Shown piece by piece: positions 1 to 50,594 of a stretch of 50,594 bases of DNA (position 1 is the stretch's first letter; every line of letters begins with the position of its first letter). Source of the stretch: an uncultured Verrucomicrobiota bacterium (GTDB lineage: Bacteria > Verrucomicrobiota > Kiritimatiellia > RFP12 > UBA1067). Position numbers and translations under genes: made by a program. Location of the stretch: NCBI GenBank assembly GCA_945834475.1, contig CAMAHK010000010.1, positions 1-50,594 on the forward strand, in the 5' to 3' direction. A model generated the notes under the pieces. That model was given only the letters and a program-made list of their open reading frames with translations, was not told the DNA's origin and ran no database searches.

Positions 1-1
1 T

Positions 2-2062
2 CTTTCGGGGGTTGTCGTTTACTCGCAAGGCGGGCTTGCGGCTTCGTCTTATGACGCGCCGTTCGTCGAGTTGCCGGTTTCTGTGGCGATGGTGCCGCGA
101 GAGAGTGCGTTAACGGTTGAGCAGACGGCGAGCAATTCCTGCATCTTCGCGTGGTGGAATGTTCGCCCGGGACGGACGGCGACCGAGACGCTGGATGCGC
201 AGATCGAACTCTTCCGCAACGGTGACTATTGCGTCTCGACGAATGGTGTCGTTGTCGAGCGATTCATTCGCGGCAATCCCTATCCCGATGTGCCGATCGG
301 GCAAGACGACGATTATCGTGATTGGGTTGACGAGCAGGTTGGTGTCGGGCTCACAAACGGACTCTACAAGTTCACGGCCTCGTTCCCGGTCGATCCAGTT
401 GAAGCGACGTTGCTCACAGTTGGTGAAGAGTCTGTCGTGGTGACGAACGCGGGCGAGTATGTCTTTCTCTTGGAGAAGGGACGCGAATACGAATTCGAGA
501 CGATCCCCTACGATCCGACGGTCGAGTACGACATGTGCGACGACATCGTGCCGCTGGCTCGGATGCGGATGGTGGGCTTGTGGGGCGATGACAGTTCGTC
601 CGGCGAGTGGTCGATTGGCGGGGGCGAGAATTGGTTGAACTATCCGGGAATGTATTGGTGGGGCTATACCCCAGGGTGGTGCTGTTGGATGCCGACGCTG
701 CAGGGTTCTCCGGGTTTCACGCATCTGGGCCCCGACGACTTCCCGATTACGCTTGAGGCGATCCTCACGGACTTCTGTGGATCGGAAACGCCGTCATTCC
801 AGTGGTCGGGATCGAACGACAATGTGACGTTCTCGAACCCCAATGCGCAGACAACGGAACTCAACTGCGACAATCTGCCAAGCTGGAATTCCTTGTTCCT
901 CTCCGTTCAGGCCAATCTCTGTGGGTATAGCATGTGGTCGTACCTTAACACTCATTACGGAACAAACAATACTCCCCAAGTTCGCTTGAACCTGGTCGTT
1001 CCTGAAGTTGTCATCTTGCCAAGCAACAAGGTGGATTGTGTGAGTCTGCGTCCGCTCTCGATCATGTTTGAGTCGGATGTTGGAACAAATGGGACGATCC
1101 GCTTGAGTTGCATTTCAGGTTGTGAGAAGATTCGTGTTTGGCGTTCGCAGAACAAGGCGAGCTTGCTTCAGTTTCCATTTGAAGCTTCGGCTCATGTGTT
1201 TGATGGAGTAACGCTTTATGTTGAAGGCTTGGAGCAGAGTTCATCGATCGGTGACATTCAATTTCTCTTGGAGTTTGTTCCGGGAGTTGGCGATTCGACC
1301 CGAGTTCAGAAGTCCATGACCGTGGCAACGGTGTCGCATGAAACGATTTCGCTTGTGCCGGCCGAAAGAACTCGATTGGACTTAGGCGTAGGGGAAGAGG
1401 TGGTGTTTTATGTTAAGCCGGAAGCGTGCTTTAAAGACGCGTCGACAAGTAGCGGTACGATGTCTGAACCGTTCTTTGGGCAGTCGCTGTTTACAGCATC
1501 GAGTGAAATTGGTGAGGCAACGGTTTCGCTGAGAATTCTGGATCTAGAGGCATCTGTCGAATTCTTTGTTGTTCCTCCGCTTGATTACAGGGTAAACTCA
1601 ATTTCGTATGAGTCCATTGGGATCCCAGGAGAGGCTGGCTTGTTGTCTCTTGATTTTGACATCCGTCTGGTTCCTGAAACAGTTTCGTTCTACCGAGTCG
1701 AGGTAATGGAAGTTCCTCTTGTGTCTACTAATGCCATCGGGTATTTCACACGACCGGATCAAGCGGAGGGCCTTGATCACGGGAAAAGAGGTGCAGGGCA
1801 TTGGGGTGGCGTAGGATTCGACAATTCATCGCCTGACCATGTCCAGATTGGCTTTTATCCGCGACCATGGGAATCGGGGAGTTTCTCGTGGGAGATTCCA
1901 AATGTATGGCGTGTTGTCAGGGATGAAGCTGGCACGAATGAGTTTGTGCGAACGGAGCAGCGGTTTGAACTCGATTCTGACGGAACGGCGCGAGTGTTTA
2001 AATTCGGTTTTATGGGTGTGCGTGGAACAAATGATGTTTGTAATGTGATTGAAAGGCCTTAG
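2..2062 (+). CDS. large probable exported protein, 5' partial, function unknown
   Basis: The reading frame is already open at base 2, so the start lies to the left of the window and at least 686 residues are visible. The visible part is rich in Trp, Tyr, Thr and acidic residues and has scattered cysteines (WCCW, DFCGS, ANLCGYS, CISGCEK), which fits a disulphide-containing extracellular beta-rich protein. I see no catalytic motif and no C-terminal membrane anchor. Two small genes with signal peptides follow at once (2 and 38 bases away), so the three may form one operon of exported proteins. GC is visibly lower than in the housekeeping genes further right, especially after about base 1000, which fits an accessory region. 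No function is proposed. Confidence 0.75.
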   Translation, partial: LSGVVVYSQGGLAASSYDAPFVELPVSVAMVPRESALTVEQTASNSCIFAWWNVRPGRTATETLDAQIELFRNGDYCVSTNGVVVERFIRGNPYPDVPIGQDDDYRDWVDEQVGVGLTNGLYKFTASFPVDPVEATLLTVGEESVVVTNAGEYVFLLEKGREYEFETIPYDPTVEYDMCDDIVPLARMRMVGLWGDDSSSGEWSIGGGENWLNYPGMYWWGYTPGWCCWMPTLQGSPGFTHLGPDDFPITLEAILTDFCGSETPSFQWSGSNDNVTFSNPNAQTTELNCDNLPSWNSLFLSVQANLCGYSMWSYLNTHYGTNNTPQVRLNLVVPEVVILPSNKVDCVSLRPLSIMFESDVGTNGTIRLSCISGCEKIRVWRSQNKASLLQFPFEASAHVFDGVTLYVEGLEQSSSIGDIQFLLEFVPGVGDSTRVQKSMTVATVSHETISLVPAERTRLDLGVGEEVVFYVKPEACFKDASTSSGTMSEPFFGQSLFTASSEIGEATVSLRILDLEASVEFFVVPPLDYRVNSISYESIGIPGEAGLLSLDFDIRLVPETVSFYRVEVMEVPLVSTNAIGYFTRPDQAEGLDHGKRGAGHWGGVGFDNSSPDHVQIGFYPRPWESGSFSWEIPNVWRVVRDEAGTNEFVRTEQRFELDSDGTARVFKFGFMGVRGTNDVCNVIERP

Positions 2063-2064
2063 AA

Positions 2065-2676
2065 ATGAAGTTGTCTAAACTGGTGTTGTCTTTAGTTGTG
2101 ATGCTGTTGTGCGAGGCGACGCATGCGGAGAATGTGATCGCAACTTCAAATTATTGGGGACAGACTGTCGGCTTGCACAAAGGTAAGGTCTTTGAGGCAT
2201 TTGCCGCACAGTCTGAACAAGACAGAGGAGAGTCCGTGCGAGTCTGGTACTCGAACTTGTCGCAGTATCCAAACCTTGATGATGGCGTAGGGCGTCCGGA
2301 ATGGATTGAGTCTAAGGCATTTCTACTTTATTATTTCTCCAGCACGCCTCCAATTCGCGTTTCGACCAACTGCTGGTGTTGCGCGGCCGAGGTTCTGTCG
2401 GAGTGTCGTGGGCTGGTTTCGGCATGTGAGTCGCAGAGACAATTGGCTTTTTCTAATGCTTCAACCAACATAACTGCCGATGTCGTCAATGATCTCTCGG
2501 AGAGATTGCGCCGGCTGTCTTCGCGGAAAGCGTCTTTGAAACGTGCTGAAGCGTTATTGTATCATTCGGTTACAAATGTCTTCCCAAGAGAACTTTCCAA
2601 GGTTTTAAGCGAAGATGACTATACGATTGCCGAAAGTAATGTCTACAATCAGGCAGGGATTAATACTAATCCATAG
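2065..2676 (+). CDS. small exported protein, unknown function
   Basis: 203 residues. The N-terminus (MKLSKLVLSLVVMLLC then EATHAEN) is a clear signal peptide with probable cleavage after AHA-like residues near position 22. A Cys cluster (CWCCAAEVLSEC, about residues 103-114) could bind metal or form disulphides. The middle to C-terminal part is charged and helical (SERLRRLSSRKASLKRAEALL). It starts 2 bases after the previous stop, with GAAAGG about 9 bases upstream, so it is probably cotranscribed with the gene before it. I recognise no family. Confidence 0.7.
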   Translation: MKLSKLVLSLVVMLLCEATHAENVIATSNYWGQTVGLHKGKVFEAFAAQSEQDRGESVRVWYSNLSQYPNLDDGVGRPEWIESKAFLLYYFSSTPPIRVSTNCWCCAAEVLSECRGLVSACESQRQLAFSNASTNITADVVNDLSERLRRLSSRKASLKRAEALLYHSVTNVFPRELSKVLSEDDYTIAESNVYNQAGINTNP

Positions 2677-2714
2677 GAGACTCGAAACCTGAGTGTCATT
2701 GATGGAGGTGTGAA

Positions 2715-3449
2715 ATGAGAAAGATGCTACTTGCCGTTTCAATCGTGTGTTTCGCCGCTTTGTTTGCCGGTGAAGACGACATGTCGTCTTTGTGTGATGA
2801 GGTGCTCGCCGAGATGCGAAATTCGAGAAAGGATGTGCATGGCGATTCGTCGTGGGCAAGGCGGTTGTTTGTGAATCTCGGATCGGACAGTAACCGTGTG
2901 TGCCAAGTGGCAGAGGAGGTTTATGCAAGGGCTGCTGATAAGATGGATCAGGAAGACGCGCTCTTGTTGATCAACAGGTATGGTTCTTTAAATCAGATGC
3001 CTTTTATCGAATCGTGCGTCACAAATGTTGCCTGTGGTCGCTACGCAATGCGAGTGCTGACCAAGGTTGAAGGCGTGACAAGCAATTCCGTCGTGCAGTT
3101 GGACCGTTTCCGTTCGTCTATGGCCGATGAATCGCAGGCGAACGAGTTCGCTGTCGACAGGGCGGGAGCAGTGAGCGACTTGTTGTTCGCTGCATCGAAG
3201 ATCGACAATTTGCCGCTTCGGAATCATATCGGGGCCTATGCGTGGAGTTGTTTAAGTACCGAGACAAACCAGGTGGCGACAATCGATTCAATGCTGGCAT
3301 TCTGTGATTTGGCCTATAAGTGGAGCCGTCGCCGTTTGAACGTCTTGCGACAGGCATATGCGCAGACAACAATCGAGGCAATGCGCGCTTGCTTGAACGC
3401 GCGCATTCAGCAACTCGAGTCCTATCCCGAAGCGAACTTGCCGGAGTGA
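2715..3449 (+). CDS. exported helical protein, unknown function
   Basis: 244 residues with a signal peptide (MRKMLLAVSIVCFAALFAG). The rest is predominantly helical and has the look of HEAT- or TPR-like helical pairs, but no repeat register is convincing. A strong ribosome site (GGAGGTG) ends 4 bases before the ATG, which decides the start. It is the last gene before a strong stem-loop at 3462-3493. With its two upstream neighbours it forms a set of exported proteins unlike the rest of the window. Confidence 0.7.
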   Translation: MRKMLLAVSIVCFAALFAGEDDMSSLCDEVLAEMRNSRKDVHGDSSWARRLFVNLGSDSNRVCQVAEEVYARAADKMDQEDALLLINRYGSLNQMPFIESCVTNVACGRYAMRVLTKVEGVTSNSVVQLDRFRSSMADESQANEFAVDRAGAVSDLLFAASKIDNLPLRNHIGAYAWSCLSTETNQVATIDSMLAFCDLAYKWSRRRLNVLRQAYAQTTIEAMRACLNARIQQLESYPEANLPE

Positions 3450-3461
3450 TAATTGCGTCTA

Positions 3462-3493
3462 ACAAAATCCGCCGCGTTGGGGCGGATTTTGTT
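3462..3493 (+). terminator. perfect 13-bp stem-loop terminator
   Basis: AACAAAATCCGCC (3462-3474) pairs perfectly with GGCGGATTTTGTT (3481-3493) around a 6-base loop. The descending arm ends in TTTTGTT. It lies 12 bases after the stop of the upstream gene and probably ends that operon. The last bases of the stem belong to the -10 box of the next promoter. Confidence 0.75.
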
Positions 3494-3498
3494 ATAAT
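3490..3498 (+). promoter_or_regulatory. extended -10 promoter (TGTTATAAT) overlapping the terminator
   Basis: TGTTATAAT matches the extended -10 form TGnTATAAT used throughout this window. The predicted start of transcription is near 3505. Unlike the other copies there is no ATG 6-9 bases downstream, which suggests a non-coding transcript or a long leader for the restriction-modification genes. Confidence 0.5.
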
Positions 3499-3504
3499 GT
3501 TCGG

Positions 3505-3619
3505 CGTTGATGCGGTTGGGTTCGCCTGACCGGGTCGATGTTGATCTTTGATATCGGTGGCAAGGCGCTTCTCAAGCGAATATTGCCACCACCATCAAAT
3601 GTGCGTAAGCGCATTTTTT
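3505..3619 (+). ncRNA. candidate small structured RNA
   Basis: A transcript starting near 3505 would contain a strong hairpin. GGTGGCAA (3556-3563) pairs with TTGCCACC (3583-3590), CGCTT pairs with AAGCG inside it, and TTTGAT (3547-3552) pairs with ATCAAA (3594-3599) outside it. A weaker TGCG/CGCA hairpin followed by six Ts (3614-3619) could terminate it. No known RNA family was recognised. It could equally be a structured leader of the downstream methyltransferase gene. Confidence 0.3.
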
Positions 3620-3864
3620 GCGACTGAGAAAAACCGCTATTTTTCAAGATTAGGAAGCGAAGAATGTGGCTACGCAGGCCTATGCACTCTGGATACATTG
3701 TACCCAGACCTTACGTGCATCCGGCTTGTGTGCCCGTTCTTGGTATCTCCTAATTGGGCTCTTAGCGGTGCCTTCTCGGTGGTATCTCGAACGAGGCACG
3801 CTTCTTTTGCTGGCGGAGTTGTGTTGCCTGTCTTCTTGTGGCTGGCGGACGAAGGGCGATGCTA
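3620..3864. other. 245 bases with no recognisable gene
   Basis: Short open frames cross this stretch (for example 3666-3893), but none has a recognisable product, a good ribosome site or the codon usage of its neighbours. One of them overlaps the start of the methyltransferase gene by 29 bases. It may be decayed sequence at the left edge of the restriction-modification locus. Confidence 0.4.
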
Positions 3865-5733
3865 ATGTTGAAAGAGACGCTGAAGGCGAATGAGACGGTG
3901 AGGGCGAATGATGCCGAGCTGCTGGCACTGCGCGAGCATTTCGCAGGGTGTTTCACGAAAGAGGGTGCGTTTGACCTCAAGGCGTTTGAAAACCGAATCC
4001 GTGATCTGGTCGCCGTCACCGAGGAAGGGTATCAGCTTGATTTCCTCGGTAAGAACTATGCGCGGCTTTTGGCGAACGAGGAGACCGAGACCGTTATCGT
4101 TCCCGATGAGGCGCACAATGCGAAACCGGAGAATGCAAAGAGCCAGAACGTCTATATTTCGGGTGACAACCTTGACGCGCTCAAGCATCTTCTGAAGTCC
4201 TATGAGCGCGAAGTCAAGTGCATCTACATCGATCCGCCGTACAATACGGGGTCGGATGGTTTCGTCTACAACGACAATTTCAAGTTCAAGCCCGAAGAAC
4301 TCGCCCGTAAGCTTTCCATCACCGACGAGGAGGCGAAGAAGCTTCTTGATTTCGTCGGCCGAGGCTCGGCCTCTCATTCCGCTTGGTTGATGTTCATGTA
4401 TCCGCGACTCCAGCTCGCAAAGTCTCTTCTACGTGATGACGGCGTCATCTTCATTTCCATCGACGACAATGAACAGGCGAACTTGAAACTGCTGTGCGAC
4501 GATATTTTCGGGGAGCAGAATTTTTTGGCGAATATAATTTGGAAACGCAAACGCGGACGTGACAACTCGGCGCGTTGGTTTAGCAAAGCTCATGAATATG
4601 CGCTAGTATATGCAAGGCACGTAGACTCTTTTGATACGCATTTTCTTGAATTGGATGAAGAGACGAAGAAAGCGTATAAGAATTCCGATAATGATCCTCG
4701 AGGACCTCATAGGGATTTGGCGTGTTGGGCAAGAGGGACTCAAGGAGGTGTGCGTTATGAGTTTATAACGAAAGATGGAGTAAGATTTTCGGAACGCCTT
4801 TGGCTGTTTTCTAAGGTCAATATGGAGAAAATGGATCAGGACAATCGACTCGTGTTTCATGGTGACAACGTATATCGAAAATTATTCCTTGCCGAGAATG
4901 CAGGAAAAATACCTGAGACATTGTGGGATTCTGTTTCTAATGCAGCTAATGCTGCCGATGAGATCAAGGACTTGTTTGGCGCGATAGTTTTCGACACGCC
5001 TAAGCCTGTTCCTTATGTGACGGAGATGTTGAAAATCGCCACCGATGCGAATTCATTGGTTGTAGATTTCTTTTCAGGTTCAGCTACAACAGCAGATGCG
5101 ATCATGCGGATGAATGCAAAGGCGCTTGGCAAGGAAAATCGGCGATATATTCTTGTGCAACTTCCAGAAAAGTGCAATCCTGATTCTGTCGGGAAGAAAG
5201 AGGGGTATGAGACGATTGATCAGATCGGGCAGTCAAGGATTCTGAAATCTGCAGCGAAGATTAAAGCGGAGAACCCTTTGTTTTCGGGAGACCTCGGCTT
5301 TAAGCACTTCACGCTCGCGAAGCCGAGCGGTGAAGTGCTTGAAAAGATCGAGGACTTTGATCCGAAGTCAAGTGTGCTTGCGACGCAGAACATGTTGGAT
5401 GAATTTGGTGTGGGAACGGTTCTTGCAACGTGGCTGAATCATGACGGATATGGGCTGACGAAGGCACCCGAGGAAGTAGACCTAGAAGGGTACAAGGCGT
5501 ATCGATGCGGGAAGCACCTTTATCTTGTTCATCCGCTCGACCTGAATCATCCGTCGAAGAAGGTCGTCAAGGCGCTCTTGGAGAAGTACGAGAACGAGAA
5601 GGATTTTACGCCGGACAAGATCGTGCTGTTCGGCTATAGCTTCGGTTGGAAGGAGTTGGAGGAACTCGACACGAATCTCAAGAAACTGAAAGTGACGCGC
5701 AACATCACCGCTGACCTCGACATTCGTTACTGA
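3865..5733 (+). CDS. mod: type III restriction-modification DNA methyltransferase subunit (Mod)
   Basis: 622 residues; site-specific N6-adenine methyltransferase that also gives the type III complex its sequence specificity. DPPYNTG (catalytic motif IV) lies at residues 123-129 and FSGSATTADA (SAM-binding motif I) at 403-412. That order, catalytic before SAM motif, is the beta class expected of Mod. The stretch between them (about bases 4510-5040) is the target recognition region and is markedly AT-richer than the flanks. The start at 3865 is preferred because GAAGGG lies 8 bases upstream; ATG 3859 and GTG 3838 are in frame but worse placed. It sits 2 bases ahead of the Res gene, the standard mod-res order. 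Confidence 0.93.
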   Translation: MLKETLKANETVRANDAELLALREHFAGCFTKEGAFDLKAFENRIRDLVAVTEEGYQLDFLGKNYARLLANEETETVIVPDEAHNAKPENAKSQNVYISGDNLDALKHLLKSYEREVKCIYIDPPYNTGSDGFVYNDNFKFKPEELARKLSITDEEAKKLLDFVGRGSASHSAWLMFMYPRLQLAKSLLRDDGVIFISIDDNEQANLKLLCDDIFGEQNFLANIIWKRKRGRDNSARWFSKAHEYALVYARHVDSFDTHFLELDEETKKAYKNSDNDPRGPHRDLACWARGTQGGVRYEFITKDGVRFSERLWLFSKVNMEKMDQDNRLVFHGDNVYRKLFLAENAGKIPETLWDSVSNAANAADEIKDLFGAIVFDTPKPVPYVTEMLKIATDANSLVVDFFSGSATTADAIMRMNAKALGKENRRYILVQLPEKCNPDSVGKKEGYETIDQIGQSRILKSAAKIKAENPLFSGDLGFKHFTLAKPSGEVLEKIEDFDPKSSVLATQNMLDEFGVGTVLATWLNHDGYGLTKAPEEVDLEGYKAYRCGKHLYLVHPLDLNHPSKKVVKALLEKYENEKDFTPDKIVLFGYSFGWKELEELDTNLKKLKVTRNITADLDIRY

Positions 5734-5735
5734 AC

Positions 5736-8700
5736 ATGGAACTCGTCTTAGAGAAGTCGCTGGAACATCAGCAGCGCGCGGTTGACGCGGTAGCGGACGT
5801 CTTCACGGGCGTACGCATCGACGCGCCGACGCAATATTACGCAAATCCTGTCATTGATCTTACGGACGCGAGACTCTTTGAAAACGTCGCCGCCGTTCAG
5901 ACGACGCGTCAGGTGCCGGATGAGATGCGAGGGGCGACGCAATATCCTCACGCCTATCTTCCGCTTGACGTGAAGATGGAAACCGGGACGGGAAAGACGT
6001 ACGTCTATACGAAGACGATCTTTGAATTGCACCGGCGATGCGGATTCAACAAGTTCATTGTTGCCGTACCATCACTCGCCATCAAGGCGGGGACAGGACA
6101 GTTCATGACGGACGGGGCGGCACGCAAGCACTTTGCGGACGTGTGCGGATATGACGCGACCTTGGATGTGCAGGTTCTGGAGGCGGCGAAGTCCGCAAAA
6201 AAGACGCGGCGGGAGTCCTTCCCTGCCGCCGTGTGGGAGTTCGTCAAGGCGACGAAAGAGGCGCGGCGGCGCATCTCGGTTTTGGTCGTGAATATGCAGC
6301 TTCTCTCCAGTGCGAAAATGCTGGAGAAGGACTACGACTCGATGTTCGAGAATATGCGGCGTCCGTTCGATGCAATCAAGTCGACGCGCCCTATCGTCAT
6401 CATCGATGAGCCGCACCGTTTCGAGCGTTCGCAGAAAGCGTACGAGAAGATTGAGAAGGAGATCGCGCCGCAATGCGTCATCCGCTATGGCGCGACATTC
6501 CCGGAGGTCAGACTTGGCGGACGGAAAGGACAGCCCAAACCTAAGGACTATCGTAATCTTCTCTACGATCTCAATGCATGCAAGGCGTTCAATGACGGTC
6601 TCGTCAAGGGCATCTGCAAGGAGCATCTGGAAAGCCCGGAGGGTGGCAACGAGCGAATTAGCCTTATTGCGACCGAGACGCGTCGAACCGCACGTTTCCA
6701 GGTCGTTGCGAAAGGGAAGCCAGCGAAGACCGTTGAGCTCAAGGAGGGCGATTCTCTTGGACTCGTTCATGCTGCGTTCGAGGGAATCGAACTTATCGAG
6801 ATTGGTGCGAATGCCGTCAAGCTGTCCAACGGACTCGTGCGCAAACTTCATGATCCGCTTGCGGCGGGGCCGCACCTGAAGTCGTATCAGGACGGCATGC
6901 TGCAACTGGCGCTTGACAGGCATTTCGAGATGGAACGCGAGAACTTCAGGCGAGGAACGAAGATCAAGACACTTGCGCTCTTCTTCATTTCAGATATCCG
7001 ATCCTATCGCGACAAGGATGGTTATCTGCGCGAGCGGTTCGAGCGCTACTTGAAGGAGCGAATCGAGAAGATGCTTGCGGAGTTGACGCCGGGCGAGGCA
7101 GATTATCGGGCGTTCCTTGAGGCAAGCGCGGCGAACCTGTCACTTTGTCACGGTGGTTATTTTGCCGAGGACAAGACGGCGGCGGACGAGGCGACGGCGC
7201 AGGAGGTCGAAGAGATTCTCTTCGGCAAGAAGCAGCTTTTGTCGTTTAAGGACGCGGTGGGCGGTTGGAATGTGCGGCGGTTCCTCTTCTCAAAGTGGAC
7301 GTTGCGTGAAGGCTGGGACAATCCGAATGTGTTCACCATCGCCAAGCTCCGTTCGTGCGGCAGCGAGACGTCGCTTCTTCAGGAAGTCGGGCGTGGCTTG
7401 CGTTTGCCTGTGGATGAGAACGGCAACCGTGTTTCGGGTGAGGATTTTCGTCTCAACTATATCGTCGATTTTACGGAAGCTGATTTTGCCGAGCGGCTTG
7501 TCAACCAGATCAACGCCGAGGCCGCGACGCTCGCTGTCATCAGCGAGGAGAAGCTGAATGAGGTTGCGAAGAAGCGTGGTACGACAGCGGACGATCTCTT
7601 TGATGAGCTGCGTGCAAAGGGCTACATCGACCGAAAGATGAACATCCTTGAGGGCAAGCAAGGGGCGTTGGTTTCGGATTATCCAGAATTCGCGGCAGGT
7701 GCGGGACTCAAACGCGGCAGTGTACGTGATCGGAACAAGCGACCGGATGTTCGCGTTCATGTGCGCCAAGAGCAGTTTGCTGCACTTAAGGGGCTTTGGG
7801 AGAAACTGAATCAGAGGTATCTTCTCTACTTTAATGCTGAGACGGAGCGGATGCTGAAGGCGGCGTTGCCGTCAATCTGGGAGAACGATGTCTTTGTTGA
7901 GAACACGGTACAAAGCCGAGCGCAGAGCATACGTGCTGGTGAAAATGGCGTGCTGCTCACAACCGAGAGGTCTTCTCAATACCGGATAGACGGACGGCTG
8001 GCCTACGGCGAGTTCTTGAAGCGACTTTTTGATGTCACCCATGTGCCGGTGAAGATGTTGCATGACTCGCTTTGTCTCTACGCGAAAGCGCATGACGCTC
8101 CGAAAGCGGAATGGTTTACTGAATCGACGATCGTGAACTTCAAAAGTGCCCTTGACAGCTGGAAGGTCGAGAATCTGCAGGGATTCATTCATTATGAGCA
8201 TGCGGATGTTCCCGTGGTGAAGACGGAGCTGACGAATGCAGACGGTTCGGTTGTTGTGGATATCTCGCAGGGGCGAATCGGGAGACATCTTGCCGAAGGC
8301 GACACGAGCGCGAAGTATCTCTATGACGCGAAGGCTTACGACTCCGATCTTGAACTTGAAGACATTGCGTGTGACGCAATTGACGTGCCGGAGGTTGAGT
8401 CCGTTACGGTGTATGGCAAGATCCCGACGAAGAGCGTGGCGATCCCGACGATTATGGGCGGTACATACAGCCCTGACTTCATGTATGTCGTGAAGCGCAA
8501 GGGTGGCAAGAAGGAACTCAATGTTGTCATTGAGGTCAAGGATGTCGAAAAGGAGGCTGATCTCCATAAGAGCGAAGATATGAAGATCAAATGTGCCGAG
8601 GTCTTCTACAACATGCTCAGAGAGGATGGCATTGACGTTCGGTATCAGAAGCAGCTTAAGAATCAGAAACTTGCAGATATTATTGCGCAGGTGATTGAGA

Positions 8701-9161
8701 AATCCAACGGGCCGGAAGTTAAGGTCGAAGTCAACGAAGAGGCGAAATATAAGACGCACTTGCCGATCTATTCGACAGAGGTTCTCTGCGGACCTCTCGT
8801 TGACGGTCGGGAAGTCAAGGTTGATGGTTGGGTGAAAGTCTCGGGACATGGAAAGCTTGATTCGACTCAGTTCGTCGTTCGGACGAAAGGCCTTTCGATG
8901 GATGGTCTGATTCCCGAAGGTGCGTATGTCATTCTGCGGAAGATTGGTGGCGGCGATCTGGAGGGGAAGACTTTGCTCATTCAGCGCAATGACGTGTCCG
9001 ATCCCGAGAGCGGTGGCGCGTATACGATTAAGAAGTTCACGCGTGAAGGTAAGCGCGTTGTTCTGAAGGCAAGAGATTCTGAATATGATATTTGCGTTGA
9101 GAACGATGCGGAATACAGCCAGACGTTTCGCGCGATTGCGGAATACAAGTGCGTACTTTGA
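5736..9161 (+). CDS. res: type III restriction endonuclease subunit (Res) with C-terminal LexA/UmuD-like domain
   Basis: 1141 residues; the ATP-dependent translocase/nuclease partner of Mod. The superfamily 2 helicase core shows TGTGKT at 83-88 (Walker A), IIDEPH at 222-227 (motif II) and VGRGLR at 551-556 (motif VI). A PD-(D/E)xK nuclease follows: PD 913-914 and ExK 933-935. From my knowledge of the family, Res usually ends soon after this. Here about 130 more residues resemble a peptidase S24 (LexA/UmuD) fold: a Cys-Gly bond at 1018-1019, a Ser in GLSM at 1054, and a Lys in TIKKF at 1099. These match the cleavage site, nucleophile and general base of self-cleaving regulators. The fusion suggests self-cleavage or fold-mediated sensing that could regulate restriction; that role is inferred. 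Confidence 0.92.
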   Translation: MELVLEKSLEHQQRAVDAVADVFTGVRIDAPTQYYANPVIDLTDARLFENVAAVQTTRQVPDEMRGATQYPHAYLPLDVKMETGTGKTYVYTKTIFELHRRCGFNKFIVAVPSLAIKAGTGQFMTDGAARKHFADVCGYDATLDVQVLEAAKSAKKTRRESFPAAVWEFVKATKEARRRISVLVVNMQLLSSAKMLEKDYDSMFENMRRPFDAIKSTRPIVIIDEPHRFERSQKAYEKIEKEIAPQCVIRYGATFPEVRLGGRKGQPKPKDYRNLLYDLNACKAFNDGLVKGICKEHLESPEGGNERISLIATETRRTARFQVVAKGKPAKTVELKEGDSLGLVHAAFEGIELIEIGANAVKLSNGLVRKLHDPLAAGPHLKSYQDGMLQLALDRHFEMERENFRRGTKIKTLALFFISDIRSYRDKDGYLRERFERYLKERIEKMLAELTPGEADYRAFLEASAANLSLCHGGYFAEDKTAADEATAQEVEEILFGKKQLLSFKDAVGGWNVRRFLFSKWTLREGWDNPNVFTIAKLRSCGSETSLLQEVGRGLRLPVDENGNRVSGEDFRLNYIVDFTEADFAERLVNQINAEAATLAVISEEKLNEVAKKRGTTADDLFDELRAKGYIDRKMNILEGKQGALVSDYPEFAAGAGLKRGSVRDRNKRPDVRVHVRQEQFAALKGLWEKLNQRYLLYFNAETERMLKAALPSIWENDVFVENTVQSRAQSIRAGENGVLLTTERSSQYRIDGRLAYGEFLKRLFDVTHVPVKMLHDSLCLYAKAHDAPKAEWFTESTIVNFKSALDSWKVENLQGFIHYEHADVPVVKTELTNADGSVVVDISQGRIGRHLAEGDTSAKYLYDAKAYDSDLELEDIACDAIDVPEVESVTVYGKIPTKSVAIPTIMGGTYSPDFMYVVKRKGGKKELNVVIEVKDVEKEADLHKSEDMKIKCAEVFYNMLREDGIDVRYQKQLKNQKLADIIAQVIEKSNGPEVKVEVNEEAKYKTHLPIYSTEVLCGPLVDGREVKVDGWVKVSGHGKLDSTQFVVRTKGLSMDGLIPEGAYVILRKIGGGDLEGKTLLIQRNDVSDPESGGAYTIKKFTREGKRVVLKARDSEYDICVENDAEYSQTFRAIAEYKCVL

Positions 9162-9201
9162 TAACTCTCGGATTCTTTGTCCTCACTCGATATTCCTGAT
9201 T

Positions 9202-9210
9202 TGATATAAT
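9202..9210 (+). promoter_or_regulatory. extended -10 promoter, leaderless type
   Basis: TGATATAAT with TATAAT at 9205-9210, 7 bases before the ATG at 9218. There is no room for a ribosome-binding site after the expected transcription start, so the mRNA should be leaderless. It drives the zinc protein-SNF2-SWIM cluster. Confidence 0.75.
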
Positions 9211-9217
9211 ATTCGCC

Positions 9218-9799
9218 ATGAGTCAGGAATGGAATATCAAAAGTCGCGGACACGTGTGTTCGATCTGCGAGAAGCCGCTGGTGGACAAGACGCCGATGGT
9301 GAGTGCGCTCAAGGAAGTACCCAACGGCTATGAGCGACTGGACTGCCATCCCGAATGCTGGAAGGCCCAGGAACGGGACTGGACGCCGTTTTCGCAGTGG
9401 GATGGCGTGTATCTCGCGCCGCAGAAGGAAACGAAGCAGGAGCCGCTGAAGAAAGAGGACGCGGGCGAGCTTCTCCGTCAGCTCATCACGATGGACGATC
9501 CGGCGATGAAGAACGTCATCTACGTTCTCGCGGTGATGCTCGAGCGTTCGAAAATCCTGGTCGAGCGCGACCAGAAGGAACTTGAGGACGGTTCGATCCG
9601 CCGCGTCTACGAAGACCGCAAGCAGGGCGACACGTTCGTCATTCTCGATCCGCGCCTGCGTCTCGAAAATCTTGCCGAGGTTCAGGGCCAGGTCGTGGCG
9701 CTTCTCTCGGGTACGAAGACGCTCGGCGAAGTCGCTGAGGAAGGTGAAGGCCAAGGTGAAGGGGTGAGTGCTGGTGAAGCTGACACCCAAACAGCTTGA
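9218..9799 (+). CDS. small zinc-binding protein of unknown function
   Basis: 193 residues. The N-terminal 40 residues hold CSIC (positions 14-17) and CHPEC (about 48-52), a likely zinc-binding knuckle. The middle is charged and helical, and the C-terminus is low complexity, rich in Glu and Gly. Small proteins of this kind (a ribbon with CxxC and a C-terminal acidic tail) occur in PVC genomes without a known role. It overlaps the SNF2 gene by 32 bases in another frame, so the two are probably translated together. Zinc binding plus the SNF2/SWIM neighbours suggests a nucleic-acid role, which is inference. Confidence 0.75.
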   Translation: MSQEWNIKSRGHVCSICEKPLVDKTPMVSALKEVPNGYERLDCHPECWKAQERDWTPFSQWDGVYLAPQKETKQEPLKKEDAGELLRQLITMDDPAMKNVIYVLAVMLERSKILVERDQKELEDGSIRRVYEDRKQGDTFVILDPRLRLENLAEVQGQVVALLSGTKTLGEVAEEGEGQGEGVSAGEADTQTA

Positions 9800-12305
9800 G
9801 GCCTTGAAAATCGTTGCGGACGGGTGCTTTTATCCCGTTCTCGCAAAAGAAGAAGACGGCTGGTACGCCCGCTGGCGGGCGGTCGGTGCGCCGGATGGCG
9901 AGAGCGTGGACGGTTGGGTCGACGCCTATGTGCGCGAAGCCGCGATGACGCGGCTCACGGAAGATGCCGAAGAGCAGAAGCACGAGACGCTGCACGACGC
10001 CTGGATGATGGCGCTTAAGTCCCGTACGGGCCGCGTCGTCTGGAACGAAGCCGATTGCGTCGCGTTCGCGGCCGAGCTCGCGGAGTGGAGCGGTTCAGCG
10101 GAGAGCGACGTGAGCGCCCGCAAGGGCTTGGTGTTTCGTTTTTGTGCTGCGGGGAATAAGGAGGAAGATTCTGAACGACGCGACAAGAGTGTCGCGTCCC
10201 CGCATTCGGTGCCGAGCGAGGCGCAACGGGGGCGCGACACTCTTGTCGCGCCGGAGCAAAAACCTTTTCTTCTTCGCTGTGCCGCGCCGCGGGGACGTCG
10301 GGCGTTGCGGGCGCTCGGACAGGCGGCGTATGTCTGGGGCGTCTTGCGGGGACTTCGGGCCGATGCCGCGGGCGAGACGCACCGCGGTACGAGGGAGTTG
10401 AGTGTCTCGCTGACGCTGGCCGAGGCCGAGGACTTCCTGCGCATGGGCGCGGCGGCGCTCCTTGATGCTGGCTATTCGGTCGAAGGCCTGCCCGAACGCG
10501 CCCGTGTCACCGCCAGCGCGGAATTGCTGGGGGAGGCTGTTGCCGCGCCTCTCCGCGAGAAAGCGCAAGGTACGGTGAAATTGACCGTGCGGGTCGCGGG
10601 CGAAGTCGTCTCGGCGGAGGAAATTCGCTTTCTGCTCGATCAGGGCTCGACGCTCGTCTATTTCCGTGATCATTGGATCGAAGTTGACCGCGGCATTCTG
10701 AAAGAGGCGTTGCGGGCGTTGGAGAAGGGTGTCGGGAAGAGCGCGAACCTGATGTCGTTCGCCATGGGCATCGGCCACGTCGGGAACCTGGAGATCGAGG
10801 AACTCAAGGCGCACGGCTGGCTCCGAGGGCTGGTAAATCAGCTGAGGTCCGTACCGCGGTGCGTCTCGCCCGCGGCGGGTAAAGGCGGCTTGGAGACGCC
10901 GCAGGCGGGGACGCACTGCGGTACGGTGCTTCGTCCCTACCAGCGGCAGGGGGTTGCGTGGATCCGCTTCCTGACCGATCATGGCTTCGGTGCGCTCCTC
11001 GCCGATGACATGGGACTCGGCAAGACGGTTCAGGCGATCGCGTGGATTTTGGAGGAGTGGGATAAGGTAGGAGATCCTGAACGACGCGACAGGAGTGTCG
11101 CGTCCCCGGTGCTGATCGTCGCGCCGCTGACGCTGCTCGCGAACTGGCGGCGCGAGTTCGCGACGTTCGCGCCGTCGCTGTCGGTTTACGTGCATCAGGG
11201 CGGCCAGCGCCATCTCGAGAGCGGGTTTCGCCGGATGGCGGCGGAGACGGATGTCGTGCTTACGAGCTACAACCTGTTGGTGAAGGACTATTCGATCATC
11301 TCGAAGGTCGCGTGGTCGGCGCTGGTTCTCGACGAGGCGCAGGCGATTAAGAATCCCGACACGCAGGTGGCGCGGGCCGTCAAGGCCCTGTTGCCGCCGA
11401 AACGGCTGGCGCTGACGGGTACGCCGATCGAGAACACGGTGCGTGACGTGTGGTCTCTTGAGGACTTTCTTAATCCGGGTTTCCTTGGTGACCGCAAGTC
11501 GTTCCACGAGCGCTTCGTCAAGCCGCTCGCCTACGATGTCCACGCCGCTGCGGCGAAGCGCCTTTCCTACGCGATGGAACCGTTCATGCTGCGCCGGCTC
11601 AAGACCGATCCCGGCATTGCCGCGGAGATCGGCGAGAAGCGCGAGGTTCGCGAATACTGTCAGCTCGGACCCGACGAGCGCCGCGCGTACGAGGCGGCGC
11701 TGGCGGCGTTTCGCGCGACGGAGCACACGCCGGGCGATGCGTTCGCACTTCTGACGGAACTCAAGCAGATCTGTGACGGACGCCTGGAGGAAGGATGCGC
11801 GCTCGTCGAGTCGGAGTGCGGCAAACTCCGTCATCTCTTTGACCTCTTGGCGTCGATTTTCGAAAGTGGTGAGTCGGCTCTGATTTTCACGCAATACGCA
11901 AAAGTCGGCATCCATCTGCAGAGTGCGCTTCACGCGCGTTTCGGCAAGCGGTATCCGTTCCTTCATGGCGCGCTGACGGCGGCGCAGCGCGAGCAGGAGA
12001 TCCGCCGGTTCAACAGGCTGGGGCCGATGGCGTTCATCCTTTCGCTCAAGGCCGGTGGATTCGGACTCAACCTTACGAAGGCGACGCACGTCATCCATTT
12101 CGACCGCTGGTGGAATCCGGCCGTGGAAAACCAGGCGACGGATCGCGTACACCGTATCGGACAGACGAAGGACGTCTTCGTCCATCTCATGATCACGGAG
12201 GGGACGGTCGAGGAGCGCGTCGACGAGCTTTTGCTGAAGAAGTCCTCGCTCAAGGACCTGCTGGCCGACGGCTCGGCTTTCTGGGAGGCGGTGAAGCTGA
12301 CATGA
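9768..12305 (+). CDS. SNF2-family DNA translocase/helicase
   Basis: 845 residues from a GTG start. The SNF2 ATPase core fills the C-terminal half: DMGLGKT at 414-420 (motif I), DEAQ at 522-525 (motif II), and QATDRVHRIGQ at 789-799 (motif VI). The N-terminal 330 residues resemble the accessory region of bacterial HepA-like SNF2 proteins. Bacterial SNF2 proteins pump along duplex DNA and often pair with SWIM proteins, as here. Four palindromic elements are inserted in frame: residues about 134-162 (encoding RRDKSVASP), 200-208 (AGETHRGT), 361-386 (VPRCVSPAAG) and 436-447 (RRDRSVASP). None breaks a helicase motif. The gene ends in an ATGA overlap with the SWIM gene. Confidence 0.92.
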   Translation: MLVKLTPKQLEALKIVADGCFYPVLAKEEDGWYARWRAVGAPDGESVDGWVDAYVREAAMTRLTEDAEEQKHETLHDAWMMALKSRTGRVVWNEADCVAFAAELAEWSGSAESDVSARKGLVFRFCAAGNKEEDSERRDKSVASPHSVPSEAQRGRDTLVAPEQKPFLLRCAAPRGRRALRALGQAAYVWGVLRGLRADAAGETHRGTRELSVSLTLAEAEDFLRMGAAALLDAGYSVEGLPERARVTASAELLGEAVAAPLREKAQGTVKLTVRVAGEVVSAEEIRFLLDQGSTLVYFRDHWIEVDRGILKEALRALEKGVGKSANLMSFAMGIGHVGNLEIEELKAHGWLRGLVNQLRSVPRCVSPAAGKGGLETPQAGTHCGTVLRPYQRQGVAWIRFLTDHGFGALLADDMGLGKTVQAIAWILEEWDKVGDPERRDRSVASPVLIVAPLTLLANWRREFATFAPSLSVYVHQGGQRHLESGFRRMAAETDVVLTSYNLLVKDYSIISKVAWSALVLDEAQAIKNPDTQVARAVKALLPPKRLALTGTPIENTVRDVWSLEDFLNPGFLGDRKSFHERFVKPLAYDVHAAAAKRLSYAMEPFMLRRLKTDPGIAAEIGEKREVREYCQLGPDERRAYEAALAAFRATEHTPGDAFALLTELKQICDGRLEEGCALVESECGKLRHLFDLLASIFESGESALIFTQYAKVGIHLQSALHARFGKRYPFLHGALTAAQREQEIRRFNRLGPMAFILSLKAGGFGLNLTKATHVIHFDRWWNPAVENQATDRVHRIGQTKDVFVHLMITEGTVEERVDELLLKKSSLKDLLADGSAFWEAVKLT
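10167..10254. repeat. family B palindromic element, two opposed copies
   Basis: Core GCGACAAGAGTGTCGC, followed by GTCCCCG; the second copy runs in reverse (GGCGCGACACTCTTGTCGCGCC). Inside the SNF2 gene in frame. Confidence 0.85.
10366..10391. repeat. family A palindromic element, half copy
   Basis: CCGCGGGCGAGACGCACCGC then GGTACG. Inside the SNF2 gene in frame; encodes AGETHRGT. Confidence 0.8.
10849..10926. repeat. family A palindromic element, full inverted pair
   Basis: Starts CCGTACCGCGGTGCGTC, ends with the near reverse complement GACGCACTGCGGTACGG. 78 bases, so 26 codons exactly, inside the SNF2 gene. Confidence 0.9.
11073..11109. repeat. family B palindromic element, single copy
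   Basis: GATCCTGAACGACGCGACA, then GGAGTGTCGCGTCCCCGG. Its left flank matches that of the copy at 10167. Inside the SNF2 gene. Confidence 0.85.
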
Positions 12306-12889
12306 GCAAGAAGCGCTACCCGATTCGTGTGCCACGCTATGCGGCGGGCATCCGCGCCCAGGAGTCCCGCTCCGGGGCGGATCGCTGCTGGTGGGCGAAG
12401 CGCTGGCGGTCCGTTCTGGAGGGCATGGGACTCAAGGGACGTCTTGGACGCGGACGAAACTATGCGATGAGCGGACAGGTCGTGCGGATGGAATTCGAGG
12501 GGAATGAAATTCGTGCGGCCGTGCAGGGAACGCGCGAAGAGCCGTATGAAATCGGCATCGTCTTCCGCAAGCCCGACGATGCGGCGCATGATCGTATCGT
12601 CGCCGCGCTCAGGGCCGAGCCGATGCTGGTGGCGCGACTGTTGGCGGACGACCTACCGCTCGAGGTCGAGGCGCTTTTCAAGGCGGAGGGGTACGACTTT
12701 TTCCCGGGTGGCAAGCTCGGGCCGGGGAAGTACGACATGACGACGCGCTGCAGCTGTCCCGACTACGCGAACCCCTGCAAGCATTCGTGCGCGGTCTTGT
12801 ACGTGCTCGGGGAAGAAATCGCGCGGCGTCCCGCGACGCTCCTGGAACTGCGCGGCCTGCAATTGGAGGAACTGTACGATGAAGATTGA
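12302..12889 (+). CDS. SWIM zinc-finger protein
   Basis: 195 residues. The SWIM motif CxC...CxH is visible near residues 151-163 (CSCPDYANPCKH). SWIM domains bind zinc and usually DNA, and bacterial SWIM proteins are commonly encoded next to a SNF2 helicase. The ATG at 12302 overlaps the SNF2 stop (ATGA), which fixes the start; the longer open frame upstream runs inside the SNF2 gene. The protein stops where many relatives continue, and the next small gene in another frame seems to encode the missing tail. Confidence 0.88.
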   Translation: MSKKRYPIRVPRYAAGIRAQESRSGADRCWWAKRWRSVLEGMGLKGRLGRGRNYAMSGQVVRMEFEGNEIRAAVQGTREEPYEIGIVFRKPDDAAHDRIVAALRAEPMLVARLLADDLPLEVEALFKAEGYDFFPGGKLGPGKYDMTTRCSCPDYANPCKHSCAVLYVLGEEIARRPATLLELRGLQLEELYDED

Positions 12890-13019
12890 GTCCCCCGTAT
12901 TGAAGCGTCTCGGTCCCGTGCCATTCTGGCGCGGCGAGAAGAAGTGCCTTGCCGAGCTGAACCGCATCTACAAGAAGGCGCGGGAGGCGGCCGAGGCGCG
13001 CCTGACGCGGGTTCCGTAA
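12879..13019 (+). CDS. 46-residue protein, probable detached tail of the SWIM protein
   Basis: Begins MKIESPVLKRLGPVPFW and ends EARLTRVP, rich in Lys and Arg. It overlaps the SWIM gene by 11 bases in a different frame. The LGPVPFWRGE segment recalls the C-terminal section of longer SWIM proteins from memory, so this may be a split product, a ribosomal-frameshift extension, or a true small gene. Codon usage matches its neighbours and translation coupling is plausible. Confidence 0.55.
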   Translation: MKIESPVLKRLGPVPFWRGEKKCLAELNRIYKKAREAAEARLTRVP

Positions 13020-13051
13020 TCTCTTCTTTCCGCCAAGGGCCGCCGAGGATT

Positions 13052-13060
13052 TGCTATAAT
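13052..13060 (+). promoter_or_regulatory. extended -10 promoter of dapB, leaderless type
   Basis: TGCTATAAT, with TATAAT at 13055-13060 and only 6 bases before the dapB ATG at 13067. This placement supports the short dapB start over the longer upstream open frame. Confidence 0.75.
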
Positions 13061-13066
13061 ATAGGC

Positions 13067-13819
13067 ATGAAAATTGCAATCGTTGGCGCCGCGGGGCGCA
13101 TGGGGCAGAAGCTGATCGAGCTCGCCAAGGGAACGGATCTTGAAGTCGTCTCGAAAGTCGACGTGGCGGAGGGTTTTGACCGGACATGGTCGGATGACGT
13201 CGAAGGTGTCATCGACTTTTCGTATCACGCGGGTGTGCCGGCCGCGATCACGAAGGCCGCCGAGCAGGGGATCGCCTACGTGATCGGCACGACGGGTCTC
13301 ACGGACGAGGAACAGAAGGCCGTCGACGCGGCTGCGACGAAGATACCGGTCGTCCAGTCAGGGAACTATTCGCTGGGAGTCAACCTGTTGCTGGAGCTGG
13401 TGCAGAAGGCGGCGACGGTGCTGGGGCCCGAGTATGACATCGAAGTCACCGAGATGCACCACCGTCACAAGAAGGACGCGCCGTCGGGCACCGCGCTCAT
13501 GCTGGCCCGCGCGGCACATGCGGGACGAAAGTTCTCCTGCGCGGCTACGCCGGCTACGGAGGCCGAATGCTTTGTATTCGGCCGTCAGGGCGACATCGGG
13601 GAGCGTCCGCAGGGCGAGATCGCCATCCACGCGTTGCGCGGTGGCTCGGTTGTCGGCGACCACACGGTGATGTTCGCGGGAGATCTTGAGCGTGTCGAGA
13701 TCACGCACAAGGCGCAGGACCGCGCGGCGTTCGCGGCGGGGGCTCTCAAGGCTCTCTCTTGGGCGAAGGGCCGGCCGTCGGGCATCTACACGATGCGCCA
13801 CGTTCTGGGCTTCGTCTGA
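13067..13819 (+). CDS. dapB: 4-hydroxy-tetrahydrodipicolinate reductase
   Basis: 250 residues; reduces hydroxy-tetrahydrodipicolinate with NAD(P)H in the diaminopimelate/lysine pathway, in the cytoplasm. The Rossmann motif GAAGRMG lies at residues 7-13. The conserved active-site stretch is present around residues 132-146 (MHHRHKKDAPSGTA), including the His pair and the Lys of KDAPSGT. The C-terminal substrate-binding region ends in GIYTMRHVLGF, the usual DapB ending. Start chosen from the promoter just upstream. It stands alone between two promoters. Confidence 0.95.
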   Translation: MKIAIVGAAGRMGQKLIELAKGTDLEVVSKVDVAEGFDRTWSDDVEGVIDFSYHAGVPAAITKAAEQGIAYVIGTTGLTDEEQKAVDAAATKIPVVQSGNYSLGVNLLLELVQKAATVLGPEYDIEVTEMHHRHKKDAPSGTALMLARAAHAGRKFSCAATPATEAECFVFGRQGDIGERPQGEIAIHALRGGSVVGDHTVMFAGDLERVEITHKAQDRAAFAAGALKALSWAKGRPSGIYTMRHVLGFV

Positions 13820-13832
13820 CCGAGCGTATTTT

Positions 13833-13841
13833 TGATATAAT
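13833..13841 (+). promoter_or_regulatory. extended -10 promoter of the redox/ExbB-ExbD operon
   Basis: TGATATAAT, with TATAAT at 13836-13841, 9 bases before ATG 13851. It likely drives the whole overlapping gene series to at least 21237. Confidence 0.7.
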
Positions 13842-13850
13842 GTTGCTCCT

Positions 13851-15104
13851 ATGTCCATGACCTACAGAACAACCACAGACGGCAAGAAGATCTCGCTCCT
13901 CGGGTACGGGGCGATGCGTCTTCCGACTGTCGACGGTGGCCATGCGAACGGCTGGGTGGCGGATGCCTCCAAGGCCAACATCGACCAGGCGATGCTGAAC
14001 GCGCAGGTCAGGTACATGCTCGAGCATGGCGTCAACTATTTCGACACCTCGCCGGCCTACTGCCGCGGCGAGTCCGAGAAGCGCCTCGGCGACGCGCTCA
14101 AGGCGAGCGGTTCTTCGCGCGAAGACTACGTGATCGCGACGAAGCTTTCCAATTTCGCGCCGCAGCAGTATCCGCTTGCGGAATGCCAGAAGATGTTCGA
14201 GGCCTCGCTCAAGTACCTACAGACCGACTACATCGATAACTATCTCCTGCATGCGATCGGCAACGGCGGGTTCAAGACTTTTTCGCAGCGCTACCTCGAG
14301 AACGGGGCGCTTGACTGGTGCGTGAAGCTCCGCGAGGAGAAGCGCATCCGCAATCTCGGCTTTTCCTATCACGGCGACCCGAAGGCGTTCGAGTGGTGTA
14401 TGGAGCATCACGACAAGTACCATTGGGACTTCTGCCAGATCCAGATGAACTATGTGGACTGGCGTCACGCGAAGGAAATGAATGCGCGCAACCTCGACGC
14501 GAAGTACCTCTACGAGACGCTGACGGCAAAGGGGATTCCCGTCGTGATTATGGAGCCGCTTCTCGGCGGACGCCTCGCGCGCTACAACTGGGCGCTCGCC
14601 CACGAGCTCACTCCGCTCGATCCCGAGGCCTCGCTCGCGAAGTGGGCGATCCGCTTCAACGGCACGTTCCCGAACGTGATGACGATTCTCTCGGGTATGA
14701 CGCGGATGGAGCACATCGAGGAGAACGTCGCGACGTGTTCGCCGCTGAAGCCGTGCGACGAGAAGGAGCTCGCTGCGCTTGAGCGGGCGGCTCAGGCCCT
14801 GTTGGCGCTCAACACGATTCCGTGCAACCAGTGCCAGTACTGCATGCCGTGTCCCTACGGGCTCGACATCCCGGCGATCCTCACCTTCAAGAACGAGGTC
14901 CTCTCGGCGAAGACGCCGATGTCCGCGAAGGAGATTCTGAAGCTCTACGCGCAGCGCGTCCCCGAGGAGCTGCGCCGCGCCGACCACTGCACGGGCTGCG
15001 GCCGGTGCGCGCCGCACTGTCCGCAGTCCATCGACATTCCGAAGGAAATCGCGGCGATTGACGCGTGGATTGACGGTCTCAAGAACGAGGAGGCCGCGCG
15101 ATGA
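13851..15104 (+). CDS. aldo/keto reductase with C-terminal 4Fe-4S domain
   Basis: 417 residues. The N-terminal 300 residues form an aldo/keto reductase barrel: GYGAMRLP near the start, DTSPAY, an ATK motif and LLH are the usual catalytic neighbourhood. Two iron-sulphur motifs follow: CNQCQYCMPC from residue 325 and CTGCGRCAPHC from residue 380, resembling a bacterial-type ferredoxin. Enzymes of this type probably pass electrons between NAD(P)H or carbonyl substrates and an iron-sulphur partner; the membrane polyferredoxin encoded next, overlapping by 4 bases, is the obvious partner. Substrate unknown. ATG 13857 is an alternative start. Confidence 0.9.
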   Translation: MSMTYRTTTDGKKISLLGYGAMRLPTVDGGHANGWVADASKANIDQAMLNAQVRYMLEHGVNYFDTSPAYCRGESEKRLGDALKASGSSREDYVIATKLSNFAPQQYPLAECQKMFEASLKYLQTDYIDNYLLHAIGNGGFKTFSQRYLENGALDWCVKLREEKRIRNLGFSYHGDPKAFEWCMEHHDKYHWDFCQIQMNYVDWRHAKEMNARNLDAKYLYETLTAKGIPVVIMEPLLGGRLARYNWALAHELTPLDPEASLAKWAIRFNGTFPNVMTILSGMTRMEHIEENVATCSPLKPCDEKELAALERAAQALLALNTIPCNQCQYCMPCPYGLDIPAILTFKNEVLSAKTPMSAKEILKLYAQRVPEELRRADHCTGCGRCAPHCPQSIDIPKEIAAIDAWIDGLKNEEAAR

Positions 15105-16792
15105 AGATGGTTTTGAAAATCGCCCTGGCGCTGGTGATGCTCGCGGCCGTGGTCGCGGCGTTCTTCGGCGTGCCGTACTGTGCCGTCGCGTGCAAGGTGC
15201 AGCCGGCCGCGTCATTCGCGTTTCTCGTCGTCTTGCTGCTGACGCCGGTTGTTGGACGCTTCTTCTGCGAGACGATGTGTCCGCTGGGGATCCTCCAGAC
15301 GGCGGTCAACTGGCTCTTCCATCCGAAGACGCACGTTCGCCGCGTCTGCACGCGACTTCCGGTCGGGCGTGGGCAGGTGCTGGTCCGGCTCGGCGTTCTG
15401 GCGATTCTCGTTGTTTTCGCGGTTCTCGGTCTCGGAGGGCTCGCCTGGTCGCTGACGCCGTATTCGATTCTCGGCAAGGCACTTGCTGGATTTGTGCCGG
15501 GGCTCATCCTGGCGGGGCTCGTCCTCGTGCTGGCGATGATCGGCAAGGGCCGCGTCTGGTGCAACTGGGTGTGTCCCGTGGGCACGGTGTTTACGATTCT
15601 GGCGAAGAAGTCGGTGTGCAAGCATCAGGTCGGCAAGGGGTGCGGAAATTGCAAGGCGTGCTTTGACGTACCGCGTGGAGACGCCGCGCCCGAGGCGGGC
15701 GGCGGTACGGGGGCGGATACCGTACCGCGAGCCGCCCTCGGCCGCGGCGTTGACCAGCCTCCGACCCTCACCCGTCGCGAGACACTTCAGGGCGTGGCCT
15801 TGCTGGCGGCGGCGGAGGCGGTCGAGAAGACGACGGATGGCGGGTTTGCCGTCGTGTCGTTGCCCGGCGTTCCCGAGCGTCCGCAGCGCGTGCTCCCGCC
15901 CGGTGCGGTCGAGGCGAATCTTTTCACGGCGACGTGCGTCGGGTGTCAGCTTTGCGTTCAGGCGTGTCCGGGCGACTGTCTCAAGCCGTCGCTGAAGCTC
16001 AAGGCCTTCGGACAGGTCGAGCTCGATTTCCAGAAGGGCCACTGCCTGACGGGCTGTCCGCAAAAGTGCGCGCAGGTCTGTCCGGCGGGGGCGATTCGTC
16101 GGTTACCGACCGTGCGGCGCGAGGATATCCACATGGGCCACGCGATCTGGCGTAAAGACCTTTGCCTCCGCGTGACGGAAGGCGTCTCCTGTACCGCCTG
16201 CTCACGCAAGTGTCCGGTCCACGCGATTCACATTGTCGAGGGCTTCCCGGTCGTGGACAAGGCGGCTTGCATTGGTTGCGGTGCGTGCGAACACGTCTGT
16301 CCGTCGCGTCCCGAGCCGGCGATCATTGTGAAGGGCTTTGCCCGTCAGCGCGTTGTCGTGCCGATGGGGACGGACGATCTCTACGCCGAGATGGATGCGC
16401 TCGTGAGGGGGGACAAGGCGCTCGTCGTCGCGAAGAACGGCGTGATCGTTTCGCAGAAGGAAGGGCGTGGCATTGCGCCGATCCTGAACGCGGCCGAGGC
16501 GGGCGATTTGAAGGGCGCGATTGTCGCCGACAAGGTGATCGGGTGCGCGGCGGCGGCGATTGCGATTGTGGGCGGTGCGATCGAGGTGCGCACGCCGCTC
16601 GCGGCAGAAGGCGCGAAGGCGCTCCTTGACTCGCGGGGCATTCGTCTGGTCGCCGAGAAGACGGTGCCGACGATCCTCAATCGTGCGGGCACGGGGTCGT
16701 GTCCGATGGAGGCGGCGGTCAAGGGCTGTGACGACCCCGAACAGATGGTTTCAAAAATCAAAGAGACACTTGAAAGGATAAAAGCAAAATGA
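15101..16792 (+). CDS. membrane polyferredoxin (NapH-like) fused to DUF1893
   Basis: 563 residues. Three or four membrane helices in residues 1-160 carry two C-x3-CP motifs (CETMCPLG and CNWVCPVG) as in NapH/CcoG-type quinol-linked proteins. Several [4Fe-4S] motifs follow: CVGCQLCVQAC, CPQKCAQVC, CTACSRKC and CIGCGACEHVC. The last 140 residues match DUF1893, ending in a conserved NRAGTGSCPMEAAV stretch. Palindromic elements at 15668-15755 code the linker between the membrane part and the ferredoxin part. It probably carries electrons at the membrane in partnership with the upstream reductase. The fusion of DUF1893 to a polyferredoxin is noteworthy. Confidence 0.85.
   Translation: MKMVLKIALALVMLAAVVAAFFGVPYCAVACKVQPAASFAFLVVLLLTPVVGRFFCETMCPLGILQTAVNWLFHPKTHVRRVCTRLPVGRGQVLVRLGVLAILVVFAVLGLGGLAWSLTPYSILGKALAGFVPGLILAGLVLVLAMIGKGRVWCNWVCPVGTVFTILAKKSVCKHQVGKGCGNCKACFDVPRGDAAPEAGGGTGADTVPRAALGRGVDQPPTLTRRETLQGVALLAAAEAVEKTTDGGFAVVSLPGVPERPQRVLPPGAVEANLFTATCVGCQLCVQACPGDCLKPSLKLKAFGQVELDFQKGHCLTGCPQKCAQVCPAGAIRRLPTVRREDIHMGHAIWRKDLCLRVTEGVSCTACSRKCPVHAIHIVEGFPVVDKAACIGCGACEHVCPSRPEPAIIVKGFARQRVVVPMGTDDLYAEMDALVRGDKALVVAKNGVIVSQKEGRGIAPILNAAEAGDLKGAIVADKVIGCAAAAIAIVGGAIEVRTPLAAEGAKALLDSRGIRLVAEKTVPTILNRAGTGSCPMEAAVKGCDDPEQMVSKIKETLERIKAK
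15668..15755. repeat. family A palindromic elements, two adjacent copies
   Basis: One copy from GTACCGCG to GCGGTACGG (15668-15710), a second begins ACCGTACCGCGAGCCGCC (15719). They encode a linker of the polyferredoxin. Confidence 0.8.
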
Positions 16793-17301
16793 ACGACATT
16801 ACCTTTGGTCAGGCCTGGAACTATGGTGGACCCTTGATGTGGGTCCTGGCGGGACTTTCCGTCCTCGCGCTCGCGGTGATGCTCTATCTCTGGGTGGCGC
16901 AGGCGGGCTGGGTCTTCCTCCCGGGTGCGCTCAAGAAGTTGGAGAAGGCGAAGGACTACGAGGCCGAGGGACGCCGCATCGCCGGACGCCTGCACGCGGC
17001 CGTCGACTGGCTCGCCGACATCGCGGCGATCGCGCCGCTCGTCGGTCTTCTTGGCACGGTCCTGGGCATGTTCCAAGCGTTCGGTGGCATTGCGGCCGAC
17101 GTTTCGGCGGGTGCGAAGCCGGTCGTCCTCGCGCAGGGCGTCTCGCAGGCGATCGTGACGACGATCTTCGGTCTGGTCGTGGCGATTCCGTGCCTCGCGG
17201 CCTATGCGATCTTCCGCCGTCGCGCCCAGAAGCGCGTCACCGAGCTTGAGGTCGCGGTCGAGGACATCCTCGCGACGGCCAACGCGGGAGCGCAGAAATG
17301 A
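16789..17301 (+). CDS. exbB: MotA/TolQ/ExbB-type proton channel subunit
   Basis: 170 residues, three membrane helices. The signature segments are APLVGLLGTVLGMFQAF (about residues 81-97) and GVSQAIVTTIFGLVVAIP (about 116-133), both typical of ExbB/TolQ proton channels that use the proton-motive force. It overlaps the polyferredoxin gene by 4 bases and the ExbD gene by 4 bases. Function in this genome is inferred from partners: a motor that powers the vWA protein encoded three genes on. Confidence 0.93.
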   Translation: MNDITFGQAWNYGGPLMWVLAGLSVLALAVMLYLWVAQAGWVFLPGALKKLEKAKDYEAEGRRIAGRLHAAVDWLADIAAIAPLVGLLGTVLGMFQAFGGIAADVSAGAKPVVLAQGVSQAIVTTIFGLVVAIPCLAAYAIFRRRAQKRVTELEVAVEDILATANAGAQK

Positions 17302-17717
17302 ACCTCGAACCCGCGAACAAGTCCAAGGCGCCGACGCTGGCGCTGACGTCCATGCTGGACGTCATCTTCCTCCTCTTGTGTTTCTTCGTGACGGTGAGCG
17401 TGTTCTCCCAGTGGGAGAGCGAAATTTCGATCAAGCTGCCGTCCGCGAAGACGTCCGACGAGCCGGAGCGCCTTCCGGGCGAGATCATCGTGAACCTCGA
17501 CAAGACGGGGCTCGTCAAGGTCAACAGTGCGCCGATGTCCCTCGAGGACCTGCAGACGCGGCTGAAGCGCATCTCGAAATTCTATCCCGGCCAGCCGGTC
17601 ATCATCCGCGCCGACAAGGAGACGAAATACGACGACCTCGTGAAGGTTATCGACGCGTGCCGTGCCGGTGACGTGTGGAACTTCTCGCTGGCGACGGAAG
17701 GGGGAGCGGCGAAGTGA
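17298..17717 (+). CDS. exbD: ExbD/TolR-type biopolymer transport protein
   Basis: 139 residues with a single N-terminal membrane helix, LTSMLDVIFLLLCFF, that carries the conserved Asp (residue 21; the equivalent of E. coli ExbD Asp25) needed for proton flow. A periplasmic domain follows, with the ExbD-like pattern of a beta-alpha repeat (GEIIVNLDKTG ... PVIIRADKETKYDDLVKVID). Stop codon overlaps the GTG start of the TPR gene. Confidence 0.93.
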   Translation: MNLEPANKSKAPTLALTSMLDVIFLLLCFFVTVSVFSQWESEISIKLPSAKTSDEPERLPGEIIVNLDKTGLVKVNSAPMSLEDLQTRLKRISKFYPGQPVIIRADKETKYDDLVKVIDACRAGDVWNFSLATEGGAAK

Positions 17718-19606
17718 CTTTCACGGCGGCAGTCCTGGCGGCGTCCCTGGCGGTTTCGGCTTCCGACCGCCTCGCGATGGCCGATCGTCTCTTCAACCGC
17801 GGCGATTTCGCGGCGGCAAAGACGGAGTATCTCGCGCTGGCGGGCGAGCAGGGCCTTGACCGTGCGTCGATCCTTTACCGTCTCGTCGCGTCGGGGAAGT
17901 CGCTCAAGGAGAATGCCTTTGTCCGCGAGACGGGCGCGACATTCCTCAAGGAGTTCCCGGGGCACGCGAAGGAGAACCAGGTGCGGTTTCTCCGGGCGCT
18001 CGTCGGAACCGACGAGGAGAAGCGTGTCGAGCTGGCGGCGCTGGACCGTGACGAGGTGCCGAAGGACATCCGTGCGGGAGCGCTTTGTATGCTCGGGACC
18101 GTCACGGGCGATGTCTCGCTCTTTGACCGCAGCCTGAAGCTTGATCCGAACGGCAGTTATTCCTCGATGGCCCGCAGCCAGCGGGCGACGACGCTGATGA
18201 AGTCTGCCGACCCGGCGGACCGCCGCCGCGCCCTGGCGCTGTTCATGGATCTTGTCTTCGGCAAGGACAAGGAGCTGGCGAAGGACGCGCTTTACGCGGC
18301 GTCCTACCTGAGCTACACCGAAGGCAAGTACGCCGAGGCCGATGCGCTCGCCAAGCGCTTCCTCAAGACGTATCCCGGCGATACGCGCGAGCTGGCCGTC
18401 CGGCGGATGCTCGCGATGAGCGAGTACCGGCTCGGCAAGTTCGTCGCCGCGCTTGACTATGCGACGGACGAGAACGACGAGTGGATGCTCCTCGTGAAGG
18501 CGTCGTGCAATGAACGGCTCGGGCGCCGCGCCGAGGCGCGCGTCGCAGCGGAAAAGGCAATCGAACGCTTCCCGAACGGCACGTGCCGCAAGATGATCGA
18601 GCTCATTCTCGCGCGTCTCGACTTCTTCGACGCCGAGAAGGCCGGCGACAAGCAGAAGATCCTCGAGGCCGCGCGTCGGTCGGCCGAGTTCTCGAAGACG
18701 GCGGGCGACCGCGTGCGTTATGCCTGGGCGATGGAAAATGCCGGCGAAAAAGAACAGGCCGAGGAGGCTTATTCCGCGATCGCCCGCGATTTCCCAAACA
18801 CCGAGACGGCTGCCGATGCACTCTTCCGTCGGGCGATGTCGCTCCTCCGCAGCGAGAAGTGGTCGCCGGCCGAGGTCGCGCTTGCCGAGGCGATTGCGAC
18901 CGAGAAGCTACCGGCAAACCGCGTGGCGAGCGCCTATTACTGGCGCGGCATCTGTGCGACGCGGCTTGATCACGGGGCGGAAGCCGTGGAGTTCTTGAAG
19001 AAGGCCCTGGAGGGGACGCTCTCCTTGGACGAAAGCCGCGAGGCGCGGCTCGTCATCGCCGACGCCGACTACAACGCGGGGCGCCGCGACGTGGCGATCG
19101 CGACCTATGCGCAGTTGGTTCGGGAAGGTGCCGTGGCGCGCATGAGCGCGGCGAAGACTCTCGCGGTCGGCAAGCTTCTGCAGGGGGACGAGGCGCGTCT
19201 TTGCGCGAAGGCCCTGGCGGAGAATGCCGAGGCCGAATGGCGTCAGGCCGGTTACGCGCTTCTCGGCGACGTCGAGACGGCCGAAGGCAACCTGACGGCG
19301 GCGGCCTATGCCTATCAGAAGTGTCTGGACGAGCCGTGTCAGACCGAAGCCGTCACGCGCGTCTCGCTCGTCTACGGCCTTCATCTCGTCCGCGAGGGCA
19401 ACGCGGCGGACGGCGAGAAGGTGCTGAAGCGGGCGGTCGAGCTCAATGCGAAGGACGGCGAAGCCCGTGCCGCGGCGTACGTGGGGCTCGCCCGCGCGGC
19501 GCTCTTGCGCGATGACGAGGAGACGGCGAAAGGCTATGCGACCGTAGTCGTCACGCTCTTTGAGAACACCAAGGCCGCCGCAGAGGCGAAGGAGATCTTG
19601 AAATGA
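17714..19606 (+). CDS. exported tetratricopeptide-repeat protein
   Basis: 630 residues from GTG 17714, which overlaps the exbD stop (GTGA). The longer frame further upstream lies inside exbD. Residues 1-15 form a signal-peptide-like hydrophobic stretch (TFTAAVLAASLAVSAS). The rest is a long array of helical pairs with TPR character (for example ADRLFNRGDFAAAKTEY near the start, AYYWRGICATRLDHGAEAVEF about residue 410). By position it corresponds to the YbgF/CpoB-like periplasmic protein of Tol systems; this is an analogy. Confidence 0.85.
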   Translation: MTFTAAVLAASLAVSASDRLAMADRLFNRGDFAAAKTEYLALAGEQGLDRASILYRLVASGKSLKENAFVRETGATFLKEFPGHAKENQVRFLRALVGTDEEKRVELAALDRDEVPKDIRAGALCMLGTVTGDVSLFDRSLKLDPNGSYSSMARSQRATTLMKSADPADRRRALALFMDLVFGKDKELAKDALYAASYLSYTEGKYAEADALAKRFLKTYPGDTRELAVRRMLAMSEYRLGKFVAALDYATDENDEWMLLVKASCNERLGRRAEARVAAEKAIERFPNGTCRKMIELILARLDFFDAEKAGDKQKILEAARRSAEFSKTAGDRVRYAWAMENAGEKEQAEEAYSAIARDFPNTETAADALFRRAMSLLRSEKWSPAEVALAEAIATEKLPANRVASAYYWRGICATRLDHGAEAVEFLKKALEGTLSLDESREARLVIADADYNAGRRDVAIATYAQLVREGAVARMSAAKTLAVGKLLQGDEARLCAKALAENAEAEWRQAGYALLGDVETAEGNLTAAAYAYQKCLDEPCQTEAVTRVSLVYGLHLVREGNAADGEKVLKRAVELNAKDGEARAAAYVGLARAALLRDDEETAKGYATVVVTLFENTKAAAEAKEILK

Positions 19607-21237
19607 AGAGCGGCATCAGAACAGATCTCATCATCGTGTCAATCCTACTCTCGGTGGCCGTGCATATCGGCATCATGATGTACGCGAAACCGAAGGTGAT
19701 GACGCGTGTCGCGCAGGGCATTCAGCGCGTGACTCGGCGCGGACCGATGAAGGTCTCTGAGGCGCGCGAGCAGCTGGATCCCGTGAAGTTTGAGGCCGTG
19801 AAGGATATCGAGGCCGACAAGTCCGCGCCGATGGCGGAAGAGACCGTGACGGCCGTGCCGACGCCAGAGAGCATGCTCCCAGCTGCTGCGGACACCGAAG
19901 TTTCGATTCCCGACGTGCGCATGCCCGACATCTCGACGGAGGAGATTCCCGTCGACAAGCTCCCAGAGGTCGTTGTCGCGACCGCCTCGCCGATTGCCGC
20001 ACCGCCGCTGAAGATGGTGGTCGAGGCGGTGGCGCCGCTGGCGAACGACAGCCTGGTTCACATGCCGGCCGCGCCGACGGGCGATCTGGCGATTTCGACC
20101 ACGGCGGAGATGCCGGTGTTGCCGCCGGTCTCGGCAGACCTGCCGTCCGTCGAGGAAGAGGTCGTCGCCAAGCTCGATCAGGAAGACGAGCAGCAGGAGT
20201 CCGAGACCGAGCCCGGGTTCGTGCCGCCGCCGGAGGTGATGGCGAATGTCGACGAAAACGTGGTCGCGGCCGAAAAGGAGGCCGTGCGCGATCTCGTCAA
20301 TGCGGCGGATGCCGGCGATCTCGCGAAGATGGTCGACATTAAGCTGACGAGCGCGATGTCGCCCGACGGACGCTACTTCCGCGTGACGGTGATGCCGAAG
20401 GCGGATCTCCGTCCCGTGCCGAAGGACGTGGTCGTCCTCATCGATGCGTCGGGCTCGATCGGCAAGGACCGCATGAAGTCCATCCGCGGCGCGGCGAAGA
20501 CGATCCTGCGTTCGGCTGCGAACACGGGAGACCGCTTCAACCTTGTCGCGTTCCGCGACCGCTTCTCGTATGCGTTCAAGACGTGGCAGAACTGCACGGT
20601 CGCCTCGTTCGACCGGGCGGACGCGTGGCTCAACAACGTCGCGCCGTTCGGGCGCACGGATGTCTTTAAGACGATCAGCTCGGTGCTAACGCTTCCGCGC
20701 GACCCGACGCGTCCCTTGATCGCACTCGTCGTCACCGACGGTGACGCGAACACGGGCGTGAGCGATACGGCACAGATCCTCTCGAAGTTCTCGAAGCTCA
20801 ACGATGGCCTCGTCTCGGTTTATATGTACGGCGTCAAGTCGTCCGCGAACCGCGAACTCATCGACGTTTTGACGCGCGGCAACCGCGGCGAGAGCTTCAT
20901 CTTCGAAGGCTCAGCCTGGCGGGCGGGTAGCGGCATTGAGGCGCTCTCGAACCGCTTCCGCGATCCGGTTCTCTCCGATCTGCGTGTCGTCTTTGCCTCG
21001 ACTTGTCCCGCGACGGCGTTCCCGCGGCTTCTTAAGAACCTCTACAGGGGCGAGACGGTCGAGTTCGTCGGTCGTGTGCCGAACGGTGTCAACGAGATCG
21101 CCTTTTCGCTCAAGGGCCTGAACGGCAAGGACGCCTACGAGTCGTTCTTCCGTTTGCCGCTTGATCAGGGCTCTTTCGAACCGAACCTCGACCTGACCTG
21201 GTCGGCCGCCCACGCCATTGACGTGAAATTACGGTGA
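19603..21237 (+). CDS. TonB-like transducer with a vWA domain
   Basis: 544 residues. The N-terminal membrane helix contains LLSVAVH, with Ser17 and His21 spaced as the Ser16/His20 of E. coli TonB, whose helix contacts ExbB/ExbD. An extended acidic, Pro- and Val-rich linker follows (about residues 55-225), as in TonB and TolA. The C-terminal domain is von Willebrand factor A with DASGS at 281-285 (metal-binding MIDAS) and the TDGDAN motif at about 378-383. It overlaps the TPR gene by 4 bases. The most natural reading is a proton-driven arm whose effector end is a vWA domain; I have not seen this described. Confidence 0.85.
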   Translation: MKSGIRTDLIIVSILLSVAVHIGIMMYAKPKVMTRVAQGIQRVTRRGPMKVSEAREQLDPVKFEAVKDIEADKSAPMAEETVTAVPTPESMLPAAADTEVSIPDVRMPDISTEEIPVDKLPEVVVATASPIAAPPLKMVVEAVAPLANDSLVHMPAAPTGDLAISTTAEMPVLPPVSADLPSVEEEVVAKLDQEDEQQESETEPGFVPPPEVMANVDENVVAAEKEAVRDLVNAADAGDLAKMVDIKLTSAMSPDGRYFRVTVMPKADLRPVPKDVVVLIDASGSIGKDRMKSIRGAAKTILRSAANTGDRFNLVAFRDRFSYAFKTWQNCTVASFDRADAWLNNVAPFGRTDVFKTISSVLTLPRDPTRPLIALVVTDGDANTGVSDTAQILSKFSKLNDGLVSVYMYGVKSSANRELIDVLTRGNRGESFIFEGSAWRAGSGIEALSNRFRDPVLSDLRVVFASTCPATAFPRLLKNLYRGETVEFVGRVPNGVNEIAFSLKGLNGKDAYESFFRLPLDQGSFEPNLDLTWSAAHAIDVKLR

Positions 21238-21258
21238 CCTTGGGGGGAACCGTTCTGT

Positions 21259-21858
21259 ATGATCGCATACGTGAGAGGCATTCTGGCGGAGAAAGATCCG
21301 ACCCGAGTCGTCGTGGAAGCGGCGGGCGTCGGGTACGAGATTTTCATTCCCGTCTCGACCTACGAGAAGCTGCCGCGCGAGGGCGCGGAGGCGAAGTTGC
21401 TTACGGCACACATTGTCCGCGAGGACGACGAGATCCTTTTCGGCTTTGCGACGGAGACGGAGAAGGAGCTCTTCCTCAAGCTGACGGCGGTGTCGGGCGT
21501 CGGGCCAAAGATCGCGCTCGCAATCCTGTCGGGCGCGGGGCTCGGGGAGCTTGCGATGTGCATCGCCGCAGGGGATGCGAAGCGGCTTTCGGCGATCAAG
21601 GGTGTCGGCAAGAAGACGGCCGAGAAGATCTGTGTCGAGCTGAGGGACAAGGTTCAGAACCTGGCGCTTGCGGCGCGCGGTGCGGGGAAGGCGGGAGATG
21701 TCTCGCCGATCGCGGCCGATTCGATCGCCGCCTTGAGGGCCCTTGGGTTCAACGAGGAGACGAGCGCGAAGATGGTGACGGATGTCTTCGCCCAAAACCC
21801 TGACGCCGATTCAGTCGAAAAGGTCATTCGCCTCGCCCTCGCGAGTCGCTCGTCCTGA
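21259..21858 (+). CDS. ruvA: Holliday junction branch migration protein RuvA
   Basis: 199 residues; DNA-binding subunit of the RuvAB complex that moves Holliday junctions in recombinational repair. OB-fold domain in residues 1-63 (MIAYVRGIL start), then two helix-hairpin-helix motifs (VSGVGPKIALAIL and IKGVGKKTAEKICVEL), and a flexible C-terminal domain III (ALRALGFNEETSAKMV). Length is normal. A G-rich ribosome site (GGGGGG) precedes the ATG. RuvB is not in the window. Confidence 0.96.
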   Translation: MIAYVRGILAEKDPTRVVVEAAGVGYEIFIPVSTYEKLPREGAEAKLLTAHIVREDDEILFGFATETEKELFLKLTAVSGVGPKIALAILSGAGLGELAMCIAAGDAKRLSAIKGVGKKTAEKICVELRDKVQNLALAARGAGKAGDVSPIAADSIAALRALGFNEETSAKMVTDVFAQNPDADSVEKVIRLALASRSS

Positions 21859-21920
21859 CACACTCCCTGAAAGTCGGTCGTCGCACGTCGAAAGTCGTCA
21901 AACTTTTATAAGGAAAACCA

Positions 21921-23702
21921 ATGAAAAAACTACTCATCGTTGCCGTTTCAATTCTCTCGCTCTCAACCTTTGCCACGGAGGCGTGGCGCAATGGCGTTCG
22001 CGAGCCGCTATGGCCGGAAGGAAAGATGCCTGACGCCCAGGCGCATCAGATCGGTGCGATGACCGACGAGACGAATGATCCGGGTTTCAAGGCCGACGAG
22101 CACCGGATGCCATATCTCGAGTGGTTCGAGAAGCCGGCGAATCCGAACGGCACGTGCATGATCCTCATTTCCGGCGGTGGCTATGGTTGCTGCTGCGATG
22201 TCGGACTTGTGAAGATGTGGAAGGAGCGCTTCACGGCGATCGGTTGCCAGACGGTGAACCTTGTCTACCGCACGCCGCGCCCGCAAGGTCTGGGTATTCA
22301 CCAGAGCGCGTGGGAAGACGGCCAGCGCGCGGTTCGCCTCGTTCGTGCGCAAGCGGCGGCGCGCGGGTTCGACCCTGAGAAGATCGGCACGATATCGATG
22401 TCGGCGGGCTCGCATCTGAACGTCCTCCTTTCGACGTCGTCGCAGACGGCCGCATACGAACCGGTCGACGAACTCGACGCGACCGTTTCCTGTCACATCA
22501 ACTGGGGTATCACGGGCGCGATCGCGTACGGACTCTCAGACGGCTTCGGCAAGCCGAACGCGCGTCAGGGCGACGGACCTGACATCACGCTCGATCCGGC
22601 GTTCAGGTTCGACGCGAAGACGGCGCCGATGTGCATGTTCCACGGCGGACTCGACGTCTATTCGCCGCTGGCCTCGACGCAGGTCTACCGTCAGCTCCGT
22701 CGTATGAAGATCCCGGCCGAGCTTCACCTCTACGCCGACCGCACCCATGGCTTCTGGGGGTGGAATCCTGGCCAGCCGAACTCGACGGGCTACGACAACT
22801 GGTTCGGGCGCGCCCATGAGTTCATGGTGCAGATGGGCTTTCTCGGTCCCGTGCCGGACGAAGTCGACATCATGCAGCGCTATGCGATGAACGTGCCGTA
22901 CGCCTACGCGACGAAGGAGAACATCTGGCCGGAGGGGAGGATGCCCGACGTGCAGACGAACCAGTGCACGCCGTATCTGCAGTGGTACGTGCCGTCGAAT
23001 TTGACCACGAAGGCAATTCAGATCATCTACTCGGGCGGATCGTACCAGGGCAATGATCCGGACGGCTTCGAGGTTGCGCCGATGCGCCGCTACCTGAACG
23101 AGAAGGGCATGGCGGTCGTGACGATGAAATACCGCACGCCGCGCCCCGTCGGACTTCAGAAGCACGTCACCGCATGGCAGGATCTGCAGCGAGCGATCCG
23201 CATCGTCCGCGCAAAGGCGTCCGATCTCGGGCTTGATCCCGGCCGGATCGGCATCATGGGTTCGTCTGCTGGCGGACACCTCACGCTTATGGGCGTTACC
23301 AGCTCGCGTCATCAGGCGTACAATCCAATCGACGCGCTCGACAAGATCCCGTGCAATGTGCAGTGGGCGATTGGTATCTATCCGGCGTATGCGCTCACGG
23401 ACGGCGGAGAACACAATAATTCGACAGGCGGCAACGCCGACTCGGCGCGGCTTGTTCCGGAGTTCTCATTCGACCCGGACACGTGTCCGATGGTCTTCAT
23501 CCACGGCGATGCGGACGGCTGGGCCGCGATGAACTCGGTCAAAGCGTGGGAGCAGATGCGCCGCATGGGCGTTCAGAGCGATCTGCACACGCTGGCGCTG
23601 CGCAATCACTGCTTCCAGCGCAAGGCCGCGCCGGGTACGGGCAGCTACACGTGGATGGACCGCGCGTGGGAGTTCATGAATCACAAGGGCTTCAACCGGT
23701 GA
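21921..23702 (+). CDS. secreted tandem alpha/beta-hydrolase (two esterase domains)
   Basis: 593 residues with a signal peptide (MKKLLIVAVSILSLSTFA). Two homologous alpha/beta-hydrolase domains: the first (about 22-305) with nucleophile Ser161 in SMSAGSH, the second (about 310-593) with Ser449 in the canonical GSSAGGH. Each begins with a WPEG(K/R)MPD segment and shares YRTPRP. Candidate acid/base residues are visible in domain 1 (HGGLDVYSP and DRTHGFW) and domain 2 (HGDADGW and RNHCF). Related proteins are acetyl-xylan or feruloyl esterases, so release of acyl groups from plant or host polysaccharides is a reasonable inference. AAGGAAAA before the ATG is a ribosome site. Confidence 0.85.
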   Translation: MKKLLIVAVSILSLSTFATEAWRNGVREPLWPEGKMPDAQAHQIGAMTDETNDPGFKADEHRMPYLEWFEKPANPNGTCMILISGGGYGCCCDVGLVKMWKERFTAIGCQTVNLVYRTPRPQGLGIHQSAWEDGQRAVRLVRAQAAARGFDPEKIGTISMSAGSHLNVLLSTSSQTAAYEPVDELDATVSCHINWGITGAIAYGLSDGFGKPNARQGDGPDITLDPAFRFDAKTAPMCMFHGGLDVYSPLASTQVYRQLRRMKIPAELHLYADRTHGFWGWNPGQPNSTGYDNWFGRAHEFMVQMGFLGPVPDEVDIMQRYAMNVPYAYATKENIWPEGRMPDVQTNQCTPYLQWYVPSNLTTKAIQIIYSGGSYQGNDPDGFEVAPMRRYLNEKGMAVVTMKYRTPRPVGLQKHVTAWQDLQRAIRIVRAKASDLGLDPGRIGIMGSSAGGHLTLMGVTSSRHQAYNPIDALDKIPCNVQWAIGIYPAYALTDGGEHNNSTGGNADSARLVPEFSFDPDTCPMVFIHGDADGWAAMNSVKAWEQMRRMGVQSDLHTLALRNHCFQRKAAPGTGSYTWMDRAWEFMNHKGFNR

Positions 23703-23751
23703 TTCGTCGGCAATATCAATGGTCAATCGTCAATCAGAATAGAGGAAACAC

Positions 23752-24981
23752 ATGAATATCAGAAAACTCTTCGCGGTCTCGACCGCATTCGTGTTGGCAG
23801 GCTCGTGCTGGGCTGTCGCGGTCAGGGACTCAGGGACGACTTTCGCGCAGGAGGCGTTGGCGCCGTATGTCGAGAACGGGCAGCTCCCCGGTGCGATCTG
23901 CGTCTTCTACAAGGACGGCGTGCAGGAAACGTGCTGCATCGGCTATTCGGATGTCGCGGCAAAGCGCAAGATCACGGCGGACGACGTCTACATGCAATGC
24001 TCCCAGACGAAGGGTTTCTGCGGCGTGACGATCGCGAAACTTGTCGAGGAAGGCAAGATCACGCTGGACGATCCGGTGTCGAAGTACCTGCCCGAGTTTG
24101 CGACGCTTTGGGTGAACGGTGGCGAGTCGAATGGCGTGAAGACGCTTATCAAGGCGAAGAACGTCCTGACGATTCGCAACGTCCTCAACCACACGGGCGG
24201 CTTCCCGTTCGAGATCTGTGCGAAGCAGGGCAACCTCAAGGGCGGCGGTTGGTCGGGTGGTGCGCCCATCCGTCAGACGGCGGCGATCGCGGCGGCCTCT
24301 CCGCTTCTCTTCGAGCCGGGCACGAAGGTGCAGTACTCCAATACCGGAATCGACATCGGTGCGGCGGTTGTCGAGGTTGTTACGGGCCAGCATTGGGAGG
24401 ACTACTTGCAGCAGAATGTCCTCGATCCGCTTGGTATGACGTCCACGACGTTCTGGCCGACCGACGAGCAGCTCAAGACGCAGGTCGAGATGTACGACTG
24501 CCACCAGGACGCCCCGGCGACCTGGAAGAGCGAGAATCCGATGGAGCAGCGTCCGTACAACGACCGCGGCCGCATTTTCGCGTCGGCGGGCGCGGGCCTC
24601 TGGACGACGGCGAACGACCAGCTCAAGTTCTACAAGATGCTGATGAATCTCGGTGTCGGTGACAACGGTGTCAGAATCCTCAAGGAAGAGACGGTCAAGT
24701 CCATCCTTGCGGTCTCGACGCGTCCCGAAGCGCTCGGCGGCTACTCGCTCGGTCTTGCGGCGCCGGTCAAGGACGGCGAGGACCAGTGGTTCGGCCATGG
24801 CGGCGCCTGGGGGACGAACTGCATGGTCAACTGGCACAAGAAGGAACTCAAGCTCTGGGCGGTGCAGCTCAATGGCGGTCCGCGTCCGTGGGACGCCGCA
24901 CACACCGCCGCCGAGCAGAAGTTCTTCAAGTACGTGATCGACAACACGGGTGCCGATGCCTATACCGGTCGCGTCAAGTGA
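23752..24981 (+). CDS. secreted serine hydrolase, class C beta-lactamase family
   Basis: 409 residues with a signal peptide ending near CWAVA. The catalytic set of the class C beta-lactamase/esterase fold is present: SxxK at Ser84-Lys87 (SQTK), YSN at 195-197, and HGG at 349-351. Such proteins are mostly esterases or D-Ala-D-Ala hydrolases rather than true beta-lactamases. The ribosome site AGAGGAAA precedes the start. It lies between a double esterase and the giant CotH protein in a run of secreted proteins. Confidence 0.88.
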   Translation: MNIRKLFAVSTAFVLAGSCWAVAVRDSGTTFAQEALAPYVENGQLPGAICVFYKDGVQETCCIGYSDVAAKRKITADDVYMQCSQTKGFCGVTIAKLVEEGKITLDDPVSKYLPEFATLWVNGGESNGVKTLIKAKNVLTIRNVLNHTGGFPFEICAKQGNLKGGGWSGGAPIRQTAAIAAASPLLFEPGTKVQYSNTGIDIGAAVVEVVTGQHWEDYLQQNVLDPLGMTSTTFWPTDEQLKTQVEMYDCHQDAPATWKSENPMEQRPYNDRGRIFASAGAGLWTTANDQLKFYKMLMNLGVGDNGVRILKEETVKSILAVSTRPEALGGYSLGLAAPVKDGEDQWFGHGGAWGTNCMVNWHKKELKLWAVQLNGGPRPWDAAHTAAEQKFFKYVIDNTGADAYTGRVK

Positions 24982-24996
24982 TTCTTTGTCCTGAAG

Positions 24997-25033
24997 ATAC
25001 GTCTCACCCCGATAGACAAAGGGTGAGACGTAT
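24997..25033 (+). terminator. 13-bp perfect stem-loop after the serine hydrolase
   Basis: ATACGTCTCACCC (24997-25009) pairs with GGGTGAGACGTAT (25021-25033) around an 11-base loop. The descending arm continues into TTCTC, so there is no long U tract; it is the clear end of the upstream transcript and may also work in the other direction. Confidence 0.6.
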
Positions 25034-25059
25034 TCTCATATCCGTCGATGAGCTCGATT

Positions 25060-28000
25060 ATGAAGAAGCTTTTATCCTGCATCCTGTGTGTTGCCGTGAT
25101 TCTGTCCGTATCCGCGGCGGAGACCGTTGCGAAGTTCGCATCGCTCAAAGCTGGGGCGAAATCGCTCGGCTACACGGTGGCCGCGCACGAATCGGGCGGC
25201 GGCTTTTGCGTGACCGGCGGCAAGAGCTGGAACATCACGGACGGCGTGACGGTCGTCCTCAAGTACTCGGGGCTCCCGTCGACCGGCGACCAGGCGCTCG
25301 TCACGCTCGCGCAGTCGAATGATTCAGATCACCCAAGTTGGATTGGAATCGGAGCGGCAAGCGGTGTTCTTAAGGGAATCTTTCAGGGCGAGCTTTGGAC
25401 TGGTGGCGAGACGACCGGCAAGACGCTTCCCGAACGCGGCACGATCGTCTTTGTCTATTATCCCGATCAGTCGACGCGCGGCGTCTTCACCTATGACGCC
25501 GACGGAACGGAGCTCTTTAAGGCGAAAGGCTTGAAGTCGACACGGTCCGATCCGACCCTTGGCGCGCAGTTTGATTTCGCCGCGAATCACGCGGGTTCGC
25601 TCTCGACGGAAGGTTTTGTCGTTGAGGCTGTCGAAATCCTGAAGGGTGCGGTCACGTCTAATGACGTTGTAGCCGTTCTCGCGAACTTCGAGAAGGAATC
25701 CGCTGCGCAGGCCTTTGTCTCGCAGGTCGGTTCCTCAGCGTCGGGCTGGTTTACGGACTGGTCGGGCGAGAAGAACGGTGGCGAGTGCAAGATTGTCGGT
25801 ACAAACGGAACGGTTTTGACGGCGCGCAAGATCAATGGCTCCGTTTCTTATCATCCGTATATCAGTAGTTCGTCTTTCGCGGCCAAGGACAAAGTCCTCC
25901 TTTCGTTTTATGGCACGACGGACTTCATGCCGACGCCGGCGGCGGGAAAACTGGCCGTCCTGTGGAACTTCGGGCGGAGCGGCAATTGCAATGCGCTTGC
26001 GCTTGATGAGAACCGGCATCTTGTGTTCGTGCATAGCGCGGGGACGACGGTGTCGAAACGGATTGATGCCGGCGAAGTGCCAAAGGGTTATCATCTTTAT
26101 ACCGTCGTTTTCGACAAGGACAAAGGTTGTGGCGTTTACATCGATAATAACGCGGGTGTATTTGACGCGACGTTCACAAGCGTTTCCGGCGGCGGTTGGC
26201 AGGTTGGTTCAATCTATGGTGGTACTGATGGTTTAGGTACTAACAATCCGTACGTGAAAGGTGACGGCTTTGTACCGCTCACGATCTGGGCGTCGGAGGA
26301 TGCGTTCATTCCGATGATCGACCAGCTCGCGGCGCAGTATCCGGCCGTGACAACATTCAACGCCAATGTCTTGTTCGAGACGAACGGAGGCAAGCTCTAT
26401 CTGCCGTCTCTCGCCAATACGGCGGGCAATCTTTTCCAGATGAAGCGCGGCACGCTTGTCATTCCTTCGGCGGTTGTGGCGACGCTTGACAACATCGAGT
26501 TCGGGGACAAGGACGACAGTCCGGCGTGCGGTCTTGATCTTGACGGCGTGCTGAATATCGCGAAGGTTTCCTCCGGCGCGTGTACGGATGCCGGCGTCTA
26601 TCGTCAGAACAATGCGAACAACGGTGTTCTTTTCGGCGAATGGACGGGAACGGGAACCTACAATATCCGCGGAACGTTCAATGCGACGAATGCCTATGTG
26701 GACCTTGTACACGATGCCGGCGCGCAGACGTTTGTCGTGAACGGCGGCACCTTTGCCGTCAAGGGTGTCACGGCTAAGAAGGCGGGAGCCGTCATCGAAC
26801 TGAAGAACGGCGGAACGCTTGATCTCGGTTCGAATCCCTCGATGCAGAACATCGCGATCGTGAAGAACTATGACAGTGGCACGGTCACGACGACGGGCGT
26901 TGAGTACGATACGCTTAATGTGACGGGCGATGTCACGCTCAACTTTGCCAACAACGGAAAGGGACTGCGCGGTACGCTCAACGTCGCGGAGGGCGCAACG
27001 TGCGCGTTGCGCGGCGGCAACGACCTTCTTTCCTACAACTCGGGTGATTGCCACATCAACGTCAAGGGGACGCTCGATCTCGGCACGACGCGTCAGACCA
27101 CTTTTGCGTCGACGCACATCACGCTTTTCAATGGCGGCACGCTTTCCGGCACGGGCGGCGTGAGCGAAGGGACGACCGTGGCGCTCGACACGTGCGCGGC
27201 GGATGTGGGCGTCACGATCGCAAAGGACGAGACGGTCGAGTCCCCGGTCGTGACGATTGCGGCTCCGATCGGCTCGCATAAGAACGACAACAACACCAAC
27301 CATCTCGCGGTTGCCGAAGGCGCGTCCGATGTGATCGTCTCGATTCCCGATGCCGCCGTGTTGTCGGGCTATTACAACTGGCAGATCGACGAAGGCGTCA
27401 ACGTGATGTTCGGCGAGCAGAAGACGATTGCCGCGACGCGTGCGCTGATCGTTAACGGCAATCTCGTCGTGTCCAACGGGACGGAGATTGCGGCGGCGAC
27501 GACGCTCGTGACGGCCAATGGCGGCGTGACGCTCGGGGAGACGGCGAAGCTGACCGACGAGGATGGAGCCGAACTCGCGTGCGTGATCCTGGTGGTCTCC
27601 GAGGACGGCAAGAGCGTTCTCGCCGTGCCGGGCGCGGAGGTGATTCGCGTCGACGGCGTCGCCTATGCGTCCGTCGACGTGGCACTCAAGCATTTGACGG
27701 TGGGCTCGTCGGTCGAGATCAGCGATGCGGAGAAGGTGACGTTTGCGGACGGCGTCTTCACGCAGGACGGCGTTACGTACGACCCGCTCGCCTACAACGG
27801 CTTCAAGGTCGTCGTCGATGAAGAGACGGGCGCGATGACGGCGGCGCTGGCGATGGCCGAGGGCGCGGCGCTCCGCTTCTCTGAAATCATGCCCAAGCCT
27901 GTGGACAAGCCGGTGTCGGCGCAGTATCCGGCGACGTTGGAGCGCATGGACGTGAATGGACTCGAATCCGGCTGGGTCGAGCTCGAGAACACGAGCGACA

Positions 28001-31000
28001 AGTGGGTCGATCTCGCGGATTACCGTTTCATCCGCGTCAACCGCTCGAAGAAGACGGATACCGCGGCCTACGGCAATCTCGCCTCGCGTCTCGTTGCACC
28101 GCATGCCCGCACGGTGTTCTATACGTCCGAGCGCTATCCGAACGGCGACAAGAAGGGCGAGGGCGCGAGCGCGTTCGTGAAGGGCATCCACGACAGCTTC
28201 ACGACCGAGATTTACGATGATCCCGAGACCTACGGCGTCGATCTTCATGGCGTGATGGTCTGGCCGGACAAGATCAATCCGAAGAAGTTCCCGTACGTGC
28301 GGCTCTACTACGCGCCGGCCGGGACGGACGTCCTGGAGACGGTCGACACGGTCGTCATTCCGAGCGACATTCCCGAGGGCCATTCGATTGTCGTCGGCGA
28401 GGCGTCGGACGACGAGGCCACGCAGCGCTGGATGACCGACCGTCCGACGCGCGGCACGGCGAACACGACGACGGGCCTTGTCGCGCTCGGGCCGAACGTC
28501 GGGCCGCTTTACGAGAAGAAGGGACAGAAGAAGACCGACATCGTGAGCGAGTTTGACGTTCCCGTTGCGCCGGCCCAGACGAACGCGGACTACGCGATCA
28601 CGCTTGCGGTGAATCCGGTGATGAACCCGGACGGCACGTTCAAGCCGCGTGCGAAGGATGTCATCACGCGCATCCGCCTGGTCTATCGCACCGATCTCGA
28701 CGACGCGACGCTGGCGACGAACGAAGTCGAGATGTCGTCCGTTTCGGCCGATGAGAACTGGGGCAACCGTTACACGACGTCCATTCCGAAGGAGGCGTTG
28801 CCGGAGCCCGGACACCTGATCCAGTGGAAGACGATCCTCACGGACGCCGCAGGCAACGAATGGACGAGTCCGAGCTTCAACAATCCCGACGACGGCTACG
28901 CGTGGTACGGCACGATCGTCGAATCGGTGGCGCTCACGAGCAAGTCCCTGCCGACGTGGCACATGTTCGTCGACAACGCCTCGAAGGTTCAGATGGACAT
29001 TGACGCCGACAAGCAGAACCTGAACGTCGTGCCCCACAATGCGCGCGTCGCCATCTACGACAGCTCCACATCGAACTACTATGACTATGTGCGCATCGAC
29101 CTGCGCGGCAATACTTCTGCTAAATTCAAGAAGAAGTCGCACGGACTCCGCTTCGCCAAGGCGCATCCGCTGACGATGTGGGATCCCGTTGCCGGCGAGA
29201 CACGCGAGGAAGTGCGCAAGAGCTCGCTCATCGGCGAGCCGGCCGATCCGAGCCGCATGCGCCAGATGATGGCGTTCTGGCTCTGGAACAAGATGGGCAA
29301 CAAGGTGCCGTTCGACTTCCCGGTTCGTTGCAATCTCAACGGCGCGTTCTACCAGCTCGGCTTCCATTCCGAGCGCTTTACGGATGAGCTGATCGAGGAC
29401 TTCCACAATCTTGATAAGTACGGGTACGGCTACAAGAACGTCGGCACGCTCGCGAGCGATTCGGGAACGACGGCGGGTAGCATCGAGAAGAAGACGCCGG
29501 ATGACGGAAATGAAAGTGATGTGTCTGTTCTGGAGAACGAGCTGCGCAGGCCGCTGAAGGATCGCGGCATTGACACGCTGAATGCGTCGAACAACGCCGA
29601 ACTTCCCGCGGTGACGAAGTTCGTTGTCGAGAAGTTCGACCTCCCGGCGTGGCTCAACTATCTCGCGTCGGCGCGTATCACGCAAGAGATGGATGACGTC
29701 TGGGCAAACATCTCGATCTACTACGATAATGCGGCGATGAAGGAAGGCGTTCGTGGCACGGGCACGTGGATGCCGCTCGGCTATGACTTCAACCTGACGT
29801 TCGGCCAGTGGTACATTAATGACGTGCAGGACGCGACGAGGGACGGCACATACATGTCCAACCAGGACTGGTTCAAGTCTCACCCGCTCTATGGCGGCCA
29901 AGTGATTCGCTGCTACAAGCAGGAGGCGATGACGACGATGTGCAACGAGGGTAACCGCGGTATCGAGGCCGTGTGGCAGTCGCCGAAGTTCCGCCGCCTC
30001 TATCTGCGTCGCCTGCGTACGCTGATGGACCAGGAGCTCGGTGCGCCGAAGGCGGACGAGACGCTCGAGAACACGACGGTTCCGGTGATGGTCCGTATGA
30101 AGGAGATCGCCGACTTGATGCGCGCGGACGCCAACGAGGACACGAAGACGTATCCGTGGGATTCCTCGATCGGCAACATCGATATTTGGGGAAGCGATCT
30201 TTTCCCGAAAACGATGGACGCGGGCATCGCGGAAATCTGGACGAAGTACATCGTGCCGCGCCGCGAGCATCTGTACGTCACGCACTCGATCACAAACACG
30301 GCGAAGGAAGTCGGCTACGGCACCCAGTTTAACGCCGGCATTCCGCTCGCCCAGTCGTCGGTCCTTTCGCTTCGCGATAAGATCACGGCCGTCTACGACG
30401 CCGCGAAGGGCGCTGTCGTCATCCGCAACGCGAACGCCGAAACGGTCGACCTCTCGGGCTGGACGCTGGAAGGCCCGGTGGCGATGACGCTTCCCGCGGG
30501 CACGGTCCTCGATGAGGGAACGGACGCGGCGCCGGGCGAGGTGACGGTCGTCGTCGACCGTCGCGCCTATGTCGCGGCGCTCGGGGACGCAATCGTCGAC
30601 CAGGTCATCGTCGGCAATGCGTCCGTCGGCAAGTCCGAGACGATCACGCTTACGGCGGCGGACGAGAAGAAGACGAAGGTCATCTTCACGCCGACGCCCG
30701 AGTATTACAGTCTGCGTCTCCACTCCTTCGACGGCGTCACGCCGTTGGCGGAGGGCGACAGCGCCGAGTGGATCGTGCTGACGAATGTCTCGGCGACGGC
30801 GACCTTGAACCTGAAGGATGTGCGTATCCGCGTGCTGAAGGATGGAGTTCCCGAGGATCAGGCGAAGCTTGACGTGACGCTGACGGGCGGTACGCTTGAG
30901 CCGGGCGCATCGGTGAAGCTCGAGCAGGCGGCGCTGGCCGAGGTCGGCTGGTCGAAGATCACGAACAACAAGATTCACATCGCGATCTGGGACGCGAATG

Positions 31001-31566
31001 CTTCGCAGGTTCAGTCTGCGTTCGTGACGCAGAAGAACTATGACAAATACTACGGCGACGCGGGTAACAAGACGGCACCGATCGGCGGCAAGTTCTATCT
31101 TGTGGCGACGAGCTTCGGCGAGACGCTGGCGCAGGCTGATTTCGACGAAGTCGCCTATCCGTCGCCGACCTGGGAAGAGACCGAGGTGACCGACGAGACG
31201 CCGCTCGCCGAGCTCGTGCCCGAGGTTCAGGCGCAGACGCTGAAGAAGCTCAATGCCTCCCCGGTGGCGCTTGCGAAATGGGCGAAGGCGCATCACGCGG
31301 CGGATACTCTTGGAGCGGCGATCGACCTTGAGGCCTTCGCGCTTGACTGCGCGACGGCTGAAGTCGACGAGAAGAAGAAGGCGTTCAAGGTCACGATCTC
31401 GTTCGACCCCGTGACCGGCAAGCCGGTCGTGACAAAGGCCGAGGGTGTGTCGCTCAACGTCGAGCCGACGATCAAGGGCTCGACCGACCTCAAGACCTGG
31501 CACGATAAGCAAGAGGGCGATGCCTTCTTCAAGGCGGTGATCGAACTTGGGGCGGGGGAAGACTAA
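25060..31566 (+). CDS. giant secreted protein with CotH kinase-like and lamin-tail domains
   Basis: 2168 residues from ATG 25060, which starts a clean signal peptide (MKKLLSCILCVAVILSVSAA); ATG 25048 is an alternative. Region order: a LamG-like lectin fold (about 20-210) with a second similar module (to about 430), a Gly/Asn/Thr-rich beta-helix region (about 430-900), a lamin-tail domain from about 937 (LRFSEIMP), a CotH-type kinase domain (about 1300-1740, with GNTSAKFKKKSHGLRF, GFHSERFTDE and PLGYDFN), then two further lamin-tail-like domains (about 1777 and 1882). The end, TDLKTWHDKQEGDAFFKAVI, recalls a recurrent C-terminal module of verrucomicrobial secreted proteins. Role unknown; surface structure or attachment is plausible. 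Confidence 0.85.
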   Translation: MKKLLSCILCVAVILSVSAAETVAKFASLKAGAKSLGYTVAAHESGGGFCVTGGKSWNITDGVTVVLKYSGLPSTGDQALVTLAQSNDSDHPSWIGIGAASGVLKGIFQGELWTGGETTGKTLPERGTIVFVYYPDQSTRGVFTYDADGTELFKAKGLKSTRSDPTLGAQFDFAANHAGSLSTEGFVVEAVEILKGAVTSNDVVAVLANFEKESAAQAFVSQVGSSASGWFTDWSGEKNGGECKIVGTNGTVLTARKINGSVSYHPYISSSSFAAKDKVLLSFYGTTDFMPTPAAGKLAVLWNFGRSGNCNALALDENRHLVFVHSAGTTVSKRIDAGEVPKGYHLYTVVFDKDKGCGVYIDNNAGVFDATFTSVSGGGWQVGSIYGGTDGLGTNNPYVKGDGFVPLTIWASEDAFIPMIDQLAAQYPAVTTFNANVLFETNGGKLYLPSLANTAGNLFQMKRGTLVIPSAVVATLDNIEFGDKDDSPACGLDLDGVLNIAKVSSGACTDAGVYRQNNANNGVLFGEWTGTGTYNIRGTFNATNAYVDLVHDAGAQTFVVNGGTFAVKGVTAKKAGAVIELKNGGTLDLGSNPSMQNIAIVKNYDSGTVTTTGVEYDTLNVTGDVTLNFANNGKGLRGTLNVAEGATCALRGGNDLLSYNSGDCHINVKGTLDLGTTRQTTFASTHITLFNGGTLSGTGGVSEGTTVALDTCAADVGVTIAKDETVESPVVTIAAPIGSHKNDNNTNHLAVAEGASDVIVSIPDAAVLSGYYNWQIDEGVNVMFGEQKTIAATRALIVNGNLVVSNGTEIAAATTLVTANGGVTLGETAKLTDEDGAELACVILVVSEDGKSVLAVPGAEVIRVDGVAYASVDVALKHLTVGSSVEISDAEKVTFADGVFTQDGVTYDPLAYNGFKVVVDEETGAMTAALAMAEGAALRFSEIMPKPVDKPVSAQYPATLERMDVNGLESGWVELENTSDKWVDLADYRFIRVNRSKKTDTAAYGNLASRLVAPHARTVFYTSERYPNGDKKGEGASAFVKGIHDSFTTEIYDDPETYGVDLHGVMVWPDKINPKKFPYVRLYYAPAGTDVLETVDTVVIPSDIPEGHSIVVGEASDDEATQRWMTDRPTRGTANTTTGLVALGPNVGPLYEKKGQKKTDIVSEFDVPVAPAQTNADYAITLAVNPVMNPDGTFKPRAKDVITRIRLVYRTDLDDATLATNEVEMSSVSADENWGNRYTTSIPKEALPEPGHLIQWKTILTDAAGNEWTSPSFNNPDDGYAWYGTIVESVALTSKSLPTWHMFVDNASKVQMDIDADKQNLNVVPHNARVAIYDSSTSNYYDYVRIDLRGNTSAKFKKKSHGLRFAKAHPLTMWDPVAGETREEVRKSSLIGEPADPSRMRQMMAFWLWNKMGNKVPFDFPVRCNLNGAFYQLGFHSERFTDELIEDFHNLDKYGYGYKNVGTLASDSGTTAGSIEKKTPDDGNESDVSVLENELRRPLKDRGIDTLNASNNAELPAVTKFVVEKFDLPAWLNYLASARITQEMDDVWANISIYYDNAAMKEGVRGTGTWMPLGYDFNLTFGQWYINDVQDATRDGTYMSNQDWFKSHPLYGGQVIRCYKQEAMTTMCNEGNRGIEAVWQSPKFRRLYLRRLRTLMDQELGAPKADETLENTTVPVMVRMKEIADLMRADANEDTKTYPWDSSIGNIDIWGSDLFPKTMDAGIAEIWTKYIVPRREHLYVTHSITNTAKEVGYGTQFNAGIPLAQSSVLSLRDKITAVYDAAKGAVVIRNANAETVDLSGWTLEGPVAMTLPAGTVLDEGTDAAPGEVTVVVDRRAYVAALGDAIVDQVIVGNASVGKSETITLTAADEKKTKVIFTPTPEYYSLRLHSFDGVTPLAEGDSAEWIVLTNVSATATLNLKDVRIRVLKDGVPEDQAKLDVTLTGGTLEPGASVKLEQAALAEVGWSKITNNKIHIAIWDANASQVQSAFVTQKNYDKYYGDAGNKTAPIGGKFYLVATSFGETLAQADFDEVAYPSPTWEETEVTDETPLAELVPEVQAQTLKKLNASPVALAKWAKAHHAADTLGAAIDLEAFALDCATAEVDEKKKAFKVTISFDPVTGKPVVTKAEGVSLNVEPTIKGSTDLKTWHDKQEGDAFFKAVIELGAGED

Positions 31567-31642
31567 GACAGGCTAAGACGACTAGGACCACTAGGACGAC
31601 TATGACGACTTGGACGCGAGAGACGGCTAGAACCGCTAAGAC
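31561..31642 (+). repeat. tandem 9-bp repeat (about nine copies of GACTAGGAC-like unit)
   Basis: Units such as GACTAAGAC, GACTAGGAC, CACTAGGAC, GACTATGAC and GACTTGGAC follow one another with 9-base spacing (one unit has 10). The array begins in the stop codon of the giant CotH gene and runs into the first codons of the four-helix-bundle gene. The segment 31571-31610 is complementary, with an 18-base gap, to 32291-32312. Confidence 0.85.
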
Positions 31643-32312
31643 GGCGGTACCTCCGATTGTGTTGCCGCATGGCGGGTATCGCTCGCTTGTCGCCTTTCAG
31701 AAGAGCGAAGTCGTCTATCTGATGACGGTGGTCTTCTGTCGGCGGTTCTTGCCGAAGTTCGGCGACCGAACCGTTGATCAAATGACGCAGGCGGCGCGGA
31801 GCTGCAAGCAGAATATCGCCGAGGGAAGCGCATCGTCGGGGACGTCGAAGGAAACCGAACTCAAGCTGACGAATGTCGCTCGGGCGACACTCGACGAATT
31901 GCTCGAAGACTATCGCGATTATGTGACAGCGAACGGCCTGGAGCTGTGGTCATCGACGGATCAGCGCGCAATCGCCGCCAAGCGGTACGGGCGCGAACAC
32001 AACGACTGGGAGTATTGGCAACCCATCTTCGAAAGTCGGCCGGTCGAGACGGTCTGCAATCTCGCAATCACGCTCATTCACCAGACGCGAGCGCTGCTGG
32101 ATGCGCTCATCAAGCATCTCGAGGAAGACTTCGTCAAGCACGGCGGCATTCGCGAGCGCATGCACGCCGCCCGCACGGCAGCCCGCGGCGAAGACTGGGA
32201 CAAGAGCGTCTACAGTCGCCTTGAGGCAGCGCAGTCAGCAGAAGAACTCACAGCTCGCGCCGCCGAGATTCGTCGCAAGGTCGAGGTCTCAGTCGTCATA
32301 GGAGTCTTAGCC
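31571..32312 (+). mobile_element. candidate element: four-helix-bundle gene between complementary ends
   Basis: GGCTAAGAC (31571-31579) and CTATGACGACT (31600-31610) on the left reappear in reverse complement as GTCTTAGCC (32304-32312) and AGTCGTCATAG (32291-32301) on the right. The single gene inside belongs to the family found in 23S rRNA intervening sequences, which are also bounded by complementary ends. No rRNA surrounds it here. Mobility is inferred, and no target duplication was found. Confidence 0.4.
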
Positions 32313-32375
32313 TCGCGCCCAGCCGACCCCTCGCCCAGCCGACCACCCACCCAAACAAACCTACCCAGCCTATGA
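31602..32375 (+). CDS. four-helix-bundle protein, 23S rRNA intervening-sequence (S23) family
   Basis: 257 residues. The core (about residues 20-200) has the signature PHGGYRSLVAFQKSEVV and QAARSCKQNIAEGS then SGTSKETELKLTNVARATLDELLEDY, as in the four-helix-bundle proteins encoded by rRNA intervening sequences, and it continues into the related 'suffix' domain (KRYGREHNDWEYWQPI). Such proteins form pentameric helical bundles with basic surfaces; a molecular function is not settled. The first codons overlap the 9-bp repeat array, and the last 30 residues are low complexity and encoded by the right repeat. The stop overlaps the next small frame by 4 bases. Confidence 0.85.
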   Translation: MTTWTRETARTAKTAVPPIVLPHGGYRSLVAFQKSEVVYLMTVVFCRRFLPKFGDRTVDQMTQAARSCKQNIAEGSASSGTSKETELKLTNVARATLDELLEDYRDYVTANGLELWSSTDQRAIAAKRYGREHNDWEYWQPIFESRPVETVCNLAITLIHQTRALLDALIKHLEEDFVKHGGIRERMHAARTAARGEDWDKSVYSRLEAAQSAEELTARAAEIRRKVEVSVVIGVLASRPADPSPSRPPTQTNLPSL

Positions 32376-32521
32376 TCAGCATTGCACTTCCGATTCTCTT
32401 GGCCGCCACCTCCACCCCGGTTGGCTTTACCGACGACTACGATGCCGCGCTTGCGCGGGCGAAAGCTGAAGGACTTCGCAGCCTCGCGAAAGTAGTCAAA
32501 CTCGGGAGGAGCTCGCCTTGA
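32372..32521 (+). pseudogene. truncated secreted thioredoxin-like remnant
   Basis: 49 residues: a signal-peptide-like start (MISIALPILLAAT) then GFTDDYDAALARAKAEG, which matches the beginning of exported thioredoxin-fold proteins just before their CxxC. The reading frame then leaves the family (LRSLAKVVKLGRSSP) and stops, so the catalytic part is lost. Its stop overlaps the TTG start of the DegT gene, and GGGAGGAG inside it is that gene's ribosome site. It may survive as a coupling leader. Confidence 0.4.
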
Positions 32522-33687
32522 AACGACAAACATCTCAGACACGTCCCCTGGCTTGGCCGCAGTTTGACCGAAAGACCGATCGGATGGTGCTGGACATCCT
32601 CCATTCGGGGCGTGTCAACTACTGGACGGGCGGGTACGGACGCCTTTTTGAGGCGGAACTCGCGAAGTTCCTCGGCGTCGGCCGTGCGCTCGGTGTCTCG
32701 AACGGTACGGTCGCGCTTGAGCTCGCGTTGGAGGCGCTCGGTGTCGGACGTGGCGACGAGGTCATCGTCTCGCCGTACACGTTCCGCTCATCTGCGACCT
32801 GCGCGGCGCGCGTCGGCGCGAAGATGGTCTTCGCCGACGTAGGCGAGGACCATCTCCTCAATGCCAAGACGATCGCGAAGGCGCTCACAAAGAGGACGAA
32901 GGCGATTGTCGTCGTGCATCTCTACGGACAGGTCGCCGAGATGGATCCGATCCTCGCGCTCGCGAAAGAGCGCGGGATTTTCGTGGTCGAGGACTGCGCG
33001 CAGTGTCTCGGTGGCGAATACAAGGGACGCAAGGTCGGTACGCTCAGCGACGTCGGCTGCTACTCGTTCTGTCAGTCGAAGCATATCACGGCCGGCGGCG
33101 AAGGCGGCGCGGTCGTGGCGCGCGATCAGCAGGTACTCGCGAAGGTCGAGAGTCTTCGGGACATTGGCTGGGACGTCGGATCGGAGCCGAAAACGTTTTC
33201 GCTCGTCGGTACGAACGCGCGGCTGACGGAAATTCAGAGTGCGATTGCGCTTGGGGAGCTCCGGCGGTTCGCGAAGTGGAACCTGCCGCGGCGGGCGCGA
33301 CTCGCGTCGGAACTCATGAAGGGACTCGCGGGGCATCCGCTCGTCAAGGCGCTGCCCGTCGACACGCCCGAGCGTCAGGCCAGCTTCTGGCTGATGCCGT
33401 TCGTGCTGGACGAGAAGAAACTCTCTGACAGCGTTGCCGCGTTCATCGAACGGCTGCAGAAAGAAGGGGCGCTCGCCTATAAGATCATGTGGCCGCTGAT
33501 GGCGCCGAAGAAGACGGCGGCGCGGCTTATCCCGCACACGGTCGGCTTCTGGGTGCATCCGACGATTGCGGTCAGGGATGTTAAGAAGACGGTTGCGATT
33601 TTCAAGCGAGTGGCGGAAGAGTTGCTGTTACCCGCCGCGGGCGAGACGCACCGCGGTACGGTGAAGAGAAGCACTGCGGTACGGTGA
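32518..33687 (+). CDS. DegT/DnrJ/EryC1/StrS aminotransferase
   Basis: 389 residues from TTG 32518, with a strong ribosome site (GGGAGGAG) just upstream. PLP-dependent sugar aminotransferase fold: substrate and cofactor motifs VSNGTVALELAL, SPYTFRSSATC, VVEDCAQCLG and SFCQSKHITAGGEGG, the last carrying the Schiff-base Lys188. Such enzymes transfer an amino group to keto-sugar nucleotides for surface polysaccharides or secondary metabolites. No other sugar-nucleotide genes are nearby. The C-terminus from residue about 373 is encoded by a palindromic element (AGETHRGT), and the stop codon itself lies in the element. Confidence 0.9.
   Translation: MKRQTSQTRPLAWPQFDRKTDRMVLDILHSGRVNYWTGGYGRLFEAELAKFLGVGRALGVSNGTVALELALEALGVGRGDEVIVSPYTFRSSATCAARVGAKMVFADVGEDHLLNAKTIAKALTKRTKAIVVVHLYGQVAEMDPILALAKERGIFVVEDCAQCLGGEYKGRKVGTLSDVGCYSFCQSKHITAGGEGGAVVARDQQVLAKVESLRDIGWDVGSEPKTFSLVGTNARLTEIQSAIALGELRRFAKWNLPRRARLASELMKGLAGHPLVKALPVDTPERQASFWLMPFVLDEKKLSDSVAAFIERLQKEGALAYKIMWPLMAPKKTAARLIPHTVGFWVHPTIAVRDVKKTVAIFKRVAEELLLPAAGETHRGTVKRSTAVR
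33632..33687. repeat. family A palindromic element at the DegT gene end
   Basis: CCGCCGCGGGCGAGACGCAC, then CGCGGTACGGTGA and a second GCACTGCGGTACGGTGA; the TGA of the last is the gene's stop codon. Confidence 0.85.
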
Positions 33688-33700
33688 ATGGAGGTGGATA

Positions 33701-34663
33701 ATGACTAATTATGAAATTCGACGGGTGGCGTGGGAGCGACTCTTTAAGGGGCGGTGGTTCTGGAAACTCTTCGGGGGCGGATTGTTGCTGGGAATCTGCG
33801 GGCAGGCCGCGCAGACGGTGCTCGGCGGTGTCTTGGCGCGGCTCGGTGTCATCGGCTGGGTCGAATACGGACAGATTGTCGCCAAGAATCAGCAGACGCT
33901 AACGACGCCGGTGCCGGAGCTGACGCAACCGTTTGTGGTGACGGCGACATCGGTGACGGCGCTGGAGTTGTTTGTCGGTTGGATTATGGCGGGCATTGCG
34001 TCGTATGGTGCGGCAGTCATTCTGTCTCGGTGTCTCAAGAACGATGCCGAGGGTTGGCTAGGCGCGGCGTTTGGTGGCTTCAAGATGCCGCTCGGGCTTT
34101 TGGCGCTGATGGTTCGGTATTGGTTGATCTGCTTTGGCTGGGGCGTTCTGGCGGGTTTTCCCGTCGGAGTGGCGTTTGTCGTGGCAAAGGCTCTGGTCAA
34201 GGCGGAGACGATTGCGTCCGCCTGCGGGGCGTCGGCCGTTCTTTCGCTGTCCTTTGCCGTGATGCTCGCCGTGATGGCGATTCCGTTCTATCGCTACCGC
34301 TATCTGTGGCTTGTCAAGGCCGAGCATCCTGAACTTGGCGCGGGCGCGTGCCTGAAGGCGACGCGGCAGTTGATGGACGGCAACAAGATGCGTTCGTTCC
34401 GGCTCGACTGTTCGTATTGGAAGCCAATTACGTTTCTTCTGTTGCTCGTCTGCGTGATGTCGGTCGGCATTTGCATTGCCTGTGCCAAGATTGGGCCGAC
34501 GGCCTTGATCGTCTTTTCGGTCGTCGCGAGCGTGTTGGCCTATCTGCTGTTTATTCCCGCGTGCGTCGTCGTCGGTCAGTATATCAACGTTGGACAGGGG
34601 TTGTTTTATCAGGAACTCACAGAAACACAAACACAACACGAAGAAAGGAAACACTACACATGA
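33701..34663 (+). CDS. DUF975-family integral membrane protein
   Basis: 320 residues with about six hydrophobic segments. The stretch EHPELGAGACLKATRQLMDGNK followed by FRLDCSYW is the DUF975 signature (a membrane-loop motif). Function is unknown for the family. GGAGGTG lies 5 bases before the ATG. It overlaps the DUF805 gene by 4 bases, so the two membrane proteins probably act together. Confidence 0.82.
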   Translation: MTNYEIRRVAWERLFKGRWFWKLFGGGLLLGICGQAAQTVLGGVLARLGVIGWVEYGQIVAKNQQTLTTPVPELTQPFVVTATSVTALELFVGWIMAGIASYGAAVILSRCLKNDAEGWLGAAFGGFKMPLGLLALMVRYWLICFGWGVLAGFPVGVAFVVAKALVKAETIASACGASAVLSLSFAVMLAVMAIPFYRYRYLWLVKAEHPELGAGACLKATRQLMDGNKMRSFRLDCSYWKPITFLLLLVCVMSVGICIACAKIGPTALIVFSVVASVLAYLLFIPACVVVGQYINVGQGLFYQELTETQTQHEERKHYT

Positions 34664-35004
34664 ACTGGTACATTGGTTGCTGGAAGAAGTTCGCAGACTT
34701 CAACGGCCGTGCGCGTCGTCAGGAATACTGGATGTTCGTGCTTTTCAATGTCATAGCCTCGGTCGTCGTTCAGGTCGTTGACTGCATTCTGGGCACAATG
34801 GCTTTGTCTGGCCTGTACAGCCTGGCGGTGCTGATTCCGTCCCTCGCAGTGACGGCTCGTCGTCTCCATGACACGGATCGCAGCGGCTGGATGATGCTCA
34901 TCTCGCTCATTCCGCTCGTCGGTCCGATCGTGTTGCTCGTCTTCCTCTGCAGCGATTCCAAGCCGGGTGACAACCGTTTCGGTGCGAATCCGAAGGGTCT
35001 GTAA
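34660..35004 (+). CDS. DUF805-family membrane protein
   Basis: 114 residues, four membrane helices. The signature is clear: WKKFADFNGRARRQEYWMF at the start and ARRLHDTDRSGWM near the middle, with GDNRFGANP at the end. The family has no assigned function. Start fixed by overlap with the upstream stop (ATGA) and by AGAAAGGAAA upstream. Confidence 0.9.
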   Translation: MNWYIGCWKKFADFNGRARRQEYWMFVLFNVIASVVVQVVDCILGTMALSGLYSLAVLIPSLAVTARRLHDTDRSGWMMLISLIPLVGPIVLLVFLCSDSKPGDNRFGANPKGL

Positions 35005-35058
35005 AGAAAATCTCCAGATTTCTGGTGCTCGCCTCGGGATGAGGGTGCGCCGGGCACT

Positions 35059-35096
35059 ACAAATAGTGGTCGTTCGTTGGAGCGACCACTATTTGT
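35059..35096. terminator. 14-bp perfect stem-loop between DUF805 and nrdD
   Basis: ACAAATAGTGGTCG (35059-35072) pairs perfectly with CGACCACTATTTGT (35083-35096) around a 10-base loop. No U tract follows. It marks the end of the DUF975/DUF805 transcript. Confidence 0.55.
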
Positions 35097-35120
35097 TGAT
35101 AACTGTCAGTATCTTCCCGC

Positions 35121-35149
35121 TTGTCATACCACAAGATTTAGTGTATTAT
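35121..35149 (+). promoter_or_regulatory. nrdD promoter with an NrdR-box-like operator
   Basis: A -35 (TTGTCA, 35121-35126), a 17-base spacer and a -10 (TATTAT, 35144-35149) form a standard sigma-70-type promoter. The spacer region carries CCACAAGATTTAGTGT (35129-35144), whose reverse complement matches 14 of 16 bases of a known NrdR box. NrdR represses ribonucleotide reductase genes, so this fits the downstream gene. Only one convincing box is seen. Confidence 0.6.
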
Positions 35150-35225
35150 ATGTCCGCTACCCGCAATGGGTGGTGAAATTTGCCTTATAGAAAATTAAAA
35201 CCATTCAAAACGAAAGAACACTCGC

Positions 35226-37415
35226 ATGAAGCAGATGCATATCATCAAGCGGTCCGGGCAGGAGGTGCCGTTTGACGTGACGAAGATTGAGAACGCGATT
35301 CGCAAGGCGTCCAACGCCGTGGATCCCATCGAAGCGCTCTCGGAAGACCGCATCAAGCTCATTGCGAAGGAAGTCTCGGGCGTCTGCGAGGCGCGCGATC
35401 GGGCGATGCACGTCGAAGAGATTCAGGACGTCGTCGAGAACAAAATCATGGAGCTCGGCTCCCGGATTGTCGCGAAGAAGTACATCGTCTACCGCTACAA
35501 GCGTGAATTGGCGCGTAAGGCGAACACGACCGACGAGCAGATCCTGTCGCTCATCGAGTGCAATAACGAAGATGTCAAGCAGGAGAACGCGAACAAGAAT
35601 CCGACGATCAACTCGGTTCAGCGCGACTACATGGCGGGCGAGGTGTCGAAGGATGTCTCGGCGCGTCTCCTCCTGCCGCAGGATATCGTCCAGGCCCACA
35701 AGGACGGTCTCATCCACTTCCACGACATGGACTACTACGCGCAGCACATGCACAACTGCGACCTCGTCAATCTCGAGGACATGTTGCAGAACGGCACGGT
35801 CATCTCCGGCACGATGATCGAGAAGCCGAAGAGCTTCTCCACCGCGTGCAACATTGCGACGCAGATCATTGCGCAGGTCGCCTCGAATCAGTACGGCGGT
35901 CAGTCCATCTCGCTCACGCACCTCGCGCCGTTCGTTGATGTTTCGCGTCAGGTGATCCGCAAGGAACTCGAGAACGAATGTGCGGCGGCGGGCGTCACGA
36001 TGGCGGCCGACAAGTTCGACGCGATTGTCGAGAAGCGCGTCCGCAAGGAGATCGAGAAGGGCGTGCAGACGATCCAGTACCAGGTCGTGACGCTCATGAC
36101 GACGAACGGCCAGGCGCCATTTGTGACGGTCTTCATGTATCTCGGAGAAGCGCGCAACGAGCAGGAGAAGAAGGATCTCGCGATGATCATCGAGGAGGTT
36201 CTCAACGAGCGCATCAAGGGCGTCAAGAACGAGCAGGGCGTCTACATCACGCCGGCGTTCCCGAAGCTCATCTATGTTCTTGAACCCGAGAACATCTCGG
36301 AGGATCAACCCTACTGGTATCTCACGGAGCTTTCCGCGAAGTGCACGGCGAAGCGCATGGTGCCCGACTACATCTCCGAGAAGAAGATGCTCGAGTACAA
36401 GGTCGACAAGAACGGCAACGGCAACGTCTACACGTGCATGGGCTGCCGCTCGTTCCTGACGCCATTCATCGACGAGAACGGGAAGCCGAAGTACTACGGC
36501 CGCTTCAACCAGGGCGTCGTCACGATCAACCTCGTGGACATCGCGCTCTCGGCGCACGGCGACATGGAGCGCTTCTGGCAGCTTTTCGAAGAGCGCTGCG
36601 AGCTCTGCCACAAGGCGCTCCAGTGTCGTCACGAGCGCCTCACGGGTACGCTCTCCGACGCGGCGCCGATCCTCTGGCAGTATGGTGCGCTCACGCGTCT
36701 CCAGAAGGGCGAGCCGATCGACAAGTACCTGCACGGCGGCTATTCAACGCTTTCTCTTGGCTACGCGGGCCTTTGGGAGTGCGTCTACGCGCTCAACCAG
36801 AAGAAGCTCACCGAGCCCGAGGGCGAGAAGCTCGGCCTCGAGATCATGAGGAAGCTCAACGAGTTCACCGCGAAGTGGAAGGCGGCCGAGAACATCGACT
36901 ACTCGCTTTACGGCACGCCCCTCGAGTCTACGACCTATAAGTTCGCGAAGTGCCTGCAGAAGCGTTTCGGCGTCGTCAAGGGCGTCACTGACAAGAACTA
37001 CATCACGAACTCGTACCACATCCACGTGACCGAGCCGATTGATGCGTTTAAGAAGCTCGAGATTGAGGCGAAGTTCCAGCGTCTCTCGCCGGGCGGCGCG
37101 ATCAGCTACGTTGAGGTGCCGAACATGCAGAACAACCTGCCGGCCGTCCTCGCGATCATGAAGTACATCTACGAGAACATCATGTATGCCGAGCTCAACA
37201 CCAAGTCGGACTACTGCCAGGTGTGCGGCTTCGACGGCGAGATCGAGATCGTCAAAGATGCGAGCGGCAAGCTGATCTGGAAGTGTCCGAAGTGCGGCAA
37301 CACCGACGAGGCGAAGCTCAACGTCGCCCGCCGTACCTGCGGCTACATCGGTAGCCAGTTCTGGAACCAGGGCCGTACCCAGGAAATCAAGGAACGCGTG
37401 TTGCACGTGTCGTGA
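35226..37415 (+). CDS. nrdD: anaerobic ribonucleoside-triphosphate reductase (class III)
   Basis: 729 residues; makes deoxyribonucleotides without oxygen by a glycyl-radical mechanism. The N-terminal ATP-cone (about 1-95, IIKRSGQEVPFD) is the allosteric domain. The C-terminal zinc site (CQVCG ... CPKC) precedes the glycyl-radical motif RRTCGYIG, with Gly706 as the radical carrier. Activation requires NrdG, encoded immediately downstream. The upstream leader is about 70 bases, with an NrdR-box-like promoter. Confidence 0.96.
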   Translation: MKQMHIIKRSGQEVPFDVTKIENAIRKASNAVDPIEALSEDRIKLIAKEVSGVCEARDRAMHVEEIQDVVENKIMELGSRIVAKKYIVYRYKRELARKANTTDEQILSLIECNNEDVKQENANKNPTINSVQRDYMAGEVSKDVSARLLLPQDIVQAHKDGLIHFHDMDYYAQHMHNCDLVNLEDMLQNGTVISGTMIEKPKSFSTACNIATQIIAQVASNQYGGQSISLTHLAPFVDVSRQVIRKELENECAAAGVTMAADKFDAIVEKRVRKEIEKGVQTIQYQVVTLMTTNGQAPFVTVFMYLGEARNEQEKKDLAMIIEEVLNERIKGVKNEQGVYITPAFPKLIYVLEPENISEDQPYWYLTELSAKCTAKRMVPDYISEKKMLEYKVDKNGNGNVYTCMGCRSFLTPFIDENGKPKYYGRFNQGVVTINLVDIALSAHGDMERFWQLFEERCELCHKALQCRHERLTGTLSDAAPILWQYGALTRLQKGEPIDKYLHGGYSTLSLGYAGLWECVYALNQKKLTEPEGEKLGLEIMRKLNEFTAKWKAAENIDYSLYGTPLESTTYKFAKCLQKRFGVVKGVTDKNYITNSYHIHVTEPIDAFKKLEIEAKFQRLSPGGAISYVEVPNMQNNLPAVLAIMKYIYENIMYAELNTKSDYCQVCGFDGEIEIVKDASGKLIWKCPKCGNTDEAKLNVARRTCGYIGSQFWNQGRTQEIKERVLHVS

Positions 37416-37420
37416 TGCAT

Positions 37421-37449
37421 CGTACCGCGAGCCGTCTCGGCCGCGGCGC
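37421..37449. repeat. family A palindromic element between nrdD and nrdG
   Basis: CGTACCGCGAGCCGTCTCGG then CCGCGGCGC. It lies 6 bases after the nrdD stop. Confidence 0.8.
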
Positions 37450-37462
37450 CACCAAGCGCGAA

Positions 37463-38017
37463 ATGAACTATGCATCCTTGAGAACCTGCGACATTGCCAA
37501 CGGAGAGGGAGTTCGAGTCTCCCTCTTCGTTTCCGGTTGTACCCATAAGTGCAAGGGGTGCTTCAATCAGGATGCACAGTCGTTCGCGTACGGTGAGCCG
37601 TTCACGCGTGAAGTCGAGGACCGGATTCTCGACGCGCTCGCGCCCGACTACATTGCGGGCCTGACGCTGCTCGGCGGCGAACCGATGGAGCCCGACAACC
37701 AGCGCGCGCTCGCGCCGTTCCTTCGGCGCTTTCGCGAACGGTTCGGCGCAACGAAGACGCTTTGGATCTACACGGGCTGCGTCTATGAACTTGATCTGTT
37801 GCCGTCGTCTGGCGAGGCGATTGGCATCGAATACTCGACGCCGCACCGGCGGTGGCGCACGGAAGTTACCGACGAGATCCTCTCGATGACGGACGTCCTG
37901 GTCGACGGTCCGTTCGTCGAGGCTTTGAAAGACATCTCGCTCCGCTTCCGTGGCAGCTCGAACCAGAGAATCATCGCGCTGAAGAAGTGTGACGGAGCGG
38001 GAGAGTACCCGGCGTGA
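37463..38017 (+). CDS. nrdG: anaerobic ribonucleotide reductase activating protein
   Basis: 184 residues from ATG 37463; radical-SAM activase that makes the glycyl radical on NrdD. The CxxxCxxC cluster reads CTHKCKGC, followed by the GGEP motif (LLGGEPMEP). A longer frame from 37412 overlaps the nrdD stop and would add 17 residues, but those come from a palindromic element (37421-37449), so the native start is more likely 37463. The stop codon lies in the arm of another inverted repeat (38006-38076), so the last residues EYPA are repeat-encoded. Confidence 0.9.
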   Translation: MNYASLRTCDIANGEGVRVSLFVSGCTHKCKGCFNQDAQSFAYGEPFTREVEDRILDALAPDYIAGLTLLGGEPMEPDNQRALAPFLRRFRERFGATKTLWIYTGCVYELDLLPSSGEAIGIEYSTPHRRWRTEVTDEILSMTDVLVDGPFVEALKDISLRFRGSSNQRIIALKKCDGAGEYPA

Positions 38018-38076
38018 CCTCACGCCGAGGCAGAGTAACGGCTTTTCAGCGCCACGGCGTGAGGTCACGCCGGGTA
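38006..38076. repeat. 22-bp perfect inverted repeat made of palindromic arms
   Basis: TACCCGGCGTGACCTCACGC and following bases (38006-38027) pair perfectly with 38055-38076. Each arm is itself palindromic (CGGCGTGA against TCACGCCG). It covers the nrdG stop and the gap before the MscS gene. It differs from the two commoner repeat families but may act as a further family or as a terminator. Confidence 0.85.
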
Positions 38077-38096
38077 CTTTAAGGGAGACGACCAAA

Positions 38097-38927
38097 ATGA
38101 CGACACAAGTTTCGGAACAGGCGAATCAACTCATGGTCTGGCTGCAGACGCGCGGGGTCGAAATCGGCCTTACTGCGATTCATGCGCTCGTGATTCTCGC
38201 GATCGGCGCGGTGGTCATCCACTTCCTCTCGAAGGCGCTCATGAAGATGCTTGAAAAGACGAAGCTCGGACGCGAGTCGCTGATCGCGAAGTTCATCGTT
38301 TCGGTGGCGGTGAAGACGGCGTGGGCGTTTCTGATCGTCGTCGTCCTCGGCAAGCTCGGCGTGGACGTCGGGCCGATTATCGCGGGTCTCGGTGTCACGG
38401 GCTTTGTGCTTGGCTTCGCGTTCCAAGAGTCGCTCGGTAGCTTTGCGGCTGGCCTTATGATCGCCCTCAACAAGCCGTTCAAGGTTGGTGAGTACGTGGC
38501 GGTCGCGGGCTTCGAGGGGACGGTCCTTCATCTCGACATGATGGCGGTCACGCTCTCGACGGCCGACAACCGCAAGATCACGATTCCCAACAAGCAGGCG
38601 TGGGGACAGCCGATCGTCAACTATTCGGCGCTCGAGCTACGGCGCGTCGACCTTACGATCGGCATCGCCTACGGAGCCGACATCGAACTCGCCCAGAAGA
38701 CGGCGATCGAGACGCTTGCGGCGTTGCCGCAGGTCATTGCTCATCCGCCGCCGATGGCCGAGGTGAAGTCGCTTGACGACAGTGCGGTCACGCTGACGGT
38801 GCGCGCTTGGGTCAAGAATGCCGACTACTGGACGGTCTTCTTCAACGGCAACCGCCTCGTGAAGAAGGCTTTTGATGCAGCTGGACTGGCGATTCCGTTC
38901 CCGCAGATCGACGTCCACATGGTCTGA
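38097..38927 (+). CDS. mscS: small-conductance mechanosensitive channel, MscS type
   Basis: 276 residues. Three N-terminal membrane helices and the pore-lining Gly/Ala-rich helix with GLGVTGFVLGFAFQESLGSF, then a soluble vestibule domain (VGEYVAVAGFEGTVLHLD and NRKITIPNKQ). MscS channels open under hypo-osmotic tension to release solutes. AAGGGAG precedes the ATG at 38097; the longer upstream frame runs through the inverted repeat. Confidence 0.93.
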   Translation: MTTQVSEQANQLMVWLQTRGVEIGLTAIHALVILAIGAVVIHFLSKALMKMLEKTKLGRESLIAKFIVSVAVKTAWAFLIVVVLGKLGVDVGPIIAGLGVTGFVLGFAFQESLGSFAAGLMIALNKPFKVGEYVAVAGFEGTVLHLDMMAVTLSTADNRKITIPNKQAWGQPIVNYSALELRRVDLTIGIAYGADIELAQKTAIETLAALPQVIAHPPPMAEVKSLDDSAVTLTVRAWVKNADYWTVFFNGNRLVKKAFDAAGLAIPFPQIDVHMV

Positions 38928-38955
38928 TGCCGTCCTCGGGAGGACGTGGCTAAAG

Positions 38956-39585
38956 CTATTCCGCCTGGGCGCGGACAAGTTCGCGCAGGGTTACCGGCAG
39001 GAGGTTCGCGCGGTCGAGATCCTTGAGGGGACACCATTCGAAAGAGATCCAGTCCTCCTGGCTTTCGGCCGACATTTCCTCGAGGTCAAGGCGATAGATG
39101 AGATTGATCTCGCAATGTCGCTTGCCGTGCTGGTCGAAGGCGTTCTCGATGCAGCCGACGAGGGCGCCGGCCGTTGAGCCGACGCCGAGTTCTTCTCGGA
39201 CCTCGCGCACCAGCGCCGTCTGTCCCGATTCGCCGAATTCGATGTGTCCGCCCGGCAGGTAGGACGACTTCGCGCCCTTGCCGCGGCAAAGGAGAACCTG
39301 TCCGTCCTTGATCGCGATGCCGCGCGCAATGGTCTCGATGACGCCGCGGCTGCCGGCAAAGATCTTCTCATAGACGCCGTAGACGGTGTCCCGCTCGGCC
39401 GCCGGCGTTGCCGCGAGGGCGCGGTCGAACGTCCGTCGTTCGCGTTCGGCATCGGCCAGGGGAAGTCCCTGCCGACGCTTTGCTTCGGCAAGTTGCGCGG
39501 CGAGGGCGAAGCGTTCGTTCAGCACGTCAATCAGTCGGTCGTCAATGCGGTCGATGGCCTGTTCGAGTTCGTGAATGGTTTCCAT
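38956..39585 (-). CDS. chorismate mutase-Nudix hydrolase fusion
   Basis: 209 residues, transcribed leftward. Residues 1-83 are an AroQ-type chorismate mutase helix bundle (LEQAIDRIDDRLIDVLNER, then AEAKRRQG and DAERER; Arg25, Lys36 and Asp45 are in the expected places). Residues 86-209 are a Nudix hydrolase with a complete Nudix box at 112-134, read as GGHIEF, GESGQTALV and REVREELG. The pairing of an aromatic amino acid enzyme with a nucleotide-diphosphate hydrolase is unusual. The leaderless promoter on the minus strand fixes the start at 39585. Confidence 0.88.
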   Translation of the reverse strand: METIHELEQAIDRIDDRLIDVLNERFALAAQLAEAKRRQGLPLADAERERRTFDRALAATPAAERDTVYGVYEKIFAGSRGVIETIARGIAIKDGQVLLCRGKGAKSSYLPGGHIEFGESGQTALVREVREELGVGSTAGALVGCIENAFDQHGKRHCEINLIYRLDLEEMSAESQEDWISFEWCPLKDLDRANLLPVTLRELVRAQAE

Positions 39586-39592
39586 ATCCCAT

Positions 39593-39601
39593 AGTATATC
39601 A
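39593..39601 (-). promoter_or_regulatory. extended -10 promoter (minus strand), leaderless type
   Basis: On the minus strand TGATATACT, with TATACT at 39593-39598, 7 bases before the ATG of the chorismate mutase-Nudix gene. It faces away from the murI promoter 30 bases to the right. Confidence 0.65.
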
Positions 39602-39627
39602 CGAATGGACGGCGTTGGGGCCGTTTA

Positions 39628-39636
39628 TGCTATAAT
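39628..39636 (+). promoter_or_regulatory. extended -10 promoter of the murI operon, leaderless type
   Basis: TGCTATAAT with TATAAT at 39631-39636, 8 bases before ATG 39645. It drives murI, the SDR gene, queH, birA and dtd. Confidence 0.75.
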
Positions 39637-39644
39637 ATGGGCCA

Positions 39645-40436
39645 ATGCGTTTCTCAAGGAGCGGAATTCAATTGGCTGAAAGCCCCCAGATGTCCGGTTC
39701 TCAGGTTCTTCGTGTCGGTTTTTTCGACAGCGGGGTCGGTGGACTTTGTATTCTTCGTGCATTTCAGGCCCTGTGTCCTGGCGTCGAGACCGAGTACATC
39801 GCCGACACGGCGCATTGTCCCTACGGCAATCGTCCGTCCGAGGAAATCCGCAAGCTCTCCGAGGCGAACGTCAGGAAGCTCCTGAAAGCAGGCTGCCAGA
39901 TGATCGTTGTCGCGTGCAACACGGCGACGGCTGCGGCGATTGATTACCTGCGTGCGAAGTATCCGGACGTGCCGTTCGTCGGACTCGAGCCCGCGATTAA
40001 GCCCGCGGCGCAAAAGTCGAAGACGGGCATCGTTGGCGTACTGGCGACGGCCGGGACCTTTCACGGACGGCTCTATAACGAGACGAAGGCGAAGTTTGCG
40101 AAGAATACGACCGTTCTGGCCGTCGTCGCCGACGAGTTCGTCGAGGCCGTGGAGAAGATGTATGCGGGGATGGGGGTGGAGGAGATTTTGTTGCGGCTGG
40201 GAGACGCCGCGGGCGGGGACGCACCGCGGTACGGGGATCTCGAGCCGATCGTGCGGCGGCGGATCGAGCCGCTCTTGAAGGCCGGGTGCGACAAGGTCGT
40301 CCTCGGGTGTACGCATTTCCCGCATCTGAAGCCGCTCATCGAGAAGATTTGCGGCGATCGGGCCGAGGTGCTGGATCCGGCACCGGCTGTGGCGCGACAG
40401 GCGAAACGGATCCTGATGGAAAGGGGCTGGCTGTGA
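39645..40436 (+). CDS. murI: glutamate racemase
   Basis: 263 residues; supplies D-glutamate for peptidoglycan. The two catalytic cysteines are Cys91 (VACNTATAAA) and Cys222 (LGCTHFPHL), and the N-terminal FFDSGVGG motif is intact with Asp28. The promoter supports the start at 39645, which gives about 20 extra N-terminal residues; ATG 39690 is an alternative. A palindromic element is inserted in frame at 40200-40235 (GDAAGGDAPRYG). The stop overlaps the SDR gene's GTG. Confidence 0.95.
   Translation: MRFSRSGIQLAESPQMSGSQVLRVGFFDSGVGGLCILRAFQALCPGVETEYIADTAHCPYGNRPSEEIRKLSEANVRKLLKAGCQMIVVACNTATAAAIDYLRAKYPDVPFVGLEPAIKPAAQKSKTGIVGVLATAGTFHGRLYNETKAKFAKNTTVLAVVADEFVEAVEKMYAGMGVEEILLRLGDAAGGDAPRYGDLEPIVRRRIEPLLKAGCDKVVLGCTHFPHLKPLIEKICGDRAEVLDPAPAVARQAKRILMERGWL
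40200..40235. repeat. family A palindromic element in murI
   Basis: GGAGACGCCGCGGGCGGGGA, then CGCACCGCGGTACGGG; in frame, between conserved murI segments. Confidence 0.8.
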
Positions 40437-41182
40437 AATCGGTTTTGGTCACGGGCGGAACGACGCGCATCGGCAAGGCGATTGCCGAACGCCTGCGGGC
40501 GGACGGCTGGCGCGTTCTCACGAGTTCGCATCGGGTGGATGCGGGAGCCGACATCGTCGCCAATCTCGCCGAGCCGATGGGCCCTGCGCGTCTTTACGCG
40601 GCGGTGATGGAACTTCTGGACGGTCAGCCGCCGGACGCCCTCGTCAACAACGCCGCGCTCTATGTCGGCGAGGACGCCGAAATCGAGGCGATTGACTTCA
40701 TTGCGCCGAAGAAGCTGACGATGCTGATGGCGGGACGCGAGACGGCCGACCGTGGCAGTGTTGTGAATATCCTCGATACGCGGGTGTTGAACACCGTACC
40801 GCGGTGCGTCCCCGCCCGAACAGCCGAGCGAAGCGAGACAGCCGCAGGCCGCGTAGGACAGACCTCCGTTACCACGCCGCGGCCGGGGACGGCTCGCGGT
40901 ACGGAGTCGGCCTACACGCGCGCCAAGACGGCGCTCCTCGCCTACACGTGCGATTCGGCAGAGACATTCGCCGAGACGCTACGCGTGAATGCCGTCGCAC
41001 CGGGACCGGTTCTGGCGCCGACGCAAATCCATGAGAAGGCCGGGGAACTGCTCGTCGACCGTCCGACGGTCGACGATGTCGCGGCGGCCGTCGCCTATCT
41101 GCTGTCGGCCCGCGCGACGACGGGCTGCGTGATTCCGGTGGACGGGGGACAGTCCCTGCTGGCACGCGAGGATGCCGAATGA
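40433..41182 (+). CDS. SDR-family oxidoreductase, pteridine-reductase-like
   Basis: 249 residues from GTG 40433, which overlaps the murI stop (GTGA). The Rossmann motif VTGGTTRIGKAIAE has Arg in place of the usual second Gly, the TGxxxRxG form of pteridine/dihydromonapterin reductases (PTR1, FolM). NNAALY and the catalytic YTRAK are present, and PVDGGQ near the end is typical. A palindromic element (40793-40910) inserts about 39 residues between the fifth strand and the catalytic Tyr, exactly beside the active site. A folate or pteridine role is inferred. Confidence 0.87.
   Translation: MKSVLVTGGTTRIGKAIAERLRADGWRVLTSSHRVDAGADIVANLAEPMGPARLYAAVMELLDGQPPDALVNNAALYVGEDAEIEAIDFIAPKKLTMLMAGRETADRGSVVNILDTRVLNTVPRCVPARTAERSETAAGRVGQTSVTTPRPGTARGTESAYTRAKTALLAYTCDSAETFAETLRVNAVAPGPVLAPTQIHEKAGELLVDRPTVDDVAAAVAYLLSARATTGCVIPVDGGQSLLAREDAE
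40793..40910. repeat. family A palindromic element, long inverted pair, in the SDR gene
   Basis: Begins ACCGTACCGCGGTGCGTCCC and ends GGCTCGCGGTACGGAG. About 118 bases in frame. Confidence 0.85.
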
Positions 41183-41775
41183 GTCGTGTCGTTCTTCATA
41201 CCTGTTGCGGTCCATGTGCCTCGGCTTGTGTGCCGCGGCTCAAGGCGGACAATCATGAGGTCGTGATGTACTTCGCGAACTCGAACATCGACACGCGCGA
41301 AGAGTACGAGAAGCGTCTCGCCGAGGCGCGCAAGCTCGCGGCGGTGGAGGGTGTGCGTCTTGAGGCCGAGCCCTACGATCATGACGAATGGCTACGCGAG
41401 GTCGCGGCGGGGTACGAGAACGAGCCCGAGAAGGGTGCGCGTTGCGCGCGGTGCTTCCGCTACAACCTCGCAAAGGCAGCGTCCTTCGCGGAGCGCGAGG
41501 GCATCGCGGGTTACACGACCTCGCTGACCGTCTCGCCCCATAAGGTGACGTCGGTGGTGTTTGCATCCGTACCGCGGTGCGTCCCCGCCTGCGGCGTTGA
41601 TAGGGACATCTTGGAGAGGACCGCAGGCGAGACGCACTGCGGTACGGAGTTCCTCCCCTACGACTTCAAGAAGAAGGGTGGCTTCCTCGAATCGACGCGC
41701 CGGGCGAAAGAACTCGGCCTCTACCGTCAGGGCTATTGCGGCTGCGAGTTCTCAAAGAGGATGATTCCCAAATGA
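41179..41775 (+). CDS. queH: epoxyqueuosine reductase QueH
   Basis: 198 residues; last step of queuosine biosynthesis in tRNA, via iron-sulphur and a second iron site. The signature HTCCGPC lies at the start and the middle shows EKGARCARCFRYNL and the end GYCGCEFS. A palindromic element (41566-41648) adds about 27 residues (VPRCVPACGVDRD ... AGETHCGT) between two conserved segments, TSLTVSPHK and YDFKKKGGF. Gene overlaps by 4 bases at both ends. Confidence 0.92.
   Translation: MSRVVLHTCCGPCASACVPRLKADNHEVVMYFANSNIDTREEYEKRLAEARKLAAVEGVRLEAEPYDHDEWLREVAAGYENEPEKGARCARCFRYNLAKAASFAEREGIAGYTTSLTVSPHKVTSVVFASVPRCVPACGVDRDILERTAGETHCGTEFLPYDFKKKGGFLESTRRAKELGLYRQGYCGCEFSKRMIPK
41566..41648. repeat. 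family A palindromic element, full inverted pair, in queH
   Basis: Begins TCCGTACCGCGGTGCGTC, ends GACGCACTGCGGTACGGA. In frame. Confidence 0.9.
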
Positions 41776-42665
41776 TTGACTGGAAGATTCATCATAAGAC
41801 GGAGACGGTGTCGACGAATGTCGACGCCCGTGCGGGTGTGCATGGCGACGTCTTCACGGCCGACTATCAGACGGCGGGACGCGGACGGCTCGACCACAAG
41901 TGGGAGTCGCCGCGCGGGAAGAATATCATGATGAGTGTCGTGTTGGATGTTGCAGGACTCGATCCTGAACATGTCGCGACCCTCCCGCTGGTCGTGGGGC
42001 TCGCCGTGGCGCGGGGAGTGGAGGAGATTCTTGTTGCGACGCGACAGGAGTGTCGCGTCCCCGTTGGGGGCGAGGCACTCCTGCCTCGCCGAAAGGTTTC
42101 CCTCAAGTGGCCGAACGATGTGCTGATTGGGGGGCGGAAGGTTGCGGGTATTCTTTGCGAACGAAAAGACGATTGCGTCATTGCGGGCATTGGCGTCAAT
42201 GTCAAGAGGCAGAGGTTTTCGCCTGAGATTGCCGACAGGGCGATCGCGGTGGAAGAGGCTTTTTGCGACGAGGCAGGAGTGCCTCGTCCCCGTTGGCGCG
42301 CGCAAGAAGTGGGGGCGAGGCACTCTTGCCTCGCCGCAAGCGTTTCGGACGCAGGACGGAACGCGCAAGATTCGCTTCGGGCGGCAGAGCCGCCGCGTCC
42401 GCTTTCTGTCGAAACTGTGCGTGATGTTGTGTTACGCGCTTTGTCGGCGGCGTACGAGCTTTGGCGCGAGGGCGGATTCGCGGCGGTGTATCCGGCGATC
42501 CGGGAGATCGACTTTTTGAGGGGACAGTCCCTCGCGGTGCGGCAGACGGATGACGATGCCGAGCCGGTCCGCGGCGTTTGCGGGGGGATCAACGCTGACG
42601 GTTCGCTTGACGTCGGCGGGGTCAAGATCTATGCCGGAGAGGCACATGTGGAGGCTTTTCGATGA
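41772..42665 (+). CDS. birA: biotin-[acetyl-CoA-carboxylase] ligase, no DNA-binding domain
   Basis: 297 residues; attaches biotin to carboxylases. ADYQTAGRGRLDHKWESP is the biotinyl-AMP motif and KWPNDVLIGGRKVAGILCE the next conserved block. It starts directly with the catalytic domain, lacking the helix-turn-helix of repressor-type BirA. Two palindromic elements lie inside: 42026-42091, before KWPNDVL, and 42261-42340, between catalytic and C-terminal domain. Start fixed by ATGA overlap with queH; the end overlaps dtd by 4 bases. Confidence 0.93.
   Translation: MIDWKIHHKTETVSTNVDARAGVHGDVFTADYQTAGRGRLDHKWESPRGKNIMMSVVLDVAGLDPEHVATLPLVVGLAVARGVEEILVATRQECRVPVGGEALLPRRKVSLKWPNDVLIGGRKVAGILCERKDDCVIAGIGVNVKRQRFSPEIADRAIAVEEAFCDEAGVPRPRWRAQEVGARHSCLAASVSDAGRNAQDSLRAAEPPRPLSVETVRDVVLRALSAAYELWREGGFAAVYPAIREIDFLRGQSLAVRQTDDDAEPVRGVCGGINADGSLDVGGVKIYAGEAHVEAFR
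42026..42091. repeat. family B palindromic element, opposed variants, in birA
   Basis: GCGACAGGAGTGTCGCGTCC then GAGGCACTCCTGCCTC as the opposed half. In frame. Confidence 0.85.
42261..42340. repeat. family B palindromic element, GAGGCA variant, opposed copies, in birA
   Basis: GAGGCAGGAGTGCCTCGTCC, then GAGGCACTCTTGCCTC. The stem bases differ from other copies but pairing is kept, which points to structural selection. Confidence 0.85.
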
Positions 42666-43114
42666 AAGCGTGGTTGCAGCGGGTGACGGAGGCGTCGGTG
42701 ACGATTGACGGCGAGAAGGTCGCGGAGATCGGTCTCGGCTACCTGGTTCTGCTGGGCGTCACGCACACGGACACGGAAAAGGATGCGGACGAGATGGCCG
42801 AACGCATTGTCAATTTGCGCGTCTTCGAGGACGAGAACCAGAAGATGAACCGCTCGATCGTCGATGCGGGCGGTTCGGTGATCGTCGTTTCGCAGTTCAC
42901 GCTCTACGCCGACACGGCGCACGGACGGCGTCCCGGCTTCTCGAACGCGGCGCGTCCCGAACTTGCGGAGCCGCTTTACGAGCGCGTTGTCGCGCGACTT
43001 CGCGAGAAGCTGGGCGAGACGCGCGTCGGCATGGGACGTTTCGGCGCCGACATGAAGGTTCGGCTTCTCAATGACGGGCCATGTTCGTTCGAGTTGAGGG
43101 TGGGGATTGGATAA
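42662..43114 (+). CDS. dtd: D-aminoacyl-tRNA deacylase
   Basis: 150 residues; removes D-amino acids mischarged on tRNA. Both conserved motifs are present: VSQFTLYAD (about 76-84) and NDGPCSFEL near the end, where the family usually reads a GP dipeptide as here. Length is normal. Start fixed by overlap with birA. Last gene of the murI operon; a family-B palindromic element separates it from the convergent phosphoesterase gene. Confidence 0.95.
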   Translation: MKAWLQRVTEASVTIDGEKVAEIGLGYLVLLGVTHTDTEKDADEMAERIVNLRVFEDENQKMNRSIVDAGGSVIVVSQFTLYADTAHGRRPGFSNAARPELAEPLYERVVARLREKLGETRVGMGRFGADMKVRLLNDGPCSFELRVGIG

Positions 43115-43134
43115 GGACGGATTGTTCTGTTGCT

Positions 43135-43163
43135 GACGCGACAGGAATGTCGCGTCCCCGTTG
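43135..43163. repeat. family B palindromic element between convergent genes
   Basis: GACGCGACAGGAATGTCGCG then TCCCCGTTG; abuts the stop of the metallophosphoesterase gene. Confidence 0.8.
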
Positions 43164-44252
43164 CTAGTCGGCCGACGGGGCGAAACTGTCGACGGTCGGC
43201 GTCTGGCCGGGCACGGTCGTGCGCAGGGAGAAGAGCGCGTTCGTCGCCTTGGCGGGAATCGCGAACTTCTTGCGCGAGGACTGGGCGACGACGTTCGTTT
43301 CCGCGTCGATTTCGTGCTGGTGATCATCCTGAAACGAAATCGTCAGGAAGACGGGGACAGACCCGCGCTGCAGCCGGAGGTTCGCCTTGACGGCGTGTTT
43401 CGACGGCGTGAAGAAGAGCCGCTGTTCGGCGAAGACCGGTGTCTCGGCGGAGACTTCGACGACGGTCGCCTCCGGTTTCGGGCGGAGCGCAAGATAGGTG
43501 GTCGTGCCGCCGAGCGCGAGGAACGTAGCGAGACCGGCGAGAATCCAGGGCTTGCGCCAGCTCGGCGTCGTACCGCGTTGGAGGAGCGAGGCGACGGAAA
43601 AGGGCAGGTAGCGGAAGCGGACCGACTTCGTGTCGGTGTCGTAGAGCACGTAGCACGACTGGCACTGGCCGTCGGCTTCGCGCGGATAGCCGACCGAGCC
43701 GACGTTGACGATGTAGCGTTTGCCGTCCTCGGCCGAGAAGTCTTGCGGCTCAATCCGATAGACCTCGCCACTCGGCCCGACGAGATGCATGAGCGGGACG
43801 TGGGTGTGGCCGACGAAGAGGATTTGCGCGTCCGTCGCGGCGAAGTTCGCGGCGGCCTCGTCGCGCGAGTTGAGATAGTTGAAGGCGGGCGGGTCGGCGA
43901 TGTCGCCGTGGGCGAAGGCCGCGCAGCCGAGCGTAGCCGTGTAGGGGCGTGCGCTGAGCCAGGCGATGTCGTCCGCCGAGAGAACCTCACGGTGACGCTT
44001 GACAGCATCGCTCGCGAGGTCGATGAAGTCCTCGGCGTTGATGCGTCCGGAGACGGCGTCGTCATGGTTGCCGGCGAGCACGATCGTCGCCGTCTGGCGG
44101 ACGAGCGCGAGCGTTTCCGCCGGCAGCGGGCCGTAGCCGACGACGTCCCCAAGGCAGATGACTTTCTCCGCGCCTTCGCGCGACGCATCGTCGAGAACCC
44201 GTTCGAGGGCTTCGAGATTGGCGTGGAGGTCGGAGATGATGGCGTAAATCAT
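43164..44252 (-). CDS. metallophosphoesterase with membrane helix and unknown C-terminal domain
   Basis: 362 residues, transcribed leftward. The calcineurin-like core (about 1-200) has all metal motifs: ISDLHAN, GDVVGYGP, GNHD and GHTHVP. A single membrane helix follows (about 227-250), then a small beta-rich domain (about 260-362) that should lie outside the membrane. The phosphoesterase is therefore cytoplasmic and tethered. Substrate unknown. The start at 44252 is fixed by a promoter 6 bases upstream; the longer frame to 44465 runs through recO. Confidence 0.88.
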   Translation of the reverse strand: MIYAIISDLHANLEALERVLDDASREGAEKVICLGDVVGYGPLPAETLALVRQTATIVLAGNHDDAVSGRINAEDFIDLASDAVKRHREVLSADDIAWLSARPYTATLGCAAFAHGDIADPPAFNYLNSRDEAAANFAATDAQILFVGHTHVPLMHLVGPSGEVYRIEPQDFSAEDGKRYIVNVGSVGYPREADGQCQSCYVLYDTDTKSVRFRYLPFSVASLLQRGTTPSWRKPWILAGLATFLALGGTTTYLALRPKPEATVVEVSAETPVFAEQRLFFTPSKHAVKANLRLQRGSVPVFLTISFQDDHQHEIDAETNVVAQSSRKKFAIPAKATNALFSLRTTVPGQTPTVDSFAPSAD

Positions 44253-44258
44253 GCGCCA

Positions 44259-44267
44259 ATTATAGCA
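44259..44267 (-). promoter_or_regulatory. extended -10 promoter (minus strand), leaderless type
   Basis: On the minus strand TGCTATAAT with TATAAT at 44259-44264, 6 bases before the phosphoesterase ATG at 44252. Confidence 0.75.
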
Positions 44268-44285
44268 CAAATTCAGGCAGTCGTC

Positions 44286-44294
44286 TGATATAAT
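44286..44294 (+). promoter_or_regulatory. extended -10 promoter of recO, leaderless type
   Basis: TGATATAAT with TATAAT at 44289-44294, 7 bases before ATG 44302. Back to back with the phosphoesterase promoter, only 21 bases apart. Confidence 0.75.
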
Positions 44295-44301
44295 ATGTCC
44301 G

Positions 44302-44976
44302 ATGGCCGGAGAAACAGTCAAGACGGAGGCGATTTGTCTTTCGATCACGCCGTGGTCGAAGACGAGCCATGTTGTCTCCTGGCTGACGCCGACCGGGCGG
44401 ATCGGTACGGTCGTGAAGGGGGCCGTGCGGCCGAAGAGCGCGTTTCTTGGACAGTACGATCTCAACTACACGTGCGAGATCCTGTACTATGTCCGTGCCA
44501 AGGGCGATCTCCACGCGCTGCGCGAGTGCGTGCCGCAAAAACTGCGCGAAGAGTTGCGCGGCGACTTCCGGGCGCTCGCGTTCGCGGGGTACGCGCGGAT
44601 GGTCGTCGAGCGGCTTGCGCCGCAGGGTGTCGAGTGCGGGGCGTGGTATGACCTGTTGGTAGGCGTTTTGGACGAGCTGAATGCGTCAGTCGGTCGGCTG
44701 GTGAAGTTCGAACTCGACGTGCTGCATCTGATGGGACTCTTGCCAGAGCTCGAGGCGGACGGCGGGGATTTCATCCTGCGCGGCGAGCGATCGATTCCCG
44801 TGTCACGAGAGGTTGCGGACTATCTACGCGCGGGGTGTCCGGCACGGGTCGACGCACAAATCCCCCTTGACGCGGCAAGGGTAATTGGTGTATTCTATCA
44901 ATTCCATGTCGATCTGCCTCCGAATGTCCGCCGGACAACGCTGGGGTTGATGACACGAACAAATCAAAAAGGTTGA
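44302..44976 (+). CDS. recO: DNA repair protein RecO
   Basis: 224 residues; helps load RecA on gapped DNA together with RecF/RecR. N-terminal OB fold (about 1-80, [23 protein letters not shown] ... KGAVRPKS) and a C-terminal helical domain. The cysteine zinc cluster found in some RecO proteins is absent here. A promoter for the next gene lies inside its 3' end. Confidence 0.88.
44867..44896 (+). promoter_or_regulatory. promoter for the PpiC lipoprotein
   Basis: TTGACG (44867-44872), 18-base spacer, TATTCT (44891-44896). It lies within the last part of recO and gives a leader of about 80 bases. Confidence 0.5.
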
Positions 44977-44983
44977 ACAAAAG

Positions 44984-46060
44984 ATGAAGATGATGAAGTT
45001 TGGCGCCGCGGTTCTCGCGGGCGCGCTGATTGCCGGATGCGGTGACAAGAATGAGACCACGGCGGCGGCCGACGAGGCGGTGCTTTCCGTCAATGGCGCG
45101 GTGCTGACGCGGGCTCAGGTCAATGAGGATGTCGCGGCCGTTGTCAAGGCCCAGGGCGACAAGATCCCCGCCGAGCAGCTCGAGTACGCGAAACAGATGA
45201 TGCAGAATCAGGTCGCGCAGAGCTTCATCGTCGAGAACGTGCTCGTCGCGAAGGCGAAGGCCGAGGGCTTTGTCGTGACCGACGCTGACCGCAAGGCCCG
45301 CGAGGAGGAATTCCTCAAGACGATTTCCCGCATGCCCAATGCGCCGAAGACGCTCAAGGAGTATTTCGAGAAGTTTCCGCTGGGCTCCGAGCGCGCGAAG
45401 GCCGAGTTCGAGAACGGCATCCTCATCGACAAGATGATCAAGGACGCGCAGGCGAAGGCCGCGCCGACGGCTGATTACGAGGCCAAGGCGAAGGAGATCA
45501 TCGACAACATCGTCTCCAACAATGCGAGCGCGGCGACGGCTGAGGCCGATGCGCTCAAGAAGATCACGGCGCTCAAGGCCGAGCTCGCGGCGGTTCCGGC
45601 CGATCAGCTGGCGGCGAAGTTCGCGGAGCTCGCGAAGGCGAATTCGGCGTGCCCGTCGTCCGCGAAGGGCGGCGACCTCGGCGAGTTCACGCACGGCCAG
45701 ATGGTCAAGGAGTTCGACGAGGTGGCGTTCAAGCTTGACGTCGGCCAGGTCTCTGATCCGGTGAAGACGCAGTTCGGCTACCACCTCGTCATGACGACGA
45801 AGAAAGTTCCGGCCGTCGAGGCGAAGGGTGATCAGCCGGCCGAACCTGAGAAGGTCCAGGCGAGCCACATCCTCATCAAAACGGGCGATGTCCGTCCGCT
45901 GCCGGAAGCGGCGCAGGTCATTGAGTCTCTCAAGAAGCAGGACGAGCGCGCGTTCGTCCAGAAGTTCGTGATGGATCAGATCAAGTCCGCGAAGATCGAG
46001 GCGATGGCCGACGATTTCAAGCAGTTCGTGCCGTCGGCCGAGACGACGGAGGGAAAGTAA
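44984..46060 (+). CDS. peptidyl-prolyl cis-trans isomerase lipoprotein (PpiC/SurA-like)
   Basis: 358 residues. Lipoprotein signal with lipobox ALIAGC, Cys19 to be lipidated. The N-terminal helical chaperone domain (about 30-180) recalls SurA/PrsA. The parvulin domain (about 222-275) has [21 protein letters not shown] and FGYHLV. A second, shorter segment (HILIKTGD, about 297) may be a partial repeat of the parvulin fold. Likely assists folding of exported proteins in the periplasm. Confidence 0.88.
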
Positions 46061-46089
46061 GATTCCCCGTTGAATTGTCCGAACGAAAA

Positions 46090-46098
46090 TGATATACT
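46090..46098 (+). promoter_or_regulatory. extended -10 promoter of the small basic protein gene
   Basis: TGATATACT with TATACT at 46093-46098. Unlike the leaderless set, a ribosome site (GAAAGGA, 46113-46119) follows, leaving a leader of about 25 bases. Confidence 0.6.
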
Positions 46099-46129
46099 AT
46101 AGCCCATTCGTTGAAAGGATTTAAGAAAA

Positions 46130-46285
46130 ATGAGCCAGCACGCATCTCTTAAGGGTTCCGGTAAGATCACCTCCAAGCGTAACGTTCTCAAGCGTTTCGA
46201 GCGCGTCGACCTTCTCCAGAAGCGCGGCGAGTGGAAGGAAGGTAACCGCGGCCTGGGCCTCAAGAAGACGAAGCCCGAAGCCTAA
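46130..46285 (+). CDS. PVC small basic protein
   Basis: 51 residues, begins MSQHASLKGSGKITSKRNVL and ends KKTKPEA. This matches the 'small basic protein' family known from Verrucomicrobia, Lentisphaerae and Chlamydiae, probably a highly expressed ribosome-associated or nucleic-acid-binding protein (function not known to me). Own promoter, good ribosome site and terminator support it as a highly expressed single gene. It is the best taxonomic marker in the window. Confidence 0.85.
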   Translation: MSQHASLKGSGKITSKRNVLKRFERVDLLQKRGEWKEGNRGLGLKKTKPEA

Positions 46286-46312
46286 GCTCGTCTTTATCGA
46301 GCGACTCGCGAG

Positions 46313-46340
46313 CGCACGGACCGTACGGTTCGTGCGTTTT
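46313..46340 (+). terminator. intrinsic terminator of the small basic protein gene
   Basis: CGCACGGACCG (46313-46323) pairs with CGGTTCGTGCG (46326-46336; one G-U pair), followed by TTTT (46337-46340). Confidence 0.8.
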
Positions 46341-46365
46341 GCGTTTGCATGAGAGGCCTTCAGGA

Positions 46366-46374
46366 TGATATAAT
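46366..46374 (+). promoter_or_regulatory. extended -10 promoter of the helicase gene, leaderless type
   Basis: TGATATAAT with TATAAT at 46369-46374, 6 bases before ATG 46381. This selects 46381 over the TTG at 46375. Confidence 0.75.
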
Positions 46375-46380
46375 TTGCGT

Positions 46381-48465
46381 ATGACGGATTTTTCAAAGTT
46401 ACTCAATCCCGAACAGTGTGCGGCCGCGACGGCGGGGGACGGTCCCCTGCTCGTTTTGGCGGCGGCGGGTACGGGTAAGACGCGGACGCTTGTTCATCGC
46501 GTCGCTTATTTGATCGAGCAGGGTGTGCCCGCCGACCGGATTCTTCTTCTGACCTTTACGAACCGTGCGGCGCGCGAGATGCTTGACCGTGCGAAGGCAC
46601 TTTCGGGCGACGATGTCGCGTCCATCTGGTCGGGAACCTTCCACTCCATCTGCGCGCGCTTCCTGCGGCGCTGGGGGTCCGCGCTCGGCTATGCGCCGGG
46701 CTTCCAGATTCTCGACGAGGACGACCAGAAGAAGCTGATCGGCGACATCATCAAGACGTCTGTCCCGGATCCGAAGGACTTTCCGAAGAAGGAGGTGATT
46801 GCGAAGATCATCTCCGAGGCGGCGAACGAGCAGAAGACCGTCCACGCCATCGCGCAACGCTGGATGACGAAGACGGCGGGCATCGATCCGGACGCGATCC
46901 AGGCGATTTACGAGAAGTACGTCGCGCGCAAGCAGGAGCTCGGCTCGATGGACTTCGACGACCTCCTCGTAAACGGGCTTCGGCTCCTCAGGGAGAAGCC
47001 CGCGATCCGCGAGATGCTGCAGGAGCACTTCCTGCACGTCCTTGTCGACGAGTATCAGGATACGAACGGCATTCAGGCCGAGTTCACCGACATCCTCGCC
47101 GCAAAGCACCGCAACATCCTCGCAGTCGGCGACGACTTCCAGTGCATCTACACGTGGCGCGGGGCGCAGATCGAGAACATCCTCGAGTTCCCGAAGCGGT
47201 GGGACGGCTGCCGCGTCATCAAGCTCGAGCGCAACTACCGGTCCGTGCCGTCGGTGTTGGACGTCGCAAACGTCGTGATGAAAGATGCGCCTGGCCAGTT
47301 CGAGAAGACGCTGCGCGCCTACCGTCAAGGCACGGGCGAGAAGCCGTATCTCTTCAAGGTCTACGACGCGAAGAGCCAGGCGAACGAGATCCTGAGCGCG
47401 ATCGGGCGGATGCGCGAGCTCGGCTACCGCTACAGCGACATCGCGATCCTCTACCGCAGCCATTTCCAGTCCATCGACGTGCAGATGTCCCTCGCCCGCA
47501 TGAAGGTGCCGTTTCGGATCACGTCCGGCGTCGGCGTCTTCGAACAGATTCACGTCAAGGACACGCTCGCGTACTTGCGGCTCCTCGTGAATCCGCGGGA
47601 CGAACTCTCGTTCCTCCGTCTCGTCTGCCTCCTCCCGGGTGTCGGCGAGAAGAGCGCGGCGAAGATGTGGGACAAACTCGGCCGCCAGTTCGACGGCTCG
47701 CGCAAGGAAGACCGCGACATTCTCAGCGGACTCTTCGGGGCGAAGGCGAAGACGTACTGGCCGCCGCTCGCGAAGTGCTTCGAGTGTGCGCACGACCACT
47801 TCGCCGAGGATTCCATCGGCGAGATCATCGAGGACTTCTGCGACCTCTTCTACGAGGATCATCTCGGCCGCGAGTGGGAGGAGGCGGATGCGGAGAGTCG
47901 GCTTGAGGATGTCAAGGAACTCGCCGTGCAGATCGCGGGGGGTGAGCTTGGAGACGCCGCGGGCGAGACGCACCGCGGTACGGAGTCGGGACGGGCTCGG
48001 TTGGAAACGTTCTTGGCGGACGTGGCGCTCTTGACCAACCTCGATGCGAAGAAGAATAATCTCGAGCAGGATCAGGTGACGCTCTCGACCGTGCATCAGG
48101 CGAAGGGCATGGAATGGCCGGTCGTTTTCGTGCCGTGGCTCTCGGAGGGCATGTTCCCTTCGGCCAAGGCGCAGGAGGAAGAACGTATGGATGAAGAGCG
48201 GCGCCTCTTCTACGTCGTCGTGACGCGGGCGAAGGACCGTCTCGTGATGGTCTCGCCGTCCATTCGCAAGACGGCGGACGGCGGGATGTTCCCGGTCGAT
48301 GCGTCGATGTTCATCAAGGAAATCCCCGAGGACATGCTGACCGTGCGCCGCGTGAGTTTCACGCCGTCGTACGGCACCGTACCGCGAGCCGCCCCCGGCC
48401 GCGGCGCTTACACGGGAGGCTACTCAGGCGGGTACGGCTATTCGAACAGAACACGGAGGTGGTAA
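46381..48465 (+). CDS. UvrD/PcrA-type superfamily 1 DNA helicase
   Basis: 694 residues; 3'-5' helicase of repair and replication restart. Motifs: AAGTGKT at 28-34 (Walker A), VDEYQDTN (motif II), GDDFQCIYTWRGA (III), LERNYRS (IV), HQAKGMEWPVVFVP (V) and RLFYVVVTRAKD (VI). A palindromic element at 47948-47985 adds a short peptide (AAGETHRGTE) in the 2B region, and another (48376-48407) encodes part of the C-terminal tail. It cannot be told by eye whether it is UvrD, PcrA or Rep. Confidence 0.93.
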   Translation: MTDFSKLLNPEQCAAATAGDGPLLVLAAAGTGKTRTLVHRVAYLIEQGVPADRILLLTFTNRAAREMLDRAKALSGDDVASIWSGTFHSICARFLRRWGSALGYAPGFQILDEDDQKKLIGDIIKTSVPDPKDFPKKEVIAKIISEAANEQKTVHAIAQRWMTKTAGIDPDAIQAIYEKYVARKQELGSMDFDDLLVNGLRLLREKPAIREMLQEHFLHVLVDEYQDTNGIQAEFTDILAAKHRNILAVGDDFQCIYTWRGAQIENILEFPKRWDGCRVIKLERNYRSVPSVLDVANVVMKDAPGQFEKTLRAYRQGTGEKPYLFKVYDAKSQANEILSAIGRMRELGYRYSDIAILYRSHFQSIDVQMSLARMKVPFRITSGVGVFEQIHVKDTLAYLRLLVNPRDELSFLRLVCLLPGVGEKSAAKMWDKLGRQFDGSRKEDRDILSGLFGAKAKTYWPPLAKCFECAHDHFAEDSIGEIIEDFCDLFYEDHLGREWEEADAESRLEDVKELAVQIAGGELGDAAGETHRGTESGRARLETFLADVALLTNLDAKKNNLEQDQVTLSTVHQAKGMEWPVVFVPWLSEGMFPSAKAQEEERMDEERRLFYVVVTRAKDRLVMVSPSIRKTADGGMFPVDASMFIKEIPEDMLTVRRVSFTPSYGTVPRAAPGRGAYTGGYSGGYGYSNRTRRW
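47948..47985. repeat. family A palindromic element in the helicase gene
   Basis: TTGGAGACGCCGCGGGCGAG then ACGCACCGCGGTACGGAG. In frame. Confidence 0.85.
48376..48407. repeat. family A palindromic element at the helicase C-terminus
   Basis: ACCGTACCGCGAGCCGCC then CCCGGCCGCGGCGC. In frame. Confidence 0.8.
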
Positions 48466-48466
48466 G

Positions 48467-49774
48467 ATGGTGGCTGCGAAATTGCTTCTCGACAAGAAAC
48501 GCGAGGGACACGCCCTCGGTTCGGCGGAAATCCGCGAGTTCATCGATGGATTCACGAAGGGCGAGATTCCCGATTATCAGATGGCGGCGATGGCGATGGC
48601 GATCTGCTGTCGCGGCATGACCGACCGCGAGACGGCCGATTTGACGGACGCGATGATGCGCTCGGGCGTCGTCCTCGATTGGAGCGACCTGTCGCTGCCG
48701 ACGGCCGACAAGCATTCGACGGGAGGTGTCGGCGACAAACTCTCGCTCATCATCCAGCCGCTTGCCGCGGCCTGCGGCGTCGCGGTACCCTCGCTGACGG
48801 GACGCGGCCTCGGCATCACGGGCGGCACGGCCGACAAGCTCGAGACGATTCCCGGCTACAACGCGTCGCTTTCGATGGACGATTACCGCAAGGTCGTTTC
48901 CGAAGTCGGTTGCTCGATGACCGTGCAGACGGCGGAGATCTGTCCCGCCGACAAGAAGCTTTACGCGCTCCGCGACGTGACGGGCACGGTCGCGTCGATT
49001 CCGCTCATTTGCGGCTCGATCCTTTCGAAGAAGTGGGCCGAGGGCGCGCAGACGCTCGTCTTCGACGTGAAGTCGGGGTCCGGCGCGTTCATGAAGACGC
49101 GCGAGGATTCCGTGACGCTCGCGACCGCGATGGTCAAGGCGTCGCAGGCGGCGGGACGCAAGGCCGCCGCGCTCGTGACTGATATGAGCGAACCGCTCGG
49201 CTACGCTGTCGGCAACGCGAACGAAGTTGCCGAGGCGATCGAGGCGCTGAAGACGCACTGCGGTACGGAGCCTTCCTGGATATCCCTCTCTGTCGAACTG
49301 GCGGCGCTGATGGTGTCGCTGGCGAAAGACCTGCCGCTCGACGAAGCGCGCGAGCTTTGTTGGACGAAGCTTCGCGACGGTTCGGCGTATGCGAAGTTCG
49401 AGGCGATGGTGAAGGCGCAAGGCGGCGATCTCGACGCGTTTGCTCGTTTCTGCACGAAGCCGACGTTCAAGTTCAAGATTCAGGCGATGCGTTCGGGGTA
49501 CGTGACGCAGGTTGACGCCGAGAAGGTGGGGCGCGTCGCGCTGATGCTTGGCGCGGGACGCGAGAAGACGGGCGACAAGATCGATCCGCTTGCGGGCATT
49601 ACGCTTGCGGTGAAGGTCGGCGACAAGGTCGCGGTCGGCCAGCCCCTCGCGACGCTCGAGAAGTCGACCGAACCCGACGGACTCGAAAAGGCGGCCGCCG
49701 AACTCTACAAGGCCTTCCAGATCGGCTCGGAGAAGCCGGAAGTCGGCTCTCTCATCCTTGAGAAAATTGTTTAA
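48467..49774 (+). CDS. thymidine/pyrimidine-nucleoside phosphorylase
   Basis: 435 residues; phosphorolysis of thymidine or uridine in pyrimidine salvage. The family signature is present (ADKHSTGGVGDKLS, with SLTGRGLGITGGTADKLE). The C-terminal beta domain is complete. Length fits both thymidine phosphorylase and pyrimidine-nucleoside phosphorylase. Residues about 262-268 (KTHCGTE) derive from a palindromic element fragment. Starts 1 base after the helicase stop. Confidence 0.93.
   Translation: MVAAKLLLDKKREGHALGSAEIREFIDGFTKGEIPDYQMAAMAMAICCRGMTDRETADLTDAMMRSGVVLDWSDLSLPTADKHSTGGVGDKLSLIIQPLAAACGVAVPSLTGRGLGITGGTADKLETIPGYNASLSMDDYRKVVSEVGCSMTVQTAEICPADKKLYALRDVTGTVASIPLICGSILSKKWAEGAQTLVFDVKSGSGAFMKTREDSVTLATAMVKASQAAGRKAAALVTDMSEPLGYAVGNANEVAEAIEALKTHCGTEPSWISLSVELAALMVSLAKDLPLDEARELCWTKLRDGSAYAKFEAMVKAQGGDLDAFARFCTKPTFKFKIQAMRSGYVTQVDAEKVGRVALMLGAGREKTGDKIDPLAGITLAVKVGDKVAVGQPLATLEKSTEPDGLEKAAAELYKAFQIGSEKPEVGSLILEKIV
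49252..49270. repeat. family A element fragment in the phosphorylase gene
   Basis: GACGCACTGCGGTACGGAG, the right end of a full element; in frame. Confidence 0.7.
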
Positions 49775-49816
49775 CCTCCATTCTACACCTACACCTTCAA
49801 CCTACACCTCATTCTT

Positions 49817-50521
49817 ATGGTTGATTATTCGGAATTGAAAAAGAAATTCAAGGCGAAGAAGCCAGTCTCGCGGTCCGCGAAGACGAAGGCGGCCGTGAAG
49901 GCTATCGCCCGTGAATACGAGATGAAGAAGGCCGATCTCGGCCTGGGTGCGCCGACATTCAGACGCGGGCCGCTTTTCTATGGGCTCATCATCGTCCTGC
50001 TGGTTGTCTTGGGGGCGCTGATCATTCCGGGGATTACGAGCGGCAGTCTCACGATGGGTAAGAAGCGCATCGAGCGCAACGACCTGATGGCGCGCAAGGC
50101 GATGAACTCGCTGTCGGTCGCGCTCGGCCGCTACAAGTTCCATGTTGGCGACTATCCGACAACGGAGGAGGGGCTTGCCGTTCTCGCCTACCGCAAGCCC
50201 GAGGAACTGCGCAAGATCCGCCGCGCCCACAAGGGATGGGACGGCCCGTATGTCGACCACATCGTGAACGACCCATGGGGACGTCCCTATGTCTACGAGA
50301 CACGTCCCGAAGGCGGTCACCCGATTCTCTACTCGAAGGGACCCGACGGCCGCGCCGGTACGCTCGACGACGTCCTCCCCGACCAGCTCTCGTTCGAGCA
50401 GGCGTTTCGCGACACGTCCTGGACGAACCACTGGGCGCCGGCCGAACTCCGCGGCTATGTCGTCGCCCCCGACGAAGCGACACGAAAGCGCGTCGAGGCG
50501 TCGATGAAGAAATACGACTGA
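49817..50521 (+). CDS. GspG-like pseudopilin domain on a non-pilin membrane anchor
   Basis: 234 residues. The C-terminal domain shows the GspG pattern: GDYPTTEEGLAVL then GWDGPYV, NDPWGRPYVYE and SKGPDGRAGTLDDV, the last being the calcium-binding loop. The N-terminus is not a prepilin signal: about 50 cytoplasmic basic residues precede a membrane helix (about 52-74). So it should not be processed by prepilin peptidase. The leader is pyrimidine-rich without a ribosome site. Role unknown. Confidence 0.82.
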   Translation: MVDYSELKKKFKAKKPVSRSAKTKAAVKAIAREYEMKKADLGLGAPTFRRGPLFYGLIIVLLVVLGALIIPGITSGSLTMGKKRIERNDLMARKAMNSLSVALGRYKFHVGDYPTTEEGLAVLAYRKPEELRKIRRAHKGWDGPYVDHIVNDPWGRPYVYETRPEGGHPILYSKGPDGRAGTLDDVLPDQLSFEQAFRDTSWTNHWAPAELRGYVVAPDEATRKRVEASMKKYD

Positions 50522-50594
50522 GTGCGGAAGTTGCGACCATTTAGTTTTTACCGCAGGTCGCTACGCGACACGCAGAATTGCGCCCGACTCGATT

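What the first reader, a model, noticed from the sequence alone, without database searches (positions are those of the whole stretch)
8739..9161. Type III restriction subunit carrying a LexA/UmuD-like self-cleavage domain
The last 130 or so residues of Res read as an S24 peptidase fold. Cys1018-Gly1019 in STEVLCGPL matches the Cys-Gly cleavage site of UmuD (24-25) and lies 36 residues before Ser1054 in GLSM, the same spacing as UmuD Cys24 to Ser60. Lys1099 in TIKKF matches the general base. I know of no standard type III Res with this. It suggests restriction regulated by self-cleavage, perhaps through RecA filaments after DNA damage, or by dimerisation of the fold. The enzyme family, motifs and spacing are seen or established; the regulatory model is inference.
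Basis: partly seen in the sequence, partly recalled or inferred. Interest (0 to 1): 0.85.

Follow-up and report, generated by a model that had tools for sequence, protein, structure and literature searches.

The report
Swappable self-cleaving tail on restriction enzymes
A DNA-cutting defence enzyme in this rumen-bacterium genome ends in a LexA-type self-cleaving domain, and the same domain is found as an exchangeable tail on many unrelated restriction enzymes, which suggests a shared switch that ties restriction to DNA damage.

Summary
Residues ~1003-1141 of the 1141-aa type III Res form an S24 (LexA/UmuD/CI) domain, with Cys1018-Gly1019, Ser1054 and Lys1099 exactly where stated. Profile searches against solved structures return only LexA, UmuD and CI, and an AlphaFold2 model (pLDDT 81) matches LexA, lambda CI and UmuD. 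The Res core (1-988) is an ordinary EcoP15I-like enzyme with Mod directly upstream; close S24-less relatives stop at ~988.

The same C-terminal S24 tail sits on HsdR, HsdS, AlwI, IIG-like, HNH and other type III-like enzymes and on Schlafen-like helicases. Ser and Lys are invariant in 31 of 31 domains; the scissile Gly in 29 of the 30 that cover it. Within the window's genus the tail has been exchanged between unrelated enzymes: 95-97% DNA identity across the tail, none upstream, breakpoint just before the cleavage site.

Best model: a transferable self-cleavage switch, probably stimulated by RecA filaments, acting as built-in restriction alleviation. Fold, catalytic residues and exchange are shown; cleavage, RecA dependence and on/off direction are inferred. 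I found no published description in the papers searched.

The parts
3838..5733 (+). Mod, type III DNA methyltransferase (631 aa; DPPY at 132)
   Evidence: N6_N4_Mtase and T3RM_EcoP15I_C; PADLOC MTase_III E 1e-182; motif positions
5736..9161 (+). Res, type III restriction subunit with C-terminal S24 domain (1141 aa), starting 2 bases after the Mod stop
   Evidence: translation; NF012027 1076 bits over residues 1-989; EcoP15I Res 4zcf aligned over 4-984
5970..6503 (+). helicase motor domain (ResIII, residues 79-256; Walker A METGTGKT 81-88, DEPH 224-227)
8313..8660 (+). endonuclease domain (RE_endonuc, residues 860-975; PD at 913-914, ExK at 933-935)
8742..9158 (+). C-terminal S24 (LexA/UmuD/CI-type) domain, residues ~1003-1141
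   Evidence: Pfam/TIGR hits, PDB profile hits, model and Foldseek
8787..8792 (+). predicted self-cleavage site Cys1018-Gly1019
   Evidence: position; P1 Ala/Cys and P1' Gly each in 29 of the 30 tails that cover the site
8895..8897 (+). predicted nucleophile Ser1054 (G-x-S-M)
   Evidence: invariant in 31 of 31 tails and in 38 of 38 rows with phage repressors
9030..9032 (+). predicted general base Lys1099
   Evidence: invariant in 31 of 31 tails and 38 of 38 rows
8850..9048 (+). stretch of the S24 coding region that is 83% identical in DNA to the tail of an unrelated enzyme (L191), while the DNA match to the Res orthologue L003 stops near codon 989

Best explanation
The C-terminus of Res is a working S24 autoprotease module attached to an otherwise complete EcoP15I-like Res. 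In normal cells the enzyme is intact. When DNA damage or self-restriction creates RecA-ssDNA filaments, the filament is predicted to stimulate cleavage at Cys1018-Gly1019 using Ser1054 and Lys1099. Cleavage lowers restriction, most likely because the exposed new C-terminus is recognised by a housekeeping protease, as with LexA. The tail would thus be built-in restriction alleviation: a fuse that protects the chromosome while unmodified repair DNA is present. The same fuse is carried by unrelated type I, II and III enzymes and exchanged between them. Shown: fold homology, conserved catalytic residues and cleavage site, multiple fusion partners, exchange of the tail. Inferred: cleavage itself, RecA as trigger, and the off direction.
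For: S24 identity by profile and fold. Ser and Lys invariant in 31 of 31 tails, cleavage-site Gly in 29 of 30. dN well below dS in the tail, though dS is saturated. Partners span type I, II and III enzymes. Tails exchanged between unrelated enzymes as a unit that begins just before the cleavage site, so the function does not depend on the core. The genome encodes RecA and a UmuD-like protein. From papers: LexA-like S24 regulators cleave themselves on RecA-ssDNA (PMC9578287); LexA and LexA-like proteins expose a ClpXP C-degron next to the cleavage site (PMC5742171); type I restriction is suppressed after DNA damage (PMC3874165), with HsdR removed by ClpXP (PMC4231737).
Against: No cleavage has been observed. 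Cleavage would leave residues 1-1018, a complete canonical Res, so inactivation needs a further step such as degradation. The window's P-side sequence STEVLC is less degron-like than the LxAA of most relatives, and the AA in those is also explained by the cleavage site itself. RecA contact was not tested. In E. coli EcoKI alleviation does not need LexA cleavage or SOS induction (PMC11109961).
Confidence: 0.45

Rival explanations
1. On-switch: the uncleaved S24 tail dimerises or folds back and holds the nuclease inactive; RecA-stimulated cleavage during phage attack or DNA damage releases a canonical active Res (1-1018), much as UmuD cleavage activates UmuD'.
For: The product 1-1018 contains every domain of canonical Res, which ends at ~988 in relatives and at ~970 in EcoP15I. 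UmuD is activated by cleavage (PMC9578287).
Against: Releasing a nuclease when the chromosome is already damaged would be dangerous; tails also sit on HsdS, where release has no obvious activating effect.
Confidence: 0.22
2. Dimerisation or docking domain: the S24 fold joins two Mod-Res complexes or recruits the enzyme to RecA filaments or other S24 proteins, with cleavage rare or irrelevant.
For: LexA, UmuD and CI S24 domains dimerise (established knowledge).
Against: A dimerisation role does not require the Ser-Lys dyad and the scissile Gly, which are kept in essentially all tails.
Confidence: 0.15
3. Constitutive processing: the tail cleaves itself soon after synthesis without RecA, as a maturation step or timer that delays restriction in a new host.
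For: S24 cleavage is intramolecular and can run without RecA at high pH (established for LexA); a delay of Res is known in type III establishment (EcoP15I res translation, PMC12707154).
Against: Known S24 regulators are slow without a trigger; no sequence feature points to faster cleavage.
Confidence: 0.1
4. The tail is kept mainly as a recombination anchor: shared DNA at the 3' end lets unrelated restriction systems replace each other at one chromosomal site, with no protein function for the tail.
For: At one locus AlwI-S24 and IIG-like-S24 share the tail and about 11 kb of 3' flank at roughly 92-97% while the cores differ.
Against: The active site and cleavage site are conserved across proteins too diverged for homologous recombination; L205 and L206 carry the same enzyme and tail with different 3' flanks.
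Confidence: 0.06

Closest known systems
LexA / UmuD / lambda CI C-terminal S24 autoprotease domain
   Same: fold, G-x-S-M nucleophile, Lys general base, Ala/Cys-Gly cleavage site 36 residues before Ser
   Different: attached to a nuclease-helicase rather than a DNA-binding domain or a polymerase partner; eight-residue insertion before Lys; cleavage and RecA response not shown
EcoP15I-like type III restriction-modification (Mod-Res)
   Same: Mod-Res pair, helicase and endonuclease domains, full-length match over residues 1-989
   Different: extra ~150-residue C-terminal S24 domain absent from EcoP15I and from the near relatives examined
Restriction alleviation of type I enzymes by ClpXP (EcoKI)
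   Same: predicted outcome: nuclease removed or reduced to protect the chromosome after damage (PMC3874165, PMC4231737)
   Different: in EcoKI the signal is the translocating enzyme on unmodified DNA and the agent is ClpXP, with no self-cleavage; SOS induction is not required (PMC11109961)

Membership tests
S24 (LexA/UmuD) autoprotease domain family | S24 fold | tested here: met
   model pLDDT 81 (alignment held phage repressors), Foldseek LexA E 3.4e-7, prob 1.00; PDB profile hits LexA/UmuD/CI only
S24 (LexA/UmuD) autoprotease domain family | Ser-Lys dyad in the right order and context | tested here: met
   Ser1054 and Lys1099 invariant in 31 of 31 tails and 38 of 38 rows
S24 (LexA/UmuD) autoprotease domain family | Ala/Cys-Gly cleavage site upstream of the Ser | tested here: met
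   Cys1018-Gly1019, 36 residues before Ser; Gly in 29 of 30
S24 (LexA/UmuD) autoprotease domain family | self-cleavage stimulated by RecA-ssDNA | not testable with these tools
   needs biochemistry
LexA or UmuD (as whole proteins) | N-terminal winged helix-turn-helix (LexA), or small size with a UmuC partner (UmuD) | tested here: not met
   the domain ends a 1141-aa Res; lexA model far under its cut-off (18.9 against 110.95 bits)
EcoP15I-like type III Res | helicase and PD-ExK endonuclease domains in one Res chain, with Mod adjacent | tested here: met
EcoP15I-like type III Res | cleavage of unmodified DNA between two inversely oriented sites | not testable with these tools
   needs enzyme assay

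The most novel reading that the evidence does not exclude
A mobile, partner-independent self-cleavage cassette is shared and exchanged among type I, II and III restriction enzymes and other nuclease/helicase defences in Kiritimatiellota and relatives. It couples immunity directly and post-translationally to RecA filaments (built-in restriction alleviation), and its shared DNA also lets restriction systems replace each other at a chromosomal site.
Probability: 0.35. Interest if true: 0.87.

Novelty: new variant of a known kind. Interest (0 to 1): 0.72.

Why it matters
How bacteria stop their restriction enzymes from attacking their own DNA during repair is known mainly for EcoKI, where an external protease acts. 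A self-cleaving tail that works on many enzyme types would be a general, transferable solution and a direct link from RecA filaments to a restriction nuclease without transcription. It is testable with one point mutation (Ser1054Ala), and natural tail swaps provide ready-made comparisons.

Tried and rejected
Chance motif match: rejected, because profiles, fold and conservation agree. Assembly fusion: rejected, because the intact fusion occurs in two further assemblies (L003, L004). A structure from four sequences failed (pLDDT 34). Viral contigs gave no Res-S24 and phage records gave no match to the tail; one viral contig carries a related tail on another protein (L108). Plasmid records gave only one Halomonas tail. 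A centre outside this phylum was not accepted for genome searches, so the distribution outside Verrucomicrobiota/Kiritimatiellota is largely unsampled. Literature searches for S24 or LexA domains on restriction enzymes found no description; a 2025 review of restriction-modification has no mention of LexA, S24 or autoproteolysis, but only open-licence papers are held. A paper on LexA-RecA structures that might have allowed a check of the RecA interface is not held. A search for an SOS box upstream was not done because no LexA of this genome passed its cut-off.

Full report
The stated sequence features are present at the stated coordinates. ORF 5736-9161 encodes a 1141-residue protein that starts two bases after a type III Mod gene at 3838-5733. 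Residues 1-989 match the type III endonuclease model NF012027 over its whole length with 1076 bits, and residues 4-984 align with solved EcoP15I Res (4zcf). Walker A, DEPH and PD...ExK motifs are intact. Cys1018-Gly1019, Ser1054 and Lys1099 are numbered correctly, and the Cys-Ser distance is 36.

The C-terminal domain is a genuine S24 domain. Pfam S24 is borderline for the window alone (21.6 bits against 23.3; 25.2 bits in the genome search). Relatives of the same tail score up to 53 bits. A profile of 23 such tails hits only LexA, UmuD and lambda CI in the PDB (best E 7e-6). AlphaFold2 with 38 rows gave mean pLDDT 81, and Foldseek returned LexA (E 3.4e-7), lambda CI and UmuD at probability 1.00, including forms solved on RecA filaments. 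Two caveats: the alignment contained phage repressors, and a four-sequence alignment gave no usable model.

The tail is an addition to a standard enzyme. The nearest Res without it end at about the window's residue 988 (L039 and L042), and the Res-like plasmid matches listed all stop at or before ~992. Two other assemblies carry the same Res-S24 fusion intact at 78% identity (L003 from goat omasum; L004). Genome searches found the tail in 16 of 193 genomes of the class and 28 of 388 of the phylum at E <= 0.001, the weakest phylum matches being in short open frames of repressor size, and in 16 of 162 genomes of the order at E <= 1e-12.

The partners are varied, and those identified are restriction or defence-type enzymes. 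They include type I HsdR of several families (L022, L193, L194, L197), a protein with a type I specificity domain (L024), AlwI-type type II nucleases (L092 beside a D12 methyltransferase, L196), IIG-like enzymes (L198, L199), other type III-like enzymes (L026 with its Mod, L029, L191), HNH and methyltransferase-HNH proteins (L030, L098, L100, L200), a ~1980-aa DEAD/MZB helicase (L023; L025 and L027 are of the same size and group) and Schlafen-group-3 helicases (L028, L031, L034 and others of the same size). The tail is C-terminal in all of them. Among 31 tails Ser and Lys are invariant; of the 30 that cover the cleavage site, Gly at P1' is present in 29 and Ala or Cys at P1 in 29. In a tree the window's tail falls in a supported set of 8 with tails of type I, II and III enzymes.

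The tail is exchanged between unrelated enzymes. In the window's genus, two HsdR proteins of different families (28% identical cores) share 94.8% DNA identity from 414 nt before the stop onward. An AlwI enzyme and an IIG-like enzyme with no detectable core similarity share 96.5% from 398 nt before the stop. The similarity begins in FREYLPLYSLRAAC|G, just upstream of the predicted cleavage site, so the exchanged unit is the cleavage site plus the catalytic domain. In the AlwI/IIG-like pair about 11 kb of 3' flank is also shared, so there the cores were replaced while tail and chromosome stayed; the same IIG-like enzyme and tail occur elsewhere with a different flank (L206). In the window itself, Res aligns with its orthologue L003 at DNA level up to codon ~989 and hardly beyond, while the catalytic part of its tail is 83% identical in DNA to that of a different enzyme, L191. 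Over residues 1039-1105 protein identity is 85% to L191 and 67% to the Res orthologue. Faster evolution of the tail could explain part of this, but not the closer match to L191.

What it most likely does. A partner-independent module with a conserved protease site on many DNA-cutting enzymes points to control of enzyme activity or amount. LexA-like S24 regulators cleave themselves on RecA-ssDNA (PMC9578287), LexA-like proteins expose a degron on cleavage (PMC5742171), and type I restriction is suppressed after DNA damage (PMC3874165) with HsdR removed by ClpXP (PMC4231737). I therefore favour a built-in restriction-alleviation fuse. The main weakness is that cleavage leaves a complete Res, so an off-switch needs a further step; the on-switch stays a serious rival.

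Novelty. S24 domains and type III enzymes are known; I found no paper describing S24 tails on restriction enzymes, within a library of open-licence papers. I rate it a new variant of a known kind: an S24 autoprotease in a new setting, as a transferable tail of restriction enzymes.

Noticed in passing
L204 and L205 (G279:C22 and G239:C61): Same chromosomal site in two species of the genus: about 11 kb of 3' flank and the S24 tail are shared, but the restriction core is AlwI-type in one and IIG-like in the other, so cores were replaced at a hotspot.
   Followed up: partly
L032:7501-9885 and 11322-13607: Two S24-tailed defence-type genes close together: one of the size and tail group of the Schlafen-group-3 helicases, and a methyltransferase-HNH protein.
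   Followed up: partly
L108:5293-6456: A viral-collection contig carries a 388-aa protein with the same tail, in a row of genes with an SNF2-type helicase.
   Followed up: partly
G000:C15:20138-20923 and G000:C53:4887-5669: The assembly holds two full-length RecA-family genes; either a real duplication or a mixed assembly.
   Followed up: no
G000:C95:6271-7220 (L038): UmuD-like S24 reading frame followed by what reads like a UmuC fragment; the UmuC call is from inspection only.
   Followed up: no
window 2688-3452: The stretch upstream of Mod is repeated at 98% identity on another contig of the same genome (C80:184-948).
   Followed up: no
window 10848-10925: A ~78-base stretch inside the 9768-12305 ORF recurs at about 90% identity on at least three other contigs of the genome.
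   Followed up: no
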